In this document: piece by piece, positions 1-38,963 of the stretch | Layout of the letters: each line of letters starts with the position of its first letter | How positions within the stretch are numbered: position 1 is the stretch's first letter | Source of the DNA: Lentisphaerota bacterium | GTDB taxonomy: Bacteria > Verrucomicrobiota > Kiritimatiellia > UBA8416 > JABMPJ01 | Reading direction: 5' to 3' | Assembly (NCBI GenBank): GCA_013203785.1 | Contig: JABMPJ010000150.1 | Location: forward strand, 1-38,963 | DNA: 38,963 bases | Notes under the pieces: model-generated | Database searches by the model: none | What the model saw: only the letters and a program-made list of their open reading frames with translations | Told to the model about the DNA's origin: nothing | Program-made: the position numbers and the translations under genes

Positions 1-32
1 GGCAGTGGATCCGAAGGATTCGCCATTCGTCA

Positions 33-91
33 TAATCGTACTCCTGCTCGTAATCGTGCTCGGATAACGATTACGAGCAGGATTACGATTA
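33..91. repeat. Long imperfect palindrome built from ATTACG units
   Basis: Arms at 43-57 and 67-81 are perfect 15-bp reverse complements around a 9-nt loop. Pairing continues outward to 33 and 91 with a single mismatch (41/83), giving about 24 paired bases. The outer part is made of ATTACGATT-like units. There is no T-tract on either side, so it is not a canonical terminator. It sits upstream of the small membrane gene at 180 and could be a dispersed REP-like element or a transcript-stabilising hairpin. The function is unknown. Confidence 0.75.
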
Positions 92-179
92 CGATTGAGA
101 CCGATGCGCCAAATCGAAGATGCACCCGGCACCGTGTATCACGCTTGATCGGGCAGGACGGATCTGACAAGGTAGCGCC

Positions 180-392
180 ATGGTAGAGAACATATTGCTC
201 CTAGTGCTGTCGATCGGAACGATTGCGGCGATGGCGTTTATCCTGCGTTGGTACTTCCACAAGCTGGCTCGCATTGAGCAGGAGCACTGGGCCCAGATGG
301 CGGGCGATTCGACGCCACGCTGGGCTCGCTTTTTGATCAAGAAGCAGAAGGACCAGGCGTCGGAGGCTAAGCCTGACGGGGAGAGCGGCTAG
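180..392 (+). CDS. Small single-pass membrane protein of unknown function
   Basis: A 70-residue protein that I do not recognise. Residues about 4-24 form one strongly hydrophobic segment, followed by a basic/aromatic stretch (RWYFHKL) and a polar, charged tail, so it is probably an inner-membrane protein with a cytoplasmic C-terminus. The ATG is preceded by AAGG seven bases upstream. The stop is one base before the start of the NAD synthase gene, so the two are probably cotranscribed. A link to NAD metabolism would only be guilt by association. The position, ribosome-binding site and sensible membrane topology support a real gene. Confidence 0.6.
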   Translation: MVENILLLVLSIGTIAAMAFILRWYFHKLARIEQEHWAQMAGDSTPRWARFLIKKQKDQASEAKPDGESG

Positions 393-393
393 A

Positions 394-2292
394 ATGATCC
401 CGCCGCGCGAGAGCATTCGGACGCGCCTGGAGCAGATTGAAGTACTGCCCGGTCGCCCTTGTGAGAACAGCGCCCTGATGCTGGAACGCATCGCGCAGGC
501 ACGCAGCGACGGTATTGAGCTGTTGATTTTCCCCGAGATGGCGATCCCCGGCTATTTGCTGGGCGACGAATGGGAGCGACACTCCTTTCTGCGTGAGTGT
601 CGAGACTGCGGCGAGGCGATTCGTGCCGCCGCCACGGATCTGACCGTGGTATTTGGTAACGTGGCACTCGACGAGAGCTTGCGCAACGAGGATGGACGGG
701 TGCGCAAGTACAACGCCGCCTTTGTGGCAGAGGCGCGTGCTTTCGTCGGGCCGGCCGGCTCAAACTACCCCTTCGTGATTAAGGCCCTGCTGCCCAATTA
801 CCGCGAATTCGATGATAGCCGCCACTTTTTCGATCTACGCAAGCTCGCTCTCGAGCGGGGCCTGCCGCCTCGGTCATTGATCACACCGGTGCCCTCGCGT
901 CTGGGGCAGCTGGGTTGTTTGATCTGTGAGGATGCCTGGGACAGTGACTATGCCCTCTCGCCTCTGGGAGTGTTGGCTGAGAATGGTGCGGATCTCTTTA
1001 TCAATATCAGCGCTTCACCTTACACCCAGAACAAGAACCATAAGCGTAATCGGCTGTTCGCGGCTCATGCCGAACGACTGAAGCGTCCTCTAGTTTACGT
1101 CAACAAGGTCGGTATTCAGAACAACGGTAAGACGGTCTTCACCTTTGAAGGGCAGTCCTGCGTTTACGATGCACATGGTCATCACACCCCATGTGGAAGA
1201 CCGTTTGAGGCCGCCGCGCTTACGGTGGACATCCCGCTTGATCCCGCGGTGGCGTTTGGGGACCCCATTGAGCTGCAACATGACACGATTGATGAGTTGC
1301 GCAGGGCCCTGGAGTTTGGGTTGCGCCGGTTCATGGAGGATCTGGGTGTCAAGCGGGTGGTCGTGGGTGCCTCGGGCGGGATTGACTCGGCGGTAGTTGC
1401 GGCGCTTTGCAGCCGTGTGCTTGGACCCGAGCAGCTCCTGCTGGTGAACATGCCGAGCCGCTATAACTCCGACACCACGCGCGGTCTGGCGCGCGAGCTG
1501 GCCGGGAACCTGAGATGCCTCTACGCCGACATTCCAATTGGGGAGAGTGTGGCCCTCACCACGGCACAGGTGGATGGGTTGGTGGTGCGCAGCACTGACG
1601 GTCGGCTGGAGCGGGCGCTCAGCCTGACGCCTTTCATGTTGGAAAATGTACAGGCGCGCGACCGCTCGTCGCGGATACTCGCGGCACTCGCCTCCGCCTT
1701 CGGTGGCGTATTTACCTGCAACGCGAACAAGTCGGAGGCGACGGTGGGGTACACGACGCTCTATGGCGACCTGGGCGGGTTCATGGCCTGTCTCGCTGAC
1801 CTGTGGAAGGGAGAGGTCTATGCGATGGCCGCGCACCTAAACGCCATCAGTTCCACACCGGTTATCCCGCAGGGCTCCATCGATATCGTGCCGTCGGCCG
1901 AGCTCAGCGCCGATCAGGCGGTGGATGAGCAGAAGGGGGACCCCTTGGTTTATCCCTACCACGACCGCTTGTTTGCGAGCTGGGTGGAGTGGTGGGACCG
2001 CGCCACGCCCGAGGAGAACCTGCAGTGGTACGCCGACGGGGTGCTGGAAGAGAAGCTAGGCGTTGCTATTCGTGTGGCGGACCACTTTCCAACTGCGGCT
2101 GCATTCATCACTGACCTCGAGCGCTGGTGGAATCTTTACCAGGGCATGGGACTGGCCAAGCGAATCCAGGCGCCGCCTATTCTGGGCGTCAAGCGACGGG
2201 TGTTTGGGTTTGATCATCGCGAAGCGCAGATGGGGCCACGCTATACGCGGCGCTACGAAGCGCTAAAGCGCCAGCTGCTCGAGCATGCGTAG
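394..2292 (+). CDS. nadE: NAD+ synthase (glutamine-hydrolysing)
   Basis: Catalyses the last step of NAD synthesis: deamido-NAD is adenylated with ATP and amidated with ammonia released from glutamine. The 632-residue protein has the two-domain layout of the glutamine-dependent form. Residues 1 to about 270 are a nitrilase-type amidase with the Glu-Lys-Cys triad visible: E48 in FPEMAIPGY, K130 in FVIKALLP and C178 in LICEDAWD. From about 295 on is the synthetase domain, with the ATP-binding loop SGGIDS starting at S327 and the later NKSEATVGYTT motif. Length and motif order are those of a complete enzyme. Its last 30 bases overlap the 3' end of the convergent peptidase-like gene, so the two mRNAs share antisense sequence. 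Confidence 0.97.
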   Translation: MIPPRESIRTRLEQIEVLPGRPCENSALMLERIAQARSDGIELLIFPEMAIPGYLLGDEWERHSFLRECRDCGEAIRAAATDLTVVFGNVALDESLRNEDGRVRKYNAAFVAEARAFVGPAGSNYPFVIKALLPNYREFDDSRHFFDLRKLALERGLPPRSLITPVPSRLGQLGCLICEDAWDSDYALSPLGVLAENGADLFINISASPYTQNKNHKRNRLFAAHAERLKRPLVYVNKVGIQNNGKTVFTFEGQSCVYDAHGHHTPCGRPFEAAALTVDIPLDPAVAFGDPIELQHDTIDELRRALEFGLRRFMEDLGVKRVVVGASGGIDSAVVAALCSRVLGPEQLLLVNMPSRYNSDTTRGLARELAGNLRCLYADIPIGESVALTTAQVDGLVVRSTDGRLERALSLTPFMLENVQARDRSSRILAALASAFGGVFTCNANKSEATVGYTTLYGDLGGFMACLADLWKGEVYAMAAHLNAISSTPVIPQGSIDIVPSAELSADQAVDEQKGDPLVYPYHDRLFASWVEWWDRATPEENLQWYADGVLEEKLGVAIRVADHFPTAAAFITDLERWWNLYQGMGLAKRIQAPPILGVKRRVFGFDHREAQMGPRYTRRYEALKRQLLEHA

Positions 2293-3246
2293 GACCACGC
2301 GCGCCATTGTGGCCAGACTCTCTGCGCTCAGTTTGTCCATCGTATCGGCCTCGGTGTGCCAATAGTCGTTTAGCCCTGGGGCTGAGCCGTACTCGAAATC
2401 GATCAGGTCGATGGCTGGCATCTTGCGCACCAGGAACGGTACGTGGTCATCGAGGATGGTGCCGCTCGAAATGCCGAAGTGCTGTCGCACGCCCTCTTCC
2501 TCCGCGGCTGCAAAAGCCATCTTCAGAAGGGTTCGCGTGGTGTTGTGTGGGATACGGACGGTGAGGTGCGTGTCGCCTATCATATCGAGCACGATCACAG
2601 CGCGGATTCGATCGACCTGACCCCATGCCTCAATCTGTTGCGCGAGGTGGCGGCTGCCGTGCAGGCCATCGGTCGGGCCGTACTGGTGACGACACTCCTC
2701 GCCGTCGACAAAGGCAAGCACCACGAGCGGCGATGACGCGCCGGACGCGCTGAGCAGTCCGGCCAGATAGAGCAGCAGTCCCGTGCTAGAGCCGGAATCG
2801 TTGGCTCCTGTAAAATCCTCAGCGATGTCGGTCTTGGTGTCGAAATGCGAGAGCAGAATCACGACCGGCTGTGAGGTGGTGGCCAGCACGTTGGAAAGTG
2901 TGTTGCCGCTTACAGTAGGCGGAACACCATAGACGTTGGCAAACGCCCTTGCGCCGCCTGGGGCCTCTGAGAGATAGCCATCCAGGAGCGCGCGGTAGCC
3001 CTGTCCGCGCAGACGCTCTAGCAGGTACGCCGCCGCGCGGGAGGCACCGGGGGTGCCGGAGTCGCGCGGTCCAAGCGCCACGAAACGGGCCACCTCTTCA
3101 AGGGCGGCCTCGCCATTGACAGCATCAGGCGAGGGAAGGGAGGCTGGGGTAGGGGGGTGCGAGCAACCGACGAGAAGGAGGAGGGAGAGCAGGGCCGAGG
3201 ACGGATGACAGCGGTCGGATAGGAAGAACTTCCGAAACACGGTCAA
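2263..3246 (-). CDS. M28-family lipoprotein, glutaminyl-peptide cyclotransferase-like
   Basis: A 327-residue exported zinc enzyme of the M28 peptidase/glutaminyl cyclase fold. The N-terminus is a lipoprotein signal with lipobox LVGC, lipidation being expected at C28. Likely metal and catalytic positions are H134 and D136 (SHFD), D150 (GANDSG), E183/E184 (DGEE), D221 and H268 (DDHVPF). The DGEE-to-GSRHLA spacing and the YWHTEADT motif near residue 295 resemble glutaminyl-peptide cyclotransferases more than aminopeptidases, so it may form N-terminal pyroglutamate. The start is TTG at 3246-3244, overlapping the parB stop (TTGA), which indicates translational coupling. Substrate and cyclase-versus-peptidase activity cannot be decided from sequence. 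Confidence 0.85.
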   Translation of the reverse strand: MTVFRKFFLSDRCHPSSALLSLLLLVGCSHPPTPASLPSPDAVNGEAALEEVARFVALGPRDSGTPGASRAAAYLLERLRGQGYRALLDGYLSEAPGGARAFANVYGVPPTVSGNTLSNVLATTSQPVVILLSHFDTKTDIAEDFTGANDSGSSTGLLLYLAGLLSASGASSPLVVLAFVDGEECRHQYGPTDGLHGSRHLAQQIEAWGQVDRIRAVIVLDMIGDTHLTVRIPHNTTRTLLKMAFAAAEEEGVRQHFGISSGTILDDHVPFLVRKMPAIDLIDFEYGSAPGLNDYWHTEADTMDKLSAESLATMARVVLRMLEQLAL

Positions 3247-4148
3247 TCGATCTCCAGTCCGATCAGGTCGAGAATCCGATCCAGCTCCTCGTTTGAGAAG
3301 AAATCGATCTGGATGCAGCCCTTGCCCTTCTTGCCGTTGGCGTAGGTCCGGCTGGGCAGCACGCGTACGCTCGTGCCAAAATGGCTGTGTAGTCGGTCGG
3401 AAAGATGCCCGATATGGTCGGTCGGTATATCCTGGCGCATGGCACGTGGCTTGCGCGGGGGACGCTGCAGTTTCTTGACGAGGTCATCGAGGGCCCGCAC
3501 CGAGAGGGCATTCTTGGCGGCGTGCTCGGCCAGTTGCACTTGCTCCTCGGGGATGGGGAGGCCGGTCAGCAGCTTGGCATGCCCCGCGCTCAAAGAACCG
3601 TCGGCTAGGAGCACCTTGATCGGTTCGGGGAGGTCGCGGATACGGAGGGCGTTGGTCACCGCGCTGCGCGAGCAGCTGACCCGTTCGGCCACCTGCTCGT
3701 GCGTCAGAGAGAAGCGGTCGAGCAGTAGTTGGTAGCCGTCGGCGATTTCGACGATATTGAGATCCTCTCGCTGGAGGTTCTCGACGAGCGCGACTTCGAG
3801 CGCCTCTTCGTCAGCGGCCTCCATGACGATCACCGGTACATCGGCCAAGCCGGCTTGGATGGCTGCGCGTAGACGGCGTTCACCGGCCATCAGCTCGTAC
3901 CCGTCGCCCATGGCCCGCACCAGGAGCGGCTGCAGGACACCGCGTTGGGAGATCGAGGCGGCCAGCTCAGCGAGGGCCCCTTTTTCGAAGGTGCGTCGTG
4001 GTTGGAAGGCGCAAGGTGTAATGGCACCGACGGCGATACGCCGGATGCCGGGCGTCTCTTCGCCCTGCACGGGTGCAGGCACCGGGTCCACACCGTCGCG
4101 AATCAATGCTCCCAGTCCGCGTCCTAATCCACCTGATCGTGCTGCCAT
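3243..4148 (-). CDS. parB: ParB/Spo0J-family chromosome partitioning protein
   Basis: A DNA-binding CTPase clamp that loads at parS sites and marks the origin region for segregation. In the 301 residues the N-terminal GLGRGLGALI stretch (7-16) matches the ParA-stimulating peptide of ParB proteins. The CTP-binding core carries the GERR box (89-92) and ENLQRED (123-129), a helix-turn-helix follows at about 148-170, and a C-terminal dimerisation region begins near 250. The ParA-contacting peptide implies a ParA partner, but no parA gene lies in this window. It lies between an upstream zinc-ribbon bactofilin and a downstream lipoprotein gene that overlaps its stop codon. No parS-like 16-mer was seen nearby. 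Confidence 0.95.
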   Translation of the reverse strand: MAARSGGLGRGLGALIRDGVDPVPAPVQGEETPGIRRIAVGAITPCAFQPRRTFEKGALAELAASISQRGVLQPLLVRAMGDGYELMAGERRLRAAIQAGLADVPVIVMEAADEEALEVALVENLQREDLNIVEIADGYQLLLDRFSLTHEQVAERVSCSRSAVTNALRIRDLPEPIKVLLADGSLSAGHAKLLTGLPIPEEQVQLAEHAAKNALSVRALDDLVKKLQRPPRKPRAMRQDIPTDHIGHLSDRLHSHFGTSVRVLPSRTYANGKKGKGCIQIDFFSNEELDRILDLIGLEID

Positions 4149-4173
4149 AATAACTGTCCTCTTTTCTTAACGC

Positions 4174-4896
4174 TCACTTCTCTGGCTTCTTGGCTCCCGT
4201 TACCTTCAATGTCGCTTTAACGCCTCCGCCTTCCTCGACCAGAAGGCGCGCGGCCGTGACACGGCCCTGAAGAAAAGCGCCCGGTTTGATTGTGACGAGT
4301 CCCCTGACGTCAATCGTTCCTTTGAAAGAGCCTTGTACGATGAAGTTCTGGCACTCCAGTTTGCTGCGCAGGGAGACGTTGGCCCCTGCGCGCACCAAGA
4401 TATCGCGTGTGTTGATATCGGCAAGGTCGCCCGAGGCATGCGAGCCCAGCTCGAGGCGGCGGCAGATCTTGATCGTGCAGTCCTCAACGCGACCATCCAG
4501 AATAAGGTCGCCCACGACCATGTGCGCACCGGTGAGGCTGCCGCCGTTGCGTACCTGCACGGTACCGATCGTTTTGACTCGACCCGTCCAAGCCGTCTCA
4601 ATGATCTGCTCATCCACCACCAGAATTTCGCGGCACTTGGCGCAATAGGTCTTGCGCAGTTGGCCGCGCATAGTGAAGGTGTAGCCGCACTCGTAGCAGA
4701 CGATCTCGAAGCTATCGGGAATAACGGTGTGCCCGATGCGGGCCGTGGTGGAGGGGCCGGGTTTCTCTGTTGGCTTCCTGGCCGCGGGCAGAGTGGTGCG
4801 CGACTTGCCGAATTGCGGGTCTTGCTTGTTTCGCCCCGCACGTCGGACAGCCTGAACGGATGCGAATCCGCCAATGACCTGCGGGTCGCTGCCCAC
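4174..4896 (-). CDS. Bactofilin-family protein with N-terminal zinc ribbon
   Basis: A 240-residue protein. Residues 1-60 are basic and probably disordered. Residues 63-92 hold a Cys4 zinc ribbon (C67, C70, C85, C88; CxxC-x14-CxxC). Residues about 105-232 are a right-handed beta-helix of the polymer-forming bactofilin (DUF583) type, with recurring G-x-hydrophobic turns such as GDLILDGRVED and GSFKGTIDVRG. The start is GTG, supported by AAGGAGG five to six bases upstream. An ATG four bases earlier opens another frame that contains a CPTCG motif; I take that as chance, although a frameshift is not excluded. It lies between a conventional bactofilin and parB. The ribbon could bind a partner or nucleic acid. 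Confidence 0.8.
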   Translation of the reverse strand: MGSDPQVIGGFASVQAVRRAGRNKQDPQFGKSRTTLPAARKPTEKPGPSTTARIGHTVIPDSFEIVCYECGYTFTMRGQLRKTYCAKCREILVVDEQIIETAWTGRVKTIGTVQVRNGGSLTGAHMVVGDLILDGRVEDCTIKICRRLELGSHASGDLADINTRDILVRAGANVSLRSKLECQNFIVQGSFKGTIDVRGLVTIKPGAFLQGRVTAARLLVEEGGGVKATLKVTGAKKPEK

Positions 4897-4919
4897 TCAT
4901 CCCTCCTTCAGACCGGGAA

Positions 4920-5363
4920 CTACTTCTTCTGGAAGAGTCCCTTGTTCTTCTGCTCGTCCTCTGCGACGAGGACATCCTCTTCGGCGCCCGGCTGGACCGG
5001 CTTGTGATCGGCCGTGGCGCGTGGACCGGCCTGGCCAGAGGGATTAACCTCGGTTTTTCCGATGAGCGTGGCACCGTCCTCAACACTAAGGCGCTTGGAG
5101 CGAATATCGCCGGTCAGCTTGGCCGTGGAGGTCAGTTGGATACGATCTTTGGCCGCGACGTTGCCGTTCACTTGACCTTTGATGATGGTGGAATCGGATG
5201 AGATATTGCCGTTAATCACCGCATTGGCGCCGATAGTCGCATTACCTGCACAGTTCAAATCACCGTTCAGCTTGCCGTCGATCTGGATCGTGCTGGCGCA
5301 CTTGATGGATCCGGTGATCTCAATGTCTTCGGCAATAACGGTCTGCGTTGCTCCATTGTCCAT
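4920..5363 (-). CDS. Bactofilin (polymer-forming cytoskeletal protein)
   Basis: A 147-residue bactofilin. Bactofilins polymerise without nucleotide into filaments that act in cell shape, polarity, stalk growth or positioning of other proteins. The central beta-helix, about residues 12-115, is visible as regularly spaced turns (SIKCASTIQIDGKLNG, GNATIGANAVINGNI, GQVNGNVAAKD), flanked by short charged termini; the C-terminus EQKNKGLFQKK is basic. The length is typical of single-domain bactofilins. A GGGAG ribosome-binding site precedes the ATG. Downstream on the same strand are the zinc-ribbon bactofilin and parB, so it may be the scaffold on which that module assembles. Confidence 0.93.
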   Translation of the reverse strand: MDNGATQTVIAEDIEITGSIKCASTIQIDGKLNGDLNCAGNATIGANAVINGNISSDSTIIKGQVNGNVAAKDRIQLTSTAKLTGDIRSKRLSVEDGATLIGKTEVNPSGQAGPRATADHKPVQPGAEEDVLVAEDEQKNKGLFQKK

Positions 5364-5419
5364 GGCTGTTGTCTCCCTCTCTCTTCTGCTGTTTTACTCT
5401 GACTTGATTCTCTCTTGCG

Positions 5420-5439
5420 GCTGCGCGCCATGGCGCAGC
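5420..5439. other. Small hairpin between argC and the bactofilin gene
   Basis: GCTGCGC and GCGCAGC pair around a 6-nt loop. It lies just downstream of the argC stop on the minus strand and upstream of the bactofilin start. There is no following T-run, so termination is uncertain. Confidence 0.3.
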
Positions 5440-5446
5440 ATGTGGG

Positions 5447-6505
5447 TCAAGGGTAGGTTCCCGGTCGGTCCAGTCCCGCCCATTCGTCCAGGCCGAAGAG
5501 CAGGTTCATGTTCTGCAAAGCCGAGCCGGCCTGCCCTTTAACCAGATTGTCGATATATGAGACGATCCGCAGACGCCTTGTGCGCTGGTCCACGCTAATG
5601 ACCAGCTTTACCCCATTGGAGCCACGCACATGCATCGTGCCAATCGGTGCCGTGCTCTCGAAGAGCTGCACGAATCGCTCGCCCTCGTAGAAGTCGCGAT
5701 AGAGCGCAAGGACGTCTTGCTCCGTCGCGTCGTGCGCCAGGGTGCCGTAGAGCGTCGACATGATGCCGCGACAGACGGGAACGACCTGGGCTGTAAAGGT
5801 GACAACAATATCCTTACCCGCCTGCAGGCTCAGCTCGCGCTCGATCTCGCAGACGTGCTGGTGTCCCGCCAGCTTGTAGGCATTCATCATTTCGTAACGG
5901 GCCGGGTAGTGGAAGGCGGCGTTGACTTTGCGGCCAGCACCGGAGACACCGGTCTTGCAGTCGCAGATGATGCTATCGCTGGTTATAAGGCCTGCTTTGA
6001 CGGCTGGTGCGAGGCCGATGATACAACTGACGGCAAAACAGCCGGGGTTGCCGACGATGCGGGTGCTGCTGTCGATCTCGTCACGATGCAGTTCGGGGAT
6101 TCCATAGACTGCCTGGGGCAGAAGCTCCGGCGCGGCGTGAACGGTATTGATACCGATGCGGCGGGCGTATTCGGCATAAGCCGCAGCATCGTTAAAGCGA
6201 AAATCACCGCTGTAATCGACCACTTTGGCACCCTTTTCGAGCTCAGCAGCGGCCAGCTTCATGCCCACGCCGTCGGGTGTAGCCATAAAGACCACATCGG
6301 CGGGCAGTGCCGCCTGGGGATCATCGGGTCCCACGACGACGGTATCGACGTGTCCAGCCAAATGGGGATAGAGCGTGCTGAGCGCCATGCCGGTGTTCTC
6401 AATCGCAACCAAGGTCCCGATTTCAACATCAGGATGTCCATGCAGCAGCTCGACAATGCCGATGCCGCCGTATCCTGTCGCCCCAATAATTTTCGCCCGT
6501 ACCAT
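5447..6505 (-). CDS. argC: N-acetyl-gamma-glutamyl-phosphate reductase
   Basis: Reduces N-acetyl-glutamyl 5-phosphate with NADPH to the semialdehyde in arginine biosynthesis. The 352-residue protein starts with the nucleotide-binding loop GATGYGGIG (8-16). The catalytic cysteine C156 lies in VGNPGCFAVS, and the AGHQHVCEIE motif follows, matching the histidine-containing active-site segment of ArgC. The length is normal for the family. AGGGAG lies just upstream of the ATG. No other arginine genes are nearby, so the pathway is probably scattered in this genome. It precedes the bactofilin gene on the same strand with an 83-bp gap. Confidence 0.96.
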   Translation of the reverse strand: MVRAKIIGATGYGGIGIVELLHGHPDVEIGTLVAIENTGMALSTLYPHLAGHVDTVVVGPDDPQAALPADVVFMATPDGVGMKLAAAELEKGAKVVDYSGDFRFNDAAAYAEYARRIGINTVHAAPELLPQAVYGIPELHRDEIDSSTRIVGNPGCFAVSCIIGLAPAVKAGLITSDSIICDCKTGVSGAGRKVNAAFHYPARYEMMNAYKLAGHQHVCEIERELSLQAGKDIVVTFTAQVVPVCRGIMSTLYGTLAHDATEQDVLALYRDFYEGERFVQLFESTAPIGTMHVRGSNGVKLVISVDQRTRRLRIVSYIDNLVKGQAGSALQNMNLLFGLDEWAGLDRPGTYP

Positions 6506-6601
6506 CGATCACTCCCTAAACACGTGACTATGACGCCGCAGCAGGGGAAATGTCAATCCCGACGGGCCAAACGCGGCTGGCAACGGGCACCACTGCGATT
6601 T

Positions 6602-7426
6602 TCAGCCTTTGATCGCGCCGGCGGTGAGGCCTTTCACGAAGAGGCGCATCGTGAAGAGGAAGATCAGGACCAGGGGGATGGCGGCGATCGTAAAGCCGGC
6701 CATCATCTCGCCCCACTGCTTGACGTACTCGCCGTCGAGCCGCATCAGGCCCACCGGAATGAGCTGTTTGTAGTCATCGGATATGAAGATCAATGGTTGG
6801 ATGAAGTTGTTCCATGAGCCCAGGAACTGCAGGATCGCGAGTGTGGCCAGGATGCTGCCACTCATAGGGACCACGACCGTGAAAATCTGTTGAATGGGCC
6901 CCGCGCCGTCAACCTGGGCCGCCTCAAAGAGATCTTGCGGAATCTCCTCAATGAAGTTGCGTAGCACGAAGACACAGAAGACCTGTCCCCCGACGGCATA
7001 GAGCAGCGCCAGGCCTAGCAGCGAGTTAAGCAAACTCAGGTTCTTCATCAACACGAAGAGGGGTACGAGATTCATGATGCCTGGCATGAAGAGGAGGCCC
7101 AAGAGCAGGTACCAGAGCAGGGCCTTGCCGGGAAAGGTGTAGCGTGCGAAGACATAGGCGCTCATCAGGGCGCCTACCAACGTGCCGATCACGGCTAGCG
7201 TGGAGACCAGGATGCTGTTGGCTATATAGTTGTTCACCACGCCCCATCCGTAGGTCCAGTTTTCCCAGTGGAAAGGGGCGAAGGGGAGGAAAGGACTCTT
7301 GAGAAACTGGGTGTTGTCCTTCAGGCTGATCACCAGCATGACGTAGAGCGGGAAGAAGGCAAAAAAGAGCACAAACCCTATTAAGGCGTGCTTGGCTAAT
7401 TCATGTGAGCGTTGCGTCCTATTCAT
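6602..7426 (-). CDS. Carbohydrate ABC transporter permease, MalG-type
   Basis: A 274-residue inner-membrane permease of the carbohydrate-uptake CUT1 (MalG) type, with six predicted membrane segments beginning at residue 13. The cytoplasmic ATPase-coupling EAA loop is intact (FEAAQVDGAGP, 167-177). It is the last gene of a four-gene operon and starts three bases after the MalF-type permease stop. No ABC ATPase gene accompanies the operon, so a shared MsmK/MalK-like ATPase elsewhere probably energises it. Substrate is unknown; a sugar or oligosaccharide is expected from the family. Confidence 0.93.
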   Translation of the reverse strand: MNRTQRSHELAKHALIGFVLFFAFFPLYVMLVISLKDNTQFLKSPFLPFAPFHWENWTYGWGVVNNYIANSILVSTLAVIGTLVGALMSAYVFARYTFPGKALLWYLLLGLLFMPGIMNLVPLFVLMKNLSLLNSLLGLALLYAVGGQVFCVFVLRNFIEEIPQDLFEAAQVDGAGPIQQIFTVVVPMSGSILATLAILQFLGSWNNFIQPLIFISDDYKQLIPVGLMRLDGEYVKQWGEMMAGFTIAAIPLVLIFLFTMRLFVKGLTAGAIKG

Positions 7427-7429
7427 AGT

Positions 7430-8725
7430 CTATTTCTGTACCCTCACGTATTTCTGGTTGACGATGGTTAGGACCAGAATGATGAAGAAGAGAATCAACC
7501 CGAGGGCACAGGCATAGCCGTAGTTGGTTTCGGTGAAGGCCTGGAAGAACATGTAGAGGCCTGGCGTGAGTCCTTTGTTCTCAGGACCTCCACTTGGCCC
7601 AAGAAGGATGAGCTGGAACCCGTAGGCTTGGAAGGTCCCGATGACCATCAGGATCAGGTTCAGCCGAACTTGGGTCATGATCAACGGCAGCTCGATCCGC
7701 CAGAACTTGCCCCACGAGGTGATGCCGTCAATCTCGGCGGCCTCATACACATCGCCGCCGATATTCTGTAACCCGGCCAGGTAGATCAGGACACCGACCA
7801 CTCCCACCCAAGGGAATCCCCAGAAGATCAGAGCCGGTATGATCAGGGAGGGGTCACCCAACCAGGCTGGCCGAAAGGGATCGGTGAAGACGCCGAGATG
7901 CAAGACCCACGTGTCGAGCCAGATCAGGACGTGATCCAGCCCCGACGAGATCAGGATTTTGTTGAGAACACCCACACTGGGATCATAGAAGAACTTCCAT
8001 ATCAGCAGTCCCACCATAGCGGGGATGATCATTGGCACCACAAAGAGTACGCGGTAGATATACTGGGCCCTATCGGATTTGAGGCGATGAATACAGACCG
8101 CCGTAAAGATGCTGGGCCACATCGTGAACAAGTTGGCCACCAGGAGAACGAAGATCAGTCGGAAACTCATCCAGAGCAATTGGTCGCCCGACTTTGTGAC
8201 GCTGATCACATAGGTCATACCCGCCGTAATCGGCAGAAAGAACGTCAGGAATCGCGCCAGCGCACCCCAGCCGCCTGCTGGCCTGCGAGCGGCGACGACC
8301 CAAGCCACGATGGTACCGCCCAGCAGATAGAATACCGGTCGCATGGCGGTTCTGAAGGCCCCATCCCCGGCCATCGGTCGCGCATCTTTGATGATAACGG
8401 CGGCGGTCCAGGCCAGACTGAGCAGGCCGACGATACGCAGGAGTCGTCGGCTCCTGGTGCCACCGACCAAGGCGGATAGGCCGCTACTGACCATGCCGAC
8501 CAACAAGGGCACCCATATGTCCAGCCGCCCAAGGATTTGGCGTAAATTATCGAGACCGGTAAACTCCTCCACATACTGTCCATCCCACTTGTAAAAGGCG
8601 TGTCGTATGGCTTCGATGGCCGGGATGTAGCTGAAGGCGGCCACCCCCAGTACCGTGGGGACCAAGAGGGCAAAAACCACCCACGTCTGCTTGATGTTGC
8701 GCCATGTGATCGGCTCCTGATTCAT
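7430..8725 (-). CDS. ABC transporter permease, MalF-type, with inserted membrane domain
   Basis: A 431-residue permease, about 130 longer than usual CUT1 MalF-type proteins (near 300). TM1 is at 14-34 and is followed by the usual FTGLDN element. Then, instead of passing directly to TM2, residues about 68-180 form an extra block with three or four hydrophobic segments (about 70-88, 97-112, 131-147, 158-175). The normal permease resumes at about 186. The EAA loop EAAEIDGITSWGKF (328-341) is intact. It overlaps the binding-protein gene by ATGA. Function in sugar uptake is inferred from family and neighbours; the role of the insertion is unknown. Confidence 0.92.
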   Translation of the reverse strand: MNQEPITWRNIKQTWVVFALLVPTVLGVAAFSYIPAIEAIRHAFYKWDGQYVEEFTGLDNLRQILGRLDIWVPLLVGMVSSGLSALVGGTRSRRLLRIVGLLSLAWTAAVIIKDARPMAGDGAFRTAMRPVFYLLGGTIVAWVVAARRPAGGWGALARFLTFFLPITAGMTYVISVTKSGDQLLWMSFRLIFVLLVANLFTMWPSIFTAVCIHRLKSDRAQYIYRVLFVVPMIIPAMVGLLIWKFFYDPSVGVLNKILISSGLDHVLIWLDTWVLHLGVFTDPFRPAWLGDPSLIIPALIFWGFPWVGVVGVLIYLAGLQNIGGDVYEAAEIDGITSWGKFWRIELPLIMTQVRLNLILMVIGTFQAYGFQLILLGPSGGPENKGLTPGLYMFFQAFTETNYGYACALGLILFFIILVLTIVNQKYVRVQK

Positions 8726-10344
8726 TGCGTCACCGTCTGTAGGAAGTGCGTGTCCATGGCCAGGTCGTGTGTTTTGGCTTGGTTGGCGTAGAGCAGTTGC
8801 ATGACGCTACGTTCCACGGCCGCGATGTCGCTAGCCTCTGGGGCTGCCAGGGCTAGAAGGCGACCTGCCACGATGCGATCCATGTTGCGCATGTTGCGTC
8901 GATTCTTTTCGAGCTCTGTGCGAAATCCTTCCATCGCGGTTCGATCATAGATCTCGGCCAGTGAAGCGGCGTAATCCAGCGGGGTCATACGCCCCGAGAA
9001 GAGTTGCCATCGCCCGCCCTCGGCGCGCAGGCGCAGCTCGGAGCTGATTTCGTAGTCGAAATGCCCGGCGATACCCTCAATGCGCGGTTTAAAGGGCTTC
9101 AGTGTTTCCGAGAGCGTCACGCCCTGCACAATCGGGAGCCAGTTGATGTGAGAGGTGAACTGTGCGTTGTGGTCGCGGGTTGTGCAAAAGCGGAGGAAGT
9201 CGATGCAAAGATCCGCGTGCTTGGTGGCACGATTGAGCCCCCACGGGATGCCCCCACCGGTGGCGGCCTCACTCGGCATGGCGCGCGCAAACTTGCCGTA
9301 TTCAGGGTGATCGCTCGGCGCCGGAAAATTGAAGACGCCCACCTCAAACGCATCCCCCACCTGCGCCAGCAGGCTGGACGCATCCCAGGAGCCGCTGGCA
9401 AACATCAAGGCGCGGCCCTGCACAAACATAAAGACCGCGTCGTCGCGCAGTGCGGCCATCCAGCCCTGCTGAAAATTGGCGGCAATGTCTGTGGTGCACT
9501 GCCATGATGCCAGCAGCGCGGGCGACTCGAAGGACCACACTCCGTTGCGATAGGCTTGGTAGCTTTCGAACAGCGAGCACTTCCCGTCCAGGTTGGCATC
9601 TGAGAGACGTATGATGTCGGTCAGGAAGGTGTTGGTGTATTTGCGCTGAAAGACACCGGCCTGGTACTTGCTTCCTGCCAGGGGGACAAGTGATCGCTGT
9701 TGTCGCGCCGCATAGTCGCGAATGGTATTGCAGACGTTGATAAAATCCAAAAAAGATGTAGGCGAGTCGTCGCGGCCCGTGGCTTCACGGTAGAGGTCCT
9801 TGTTGTAGTAGATGCGCTCTGTGAACATGGAGAACGGGATCATGTAGTAGTCCAGCAACTCGCGGTCATAAGCGCTGATCAATCCGTCCGAGAAGGTCTG
9901 ACGCCACGGAATGCCTTCCAGGGGCGTGCCTACGTTGTAGGGGTTGGGTGACTCGATGTATGGCCCGAAAGGCAGAAAGTAGCGTGTCAAGTAGCTGGGA
10001 TCGTTGACGACTCTTGAGAACCCACGCTCAATGATATCGGGGGCGATGCCGCCTACCAGGCCTGTATTGACAAACTGGCCGTACCCCCGCTCGCTCACAG
10101 GCAGCTGTAGCACACGGACCTTTTCGCCATGGCGCTCGAGATACTCCTTCTCGTAGGCATCAATCAGGTCTTGAAGGGCCTCGCGAAAACCGGATTCGAG
10201 CTGCCAGTGGCAGATGCGAATGGTGGTGACATCGGGGGCTTCGAATGTGATCTGATTATAGGCCACGCGTACGACCGCAAAGAGGGCGGCCCCCGCCAGA
10301 ATGGCCACCCCGGAGTAGACCTGGAAGAACTTCTTGAGCGTCAT
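8722..10344 (-). CDS. ABC transporter extracellular solute-binding protein, family 1
   Basis: A 540-residue binding protein for the neighbouring importer. It has an N-terminal hydrophobic anchor or uncleaved signal (about 9-28) and no lipobox cysteine. Family-1 features include the ERIYYNKDLYREATG segment, the GRALMFASGSWD segment and a late GIPWGLNRATKHAD helix, in the expected order. It is longer than most members (about 420), mainly at the C-terminus. It overlaps both neighbours by ATGA: the upstream TPR gene and the downstream MalF-type permease. Ligand cannot be predicted. Confidence 0.9.
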   Translation of the reverse strand: MTLKKFFQVYSGVAILAGAALFAVVRVAYNQITFEAPDVTTIRICHWQLESGFREALQDLIDAYEKEYLERHGEKVRVLQLPVSERGYGQFVNTGLVGGIAPDIIERGFSRVVNDPSYLTRYFLPFGPYIESPNPYNVGTPLEGIPWRQTFSDGLISAYDRELLDYYMIPFSMFTERIYYNKDLYREATGRDDSPTSFLDFINVCNTIRDYAARQQRSLVPLAGSKYQAGVFQRKYTNTFLTDIIRLSDANLDGKCSLFESYQAYRNGVWSFESPALLASWQCTTDIAANFQQGWMAALRDDAVFMFVQGRALMFASGSWDASSLLAQVGDAFEVGVFNFPAPSDHPEYGKFARAMPSEAATGGGIPWGLNRATKHADLCIDFLRFCTTRDHNAQFTSHINWLPIVQGVTLSETLKPFKPRIEGIAGHFDYEISSELRLRAEGGRWQLFSGRMTPLDYAASLAEIYDRTAMEGFRTELEKNRRNMRNMDRIVAGRLLALAAPEASDIAAVERSVMQLLYANQAKTHDLAMDTHFLQTVTQ

Positions 10345-11213
10345 GGCCGCGCCTCCACGGTTTCGGCAAAGGGATCAATCAGCTCCGGTGGATCGCCGCC
10401 CAGGGCGCGAATACGCAGTTGCGCTTCGAAACCAAAACTGCTTCGTGCCACCTCGGTAATAATTTTTCTGTAGAACTGGATGGCTTTGTCGTTGGTACCG
10501 CTCTTTTCGGCTATGCCGCCCATGCGCCAGTAAATCGCATCCAGGGGAATCTGTTCGGGGAGGCCGATGGCGATGGCCTTTTCGAAGGCTTCGATGGCAC
10601 CAGCGTAATCTTCCAGGGGGGGGCGGAAGCTGGAGGTGCCGATGAGCGTCCACTGTACCGGCGCCATGGGGTTGTTGGGGCGGCGTGCCAGCCAGGCGCG
10701 CAGTCGGTCAAGTGCGACGCGCGTGGCCTCGGCGTCCATCGACGAGAGTTCCACTTCGGTCAGGTGGTAGATCGCCACATCGGCAAAAAAGGTGTCTGGC
10801 CAGTCCTGCATAACGCGCTCGTACAGGCCGACTGCCGTGGCGGTATCCAGCGTGTCACCCGCATAGTCGATTTGATCGGCCAAACGTCCCCGCATAATCA
10901 TGGCGAGCGGGAGGGCGGGGGGGGGCACCTGGGAGGCGATCAGTTCGTCGTAGAGCGCGGCCGCCTTCTCTTTATCCCTCTTGATGTCTGGTTGGCGATG
11001 GTGAAGGGATACCGCGAGGCACAACGTGGCCGTCGTCCACTCCGGCGATCCTTTGGGATGCGCTTTCACGGCGCGTGCGGCTGTCAGCGATGCCCGGCGC
11101 ATATCGAGATGAGCGATGTCATCAAAAATAGCCGCGATATCTTCAGCCGCCATCGCCTGGGTCGCCAAGGCGGCCAGACCCACCACAATGTGCACAGTTA
11201 CCGCTCTATGCAT
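10341..11213 (-). CDS. Exported TPR-like protein leading the ABC importer operon
   Basis: A 290-residue protein with a signal peptide (hydrophobic 6-20, probable cleavage after AMA at 20-22) followed by helical TPR-like repeats. Examples are the segments around AVGLYERVMQDWPD, YAGAIEAFEKAIA and NDKAIQFYRKII. It is the first gene of the operon; AGGGAG precedes its ATG and its stop overlaps the binding-protein start as ATGA. It may scaffold the binding protein or handle substrate at the periplasmic side, but this is inference. Two poly-C tracts on the coding strand (9 at 10917-10925, 8 at 10616-10623) are possible slippage sites. Confidence 0.8.
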   Translation of the reverse strand: MHRAVTVHIVVGLAALATQAMAAEDIAAIFDDIAHLDMRRASLTAARAVKAHPKGSPEWTTATLCLAVSLHHRQPDIKRDKEKAAALYDELIASQVPPPALPLAMIMRGRLADQIDYAGDTLDTATAVGLYERVMQDWPDTFFADVAIYHLTEVELSSMDAEATRVALDRLRAWLARRPNNPMAPVQWTLIGTSSFRPPLEDYAGAIEAFEKAIAIGLPEQIPLDAIYWRMGGIAEKSGTNDKAIQFYRKIITEVARSSFGFEAQLRIRALGGDPPELIDPFAETVEARP

Positions 11214-11431
11214 AAACGGCTCCCTTCAACGCCTAAAACCAGAAGAGCCAGCAGCATATCTTTGTGCGTGAATTGCGTCGATGTAAAACTCGGGTTCAAC
11301 AACGTCTTTGTCGGTAACACCTAACACCTAGCGCCTAACACCTGCGGCGATTCTTCGCCGCTGGAGTGGGACAATTGGTGTTGGCCGTGAATCCTGCGCT
11401 TGGTACTCTGCGGGTCAACAAGGGATCTACT
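11214..11431. other. Divergent intergenic region with CCTAACACCT repeats and a hairpin
   Basis: 218 bp between two divergent operons. It holds CCTAACACCT at 11320-11329 and 11334-11343, plus a partial copy TAACACC at 11315-11321. A 7-bp GCGGCGA/TCGCCGC hairpin with TTCT loop follows at 11344-11361. I saw no convincing sigma-70 promoter on either strand. The repeat may be a dispersed intergenic element. Confidence 0.6.
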
Positions 11432-12496
11432 ATGCAACATATGCTGGAGTTGCTTCGCAACAAAACGGGATTGGTCGTCACGGTCCATATTCCCAAGGGA
11501 ATGAATAGTGTGGATGCCACGCGCGCGCTGACTGATAACGTGGTGCTGCTGTGTGAGCAGGTGGCTGATCCGCAGCGTATCTGTTTGAGTGTAGACGGGG
11601 CGGAGTGTGGGGTCGATGTAGCCGTGGAGCTGGCGACACGCTTCGGCGTACGTCAGATTGCGGCCGAGACGCCTTTGGGGAAGTTGCAGGGCGCGCGGCT
11701 GGGGGTGGATCATCTGTTGGAGGATGAGTCGCTGGAGCATGTCATCTGCGTCGACCAGGACGGTGACCATTTTGCCAATGAACTGCTCAACCTAGTGCGC
11801 GCGGCCGAGTGCATTCGAGCGCAGGCCGACACCGACCGAATCATCGTGTTGGGGCAACGCAGTTCGATGCACCGTCCGATGGGGTTGCTGCGCGGCGAAC
11901 TGGAAGAGTTGGCTGACCGCATACTGCTGGATGCACTGACCTATCATGCGGCCCTGACGGGCACACCCCTCCGGATGGAACACGCCTTTACCTTTGGTGA
12001 GTATCCCGATTTCCATTCTGGCTACAAACTATTCTCACGCCCCATCGCTGAAGCGGTGTTTCGTTCCGAACCGAACCTGGCCGGCACGCCACCGGTCTGT
12101 TACTACCGCCATGCGGTCGAGGCGGTCATGGTTGTCGAAGCCCTCGAAGCAGGGGCCTACCTTGGCGTCGTGAATCGCTCCACCTACAATGAACAACCTA
12201 TCTCCGCGTTTGGCATGATGGCGCGCGAACAGCTCATGGCCAACACCATCATCTGGCCCTGCAAGCGCCTCGCCATTCCGGTTCACTTTGTGCGCCAGTG
12301 GCTGGACAACCACCTGCCGCGCCTCCTCCTCGATACGTTGCGCCCGGACGGCGGAAGCGAACTACAGGCGGTGCGCCGCCTCGTCCTCGACGCGTTTGGG
12401 GAGGGGGATGCCCCCCCCGTCACCGATGCGAGCCTCGTTTGTGTAGCGGTCCCCAATGGCGGGGCGGCAGGGCGGCCTAACCAGGAGTGTCCATGA
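11432..12496 (+). CDS. GT-A-fold glycosyltransferase-like protein
   Basis: A 354-residue protein resembling family-2-type nucleotide-sugar transferases. It has an N-terminal Rossmann-like part, an acidic motif VDQDGDH near residue 109 in the place of the DxD metal site, and SGYKLFSRPI followed by a YYRHAVEA segment, typical of this superfamily. There is no signal or membrane segment, so it is cytoplasmic or peripheral. I chose the ATG at 11432 because AGGGA lies six bases upstream; an in-frame GTG at 11366 would add 22 poorly supported residues. Its stop overlaps the LarA-family start (ATGA). Donor and acceptor are unknown, and a non-glycosyl transferase role is possible. A C8 run lies at 12411-12418. 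Confidence 0.65.
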   Translation: MQHMLELLRNKTGLVVTVHIPKGMNSVDATRALTDNVVLLCEQVADPQRICLSVDGAECGVDVAVELATRFGVRQIAAETPLGKLQGARLGVDHLLEDESLEHVICVDQDGDHFANELLNLVRAAECIRAQADTDRIIVLGQRSSMHRPMGLLRGELEELADRILLDALTYHAALTGTPLRMEHAFTFGEYPDFHSGYKLFSRPIAEAVFRSEPNLAGTPPVCYYRHAVEAVMVVEALEAGAYLGVVNRSTYNEQPISAFGMMAREQLMANTIIWPCKRLAIPVHFVRQWLDNHLPRLLLDTLRPDGGSELQAVRRLVLDAFGEGDAPPVTDASLVCVAVPNGGAAGRPNQECP

Positions 12497-13854
12497 CTGC
12501 GGTAGAAATAGAGTTTGGATCCGATGCCCTCACCGTTCACGTGCCCGATGGCAGTGACCTGTTGACGCTGCCGAAGGTTGCACCCTTGGTCGACGCGACG
12601 GAGGCGCTACAGCGGGGCTTGGATGATCCGATCGGAGGCGATCCCCTTGCGACTATAGTGCAACGTGCCTTAGCGCAGAACGTTGTTGCCTCGGCCGCCA
12701 TCGTGATCAGTGACAACACGCGTCCGGTGCCCTACGGTGGTCCGCAGGGCATTCTCCCTCCCCTCCTGGGCGCGCTGCGGAGTGAAGGGGTGCAGCAAAC
12801 GGTTATCATTGTGGCCACGGGGACGCATCGCGGCATGACGGATGACGAACTACGCGAGCTGCTGCCGGATGAAGCCTTTGCGCCTGATGTGCGCATCGTA
12901 AACCACGACTGCACCGACCGCGACGGACTGCGTCACATAGGCCGGACCACGCGCGGAACAGATGCGTGGGTTAACGCTCTGTATCTCGACGCGGATATCA
13001 AGATTCTAACGGGGCTGGTTGAGCCGCACTTTATGGCAGGATTCAGCGGTGGTCGGAAAGCGATTTGCCCTGGTTTGGTCGGCATGGAGGCGACTCACAT
13101 TTTTCACGGTGCCGCGATGATGGCGCACCCGCAAGCCGATAGCCTGGTCTTGGAGGGCAACCCCTGCCATGAGGAGGCGTTGGAGGTTGCGCGCATGGCC
13201 GGGTGTGATTTTGTGGTCAACGTGACGATCGATCGCCACAAGCAGATCACCGGTCTGTTCTGCGGGGAGATGGAGGCGGCCCATGCGGCGGCGTGCATCA
13301 AGGCAGCCGATACGAACACGATTCCCATTGCGCACGCCTACGACATTGTCGTGACTCATGCCGGGTTTGCCGGGATCAATCACTACCAGGCCGCGAAGGC
13401 AGCGTGCGAGGGTGCCAAGGCCGTGCGTCAAGGCGGGGCGATGATCCTGGCCGCCAATCATACCGACGTCCACCCCGTTGGCGGTGTCGGCTACCGGCGT
13501 ATGCTTGCCCTGCTCCACGAGCTGGGGCCGACGGCCCTCAATGAGCGGCTGAGGCGTCCCGACTGGTCCTTTGTTCCCGAGCAGTGGGAGGCACAGAAGT
13601 GGGCCGAGGTGTTCACGAAGCTGGGTCGCTTGGATCGTCTGGATTACTGCGCGCCCCGTCTCACAGGTGCCGCTTTCCAGGAACACAGCATTCCGGGCAA
13701 TGATGGCGGGGTGGGGCTGGAGCCTCGCCCCGAACCGGCCTGGGCCGCCGCTATGGTCCAGCGTTCCCTCGATCAGAGGCTTGAGGAGCAGGCGGGCGCG
13801 AGTGTGGCTCTGCTTTTGGATGGCCCCTACGGCGTACCGTCACTGAACGGCTGA
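12493..13854 (+). CDS. LarA-family protein (nickel-pincer lactate racemase homologue)
   Basis: A 453-residue LarA/DUF2088 protein. LarA enzymes racemise or epimerise alpha-hydroxy acids using a covalently bound nickel-pincer nucleotide. The catalytic framework is intact by motif: D74 and R77 in SDNTRP, H112 in TGTHR, H179 in EPHF, the cofactor-anchoring lysine K189 in GGRKAICPG, H202/H205 near the nickel, and Q299/K302 in HYQAAK. The start is ATG 12493 with AGGAG five bases upstream, overlapping the preceding stop; a GTG two codons earlier lies in the ribosome-binding site. The cofactor genes larB, larC and larE are not in the window. Substrate may be a hydroxy acid other than lactate. Confidence 0.88.
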   Translation: MTAVEIEFGSDALTVHVPDGSDLLTLPKVAPLVDATEALQRGLDDPIGGDPLATIVQRALAQNVVASAAIVISDNTRPVPYGGPQGILPPLLGALRSEGVQQTVIIVATGTHRGMTDDELRELLPDEAFAPDVRIVNHDCTDRDGLRHIGRTTRGTDAWVNALYLDADIKILTGLVEPHFMAGFSGGRKAICPGLVGMEATHIFHGAAMMAHPQADSLVLEGNPCHEEALEVARMAGCDFVVNVTIDRHKQITGLFCGEMEAAHAAACIKAADTNTIPIAHAYDIVVTHAGFAGINHYQAAKAACEGAKAVRQGGAMILAANHTDVHPVGGVGYRRMLALLHELGPTALNERLRRPDWSFVPEQWEAQKWAEVFTKLGRLDRLDYCAPRLTGAAFQEHSIPGNDGGVGLEPRPEPAWAAAMVQRSLDQRLEEQAGASVALLLDGPYGVPSLNG

Positions 13855-13879
13855 TCGTGCCCCACATGGTGGGGCACGA
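13855..13879. terminator. GC-rich hairpin between convergent larA-like and hsp20 genes
   Basis: An 11-bp perfect stem (13855-13865 with 13869-13879) with an ATG loop begins one base after the larA-like stop. Only a weak TTTT follows, 13 bases later, on the plus strand and none on the minus strand. It may act as a shared transcript-end hairpin; intrinsic termination is unproven. Confidence 0.5.
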
Positions 13880-13910
13880 AGCCGTGTCGTTTTATCCCTG
13901 TTGCCGTGAT

Positions 13911-14306
13911 CTATCCCCCTATGGCTATCTTCCGCGTCTTGACCGCTTCGCGCTTGGGAAGCGTCACTTCCAGAACGCCCTGCCGTACACCGGCCTTGAT
14001 GCCCTCCGTGTCAACGGCATGGGAGAGCGTGAAGGTGCGGCGGTACTTCCCGACGGCGTACTCGCGTCCCAGCGCCTCATACCCTTGCGGAGGGGGAGTG
14101 CAGGCGTTGCCTTCTATGGTTAACACATTGTTCTCCACGGTCACGTCAACGCTCTGTTGATCCACCCCGGGCATGTCGGCCACCAGGCGAACGGACTCAC
14201 CGTTCTCGCTGATATCCACGTCAGGGATGTACACGGTCCCTGTCTCCGGCAGACCGACGACCTTTGTACTGTTGTCGTCTCTTTTCACTACTTCTGTCTT
14301 GGCCAT
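13911..14306 (-). CDS. Hsp20/alpha-crystallin small heat-shock protein
   Basis: A 131-residue ATP-independent chaperone that holds unfolding proteins. The alpha-crystallin domain spans about 28-120 and includes VADMPGVDQQSV, the YRRTF strand and the conserved GVLEVTLPK motif. The N-terminal arm is short and polar; the C-terminus ends in RKIAIGG with an I-x-I-like IAI tail. It is the second gene of a two-gene hsp20 operon, 27 bp after the first. The two proteins are clearly diverged, which suggests hetero-oligomers or different clients. Confidence 0.94.
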   Translation of the reverse strand: MAKTEVVKRDDNSTKVVGLPETGTVYIPDVDISENGESVRLVADMPGVDQQSVDVTVENNVLTIEGNACTPPPQGYEALGREYAVGKYRRTFTLSHAVDTEGIKAGVRQGVLEVTLPKREAVKTRKIAIGG

Positions 14307-14333
14307 GGTTACTTGCCTCCTCTCTCTCTGTTC

Positions 14334-14801
14334 TCATGCCGCCTCGATGGCGATCTTCCTCGGCTTCTCCTCCTCGGACCGCGGCACGGTCACGCGGAGA
14401 ACACCGTTCTTGTAGTTTGCTTTGACCCCACCCGCATTGGCGCGGAAGGGGAGCTGCAGCGTGCGCGTAAACTCTCCGGCCGGGCGTTCGCGCCGGTGAT
14501 AGGTTTCCCCCTCGGCCGCCGTAGTCGCGTTCACTCTACCACTCAGTTTGAGTTCGTTGCCCTGCACGGCGATATCGACATCCTTAGGATCGACACCGGG
14601 CAGCTCCGCATCGATGACCATGCCGTCTGCGGATGTCCAGACGTTCATCAACGGATAGGTCGGCCGTCGCCATGCGCGTCCGCGGTCGCCCGCTTGATCG
14701 CGTTCTTGTCCTGCGATCATCCGGCTCATGTCCGTCTGAAGCGATTCCAGTTCATCGAAAATCGACCACGGATTGCGTGGCCACGTTACGAGTTCTAACA
14801 T
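14334..14801 (-). CDS. Hsp20/alpha-crystallin small heat-shock protein
   Basis: A 155-residue small heat-shock protein. The N-terminal arm (1-50) is of the type common in bacterial Hsp20 (NPWSIFDELESLQ). The alpha-crystallin domain covers about 51-145, with ELPGVDPKDVDI, the RTLQLPF strand and NGVLRVTVPR. The tail RKIAIEAA carries an I-x-I-like anchor. A strong AGGAGGG ribosome-binding site precedes the ATG. A sigma-54-like element overlapping a perfect palindrome lies about 60 bp upstream, so the operon may be under an unusual control for a heat-shock gene. Confidence 0.95.
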   Translation of the reverse strand: MLELVTWPRNPWSIFDELESLQTDMSRMIAGQERDQAGDRGRAWRRPTYPLMNVWTSADGMVIDAELPGVDPKDVDIAVQGNELKLSGRVNATTAAEGETYHRRERPAGEFTRTLQLPFRANAGGVKANYKNGVLRVTVPRSEEEKPRKIAIEAA

Positions 14802-14860
14802 CTCTCATCCCTCCTGTTTGTGTTATTCGCCACTCTACGTCTCACACACATGCCCCATAT

Positions 14861-14877
14861 AGCATGGCACATGCCAA
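14861..14877 (-). promoter_or_regulatory. Sigma-54-like -24/-12 element and palindrome upstream of hsp20 operon
   Basis: The minus strand reads TTGGCATGTGCCATGCT. GG and GC are separated by exactly ten bases, and 11 of the 13 specified positions fit the YTGGCACG-N4-TTGCW consensus. The site contains the perfect palindrome TGGCATGTGCCA, so a repressor or activator operator is the alternative. Predicted transcription would start about 48 bp before the hsp20 ATG. Confidence 0.45.
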
Positions 14878-15081
14878 GGCAGATCAGTGACGGGGCTCTC
14901 GATTCATAAGATATGTACTACAAATAACTTACAACGTATATCGAGCGGAGATCGCGCGTGGTTCAAGCGGAATATATGGGACAGTATTACCCATGCTGCG
15001 GTGACATGATGAGTCATGTTGGCGCAGAATCCCGTGGTGGGAATGGCGCTATGCGTGGTGCTGTGCTGCTCCGCCCTATCC
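14878..15081. other. Intergenic region without recognisable gene
   Basis: Together with the hsp20 leader this makes about 280 bp between the hsp20 start and the 3' end of the antiporter gene. It is more AT-rich near 14900-14945. I see no ORF with a ribosome-binding site, no tRNA and no clear terminator. Confidence 0.5.
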
Positions 15082-16080
15082 CTACGTCCTGAAGACGAGG
15101 AAGGAGGCCAGCAGGTAGGTGATGTAGAGGGCTAGAAGCACGTAGCCATGCCAGCGTACCAACTGCCATCTCCGGCGCAGGAGGACTTGGGCCGTTCCGG
15201 CGAGCAGGAGCATCATCGGGAACATGAAGAGGATCTCTTTGCGGGTCAGGGTGAGTGGATTGATCATGGCCGAGGCACCGGCCACCCAGCAGATGTTCAT
15301 GATGTCGGCCCCGAGGATGTTGCCCACGGCCAGGGAGGCGTGGCCCTTGCGCGCCGCCGTAACGCAGGTGGCAATCTCTGGCACAGAGGTGCCGAAGGCA
15401 ACCAGCGTAAGGGCGATGATGCCGTCCGGTATGTGCAAGGTGTGTGCGATCGTGGTGGCCGAGCTAACGATCAAATCGCTAGTGGATAGTATGCCGGCCA
15501 GGGCCACGATAAAGAGTAACATCAGTCGTCCCACCGCCGAATCGGGGCGGCTCTCAGCATGCTCACCATCCTCCTCGTCTTTCAGGCAGCCCCGCTTGTG
15601 CTGCCGGAACAGCATCGCCATGTAGCCGCAGAAGGCGAGGGCCAGGATGACGCCCTCACCGCGGCCGAGCGTATTGTCAAAGGCGGTGAACGCAAAAGCA
15701 AGGAGCGCCACGAACATCAGAAAGGTGCCTGCCTGCTTGACGACACGTGGGGCCAGCGCCACAGCACCAGCCGAAAAGAGCGCGCACATTGCCAGCCCCA
15801 GTCCCGTATCACAGAGCACGGAGCCCACCGCATTCCCCAGTGCGATTTCGGCGTTGCCGCGTACAGCAGAGATGACGGAGACGGAGAGCTCGGGGGCGGT
15901 GGTTGCAAACGAGACGAGGACCATGCCGACGACCAGCTTGGGCAGTTTGAACTTGTAGGCCAGTGATACAGCGCTCTCGACAAAAATATCGGCACACTTG
16001 GCCAGAATCGCAAAGCTGATTGCCAAGACCAGCCAGGCAATCCAGACGTTTCCATGGATAAGGAGATGAAGGGCCTGCAT
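15082..16080 (-). CDS. Calcium/sodium antiporter of the CaCA (YrbG-like) family
   Basis: A 332-residue inner-membrane cation exchanger with about ten membrane segments in two inverted halves. The two alpha-repeats are clear: FATTAPELSVSVISA plus GNAVGSVLCDTG near 57-95, and FGTSVPEIATCV plus GNILGADIMN near 228-265, with the conserved acidic residue in each PE motif. A short cytoplasmic acidic loop (DEEDGEHAES, about 171-180) separates the halves. The exact ions (Ca, Na, K or H) cannot be assigned. The start codon has no ribosome-binding site and lies about two bases from the predicted transcription start, so translation may be leaderless. Confidence 0.93.
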   Translation of the reverse strand: MQALHLLIHGNVWIAWLVLAISFAILAKCADIFVESAVSLAYKFKLPKLVVGMVLVSFATTAPELSVSVISAVRGNAEIALGNAVGSVLCDTGLGLAMCALFSAGAVALAPRVVKQAGTFLMFVALLAFAFTAFDNTLGRGEGVILALAFCGYMAMLFRQHKRGCLKDEEDGEHAESRPDSAVGRLMLLFIVALAGILSTSDLIVSSATTIAHTLHIPDGIIALTLVAFGTSVPEIATCVTAARKGHASLAVGNILGADIMNICWVAGASAMINPLTLTRKEILFMFPMMLLLAGTAQVLLRRRWQLVRWHGYVLLALYITYLLASFLVFRT

Positions 16081-16088
16081 GACGGGTG

Positions 16089-16117
16089 ACTATATGAGAG
16101 AAACGGCCGTTGGGCAA
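16089..16117 (-). promoter_or_regulatory. Sigma-70-type promoter for the antiporter gene
   Basis: On the minus strand TTGCCC (16117-16112) and TATAGT (16094-16089) are separated by 17 bp. The start would fall near 16082, almost on the ATG at 16080-16078. Confidence 0.5.
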
Positions 16118-16139
16118 AGAAAAGAGTCTGCAACGTAGC

Positions 16140-16168
16140 TTGACATAAGACGGGTGCCGCGTTAGGGA
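16140..16168 (+). promoter_or_regulatory. Possible promoter for the response-regulator diguanylate cyclase gene
   Basis: A perfect -35 box TTGACA is at 16140-16145. The best -10 at 17-bp spacing, TAGGGA at 16163-16168, is poor and coincides with the ribosome-binding site. It may need an activator, or the -35 match may be chance. Confidence 0.3.
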
Positions 16169-16175
16169 TTATGAC

Positions 16176-17144
16176 ATGCATGTTCATTTGGACAGTGATG
16201 ACGCGATGGGTGAGGATCGGGCCCGCGGCGCCGCCGTCTCGCCCTCTCATACTATCCTGGTGGTGGATGATGAGCCGCCCGTCTGCTCAATGTTGACGAG
16301 GGCCCTTATCATGGCGGGGTACCGGTCGTCTGCGGCGGGCAATGCCGACGAGGCCTTGGCGCTGCTGCCCTCCCTCGCACCCGACCTGGCGGTTGTTGAT
16401 ATCAACCTGCCCGGAATGAGCGGCATGGATCTCTGCGTGAAATTGGCGGGTGAACACAAGATCGAGGTGCTCCTGATCACCGGGGATGATGACAGCTACT
16501 CTTACATCGACGCCGCGGGGTCGGGTGCCTGCGACTTCCTCCCTAAGCCGATTCGTATGCGCGAGCTGATCCTTCGTATCGAACGCGCCATCGCGGCTCG
16601 CGATGTTCGGTTGGAGCGTGATCGGACCGTCGAGCAACTACGCTATCTCAGTATCACGGACGAACTGACCGGCCTCTATAATCTGCGTCGCTTCCGGGAG
16701 GCTCTGGAAAGTGAGATCGTGCGCAGTGGTCGCTACGGCCATAACGTCTCGCTTCTGATGCTGGATCTTGACCGTTTTAAGCGCGTCAACGACTGTTGTG
16801 GACACCCGGAGGGAGACCGCGTCCTTAAACAGGTTAGTCAGGCCATCCGAAGTGCTATCCGCGACCCGGATACGGCCTACCGCTATGGTGGTGAGGAGTT
16901 CACGGTAATCCTGCCCGAAGCCGATAAGGACGCTGCCGTCTGCGTGGCGGAGCGGCTGCGTGAGACGATCGCTACCGAGTTATCATCGCCCCCGGGATCA
17001 GACCGCCCTGGCATCACGGTTAGCGTCGGCGTTGCGCTCTGGAAAGAGGGCGAGGCTTCCGCTCAGCTCCTTGAACGTGCCGACGCAGCGCTGTACGCCG
17101 CCAAGCGAAATGGCCGCGACCGGATCTCGATCTCCACATCCTGA
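16176..17144 (+). CDS. Response regulator with diguanylate cyclase (GGDEF) output
   Basis: A 322-residue PleD/WspR-like signalling protein that makes cyclic di-GMP when phosphorylated. The receiver domain (26-140) has D31/D32, phospho-acceptor D75, T102 and K124. The GGDEF domain (about 160-320) has the active-site form GGEEF (238-242), which is catalytically competent in PleD-like enzymes. It also has an inhibitory RxxD site (RDPD, 229-232) exactly five residues upstream, so product feedback is expected. There is no DNA-binding domain. No histidine kinase is encoded next to it. AGGG lies eight bases before the ATG. TatD follows 22 bp downstream. Confidence 0.95.
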   Translation: MHVHLDSDDAMGEDRARGAAVSPSHTILVVDDEPPVCSMLTRALIMAGYRSSAAGNADEALALLPSLAPDLAVVDINLPGMSGMDLCVKLAGEHKIEVLLITGDDDSYSYIDAAGSGACDFLPKPIRMRELILRIERAIAARDVRLERDRTVEQLRYLSITDELTGLYNLRRFREALESEIVRSGRYGHNVSLLMLDLDRFKRVNDCCGHPEGDRVLKQVSQAIRSAIRDPDTAYRYGGEEFTVILPEADKDAAVCVAERLRETIATELSSPPGSDRPGITVSVGVALWKEGEASAQLLERADAALYAAKRNGRDRISISTS

Positions 17145-17166
17145 GCCCCACCGTCGGACGACTACC

Positions 17167-17952
17167 ATGTATTTTGATACCCACATGCACCTTGAGCCGG
17201 GGGATGATGTTTCCGGTTTGACGCAGCGGGCCGCCGAAGCGGGCGTGACACGTATGGTGGCCGTCGGGGGTACGATCGAGATGAACGCCGCCGCCTTGGC
17301 TGCGGCGGCGAGTCGCCCCGATGTCTTTGGTGCGGCGGTGGCGTTTGACCGGCATGTGGCGGAAACGGGCGGGGTAGGGGATCTGCCTGCCCTGGTGGCG
17401 GAGGTCCGGGGTCTGCTGGATCGGCCTGGGATTGTCGCGGTGGGTGAGACCGGCTTGGACTATCACTACAGCCCAGAGACGGCCGCAGAGCAGAAGGCGC
17501 TCTTCGGGGCCCAACTCGATCTAGCTCGTGAGAAGGGGCTGCCGGTGATTGTCCACAGCCGCGAGGCCGAAGCCGATACCCTTTCCATGCTTGGCGCACA
17601 GCGCACGGCATGGACACACGCCGATGAACATATGGCGGTGCTGCATTGCTTTACGGGGACGGCTGATATTGCGATGGCACTGATTGAGCAGGGCGTCTTC
17701 ATCAGCTTCAGCGGTATTGTGACCTTCCGCAACGCCGACGCGCTGCGCGAGGCGGCGGCCGCCGTGCCGGACGAGTGGCTGCTGCTCGAGACGGATACCC
17801 CTTACCTGGCCCCGGTACCACACCGCGGCAAACCAAACGAACCAGCCTATATCCCTCATATCGCCGCCGTGCTGGCGGCTGTACGTGGGGTCTCCATCGA
17901 GCATATCGCCGCCATCACCACCGCGAATGCCCATCGCCTCTTTGGTCTATAG
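17167..17952 (+). CDS. tatD: TatD-family metal-dependent DNase
   Basis: A 261-residue TIM-barrel hydrolase of the amidohydrolase superfamily; TatD-like proteins are 3'-5' exonucleases linked to DNA repair. Metal-site residues are present: H6 and H8 (DTHMHLE), E93 (GETGLDY), H130 (VIVHSRE), H160 (LHCFTG) and D210 (LETDTPYLAP). The C-terminus has the usual NAHRLFGL ending. I start it at ATG 17167, where homology begins; the open frame extends upstream to 16960 only by overlapping the GGDEF gene. It is complete and standard. Confidence 0.95.
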   Translation: MYFDTHMHLEPGDDVSGLTQRAAEAGVTRMVAVGGTIEMNAAALAAAASRPDVFGAAVAFDRHVAETGGVGDLPALVAEVRGLLDRPGIVAVGETGLDYHYSPETAAEQKALFGAQLDLAREKGLPVIVHSREAEADTLSMLGAQRTAWTHADEHMAVLHCFTGTADIAMALIEQGVFISFSGIVTFRNADALREAAAAVPDEWLLLETDTPYLAPVPHRGKPNEPAYIPHIAAVLAAVRGVSIEHIAAITTANAHRLFGL

Positions 17953-18118
17953 GCTGCGGATCCCCGTGTGGTCATCCACGACTTGCGCTTTCCCTCTGGT
18001 GCCGCATTGGCCTATGATCAGGACTGAAACACGCAAAGGTGGGGGCGGCTCTGATCTGTCGGCTCCCCGCTGGGTGAATCAGACCTATGTTCCGGAAGCC
18101 TGCCGAAAGGAGAACGTC

Positions 18119-18244
18119 ATGGGGTGCCAAAAGGGTAAATCGACCGATAAAGAAAAGAGCGGCAACTACAAGTGCAAGAAATGCGGCGCCGTCGTGAAGA
18201 AGAAGGACAAGCTCTGCAAACCAAAGAAGATTAAAGAGGAGTAG
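18119..18244 (+). CDS. 41-residue Cys4 zinc-ribbon-like basic protein
   Basis: A small, very lysine-rich protein with a strong ribosome-binding site (AAGGAG, six bases before the ATG). It has a CKKC pair at 19-22, a preceding cysteine at residue 3 and another at 33. The YKCKKCGAVVKKKDKLCKP segment looks like half a rubredoxin or zinc-ribbon knuckle. It could bind zinc and nucleic acid, but no function can be assigned. It lies 166 bp after tatD and about 80 bp before the sugar-kinase gene. The ribosome-binding site and composition argue for a real gene. Confidence 0.65.
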   Translation: MGCQKGKSTDKEKSGNYKCKKCGAVVKKKDKLCKPKKIKEE

Positions 18245-18323
18245 GGTGGCCACTTCCTGTGGACCGTCCTAAATACTGTCCTAACAGGGATAGGCTTAGG
18301 TGTAGAGAGGAGAAGGACTGAGT

Positions 18324-19316
18324 ATGAGTGGAAAAGGCAAGCGGGGTGTTGTGGGGTTCGACTTGGGGGGCACCAAGATGATGGCGGTCGTTTACGACCG
18401 CAAATGGAGGGACTGCGGCCGCAACCGCCGCAAAACGAACGCGGAAATTGGCATGAAGGCGGGTCTGGATCGCATCGCTGAGACCATTGATAAGGCACTC
18501 GATGACGCCGGCATGGCCCCTGATCAACTGGACGCCATCGGCATTGGTGTGCCCGGGCCGCTCGACCCGGAACGCGGTGTGGTGTATGACCTGCCCAATA
18601 TGGGATGGAAGGATGTGCCGGTCAAGGCGGCCCTTGAGAAGCGGTTCGGGTGCCCCGTGGCGGTTTTGAATGATGTCGATGCGGGTACCTACGGCGAATA
18701 TTGCTTCGGGGCCGGTCAGGGCAAGCGCTGCGTCTTGGGGGTCTTCCCTGGAACCGGTATTGGTGGCGGGTGTGTCTATGATGGCGCGGTCCTGCGTGGG
18801 CAGGCTATTACGGCCATGGAGGTCGGGCACGTCTGTGTCCTGCCAGAGGGCGCACTGTGCGGTTGCGGCGCACATGGCTGCCTCGAAACGGTCGCCAGTC
18901 GGCTGGCCATCGCCCAAGCGGTCGTCGCGGCGGCTTTCCGCGGGGAGGCACCACACCTTCTGAGCGAGGTCGGCACGGATCTATCCAAGGTGCGTAGCGG
19001 TACCCTGGCACGGGCGATCGCAGCGGGCGATGAGGTGGTGGAGTCGATCGTGGTCACGGCCGCCGGGTGGCTGGGACACGGCATCGCCTCAGTCGTGAAC
19101 CTTCTGGCCCCGGATGTGGTCGTACTCGGTGGCGGCCTGGTCGAGGCCATGCCGACGCTCTACTTAGAGGCGGTCGAGACGCGTCTGCGGGAGCGTGTCA
19201 TGCCGGCCCTGAGGGACCATTTTGAAGTGAAAGTAGCTGAACTGGGTGACGATGCCGCGACGTGCGGTGCGGCGGCTTGGGCGGCTGCCGTCGCCAAAGA
19301 GGTTGCCGCAGGATGA
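18324..19316 (+). CDS. ROK-family glucokinase-like sugar kinase
   Basis: A 330-residue ROK kinase. It has the N-terminal phosphate loop GFDLGGTKM (11-19), the catalytic Asp in LNDVDAGTYGEY, the GTGIGGG motif, and the zinc-binding ROK signature CGCGAHGCLE near 176-185. There is no DNA-binding domain, so it is a kinase rather than a repressor. GAGGAGAAGG precedes the ATG. The stop overlaps the start of ppx as ATGA, and ppk1 follows, placing it in a polyphosphate operon. Glucose with ATP is the default substrate pair; polyphosphate as phosphate donor is possible from context but not shown by the motifs. Confidence 0.92.
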   Translation: MSGKGKRGVVGFDLGGTKMMAVVYDRKWRDCGRNRRKTNAEIGMKAGLDRIAETIDKALDDAGMAPDQLDAIGIGVPGPLDPERGVVYDLPNMGWKDVPVKAALEKRFGCPVAVLNDVDAGTYGEYCFGAGQGKRCVLGVFPGTGIGGGCVYDGAVLRGQAITAMEVGHVCVLPEGALCGCGAHGCLETVASRLAIAQAVVAAAFRGEAPHLLSEVGTDLSKVRSGTLARAIAAGDEVVESIVVTAAGWLGHGIASVVNLLAPDVVVLGGGLVEAMPTLYLEAVETRLRERVMPALRDHFEVKVAELGDDAATCGAAAWAAAVAKEVAAG

Positions 19317-20860
19317 GTGTAGGCAAACATCACGTCCTGGCGGTGATTGAGTTGGGTACCACCTCGATCCGGATGGTTGTGGGCGAGGCGTCGGCTAATA
19401 AGCAGATCAGGAAACTGGACGAGCTGGCCCAGGCCGTTGCGCTTGGCAGTGAAACGCTCGCAACCGGCCGTATCGGCCGCGACGCGACCGAGCGTTGCGT
19501 CCAGGCCATCCGGAGCTTTCGCGAGGTGTTGACGGAATATGGTGTCGAAACGCGCCATGTCCGTGTCGTCGCCACCAGCGCCGTGCGCGAGGCCTCGAAT
19601 AGCGATCGTTTCTGTGACCGTATTCTCGTGGCGACCGGTTTTGAGGTTGAGATGCTGGACCAGGCCGAAGTCAGCCGTCTGACCTACCGCGCCATTCAAC
19701 CTCAACTGCGGAAGCAGCCTTTCTTCAGGGGTTCAGACGTTATGGTGGTCGAGGTGGGCGGTGGAAGCACTGAGACCCTCATGTTCCGCAAGGGCAAGGT
19801 CAGCACCTCGCACCTCTACCGCCTGGGCGCGTTACGCCTGCGCGCGCAGGTGGAGGATCAGGAGGTGCCGTCCGAGCGTCGGCTGGGGGTCATGCGTGCC
19901 GAGATGACTCAGCTTGTGGCGCAGGTGCACTTCAATCTGAAGCCGTTGACGTCCCCACAAATGGTTTGGCTGGGTTCTGAGGCCCGCTTCGCCTTGACCG
20001 TTCTTGAGGGCGCGCCAGATGACAGCGGGTTACATGAACTGCGCCTCCCGGCCCTTAAGCGCTTCATGCGCAAAGTCGTAGCGCAGAGTGTCGACGAACT
20101 GGTCAAGGCGTACCGGTTGACCTATACGGAGGCGGAAACACTGGGCCCCGCGCTCCTGATTGCGGTCACACTGGCCGAGGTGTTGAAGCTTGATCGCCTG
20201 CACGTGGGCAAGGTCTCCCTGCGCACGGGGATTCTGATCGAGATGGCGACGGGGGAGGGGTGGACGGCGGAGTATCGCCAACAGGTCATCAACTCGGCGC
20301 TCGCGATCGCCCGAAAATACGGCGTGGATCTGCGGCACGCGCGGCACGTCGATGCTTACGGCTCGCAGATCATCAAGGTGTTGCGCGAGCAGTACGCCAT
20401 CACGCCGCGCGATGAGGTGATCTTTCATGTCGCCGCGTTGCTGCACGAGGTGGGCCAGACCATCAACACGGCCAGCCATCACAAGCATTCGCAGTACATG
20501 ATCAACAACATCGACATTTTCGGCCTGGGGCGGCATGACATCACGCTGGCGGCGCTCGTGGCGCGTTACCATCGCCGGGCCATGCCCAAGCCGAGTCACA
20601 TCGACTACATGGCCCTGAACCATGGCGACCGGATTACGGTCTCCAAATTGGCCGCCATCTTGCGGGTGGCCAATGCCCTCGACCGCTTGCGCAGCGCCCG
20701 GCCGCTTAAGCTTGCGATGGGGTTGAGCGAAAAGGGCTTTTTGATCGAGCTCGTGGGCGATCTGGATCTCAATCTGCTCAAACAGCGGGTCGCGGATCAA
20801 TCGCAACTCTTCATGGATATTTTTGGCAAGGAGATCGCATTGCAGGCGAAGGAGAAATAG
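19313..20860 (+). CDS. ppx: Exopolyphosphatase / pppGpp phosphohydrolase with HD domain
   Basis: A 515-residue Ppx/GppA protein that removes terminal phosphate from polyphosphate, with pppGpp as a possible second substrate. N-terminal actin-like ATPase-fold motifs are AVIELGTTSIRM (10-21) and VVEVGGGSTETL, the second phosphate-binding motif. The C-terminal half (from about 325) is an HD-type helical domain with HVAALLHEVGQ and a later VARYHRR segment. The start is the ATG at 19313 that overlaps the ROK stop; an earlier in-frame ATG at 19262 lies wholly inside the ROK gene. It is three bases upstream of ppk1, so synthesis and breakdown of polyphosphate are encoded together. Confidence 0.93.
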   Translation: MSVGKHHVLAVIELGTTSIRMVVGEASANKQIRKLDELAQAVALGSETLATGRIGRDATERCVQAIRSFREVLTEYGVETRHVRVVATSAVREASNSDRFCDRILVATGFEVEMLDQAEVSRLTYRAIQPQLRKQPFFRGSDVMVVEVGGGSTETLMFRKGKVSTSHLYRLGALRLRAQVEDQEVPSERRLGVMRAEMTQLVAQVHFNLKPLTSPQMVWLGSEARFALTVLEGAPDDSGLHELRLPALKRFMRKVVAQSVDELVKAYRLTYTEAETLGPALLIAVTLAEVLKLDRLHVGKVSLRTGILIEMATGEGWTAEYRQQVINSALAIARKYGVDLRHARHVDAYGSQIIKVLREQYAITPRDEVIFHVAALLHEVGQTINTASHHKHSQYMINNIDIFGLGRHDITLAALVARYHRRAMPKPSHIDYMALNHGDRITVSKLAAILRVANALDRLRSARPLKLAMGLSEKGFLIELVGDLDLNLLKQRVADQSQLFMDIFGKEIALQAKEK

Positions 20861-20863
20861 GGC

Positions 20864-22978
20864 ATGTCCACGCGTAAGGATCGCTTTGTGAACCGGGAGA
20901 TGAGCTGGCTCGAGTTCAATCAGCGCGTACTGGATGAGGCCGCCAGCGAGGACGTTCCCCTGCTGGAGCGGCTCTTCTTTCTCACGATCAGCGGGTCGAA
21001 CCTGGATGAATTCTTTATGGTCCGTGTCGGTGGCCTGGAACTGCTGCGCGAGGCCGGCTCGCGACGACGGGACCTGGCTGGATTCACCCCGTTGCAGCAG
21101 TTGGCGCTGATCGGGAAGCGTGCGCGGCAGATGGTGGGCGAGCAGTACGCGCTCTACCGTGACCACCTCCTCCCTTCGTTAGCCGGGGTCGGCCTGCGGA
21201 TCCTATCACCGGAGCAGTGTACGACCGCCGAGTTCACCCGGCTGCATGAGATCTTTTCCGCTGAAATTCAGCCGGTGTTGACGGCGATGTGTCTGGATGG
21301 GGAGGGACCCTTCCCGCTGCTGCAGAACATGGCGCTCTACGTGGCGGTGCAACTCGAGACTGATGACGACAGCGAGACCCCATTTGTCTATGCGGCCGTT
21401 CCGGTTGGGGGCGGGCTGAAGCGGGTCTGGCCTCTCGGCAGGGGGGAGGATGTCCGGGCTTTTGCGTTGATTGAGGATCTTGTCATGTCACAGGTCGACG
21501 TGCTCTTTCCCGGACGTCGCGTGGTGGCTGCGGCACCCTTTCGTGTCACGCGCAACGCCGACATGAGTGTGGAGGAGGAATTCGCGGAGGACCTCTCTCT
21601 CGAAATGGAGCGCGTCCTGCGACAGCGCCGCACGAGCGGCTGTGTGCGCCTCGAGATCGGACACAAGGCTCCCCGCGAGCTGGTGAGCTTTCTGGCTACG
21701 GCACTGGGCGTCCGACGTGAAGGTCTTCTACGCATTGAGGGCCCCATCGATCTCACCGGCTTACGAGCCCTGCACGGGGTTGAGGGATTTGATGCCTTAC
21801 GCTATCCCTCCTGGGCTCCGCAGCCGTCGGCCGTGATCGATCCCAAAGTCAGTCTGTTTGAGCAGATTGCCAAACAGGACATCTTGGTCTCGCTGCCGTT
21901 CGAGCGGTTCGATCCTATCGTGCGCCTGGTGCGTGAGGCGGCAGACGATCCCGATGTCCTGGCGATCAAGCAAATCCTCTACCGAACCAGTCCGGACAGC
22001 CCAATCATTCAGGCCCTGCGCCGGGCCGCTGAAAACGGCAAGTACGTCACGACCATTGTTGAGTTGAAGGCGCGCTTTGATGAGGCCAACAACATCGCCT
22101 GGGCGCGCGAGCTCGAGAGCGTCGGGGTTCAGGTCGTCTATGGGGTCAAGCGCTTCAAGACGCACGGAAAAATCTGTGTCGTGGTGCGGCGCGAACGAGA
22201 AGGTATCGTGCGCTATTCCCATTTCGGTACGGGCAACTACAACGAAAAGACGGCGGGCCTCTATACGGATGTCGGACTATTGACGCGCGATGCCGAGCTT
22301 GGAGCGGACGCTTCGGCGTTCTTCAACGCCATCTGCGGCCGCTCTGAACCGCGTCCCTATACCTGGCTGGCGCAGTCGCCCTTCGGCCTGCGCGACCGCC
22401 TGCTGGAGTTGATCAGTGACGAGACCGCGCGCTGCAAGCAGGGGCACCCCGCCTCCATTCGCGCCAAGATGAACTCCCTGGCCGACCCGGAACTGATTGA
22501 CGCGCTCTACACGGCCTCTCGCGCGGGGGTGAAGATTCTGTTGAACGTGCGCGGCATCTGCTGTCTGCGTCCCGGTGTCAAGGGGTTGAGCGAGACGATC
22601 ACAGTCGTTAGTATCCTGGATCGCTACCTTGAGCACAGCCGCATCTTTGAGTTCCGGCATGGCGGGGCGCTTCTGACCTTTATCTCCAGCGCCGACTGGA
22701 TGCCGCGTAACCTGGACCGCCGCGTCGAGCTGCTGGTGCCCGTGCGCGATAAGGCGTGTAAGCGTGGGCTCCAGACCATTCTGGACGCAGCCTTTTCCGA
22801 CAACACCCAGGCGCGGCTTATTCTCCCGGATGGGCGCTACGAGCGGCTGCACTCGCCAACGCCCGACGTGGCAGTGCGCAGCCAGGAACGGCTCTATCGG
22901 CAGGCCTGTACGGCGTGGAAACAGGCGCGCCAGGATCGGCTGACCGCGTTTGAGCCGCATCTGCCGCCAACGACGTGA
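20864..22978 (+). CDS. ppk1: Polyphosphate kinase 1
   Basis: A 704-residue enzyme that polymerises the gamma-phosphate of ATP into polyphosphate. The N-terminal domain opens with FVNREMSWLEFNQRVL, a hallmark of Ppk1. The catalytic histidine expected to be phosphorylated is H453 in YSHFGTGNYNEKT, matching the HxGTGNY motif of the family. The second phospholipase-D-like half includes ISSADWMPRNLDRRVEL. The length is normal. The gene ends nine bases before the convergent YggT-like gene. Confidence 0.97.
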   Translation: MSTRKDRFVNREMSWLEFNQRVLDEAASEDVPLLERLFFLTISGSNLDEFFMVRVGGLELLREAGSRRRDLAGFTPLQQLALIGKRARQMVGEQYALYRDHLLPSLAGVGLRILSPEQCTTAEFTRLHEIFSAEIQPVLTAMCLDGEGPFPLLQNMALYVAVQLETDDDSETPFVYAAVPVGGGLKRVWPLGRGEDVRAFALIEDLVMSQVDVLFPGRRVVAAAPFRVTRNADMSVEEEFAEDLSLEMERVLRQRRTSGCVRLEIGHKAPRELVSFLATALGVRREGLLRIEGPIDLTGLRALHGVEGFDALRYPSWAPQPSAVIDPKVSLFEQIAKQDILVSLPFERFDPIVRLVREAADDPDVLAIKQILYRTSPDSPIIQALRRAAENGKYVTTIVELKARFDEANNIAWARELESVGVQVVYGVKRFKTHGKICVVVRREREGIVRYSHFGTGNYNEKTAGLYTDVGLLTRDAELGADASAFFNAICGRSEPRPYTWLAQSPFGLRDRLLELISDETARCKQGHPASIRAKMNSLADPELIDALYTASRAGVKILLNVRGICCLRPGVKGLSETITVVSILDRYLEHSRIFEFRHGGALLTFISSADWMPRNLDRRVELLVPVRDKACKRGLQTILDAAFSDNTQARLILPDGRYERLHSPTPDVAVRSQERLYRQACTAWKQARQDRLTAFEPHLPPTT

Positions 22979-22987
22979 AGGGGATGT

Positions 22988-23890
22988 TCAGCTGGCACCC
23001 ATGAGCGAGGCGTTGACGCCAAAGAGTATGGACATCAGGAAGTAGTGGACCATGCCAATGGCGATGAAAAAGACGATCGGCGAGAGGTCGAACATGCCGA
23101 CCTGAATCGGGTACTTGCGTAGCGGCCCGAGAAGCAGGTTCATCCAGTCACGGCAGAGCATAGCCAGGCCGTGCGTCTGTGTGAACATGGAAATCCAGGA
23201 CCCGATAATCAGAAAGAACATGAGCTGCCGCAACATCGGGAGGAGTTGGACCCAGGCCGCGAGGGCTAGGACGATGACCTTCAGTACGGAGGCAGGGGCG
23301 GTGGCGCTGCTCCAGTAGAGTTCGCAGGGCAGGCTGACCACGGGCTGTAGGGACCCGTGTGACGGTTGGCCGAGGCGGTCCAGCAGGACAACCAGAATGG
23401 CCCCGTAGAGCGTCAAGAGCATGGGTCTCCATTCGATGCGCGTATCCGAAAAGGGGCGCGAGAGGTAGGCCAGCATCGAGACGGTGTGCTCGTTGGATTT
23501 GCGGGCACCCGCCCAGGCGAAGAGCAGTGAGACGCCCCAGATCCGGAAGAGAAAAATACCAAAGGAGAGGGCGCTGAAGGCAATCGCGTGCGTCAAGCTC
23601 GGATCGATCGGCTGTCGGTCGAAACCCAGGACGAGGACCCAGGCCGACTTGGTCGGTGCGATGAGGGCCCGCAGTACCAGCAAGACAGCCATCGTGACCA
23701 TGGCCGTCAGGCGCGCAGAGAGTCCGAAGAAGACGGGCTCCACGAAGGTGAGGATCGCCCGTGCGAGGCGCGCCAGTGGGGCCAGATAGGGGTTGAAGTG
23801 GATGTTGCGATCGTCGTCCGGCGTCCATATTCTGAACCAGAATACAATCAGAAGCATGTTGAAGAGGGTGTCCCAGGTGGCGAAGTTCAT
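22988..23890 (-). CDS. YggT-family membrane protein with two YggT-like repeats
   Basis: A 300-residue inner-membrane protein with about six to eight hydrophobic segments. Both halves contain a YggT-type element: FNPYLAPLARLARAI with EPVF near 32-53, and LLLGPLRKYPIQV with FDLSPIVFFIA near 243-267. Single-repeat YggT proteins are about 100 residues, so this looks like a duplication with a longer linker. YggT proteins are linked to osmotic tolerance and envelope biogenesis, but their mechanism is unclear. The start overlaps the RNase HIII stop (ATGA). Confidence 0.75.
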   Translation of the reverse strand: MNFATWDTLFNMLLIVFWFRIWTPDDDRNIHFNPYLAPLARLARAILTFVEPVFFGLSARLTAMVTMAVLLVLRALIAPTKSAWVLVLGFDRQPIDPSLTHAIAFSALSFGIFLFRIWGVSLLFAWAGARKSNEHTVSMLAYLSRPFSDTRIEWRPMLLTLYGAILVVLLDRLGQPSHGSLQPVVSLPCELYWSSATAPASVLKVIVLALAAWVQLLPMLRQLMFFLIIGSWISMFTQTHGLAMLCRDWMNLLLGPLRKYPIQVGMFDLSPIVFFIAIGMVHYFLMSILFGVNASLMGAS

Positions 23891-24879
23891 GAGGATTTCT
23901 TTCGATAGGTGAAGGGTTTGGAGACGGCTTGACCTTCGGGGCCCAAGGCCTCGCGCGAGCTGCCCGCGGCGGCGAGGACCTGATCAGTCGTTTTGAAGTG
24001 GCATTTGGCGGTTTCAAGTAGAACGGTGGGGCCCTTTTTCTTGACCAACTCCACAGCCCATTCGCGTACGCCTGCTGAAGCCCCTTTGGGCATGGTTGTT
24101 TTGTGATACTCCTCCTGCTGCTTGAGCGAGCGCAGGAACATTTCGCGGGCGATAATGGAGGCGGCGGCGACCGCCAAGTCGGATTCCGCCTTGTGCCGCT
24201 GCACCAATTCGATCTTCTGCCCCTTCTTCATGAGGGCCCGCTCAACCTGCTCCTTGCTGCCAAACTGGTCCGAAATGGCTTGTGGACAGTCGGGAATTAC
24301 CTCCAGCAGGTTCTCAATGGCGCGCGCGTGTCCCCAGGCCAGGAGGGTGTTGACGCTGCGCATCTTACTGTAGAGCCGGTTGTAGGCGCTCGGCCCAATC
24401 TTCACTACACTGTGTCGATTACCCAATAGATTGCGCAGTTCCTCTCCCAGGCGCAGTGCTTTCTTGTCGCTTGTGATCTGCTTGCTGTCCTTAACATCCA
24501 TTTTGCGCATGGTCTCGGCCAGGGCGGGGTCAATATAGGCCGAGACGATGACGATCGGTCCGAAGAAGTCACCCTTCCCGCTCTCGTCCACGCCCATATG
24601 AGGTGCCGTGGCTTCCGGATTCAGGATATCCTCGTACCCGAGGCCCGCCGCCATCAGGACGAGGGGCTCTAGTGTGAACTCGACGAATTCCGCAGCACCC
24701 TTGCCCTGCACGAGGCACGTGCCGCTCTTGTAGAGCGAAATGTTGCATGTGGGCAGTTCGACGGCGATGCGGGTGTGCTCGACCCGAATGGGACGGTAAT
24801 TCCCACTGCGCAGCAGGGCTTCCAGTGTGTCCTGTTGCTCACTCGTCAACTTGTACGAATATGAGTTTTTTGCGGCCAT
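23887..24879 (-). CDS. rnhC: Ribonuclease HIII
   Basis: A 330-residue enzyme that cleaves the RNA strand of RNA-DNA hybrids. Residues 1-80 match the N-terminal TBP-like substrate-binding domain that distinguishes HIII from HII. The catalytic domain starts with MGVDESGKGDFFGP (D98, E99) and continues with DVKDSKQ (D131), the acidic cluster of type 2 RNases H. I do not see a ribosome-binding site before the ATG. It is translationally coupled to the YggT-like gene. Confidence 0.95.
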   Translation of the reverse strand: MAAKNSYSYKLTSEQQDTLEALLRSGNYRPIRVEHTRIAVELPTCNISLYKSGTCLVQGKGAAEFVEFTLEPLVLMAAGLGYEDILNPEATAPHMGVDESGKGDFFGPIVIVSAYIDPALAETMRKMDVKDSKQITSDKKALRLGEELRNLLGNRHSVVKIGPSAYNRLYSKMRSVNTLLAWGHARAIENLLEVIPDCPQAISDQFGSKEQVERALMKKGQKIELVQRHKAESDLAVAAASIIAREMFLRSLKQQEEYHKTTMPKGASAGVREWAVELVKKKGPTVLLETAKCHFKTTDQVLAAAGSSREALGPEGQAVSKPFTYRKKSS

Positions 24880-24929
24880 GGAGGGGGATCATGCCACACT
24901 CGCCGCTCTGCATCTACCCCCTTTTTAGG

Positions 24930-24958
24930 TTGACGTAATTGAGGGGCAATCCAATAAT
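24930..24958 (+). promoter_or_regulatory. Sigma-70 promoter of the exopolysaccharide export operon
   Basis: TTGACG (24930-24935) and AATAAT (24953-24958) are 17 bp apart, each matching consensus at five of six positions. Transcription should start near 24965, giving a leader of about 75 bases before the beta-barrel gene. Confidence 0.65.
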
Positions 24959-25039
24959 GACCGTTGATTCTGGATGTAAACATTCTGGCCCCCCGTCTAG
25001 TGGCGGTTGGGTTGGATAGAAGTGTGGGAGTATACCCTT

Positions 25040-26236
25040 ATGAAGTCTATCGGTTCTTTCGTAGTGGCGTTCGTTGTGATGGCCGTGAGCGCGGGCCGTG
25101 CGACGGCGGGGCAGGACCAGGGCGACCGCTTCCGGTTCTCGGTCAACACCCGTGCGGAGTATACCGACAATCGCGATGCCTCGGAAACTGACGAGGCGTC
25201 CAACTGGGATTTCTACTTACGGCCGCGCGCCGATGTCTTGCTCGGGGATCCCGATCGCGCGTTGCTCGATCTCTACTATGCTCCTTCGATCCGCTACCGC
25301 ACCGATCCGAGCATCGCGCAGAACGAGACCGAGCTGCAGCACGATCTCGGACTGCATGCGAAGTATCGTGCATCGCGACGGCTGGTGCTGCGTGCCAGCG
25401 AGAAGTTCGATCTGACCGATGATGGCTCTGTCTCCCAGGACGGCAGCACCATTCGCGGGGATCGGAGTTACATCCGCAACGACATCAGGGCGGGTGCCGA
25501 TTTTCTGGCAGGGCGTCAGACCGAGGTGGATCTCTCGGTCGGCAACCGGATCAAGCGCTATGACGAGGCTGATGCCGCGAGCACATCCGACGAGGATCGC
25601 ACGGACGCAGGCATTAAGCTAATCCAGCATTTTAGCGGCAACACCCGTGCTAGTCTTGAGGGGCGCTACTCCCTGTACTCCTATGAGAGCCCCGGCTTGC
25701 TCATGCGCGATTTTGATTCGATCCTCGGGGCGCTCGGCGTCGAAAAAATGCTCTCCAAGAATCTGACTGTGGGTGGCCAGCTCGGTGCTCAGATGCAGTC
25801 ATACGATGATCCTGGCATTAACGATTCGACCAGTCCCTTCGCCCGGTTGTTCGTCCGTGGCAGCACGACCCCTTCGCTGCGTCTCAATACGACGCTGACG
25901 CATGCCGTACGGGATTCGGATGCGTTCCCGTTTGCATCCCAGGAGTATTCTGAGTTGTCGGCGCGGGCCGACTGGGACACGACGCCCCACGTCACCCTCA
26001 CCCTCTCTGGACTCTACCGCCTTAGCAATTATGATGATGTTGCGCCCTCCGCCGCCGCTCTGGCAGCTCTGATCGGCCGTGATGAGACCACCATCGCCGT
26101 CTCAGGCCAGGCCGCCTACAAACTGAACGACTCGTTGACAGTCCAGGTGCGTCAGCGGTTTGAGGATGTAGATTCCGATGTCTCAACGTCGTTCAGCAAA
26201 AATACGACGACTCTGGAACTGACAAAGCATTTCTAA
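25040..26236 (+). CDS. Outer-membrane beta-barrel protein of an exopolysaccharide operon
   Basis: A 398-residue exported protein with a signal peptide (hydrophobic 5-20, likely cleavage after AGRATA). The mature part alternates hydrophobic and polar residues in beta-strands (FRFSVNTRAEYTDNRD, RASLEGRYSLYSYES, VTLTLSGLYRLSNYDD) and ends in LELTKHF, with the terminal Phe typical of outer-membrane barrels. It resembles the EpsL/VpsM-like barrels found with polysaccharide export genes. The start is ATG 25040 with GGGAG upstream; an upstream in-frame start would spoil the signal peptide. Its likely role is polymer passage or anchoring in the outer membrane. Confidence 0.85.
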   Translation: MKSIGSFVVAFVVMAVSAGRATAGQDQGDRFRFSVNTRAEYTDNRDASETDEASNWDFYLRPRADVLLGDPDRALLDLYYAPSIRYRTDPSIAQNETELQHDLGLHAKYRASRRLVLRASEKFDLTDDGSVSQDGSTIRGDRSYIRNDIRAGADFLAGRQTEVDLSVGNRIKRYDEADAASTSDEDRTDAGIKLIQHFSGNTRASLEGRYSLYSYESPGLLMRDFDSILGALGVEKMLSKNLTVGGQLGAQMQSYDDPGINDSTSPFARLFVRGSTTPSLRLNTTLTHAVRDSDAFPFASQEYSELSARADWDTTPHVTLTLSGLYRLSNYDDVAPSAAALAALIGRDETTIAVSGQAAYKLNDSLTVQVRQRFEDVDSDVSTSFSKNTTTLELTKHF

Positions 26237-26261
26237 ACCTGAGTAGACCCCTGCCTGGAGC

Positions 26262-26301
26262 CCTACGGAGCGAGCGCATCGCGTTCGACCGTGGGGTTTT
26301 C
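26262..26301 (+). terminator. Hairpin with short T-run between barrel and kinase genes
   Basis: CCCTACGG (26262-26269) pairs with CCGTGGGG (26290-26297) with one G-U pair. An inner CGAGCG/CGTTCG stem is followed by TTTT. It may act as an attenuator setting the ratio of barrel to downstream genes. Confidence 0.45.
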
Positions 26302-26331
26302 GGTGAAAAGTGATCAATCGGAAATAGCACT

Positions 26332-28470
26332 ATGGCGGAACAACAGCAGGAGAGCCTCCACTTCCTCGATTACTGGCGCGTGATCGTGGCGCGCAAAGAG
26401 ATCGTCATGGCCGTGGCCCTGCTCGTGATCCTAGCGGGCGTGCTCGTGACCTACTCCATGCAGAAGGTCTACATGGCCTCGTGCGTGATCAAGGTCGAAG
26501 CAGACCGCCCTGATGTGAAGGTCTTCTCCCCTGAAATGATGCGCTTTGATCCGCTCTTCCTTCGCACCCAGTTTGAGATCATCCAATCGGGTCCCGTGAT
26601 AGAGGAGGTCGTACGCCGCCTCAATCTTAACGAGGCCCTGGGTCGCGCCTACGGCTACTACGATAGCCTCGGTGAAGAGAGCCTCGAGATGACCTACAAG
26701 CTGATGGCTTCACGACTCAAGGTGCAGCAGTATCGTGACACGAACCTGATCGAGATCCAGATCTATATGGAGGAGCCCAAAGGTACCGCTCCCCAGATGG
26801 CCGCGGCGATCGCCAACGAGGTGGCGAAGGTCTATCGGGATCTTACGATTCAACGCACCCGCGACACGACCGAGCGGGCGCTCGAGGCCCTCTACGAATC
26901 GCTGGAGGAGCAGCGTGAAAGCGTGGCCGATGCGGAGCAGAAGGTGTCGGACATTCTGAATGAGTACGAGCTCACCATTGTCAATTCCTACGCGGGAACC
27001 GATAGCGACTTGGGGAAGGTCAGTGTGACCCAGCTCGAAGCACAGCGCATCAAGCAGCATATGGAAATGGAAGCCAAGCGGACGCTCCTGGAGAAAGTCA
27101 ATTCGCTCTCGCTGGATGATCTGTTGGACGCCTTCCCATACCTCGTTGCGGATGCCTCGCTGGTCAATCTTGTCAAAGAGAAACGCGATGCCGAAGTCGA
27201 GCTGAAGCGACTGAAGGATGCGCTGGGTGAAAAGCACCCTGAACTGATCCGGGTGCGGGCGACGATCGATGAGCTGGCCTCCAAAATCGGCGATGGTCTG
27301 AAGGGGTTGAAGACCGGCGTGGCCGCCGAATACGAGCGTGCCAAAGCGCAGACGGACGCGCTTGAGGTGATGCTGGAAGCCGCCAAGGCCTCAGATCGTA
27401 CTCAGGAGGGCGAGGGCTACCTGAAGTATGATCTGGCCAAGGCCAAATTGCTGCACCAGAGCCGTGTGCTCGAAGCCCTCGAGATGCGCTATGCTCAAGA
27501 ACGCATCGAGATGCGCATTCCGCGTACGACGGTCGAGACGGTGGAGCCGGCCAAGCCACCTAACAACCGTGACCAGGTGCGCCCCAAGCCAGTCATGAAC
27601 ATCATTCTGAGCGTGCTGGTGGGTATATCCGCTGGCGTGGCCCTGGCCTACTTCGTGGAATATTTAGACACCTCGATTAAGACGATCGACGATATCGAGC
27701 AGTATATGCAGTCCACAGTCCTGGGCGTCATACCGCAAAAGGTGAAACCACTCTCGGATCCCACCGCCGAGGCGGCCCATGCCGAAGCCTACCGCGTCCT
27801 TCGCACCAATGTGCGCTTCTCCAAGAATGCCATGGGCGGTAAGAGTATCTGCGTGACGAGCGCCAGCGTGGGCGAGGGCAAGTCATTGACGCTCTTCAAT
27901 CTGGCCTATATCTCGGCCCAGTTGGGCGACCGGGTCATTATCGTCGATTCAGACCTCCACCGCCCGCGCCAGCACAAGATTATGGAGACAACCAACCGAC
28001 CCGGACTGGCCAATATTGTGGTGGGCGACGCGACTCTGGATGAGTGTATTCAACACACGGCGGAGAAGAACCTCGACTTCCTGCCGAGCGGGAAGCTTGC
28101 GACCGGCGTGCACGGGTTGATCGCCTCAGAGAAAATGCGTGAAGTTGTGACCGAACTCAAAGAGCGCTACGACTTCGTCTTCTTTGATTCGCCACCCATT
28201 ATCGGTGTGAGCGACGCCTCCCTCCTGACGCGTGAGGTGGATGGCGTGCTGCTGGTGATTCAGCATCGCAAGTATCCGCGGGCCCTCTCGGCACGCGCCA
28301 AGGATATGGTGGAAAATTTTGGTGGTAACCTTCTCGGTGTCGTGCTGAACAATATCAATATTTCGCGCGATTATGCCTACTATTACTACCACCAGAATTA
28401 CTACTACTATCCGCACGCCAAAGGCGACGCTGAGGGCGACGTGGAGACAGAGAAGGCAGAGAAGGCATGA
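26332..28470 (+). CDS. Wzz/BY-kinase: polysaccharide co-polymerase with tyrosine autokinase
   Basis: A 712-residue fusion that controls polymer length and export. The N-terminal Wzz part has TM1 at about 22-44, a long periplasmic coiled-coil region (about 170-390) and TM2 at about 420-442 after a PPNNRDQVRPKP segment. The cytoplasmic BY-kinase has Walker A GEGKS (514-518), Walker A' VDSD (D539, D541) and Walker B FFDSPP (D619). The tail carries nine tyrosines between 681 and 693, the autophosphorylation cluster. All motifs are intact. The stop overlaps the next start (ATGA). No cognate phosphatase gene is in the window. Confidence 0.95.
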   Translation: MAEQQQESLHFLDYWRVIVARKEIVMAVALLVILAGVLVTYSMQKVYMASCVIKVEADRPDVKVFSPEMMRFDPLFLRTQFEIIQSGPVIEEVVRRLNLNEALGRAYGYYDSLGEESLEMTYKLMASRLKVQQYRDTNLIEIQIYMEEPKGTAPQMAAAIANEVAKVYRDLTIQRTRDTTERALEALYESLEEQRESVADAEQKVSDILNEYELTIVNSYAGTDSDLGKVSVTQLEAQRIKQHMEMEAKRTLLEKVNSLSLDDLLDAFPYLVADASLVNLVKEKRDAEVELKRLKDALGEKHPELIRVRATIDELASKIGDGLKGLKTGVAAEYERAKAQTDALEVMLEAAKASDRTQEGEGYLKYDLAKAKLLHQSRVLEALEMRYAQERIEMRIPRTTVETVEPAKPPNNRDQVRPKPVMNIILSVLVGISAGVALAYFVEYLDTSIKTIDDIEQYMQSTVLGVIPQKVKPLSDPTAEAAHAEAYRVLRTNVRFSKNAMGGKSICVTSASVGEGKSLTLFNLAYISAQLGDRVIIVDSDLHRPRQHKIMETTNRPGLANIVVGDATLDECIQHTAEKNLDFLPSGKLATGVHGLIASEKMREVVTELKERYDFVFFDSPPIIGVSDASLLTREVDGVLLVIQHRKYPRALSARAKDMVENFGGNLLGVVLNNINISRDYAYYYYHQNYYYYPHAKGDAEGDVETEKAEKA

Positions 28471-29195
28471 AGCAGAGTCGCGTGACACGACGGGGAGCGG
28501 TCTTACTGGCCCTGGCCATGATTCTGGTTGGCGGCTGTACCACGCACCCGGGGGCGGATCAGCGGCTGGCACGCTATACGCCGGATGACGCGGGGCGGCG
28601 CCCCTGGGAGTGGTCCCGCACCACTTCGGCGGTGGCACCGGATGCTGCGGCGGAGACTAACGCGTCTCTTCAGCTGGTCCTGGCCGCCGAATCTGTCAAT
28701 GGTGAACCTCTTTCCACCGGCGGTGCGATGCTACGCCGGGGCGATGCTCTCGTCGTTTCGCTGAAGGGCATTCCGCGGCCCGAGGAGTTCAGGGAAGAGG
28801 TCGATGGTACGGGATCGATTACGCTTCCGCTGGTTGGACGTATCCAGATCGCCGGTATGCTGACCTCCGAGGCCGAGGATGCGATTGAGCAGGCCTATAT
28901 CGACGGTAAGTTCTATACAAAGATCAATGTGATCCTCGTGGCCGAAGCCGGTTTCTACTATGTGCGCGGTGAAGTGCAGCGCTCGGGCCGCTATCCCGTG
29001 TCGGGTGACATCACGTTAATCCAGGCCATATCGACCGCCGGCGGTTACACCGATTTTGCCAAGCCCTCCCGGATCAAGGTGATCCGCAATGGCGAGGACA
29101 TGACGTTTAACGCTGACCGGATCGAAGACGACAAGGATACCGACCCTGGCATCGTGGCTAACGATACGATTATTGTTCCCAAACGTTGGATGTGA
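28467..29195 (+). CDS. Wza-like polysaccharide export lipoprotein
   Basis: A 242-residue outer-membrane lipoprotein. The signal ends in lipobox VGGC, with lipidation at C24. A polysaccharide-export domain (about 86-150) is followed by an SLBB-like domain with YYVRGEVQRSGRYPV and ITLIQAISTAGGYTDFAKPSRIKV. It is shorter than E. coli Wza (about 380) and has one SLBB, as is common outside the enterics. It would form the periplasm-spanning export channel with the Wzz/kinase, and perhaps the barrel protein at the outer membrane. It overlaps neighbours at both ends. Confidence 0.93.
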   Translation: MKQSRVTRRGAVLLALAMILVGGCTTHPGADQRLARYTPDDAGRRPWEWSRTTSAVAPDAAAETNASLQLVLAAESVNGEPLSTGGAMLRRGDALVVSLKGIPRPEEFREEVDGTGSITLPLVGRIQIAGMLTSEAEDAIEQAYIDGKFYTKINVILVAEAGFYYVRGEVQRSGRYPVSGDITLIQAISTAGGYTDFAKPSRIKVIRNGEDMTFNADRIEDDKDTDPGIVANDTIIVPKRWM

Positions 29196-29794
29196 TGAAG
29201 CCCGATCCAGCCAAAACCTGGCAGACGTGTGGTGGCGCATTCTTGGTCGCCATTGGGATCTTTGGATGTTTCTACAGTGCAAGGGCGTCGCGCGCGCACC
29301 TACTTTATCAGGACGCCAAGTATGGGGTACGCCGAGAGGATGTGCCTGCGGTGCTGAGGGCCTGTGAGACGGCGCACCGCATCTACCCCCACAACTACAA
29401 TTTCTGTGCGTGGGCAGCCGAACAAGCCTACCACAGTCGCAACACGGTCCACGGTGAAGCGCGGGCCCGGCGGCTGCGCGCGGCCGAGAGTTGGTGTGAC
29501 GTGGGGCTCGCGCTTAATCCGTTCAAGAGCCAGCTGCATCTACTCAAGGCCCGTCTCTTGGAGCCTCTCCATCCCCGTGCTGCCGCTGCGCATTGGGCGC
29601 GCTATGTGGAGTGGCATTTTTGGGAGCCCTACAACCACGCCGTTCTCGTCGATCTCTACGCCAGCGCTGGCGATTTTGATCACGCCGCCGAATCGCTCGA
29701 CTGGGTGCGGGGCTCCGAGCACTACGAGTGGGCTCTGGGACGGGTGCAGGACGCCTGGAAGCAAGAGAGGCGGCGTCCAGCTCCTACGCGCTGA
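29195..29794 (+). CDS. TPR-like membrane-anchored protein at the end of the export operon
   Basis: A 199-residue protein with a hydrophobic segment at about 13-29 and a helical, TPR-like remainder (VPAVLRACETAHRIYP, RAAESWCDVGLALNP, AAESLDWVRG). The start is the ATG that overlaps the preceding stop (TGATG); an upstream TTG is less likely. I do not recognise a specific family. Similar small TPR proteins accompany exopolysaccharide loci and may organise the export complex. The last 11 bases overlap the convergent glycosyltransferase gene. Confidence 0.75.
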   Translation: MKPDPAKTWQTCGGAFLVAIGIFGCFYSARASRAHLLYQDAKYGVRREDVPAVLRACETAHRIYPHNYNFCAWAAEQAYHSRNTVHGEARARRLRAAESWCDVGLALNPFKSQLHLLKARLLEPLHPRAAAAHWARYVEWHFWEPYNHAVLVDLYASAGDFDHAAESLDWVRGSEHYEWALGRVQDAWKQERRRPAPTR

Positions 29795-30947
29795 TCAGTG
29801 CCTTGCAAGCGCTGAACACTTCGTCGGTCTCAATGCGCTGCATGCATGCGATGTGGCGACAGGGACGATGATAACCGAAGATGAAGCAGGGCGAGCAGGG
29901 CAGCGCCTTGGAGATCACTTTGTGGCGCGCGTCCGTAACGCCCCACTTATGGCTGTCGCTCGGGCCAAAGAGTACGACCGTGGGGGTACCGGCCGCTGAG
30001 GCCAGGTGGGCTAGTCCTGAGTCGGCACCCACAAACAGTGCGGCACCGCGAACCAGATCGGTGGTGTCCGGAAGCGATCGGCCGCAGAAAGCGCGCGTCT
30101 GAGGACACCCCATCGCACGCAGGGCCGTGTCCGCTTGGATTGCCGCAGCGCTGTCGCGGCTCCCCCCCACGAAAACAATCGCCATGCCGAGATCCTTTGT
30201 GATCCGCTCACCCAGCGCGACAAAGCGCTCCAGGGGCCACTCCTTGTAACGTGTGGTGGCACCCGGATGAATCACGGCGTAGCGCGGTGGAGGTGCCGCG
30301 CTCTGGCGGGCGTCCTCAGCGGGCACCGGGGGATACTGACCAGCGGTCCCAATAGAAAAAGGTGCCGCACGCACCGCTGTCGCCAGTGTACGGGTGGTTA
30401 GCTCTGAGATAGCCCCCTGCGGGACGGGAACACTGAGAGGTTCAAGCAGGCGCAGGAACTGACTCGCCTCGGGTCCGTCCGGGGCGTAGTTCACCAGGTG
30501 CGTGTAGAGCGGATTGCGGCGTGGGTTGATCTTGAAGCCGATACGAAGGGGTGCCTTGCTGAGAAACGCGAGCACGGCTGAAAAGTGGTGAAACTGTTCC
30601 GTGTCGATGGCGAGGTCGTAGCTCTCGCGGCGCAGGTGTCGCAGGGCCTTGAACGGATTGACATCATAGAGCAGGACCTCGGCCCTTCGCCTGGAGATCG
30701 TAACCACCTCGGCGTTACGCCTCTCGCACAGCAGGTCGATCGTCGCCTCAGGATAGCGCGCTATGAGGGCGTCGATCATGGGAAGGAGGAGCAGCATGTC
30801 GCCCATGCCTCCCGGGCGAAGCACGAGGATGCGCGCCACCCGGTCGGGGATGGGGACCTCATGTCCGTTGGGACGCGTCAACAGCAGGCAGAGGACCGGC
30901 CCGAAGACGGCATCCAGCAGCTTTAACCCTGCACTACTCAAGAACAT
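29784..30947 (-). CDS. Glycosyltransferase family 9 (heptosyltransferase-like)
   Basis: A 387-residue GT-B enzyme related to ADP-heptose:LPS heptosyltransferases. It shows ILVLRPGGMGDMLLLLP near the N-terminus, HPGATTRYKEWPLERF in the donor-binding half, and GADSGLAHLASAAGTPTVVLFGP. The C-terminus carries the cysteine-rich PCSPC...CRHIACM motif seen in many family members. I start at ATG 30947, which has AAGGAG seven bases upstream; the open frame extends 30 codons further without a ribosome-binding site. It probably adds a sugar to lipid A core or to the polymer exported by the convergent operon. Confidence 0.9.
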   Translation of the reverse strand: MFLSSAGLKLLDAVFGPVLCLLLTRPNGHEVPIPDRVARILVLRPGGMGDMLLLLPMIDALIARYPEATIDLLCERRNAEVVTISRRRAEVLLYDVNPFKALRHLRRESYDLAIDTEQFHHFSAVLAFLSKAPLRIGFKINPRRNPLYTHLVNYAPDGPEASQFLRLLEPLSVPVPQGAISELTTRTLATAVRAAPFSIGTAGQYPPVPAEDARQSAAPPPRYAVIHPGATTRYKEWPLERFVALGERITKDLGMAIVFVGGSRDSAAAIQADTALRAMGCPQTRAFCGRSLPDTTDLVRGAALFVGADSGLAHLASAAGTPTVVLFGPSDSHKWGVTDARHKVISKALPCSPCFIFGYHRPCRHIACMQRIETDEVFSACKALISA

Positions 30948-31065
30948 GAGCCTGCTCCTTTCAGCAGGGGAGAGCATAGCGAACCAGATGCAGAGGGGAC
31001 AGGCCAAATCGTGACGGCCCCAACTCCGCATGGCCATAGCGCGCGACCTGCGTTATCATGCGGCT

Positions 31066-32055
31066 ATGCAGAGGGCTGAGTATTGGATCCTCGGTGAAGG
31101 CGGACAGGTGCAGTGTACGCTCTGTCCCCACCGCTGTGTTATCCCGGAGGGGCGCACCGGAAAATGCCGCGTGCGCGGGGTGCGCAACGGCGAGCTAATC
31201 GCCCTGGGCTATGGAAGGCTCTCCTCGGCTCATATAGACCCCATTGAGAAGAAGCCACTCTACCACTTTTATCCGGGTCAATCCATTTTCAGCGCGGGAG
31301 GGTGGGGGTGCAACTTGGGTTGCACGTTCTGTCAGAACTGCACTATTTCGCAGACGGGCGCACCCGAGGCTGAGGTGCAGGCCCCGGCGGCGGTCGTTGC
31401 GGCGGCAGCTGGGACACTTGGCATCGCCTATACCTACAATGAGCCCACTGTTGGTTTCGAGTATGTGCGGGACATGGCCCAGTTGGCTCGGGAAGAGGGG
31501 TTCAAGAATGTTCTGGTCACAAATGGGCATTTTAATGCGGAGCCAGCCGCAGAACTCCTGCCGCTGATGGATGCGCTCAATATCGACATCAAGAGTATGG
31601 ATGCCTCCTTTTACCGCGAGCAGTGCGGGGGTGATGTGGCCGCGGTGCTGGCGCTAGCCGCGCAGGCTGTCGCGGCCGGGTGTCACGTGGAGTTGACGAA
31701 TTTGCTGATTCCAGGTCTGAACGATAGTGACGGTCAGATTGAGGTGCTGGCCCGCTGGGTGGTGTCCGAGCTGGGTGTCACGGTGCCACTACACCTGAGC
31801 GGTTACCATCCTGCCTTCAAGATGACGCGGTCAGCCACGCCGGTTCGAACACTCGAACGGGCGTGGGAGCTCTGCCGTGAACGGCTAGAGTACGTCTACC
31901 TGGGGAACCTCCGGTCAACCGTGGGACAAGATACCGCCTGCCCCGGCTGTCACGCCGTGCTGATCAGACGTGATGGCTATAAGGTCGCGCAAATCGGCCT
32001 TGCCTCGGGTCGCTGTCAGGCGTGTGGCCGGGTCGCCGATATGATCCTGGCGTGA
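31066..32055 (+). CDS. amrS: AmmeMemoRadiSam-system radical SAM enzyme
   Basis: A 329-residue radical SAM protein. The cluster motif is CNLGCTFC (C82, C86, C89) followed by QN, the form typical of AmrS. It is preceded by a Cys-rich CTLCPHRC-type region (17-34). The C-terminus has CPGCHAV and CQACGR pairs, probably for a second metal site. AmrS is encoded with Memo and AMMECR1 proteins in many genomes, but neither partner is in this window. The reaction is not established. I prefer ATG 31066, where homology begins; ATG 31030 is possible. The stop directly abuts the stop of the convergent chaperone gene. Confidence 0.88.
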   Translation: MQRAEYWILGEGGQVQCTLCPHRCVIPEGRTGKCRVRGVRNGELIALGYGRLSSAHIDPIEKKPLYHFYPGQSIFSAGGWGCNLGCTFCQNCTISQTGAPEAEVQAPAAVVAAAAGTLGIAYTYNEPTVGFEYVRDMAQLAREEGFKNVLVTNGHFNAEPAAELLPLMDALNIDIKSMDASFYREQCGGDVAAVLALAAQAVAAGCHVELTNLLIPGLNDSDGQIEVLARWVVSELGVTVPLHLSGYHPAFKMTRSATPVRTLERAWELCRERLEYVYLGNLRSTVGQDTACPGCHAVLIRRDGYKVAQIGLASGRCQACGRVADMILA

Positions 32056-33690
32056 TTAGGGGGCGATGGGATGAAAATCCTCGAAATTGGCCTCATTCAT
32101 GACCTGCTCAAGCCAATCCTGGTAGACGGCCGCCGCCCGGTACTGATCCATTGTGCGTAGGAATTGGGGCCGCAGGAGTTCGGCCGCGGAGGGATCACCG
32201 GCGCGGCGCGATATCACGTGGGCAATCACCATACCGTCTTCGGTCTCAACGGCTTCCGTTATCTCGCCGGCCTTGGCGTCGATGATTTCACCGAGAAGTT
32301 CGACTCCATAGGGGTGCTCATCGGGAAGTCCTTCATAGACAGTGAAGACGCTCGTCGTGGAGGCCAACAGATCGAGGGTTTTAGCCTGTCGCATGAAGCC
32401 CACTTCAGGATCCGTGGCGGCCGCGATCAGTTGGTCGCGCGTTACGCTGATACTGTTGCGGAAGGCCTCTTCCGCCGCCTCAAGCGTGGCGGCGGCCACC
32501 ACCGCCGCGCGAACCTCGTCCAACACTGGGATGCGGGCGGGGCGGCTATCACTATCAGCCAGGACGTAGACGATACTCTCCCCCGCAATGGCGTCACTGA
32601 AATAGCGCTCAGGGTCATTGGGCACAAGCCGGAAGGCGGCATCGGTCAGTTCAGGGCCGCCATCAAGTCCGGGAATCGTGTCGCTGGCGGTGAACCACTC
32701 TGATGTGCCAATCGTCAGCCCACGGGCGGCTGCTGCGGCGGTCATCTCATAGGCCTGACCGTAGCGGTCGGGTGCAAGTGCCATGACAAATTGAGTGGCC
32801 TCGTCCTTTGTTTCGAAACGGGCCTGCGTGGCGCGGATGGTCGACTCCATGCTTTCACGTACTTCGTCCAGCGGCTGGACATGCTCGATGCCGTTGGTGT
32901 CGGTCGTGCTGTAGTCCTCAATGTGCGCGTTGTAGTAATCATCGATGGTGCTCTCGGCCACGCTGATGGAGTCGAGCAGGTTGCTGACAGGAAAGGCCAC
33001 ATAGCGCACCATGAGCTGTTGGCCCACTTCAAACTGGTTACTATTGGCGGCGAAGTAGGCTGTAATCTCATCGTCGCTGAGGGAGATGTCGTTGGTGGTG
33101 CTCGCCGGGGGGATGATGACATACTCCAGCTGAACGCTGTCTGTCAGGCGTGCCAGGCGAGGGGCCATCTCGTAAGGTGTGGTCCAGCTGGCGGCGCGCA
33201 GGGCAACCATCAGCTTGCGCAGGGTAAGATCCTGGCGTAAATAGCTCTCAAAAGTAGCCGCGCTAATATCGAGCTGATTCTGGAGAAACCCAATGTAGCG
33301 CTGCTGGTCAAAGGCCCCATTAGACGCAAAGGTGGGGTCACTCGTGATGACATCGCGAATATCCGCATCGGTGACCTGCAGGCCCATCCGATCGGCCATG
33401 CGAAGGGCCGCCAGCCGACGCCAGGTGCGGACACGCAAAGCCTGAATGGCCTCGTCCGAGGTGTCCTGCATGGGGCGCAGGCCCATCTCAAAATAGCGGG
33501 ATGCGTAGAATTCAGGGCCGGTCACTTTCCTGCCGAACAGGCGGCCCTCGGCGCTCTGCTCTTGCGGGGCTTCAGAGCACCCACTCTTGGACATGACGCT
33601 GGCGCCCACAAAGGCGAAGGCTACGACCACGGCCAGAATCGTCCACAGAATACGACTACGAATCAGTTTGTTGAATTTGGTGATCAGCAT
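32056..33690 (-). CDS. PpiD/SurA-N-type periplasmic chaperone
   Basis: A 544-residue protein anchored by one N-terminal membrane segment (14-33) like PpiD. A SurA-N-like helical domain follows (about 48-220, with TWRRLAALRMADRMGLQVTDADI and VRYVAFPVS). Where PpiD has its parvulin prolyl-isomerase domain (about 270-370), the expected histidine motif (xHIL) is not evident, so it may be a chaperone without isomerase activity. The C-terminal part is again helical. Likely role is folding of outer-membrane or secreted proteins at the inner membrane. Confidence 0.8.
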   Translation of the reverse strand: MLITKFNKLIRSRILWTILAVVVAFAFVGASVMSKSGCSEAPQEQSAEGRLFGRKVTGPEFYASRYFEMGLRPMQDTSDEAIQALRVRTWRRLAALRMADRMGLQVTDADIRDVITSDPTFASNGAFDQQRYIGFLQNQLDISAATFESYLRQDLTLRKLMVALRAASWTTPYEMAPRLARLTDSVQLEYVIIPPASTTNDISLSDDEITAYFAANSNQFEVGQQLMVRYVAFPVSNLLDSISVAESTIDDYYNAHIEDYSTTDTNGIEHVQPLDEVRESMESTIRATQARFETKDEATQFVMALAPDRYGQAYEMTAAAAARGLTIGTSEWFTASDTIPGLDGGPELTDAAFRLVPNDPERYFSDAIAGESIVYVLADSDSRPARIPVLDEVRAAVVAAATLEAAEEAFRNSISVTRDQLIAAATDPEVGFMRQAKTLDLLASTTSVFTVYEGLPDEHPYGVELLGEIIDAKAGEITEAVETEDGMVIAHVISRRAGDPSAAELLRPQFLRTMDQYRAAAVYQDWLEQVMNEANFEDFHPIAP

Positions 33691-33706
33691 GCTCTCGTTC
33701 CTCTAT

Positions 33707-33746
33707 AAAAAAGGTGCATCCCGAACACGCATTGTCCGGGATGCAC
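33707..33746 (-). terminator. Intrinsic terminator of the FecR-domain gene
   Basis: On the minus strand a perfect 10-bp stem (GTGCATCCCG, 13-nt loop, CGGGATGCAC) is followed within two bases by six Ts. It begins 31 bases after the FecR gene stop and separates it from the chaperone gene. Confidence 0.85.
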
Positions 33747-33777
33747 GGTCTGTTTCGCTCTCAAACGAAAAGGGTGA

Positions 33778-34740
33778 TTACCGATTTCCTACCGGAGTGA
33801 AGGACGGCATCGTGCTTGTTGTTGTCGTGGTGCTGCTATCGGTACCCGGATCATCGTCATCATCGTCATCGGGCCACAAGTAGTCCGTCTCTTCGATGGT
33901 TGTGGTCGTGGTTCCATCATCGTCATCATCGTCTGCCATGACCGGGGGCTCGACGGGTGCGCCGTCGGCTTCAGGCTCAATGGTGTAATTGACTGCTTCG
34001 GTCAATGAACCATCCGGGCCCACGATCAGAACGGTAACCACCATGGCGTCTGAGGTGTCGGCTTTGCGCCGCCAGATCTTCACGACGCCGTTTTGCTCCA
34101 GTGTGACAGTGCGGGGGGTGCCGGTATCATCTATGAAGACGACGTCAAAGCTTCCCTTGATGTTCTTAATGCGGATAAAGGACTGATCCTCGGCACAGGA
34201 GACCGATACGAGATCGTCTGCATCGAGTAATGGGATCTGAAACATATCGGACATGATGCTGACCGCGCCGGAGGCGCAGCCAAATACGGCTATCTTGAGG
34301 TCCGCTTCCGACTTCACTTCAGCCGTGAATGCGCCACCTACGCCGTGGGCGGATGAGCAGGGCGTGACGACGGAGAGCTCATTTTGCTCTTCGAGTGAGG
34401 CTTCGATTTTTCCGGATTGCAGGAGGATTGATTTCTGGGAAGGGTCCATGCTGCCCTCGACGACATCAAGGCTGGCCATGGGGCCGACCTGACAGCTGTT
34501 GTTGTCAGCCAGCATGATCACTACCGACCCACGTTTCTCGGTGTGCAGCGAGCTCCCGTAGCCGTAGGCCTTACCTTCCTGGGCGTCATCGAACCCACTA
34601 CTACCCGGCGTCTTGACGGTGACGTCGCCGTTGGCTTGGACCAGCCGGAAGACAGGCTCATAGGGAACGGCCACAGCCAGTGTTGCTGTGATGCATAAAA
34701 CGGCTACCAGTGCTAGATATAAACCTGAATGCCTGTGCAT
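33778..34740 (-). CDS. Exported FecR-domain protein with Asp/Thr-rich tail
   Basis: A 320-residue exported protein. The signal peptide occupies about 1-25. A FecR-like beta domain lies at about 30-130 (FRLVQANGDVTVKTPG, then the ILLQSGKIEASL segment), and a second beta-rich part follows to about 260. The last 50 residues alternate runs of six and seven Asp with runs of five Thr, encoded by near-perfect ATC/GTC repeats. No sigma/anti-sigma pair is next to it, so it is probably not the classical iron-signalling FecR. ATG 34740 has AAGGAGG upstream; GTG 34749 is too close to it. Confidence 0.8.
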   Translation of the reverse strand: MHRHSGLYLALVAVLCITATLAVAVPYEPVFRLVQANGDVTVKTPGSSGFDDAQEGKAYGYGSSLHTEKRGSVVIMLADNNSCQVGPMASLDVVEGSMDPSQKSILLQSGKIEASLEEQNELSVVTPCSSAHGVGGAFTAEVKSEADLKIAVFGCASGAVSIMSDMFQIPLLDADDLVSVSCAEDQSFIRIKNIKGSFDVVFIDDTGTPRTVTLEQNGVVKIWRRKADTSDAMVVTVLIVGPDGSLTEAVNYTIEPEADGAPVEPPVMADDDDDDGTTTTTIEETDYLWPDDDDDDDPGTDSSTTTTTSTMPSFTPVGNR

Positions 34741-34856
34741 GGCCTGCACCCTCCTTATTTATCAAAAGTTCTGAGTGATATTGTCTTCTAAAGCGTACGG
34801 CACGGCGACCGGAACCGTCAAGGCGGGATTTCGTGCTATTTGAGCTCGAAGCCCCT

Positions 34857-35672
34857 CTAATCAAGGACCATATTGGTGTAGGCACCATCCACGGCAGGGA
34901 AGCTGGCACGAGCGGTCTCCACCACGGCATCTACCTCGGCATCGCGTCGTTTGGGGCTGTGGTGCGTGAGTACCAGGCGAGCGATGTCGGCCGCCTTGGC
35001 CAACTCAACCCCCACCTCCCATGTGCTGTGTCCCCAGCCTTTGTAGTGCGCAATCTCTGCCGGCGTAAAGTGGGCGTCGAAGATCAGATGGCGGGCCCCG
35101 CGGCAGAAGGCCACGAAGTCGTCTGGAATCGCGCCGGGCGTGAACTCAACGTCTGTCGCGATCACGACGCTGCACTCCGGGCTCTCAAGGCGGTAGGCCA
35201 CGCACTGCTGGGGGTGTGGGATGGCGCACCACGTGACGGTCACGCCATATATGGTCATGCTTGGCTCTGCTTCGGGCAGCGAGTCGAATTCGAGGTTGGC
35301 ATCGGCCTCGTTCAGCCCGATCGGCCAGTAGGGCTTTCGCATGAAGGCACGCAGAGCATTCTTCCAGCTGCCTTCGCGATTCGGATCGGCCATGAAGCGG
35401 ATCTGAGCATGGCTGCTGTAAAGGGGCGTGAAGCTGGGTAGCCCGATCAGGTGGTCCATGTGCAGATGCGTCAGCAGCACGGTAATGGGTGGTAGATCGG
35501 CGCGATCAGCCAACTCCTGGGTGACATGGCGCAGTCCGGTGCCGGTGTCAATCACCAGAAGACCCTCCTCTGTTTCGAGACTGAAACAGGTGGTATCGCC
35601 TCCGTAACGGAGGAAGTCCGCTCCGCAGGTCGGGAGCGTGCCGCGCGACCCTCGTATGACAAACCCGTGCAT
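34857..35672 (-). CDS. Metallo-beta-lactamase-fold hydrolase (RNase Z/PhnP-like)
   Basis: A 271-residue cytoplasmic hydrolase with two zinc sites. Motif 1 is THLHMDHLIG, the later aspartate is in VVIATDVEF, a further motif is FDAHFT, and the last histidine is in VLTHHSP. The N-terminal GSRGTLPT and DTTCFSLE elements resemble the RNase Z/PhnP/PqqB group of phosphodiesterases. Substrate is open: a cyclic nucleotide or phosphodiester is most likely. The open frame extends 12 codons upstream to a TTG; I prefer the ATG at 35672, although neither has a strong ribosome-binding site. Confidence 0.88.
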   Translation of the reverse strand: MHGFVIRGSRGTLPTCGADFLRYGGDTTCFSLETEEGLLVIDTGTGLRHVTQELADRADLPPITVLLTHLHMDHLIGLPSFTPLYSSHAQIRFMADPNREGSWKNALRAFMRKPYWPIGLNEADANLEFDSLPEAEPSMTIYGVTVTWCAIPHPQQCVAYRLESPECSVVIATDVEFTPGAIPDDFVAFCRGARHLIFDAHFTPAEIAHYKGWGHSTWEVGVELAKAADIARLVLTHHSPKRRDAEVDAVVETARASFPAVDGAYTNMVLD

Positions 35673-35829
35673 CCGTGGAACATAGTATGAATCTCCAGCA
35701 GGCAACAAGGAATATCCAAAGCGAGAGGTGCCGGGGGGGGCGGCTCCCTGCCGCGTCGCGTATATTCGGCTTGATGCGGCTGGAGGGCAGCACTACCTTG
35801 GTGTTGCATCGCCAGGAGGAAGGGGCTGC

Positions 35830-36618
35830 ATGTCGGCGGTTGGGAACATTGGAGCATCATTTCTGGATCGCGTGGCTTCGGTGCGCCGCGTGGGAGCCGT
35901 AATCTGTGGCGTCCTCTACCTGGCCGTTCAGCCGCGTTACTGGCCGCGCACGGTCCGTGAGCGCACGGCGAAACAGATCCTCTTTACCGGCTACGAGGCA
36001 CTCAGCCTTGTGCTTCTCCTCTCGATTCTGGTGGGCGTGTCGGTGGTGGCCCAGACCCATCTGTGGCTCAGTCGTTTTGGTCAGTCGGATATGCTCGGAC
36101 CTCTCCTGGTGGCGATTCTGGTGCGCGAGGTCGGTCCACTCCTCGTCAACTTCATTGTGGTTGGCCGCAGTGGTACAGCGGTGGCCACGGAGCTGGCCAC
36201 GATGCGGGTACATCGTGAGATTGATGTCCTGGATGCGCAGGGGGTCGACCCAATGGTCTATATGGTTATGCCTCGCGTCCTAGGTATGATGTTTTCGGTT
36301 TTTGGTCTAACCATGATGTTTATTGTAGGATCCTTTGCCAGCGGCTATGTTTTCGGTTTCATTTTCAACGTGACGCCGGGTGATCCGGCGCTTTTTGCGG
36401 CGAGTCTGTTGCGGGCCGTAACGCCGGGGACTGTGGTCTGCCTGCTGGCAAAAACAGTATTACCGGGTATGGTCTCCGCCACGATTTGCTGCATCGAGGG
36501 GCTGGGCGTCCAGGGGGCATTGACGGAGGTGCCTCAGGCCGCGACCCGTGCGGTCGTGCGCTCGCTCTCGTCGGCCATTCTTATCTCCGCTATCGTAACG
36601 ATTCTGACCTATGTCTGA
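35830..36618 (+). CDS. mlaE: MlaE-type phospholipid ABC transporter permease
   Basis: A 262-residue DUF140/MlaE permease with about five or six membrane segments. It shows the conserved VREVGPLLVNFIVVGRSGTA region and the ELATMRVHREIDVLDAQGVDP coupling region that contacts the ATPase. The start is the ATG preceded by AGGAGGAAGG; the open frame extends back to 35728 without support. It overlaps the next gene by eight bases. Mla-type systems move phospholipid between the membranes; direction is debated in the family. Confidence 0.92.
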   Translation: MSAVGNIGASFLDRVASVRRVGAVICGVLYLAVQPRYWPRTVRERTAKQILFTGYEALSLVLLLSILVGVSVVAQTHLWLSRFGQSDMLGPLLVAILVREVGPLLVNFIVVGRSGTAVATELATMRVHREIDVLDAQGVDPMVYMVMPRVLGMMFSVFGLTMMFIVGSFASGYVFGFIFNVTPGDPALFAASLLRAVTPGTVVCLLAKTVLPGMVSATICCIEGLGVQGALTEVPQAATRAVVRSLSSAILISAIVTILTYV

Positions 36619-37327
36619 TAACCCGATACTTAAGCTGGATGCGGTGACTGTGGCCGACCCGGAGAGGTCTGTGATGGATTTGACCGATATATCCCTACAG
36701 CTGAACCGCGGCGACCTGCTCGTCGTGGTCCCCGAGCGGCACGTTGAGACGGTCTCACTCTACGATGTGGTGTCAGGTTTGCTCACGCCGGATCAGGGCG
36801 GTGTCTTGTTTATGGGGGTGGACTGGCAGAGTATGGGCCTTTTTGGTCAGAGCGAGGCACGCGGTCGACTGCATCGTGTCTTTGAGATCGAGGGCTGGGT
36901 CAGTAATCTGAATGTCTTCGAGAACATCGCGTTGTCAGAACGCCACCATTCTGCACGCCCGGATGATGAACTGCGCCAGGAGATGCGGATGCTTCTCGAG
37001 CGCGTTGGACTGCGTGACTGCCTTGCTGATCGGCCGCATACTCTCTCTCGCTCTGAGCGGCGACGTGCACAGTGGGTACGGGCTTTTATGGGTGCTCCCG
37101 ACTTGCTGCTGCTCAATGCGCCGCTCCTTGATGCGGCACCGGTTCATCATGCCGCGCTTTTTGCCTTACTGGCCGAGTCACTGGCGCGCGGTGCCGCAGC
37201 AATCTGGAAGTCTCAAGATGCCACCAACCTGAGAGACGAGGCTGGCTTTAAGGCTGCCCGCTGGAGCGAACTGGCGGGCGGACGAATGGTGGAGCAGGAA
37301 AAGAGAGAGATGGAGAGTGGATCATGA
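36611..37327 (+). CDS. Degenerate MlaF-type ABC ATPase homologue (probable pseudo-ATPase)
   Basis: A 238-residue protein colinear with MlaF-type ATPases: beta-strand start, VSGLLTPDQGGVLFMG after Walker A, the NVFENIAL segment, PDLLLLN, then SQDATNL and LAGGRMVE. Every catalytic motif is altered. Walker A reads PERHVETVS (41-49) with no glycine loop or Lys-Ser/Thr. The Q-loop Gln is E92. The signature is LSRSE (145-149) instead of LSGGx. Walker B ends N169-A170 instead of Asp-Glu. The H-loop His is Q202. The frame is intact and overlaps both neighbours, which argues against a decaying pseudogene. It may be a structural subunit, with hydrolysis supplied elsewhere or lost. Confidence 0.85.
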   Translation: MSDNPILKLDAVTVADPERSVMDLTDISLQLNRGDLLVVVPERHVETVSLYDVVSGLLTPDQGGVLFMGVDWQSMGLFGQSEARGRLHRVFEIEGWVSNLNVFENIALSERHHSARPDDELRQEMRMLLERVGLRDCLADRPHTLSRSERRRAQWVRAFMGAPDLLLLNAPLLDAAPVHHAALFALLAESLARGAAAIWKSQDATNLRDEAGFKAARWSELAGGRMVEQEKREMESGS

Positions 37328-38862
37328 GTAGGCCGATCAAGTTCCGATATGCCAATGAGATTGCCGGGGCCTTTGTGATTGTTGCCCTCGCACTGTTTGT
37401 GGGCGGGGTCTTCATGGCGGGTCAAAAGCAGGGCTGGTTTGAAGGGAAATTCGAGCTGATTGTAGAATTTGCAACAGCCGAGGGTTCGCTTGGCCTGCGT
37501 GAGGGCGGTGAGGTGTGGGTCATGAACACCGTGGCTGGCCGCGTGGGCAAGATCGATCTTTCTGAAGGGCGGATGCGGGGCCGGCTCATCATTCAGAATG
37601 GCTATTTGCCCCATATACGGACCGACTCGGTGGCACGCGTAAAGAAGAAGTTTGGCCTGGCCGGCGATGCCTATGTCGATATTGAGCTGGGCAAAGGGCC
37701 GGAGGTGATCGATGGCAGTGTGATCGCCTGCATTAAAGACGAGGAGATCATGGAAACTGCCCGCAAAACTCTGGCGGATCTGCAGAAGGATCTTCTGCCC
37801 ATGATCGAGGACTCCAAGGATATCCTGGCGCACGCCAACACGATCAGCGCATCGATTGCTGCCGGCGAAGGTGTGGCGGGCGCGGCAATCAGCGATCCTG
37901 GAATGAAGAAGGACGTGAAGGAAATACTCGCTGGCGTCAATGGCCTTATTCTCGAATCGGAGGATACGCTGCGCGAGACTACGCGCCTGATCAAAGGGGT
38001 TCAGAAGCACTGGCTCGTACGCAAGCACATCGAAAGTCGGGACCCGGAAATTGTGCTCTCAACCGCGCAGATTGACTCCGTCGACCGGGCCCGTCTGGCG
38101 CGCGTGTGGGCCGATGGTGCAAGGGCGGGTCGCTTGGCCAATGAGCCCCGTACCGTGGCCATGAACGCTCTCAATATGGGCTATCTCTGTCTGGACGATG
38201 CGAACTACACCGACTGTGAGGCGTGGCTCTACGAGGCCCGCCTGGAGCTTGTGGCGGCCGGACTCAGCCCGGTGCGGGGGGTGCTTCTGGCTTCCGAATT
38301 GGAGCGTCGCCGCGGCAATCTTCAGTCGGCCCTCAACATCTTGACGGCTGGCCGCGGCCCAGACCGCGATGCCTCGCACGCCGAACGGGTCGCTTGGGAG
38401 TTACAGAAGGCACGCGCCCAGATTGAATCGGCGCAGCTTGAGGCTGCACGTGAGACGCTTGATCGTACGGTCCGTGGCCTGCGCAAGGCAGAGTTGGACT
38501 ACCTTACGGCTGAGGCGACGGCTCTGAACGGCCGCCTGGCGTTGGCTTCTCAGCAGGCCGCCTCCGCCGCGGACCTCTTTGATGAGGCGGCTCGCGGTTA
38601 CCAGCGCGCGGGTCTCTTCGGCGCCATGTGTCAGCAGTTGGTTCGCGCGGGCGAGTCTTACGAGGTGACTGGCGAGGCGACGGTTGCCTTCGACCGCTAC
38701 TATCGTGCTGCGCGTAGCCGGTTGGTTGCGGGTGATGATGCCGACATTCCGCTGTCCGCCGCCCGTCGAATAGCCACCGCCATCGGGGAGCCGGAGTTGC
38801 TCGAGCAGCTCCGGCGGCTCGATCGTATAGCAGGTGGGTCAGGGGCATTTCATCTGAGATGA
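37324..38862 (+). CDS. MCE/MlaD-family protein with C-terminal TPR-like domain
   Basis: A 512-residue protein with an N-terminal membrane anchor (about 12-32), one MCE domain (about 40-125, with GLREGGEVWVMNTVAGRVGKI and the GDAYVDIELGKG ending), a helical linker (about 140-230) and a TPR-like helical domain (about 255-500). MlaD of E. coli is only about 180 residues, so the helical tail is a large addition. MCE proteins form rings or tubes that carry lipid across the periplasm. The start overlaps the pseudo-ATPase stop (ATGA). The tail may bind an outer-membrane or periplasmic partner, as no MlaC or MlaA is nearby. Confidence 0.88.
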   Translation: MSRPIKFRYANEIAGAFVIVALALFVGGVFMAGQKQGWFEGKFELIVEFATAEGSLGLREGGEVWVMNTVAGRVGKIDLSEGRMRGRLIIQNGYLPHIRTDSVARVKKKFGLAGDAYVDIELGKGPEVIDGSVIACIKDEEIMETARKTLADLQKDLLPMIEDSKDILAHANTISASIAAGEGVAGAAISDPGMKKDVKEILAGVNGLILESEDTLRETTRLIKGVQKHWLVRKHIESRDPEIVLSTAQIDSVDRARLARVWADGARAGRLANEPRTVAMNALNMGYLCLDDANYTDCEAWLYEARLELVAAGLSPVRGVLLASELERRRGNLQSALNILTAGRGPDRDASHAERVAWELQKARAQIESAQLEAARETLDRTVRGLRKAELDYLTAEATALNGRLALASQQAASAADLFDEAARGYQRAGLFGAMCQQLVRAGESYEVTGEATVAFDRYYRAARSRLVAGDDADIPLSAARRIATAIGEPELLEQLRRLDRIAGGSGAFHLR

Positions 38863-38934
38863 GTTAGTGCAGGCCTGGTTGCGTGACACGATAAATGACT
38901 GGACGTGGTAATATGGTTTTGCTACACCTGCGGC

Positions 38935-38963
38935 ATGAAACGACACAACTTTGCCGATGAGCC
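38935..38963 (+). CDS. Possible start of a gene cut by the window edge
   Basis: An ATG opens a frame of nine codons (MKRHNFADE) to the window end, 72 bases after the MCE gene stop. A TAATAT at 38909-38914 could be a -10 box but has no good -35. Too little is visible to judge. Confidence 0.25.

Follow-up and report, generated by a model that had tools for sequence, protein, structure and literature searches.

A conserved MlaF-like pseudo-ATPase in an MlaE-MCE operon of Kiritimatiellia, a probable structural subunit of an ATP-independent lipid conduit

ABC transporters are defined by ATP hydrolysis, and degenerate sites are known among them. The active site is composite, built from the Walker A and B motifs of one nucleotide-binding domain (NBD) and the signature motif of its partner, and the MlaF dimer has been described in these terms (PMC7784689). 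In degenerate-site exporters (TAP, CFTR/MRP1, TM287/288), catalytic residues have been lost and the fold retained, as in the NBD described here; however, one of their sites is active and the degenerate one still binds ATP (PMC7756269), whereas the present NBD has lost both half-sites.

Among transporters built on MCE proteins, E. coli MlaFEDB (PDB 6xbd/7cgn) provides the best PDB match, and its MlaF shares with our NBD the ABC fold and the position in an MlaE-MlaF-MlaD operon. The NBD of the window, however, lacks the nucleotide and catalytic motifs and has a shorter C-terminus, and its operon differs in the absence of mlaB, mlaC and mlaA and in a long MCE protein fused to a TPR domain. The minimal MlaEFD system of Veillonella parvula is also alike, with a three-gene mlaEFD core, a long, helix-extended MlaD and overlapping genes; its MlaF, however, is described as closely similar to that of model diderms, and the beta-barrel of its MlaD is reported to be absent in PVC bacteria (PMC10665443). 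PqiABC and LetAB likewise pair an MCE conduit with a partner in the inner membrane, have no known ATPase, and may be passive or PMF-driven; for PqiABC, passive, PMF-driven and unknown-ATPase operation are all open (PMC10897342). PqiA and LetA, however, are not homologous to MlaE and lack an NBD, whereas the lineage of the window keeps a dead NBD beside an MlaE-type ABC permease. Finally, MceG of mycobacterial Mce1/Mce4 is also an MCE-transporter NBD and is needed for the stability of the MCE complex; unlike the dead NBD, it is an active ATPase whose Walker B residues are required, and its Walker B mutants failed to stabilise Mce complexes (PMC9947336). In the open-access literature searched, we found no report of a clade whose only operon NBD has lost both binding and hydrolysis motifs and whose intermediates are extant, a silence that is itself weak evidence.

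Genes and predicted folds of the operon

The window, i.e., the whole stretch of 38,963 nucleotides that was analysed, corresponds to contig C133 of a 4.0-Mb MAG. It carries the following operon:

35830..36618, + strand: mlaE-type permease ("d-type" MlaE), 262 aa; Pfam MlaE, 6.9e-51, and placement in the d-type clade of the MlaE tree
36611..37327, + strand: dead MlaF-like NBD (pseudo-ATPase), 238 aa; Pfam ABC_tran, E = 5.9e-10, AF2 model and Foldseek
37324..38862, + strand: MCE (MlaD-like) protein fused to a TPR domain, 512 aa; Pfam MlaD, 1.3e-5, AF2 pLDDT 86, and Foldseek matches to MlaD and Mce1

The dead NBD gene, with its ATG at 36611, overlaps the end of mlaE, whose stop codon is at 36616-36618, and it overlaps the MCE gene through an ATGA at 37324-37327. 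The initial annotation had read it as full length, in frame and coupled on both sides, which the intact frame and both overlaps confirm. Outside the operon, a gene at 33778-34749 (- strand) encodes a FecR-domain protein with a C-terminal low-complexity, Asp-/Thr-rich tail specified by near-repetitive DNA.

Among the NCBIfam models, MlaF matched the dead NBD best (E = 2.6e-21), with a score far under the equivalog cut-off, and E. coli MlaF was matched in the PDB sequence set with E = 1e-18. The AF2 model, computed from 28 sequences, reached a pLDDT of 93.9 and a pTM of 0.90, and its top PDB matches by Foldseek were the MlaF structures 6xgy, 6xgz and 6xbd. The protein thus has a predicted ABC NBD fold closest to that of MlaF and lies in an operon with MlaE and MCE genes, as MlaE-associated ABC ATPases do, and it lacks their catalytic motifs. 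In its AF2 model, the MCE protein was characterized, from the N- to the C-terminus, by a TM helix (residues 6-36), an MCE domain (42-138), long helices (142-234) and a TPR superhelix (252-510), and Foldseek matched it in the PDB to MlaD and to mycobacterial Mce1 subunits. The features of an MlaD-type conduit, namely the MCE domain, the N-terminal TM helix and the helical tunnel region, are all present.

Residues lost, kept and gained

Motif residues were counted in an alignment of 27 intact, 20 partial and 86 dead NBDs, the dead ones from distinct operon loci, and the changes in the window protein were read against E. coli MlaF (PDB set) and the intact MlaFs of the same genomes. The partial and dead labels were assigned partly by hand; loci L163 and L184 were counted as partial though their Walker A Lys is gone, other partial-type features being kept. 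Percentages below refer to intact/partial/dead NBDs, respectively.

36731..36757, + strand: former Walker A, residues 41-49 (PERHVETVS), K47 changed to T; Lys in 100/90/1%
36872..36934, + strand: Q-loop position (Q changed to E92) and presumed permease-docking groove, residues 88-108, based on conservation; Q-loop Gln in 100/55/2%
37043..37057, + strand: former signature, residues 145-149, LSGGM changed to LSRSE; first Gly in 100/0/3%
37100..37123, + strand: former Walker B, residues 164-171, D169 changed to N and E170 to A, based on the alignment; Asp in 100/95/3%, catalytic Glu in 100/30/10%
37214..37216, + strand: former H-loop His, changed to Q202; His in 100/5/0%

Each of the motif residues named as changed in the initial annotation was therefore confirmed to be so. 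In canonical NBDs of the same genomes, processed with the same pipeline, all catalytic residues were always present. Mean conservation was lower in dead than in intact NBDs at the P-loop (0.31 versus 0.80), the signature (0.41 versus 0.81), the D-loop (0.35 versus 0.87) and the H-loop (0.25 versus 0.75), and the P-loop was deleted in the dead NBDs of Verrucomicrobiales. Conservation of the Q-loop/coupling-groove segment 88-108, which in the window contains W96-x-x-N99-L100-x-x-x-E104-N105, was undiminished (0.70 in dead versus 0.69 in intact NBDs). By carry-over from ABC structures, this segment presumably docks on the coupling helix of MlaE. The MlaE coupling helix has been described (PMC7790496), and in d-type MlaE the corresponding stretch across TM2, coupling helix and TM3 has a strong consensus of its own, comprising E121, M125, E130, L134, G138, D140-P141, Y144 and P148-R149.

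The dead NBDs also exhibited conserved residues of their own, including four tryptophans:

36824..36826, + strand: Trp72, Trp in 100% of the dead set
36896-36898, + strand: W96, Trp in 92% of the dead set
37073-37075, + strand: W155, Trp in 93% of the dead set
37205-37207, + strand: W199, Trp in 99% of the dead set

The commonest residues of intact MlaF at these sites are I, L, L and V, respectively, Trp being fixed in the dead set only. Other gains of the dead set were N99 (95%), L100 (99%) and R141 (95%), the last of which was near-invariant, as was H113; of these residues and G56, N99 and G56 were already common among partial NBDs.

Purifying selection acts on the dead NBD, though somewhat less strongly than on MlaE. 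Its dN/dS (Nei-Gojobori, close pairs) ranged from 0.06 to 0.32 at a dS of 0.35 to 1.7, well under 1; MlaE gave 0.03-0.28 and the MCE protein about 0.03-0.32. Frames were open in all classified members, with no stop codons across several phyla. Sequencing error, frameshift or a pseudogene is ruled out by this low dN/dS and by the open frames of relatives with the same losses; nor can the loss of motifs be a local error, because four congeners and more than 80 other loci have open frames and have lost these residues too. The suggestion in the initial annotation of selection for a non-hydrolysing subunit is thus upheld by the purifying selection, the retention across phyla, the newly conserved residues and the exact co-occurrence with MlaE described below.

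Distribution and ancestry

The dead NBD was found in all four congeners examined (58-61% identity) and, in further families of the same order and class, at 23 more loci (32-42% identity). Scanning GTDB contigs gave 66 named loci, the majority from Kiritimatiellia, with others from Planctomycetaceae/Rubripirellula/Rhodopirellula, four Verrucomicrobiales/Verrucomicrobiia and one Ca. Erginobacter (a MAG labelled Auribacterota). Nearly all dead-NBD members come from metagenome assemblies. A search across the phylum (388 genomes) gave a bimodal score distribution: members (50 genomes, all of the window's class) scored 112-298 bits, and ordinary ABC proteins 99 bits or less. No member from this search had the Walker A lysine motif, LSGG or the H-loop His at the aligned positions. 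Close orthologues were likewise dead, none with intact motifs being found in the genus, order or class.

The order MlaE, dead NBD, MCE was observed at all sampled loci except in genus g51 (L140 = G134:C7; L141 = G148:C242), in which d-type MlaE is found on one contig and the dead NBD and MCE genes on another, both being retained. Of 378 Verrucomicrobiota genomes, 49 had both the dead NBD and d-type MlaE and 329 had neither, with 0 discordant cases (Fisher p ~8e-63, uncorrected for relatedness), and no d-type MlaE adjoining an intact NBD was found in the Verrucomicrobiota genomes searched. Most relatives encode an MCE protein of ~310 aa and a TPR lipoprotein of ~315 aa in separate, neighbouring genes, and the fusion is seen in the window's genus and some relatives; that the two are separate in most relatives and fused in the window suggests that they act together. 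Many relatives' operons extend into genes for an SH3-domain protein and an M48 metallopeptidase lipoprotein (L063:5435-6337, L092:6220-7589). In relatives from the genus and order, a sigma-70 (RpoD-like) gene and a gene for an RRM protein follow the operon (L055:5587-7590, L042:9265-9672).

A search of 294 Planctomycetota genomes with a d-type MlaE profile revealed MlaE-NBD-MCE operons in intact, partial and dead states. In the partial state, Walker A was mostly kept, and the signature and H-loop were lost (Planctomycetota L161, L164, L166, L167, L182, L184, L187-L190, L192-L197, L200 and L203). In a tree of MlaE only, the dead set formed one clade (bootstrap 100/SH-aLRT 96), the intact members were split from the rest (100/100), and the partial members formed a grade in between. 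The three NBD states required two changes on this tree, which is the minimum, versus 34.9 with shuffled labels. The tree was built twice, quickly and carefully, with the same result; its root was assumed to lie among the intact members, and with this root the loss of hydrolysis preceded that of nucleotide binding. Within the partial grade, at least L163 and L184 show a further loss of the Walker A lysine.

Possible roles of an NBD without a nucleotide site

Taken together, these data make it probable that the dead NBD is a conserved pseudo-ATPase serving as a structural subunit of an ATP-independent MlaE-MCE lipid conduit. From its lost motifs, we infer that it does not bind ATP, and dead-NBD transporters, which lack a nucleotide site, would probably operate ATP-free. 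Since both half-sites have been lost, neither a homodimer nor a pair with an intact MlaF would contain a complete composite site; the operon's only NBD, having lost Walker A/B and the signature, does not provide one complete site per NBD dimer.

The ancestor would have been an ordinary MlaF subunit in an MlaE-MlaF-MCE lipid transporter. A first step, the loss of the signature and H-loop, would have ended hydrolysis while keeping Walker A, so that ATP could still be bound; a second, the loss of Walker A and Walker B, would have excluded nucleotide altogether. As homology to MlaFEDB and conservation lead us to infer, the dead NBD would dock on the cytoplasmic coupling helix of MlaE, holding the MlaE dimer together in one conformation, either a conducting or an assembly-competent state. 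It would have been retained because of this docking, a role to which its fold, its conserved region, its co-occurrence with MlaE and the operon coupling all point. MlaE and the MCE/TPR protein might then constitute a conduit that is available at all times, with lipids moving down their gradient or being drawn by a downstream sink, in parallel with an energised, canonical Mla encoded elsewhere in the genome. The Walker B requirement of MceG shows that an inactive NBD is not automatically a scaffold. The balance tips slightly towards the wider proposal that ATP was given up in two ordered, extant steps, leading to a gradient-driven lipid channel in Kiritimatiellia and other PVC bacteria beside an energised Mla. 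The initial annotation had considered operation without ATP, either as a passive conduit or driven by the TPR-bearing MCE partner; the first would fit best, and the second found no support, the TPR part having a lipoprotein gene of its own in most relatives and containing no known energy-coupling domain.

An unlikely alternative is that the fold has been put to a new use, as a ligand sensor or a platform on which proteins dock, with a lipid, another nucleotide or a regulator gating MlaE instead of ATP. The four tryptophans, R141 and H113 are near-invariant, which a bare scaffold might not need, and dN/dS is low; however, the gained residues could simply repack the empty nucleotide site.

The second ATPase invoked by the initial annotation raises a further alternative, in which an intact MlaF from elsewhere pairs with the dead NBD on d-type MlaE as an asymmetric ATPase heterodimer. 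A catalytic paralogue does exist: the window genome contains two MlaE and two MCE genes, the second set belonging to a complete canonical Mla operon with intact MlaF (G000:C42), and canonical intact MlaF was found in 57 of the 59 dead-NBD genomes. Heterodimeric ABC transporters in which one site is degenerate are frequent (PMC7756269), and a shared orphan ATPase, MceG, is known for MCE systems (PMC9947336). The pair would, however, miss Walker A/B at one site and the signature at the other, every intact MlaF already adjoins an MlaE of its own, and the distribution of d-type MlaE matches that of the dead NBD exactly. Moreover, of the two genomes without canonical MlaF, G027 (73% complete) and G134 (scored 100% complete, 110 contigs), the latter had a dead-NBD system and neither canonical MlaE nor MlaF above threshold, an absence that is no more than suggestive, since both are present in its sister G148. 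The heterodimer is thus disfavoured and, in our judgement, quite improbable, and an unusual interaction of the dead NBD with intact MlaF may occur. That the gene is a relaxed, decaying, pseudogene-like remnant retained by its mid-operon position is hardly credible: the NBD does evolve faster than MlaE (~60% versus 87% identity within the genus), and Verrucomicrobiales members have the P-loop deletion, but the dN/dS values given above, the new invariant residues, the high-confidence fold and the absence of stop codons in several phyla argue against decay.

The conduit proposed here would offer a natural experiment on whether MCE lipid conduits need energy, and on which way lipids flow. The graded series of intact, ATP-binding-only and nucleotide-free NBDs could be used to tell apart what ATP binding, hydrolysis and docking each contribute to MlaE gating, the partial NBDs of Planctomycetota being a resource for separating binding from hydrolysis.

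Other arrangements of MlaE were also observed in planctomycetes. At three loci (L198, L204 and L205, in Planctomycetota G689, G514 and G421, respectively), MlaE had no nearby NBD and was neighboured by GHKL anti-sigma-like and STAS anti-anti-sigma-like genes, and it may be tied there to a partner-switching module. We rejected these loci as a state with a still more reduced NBD or none, as their MlaE is not d-type and the gene context is different. A third type of MlaE, at L223 (G410:C124:7600-10200), was found fused to an intact NBD (LSGGQ, DEPT, THD) in one ORF.
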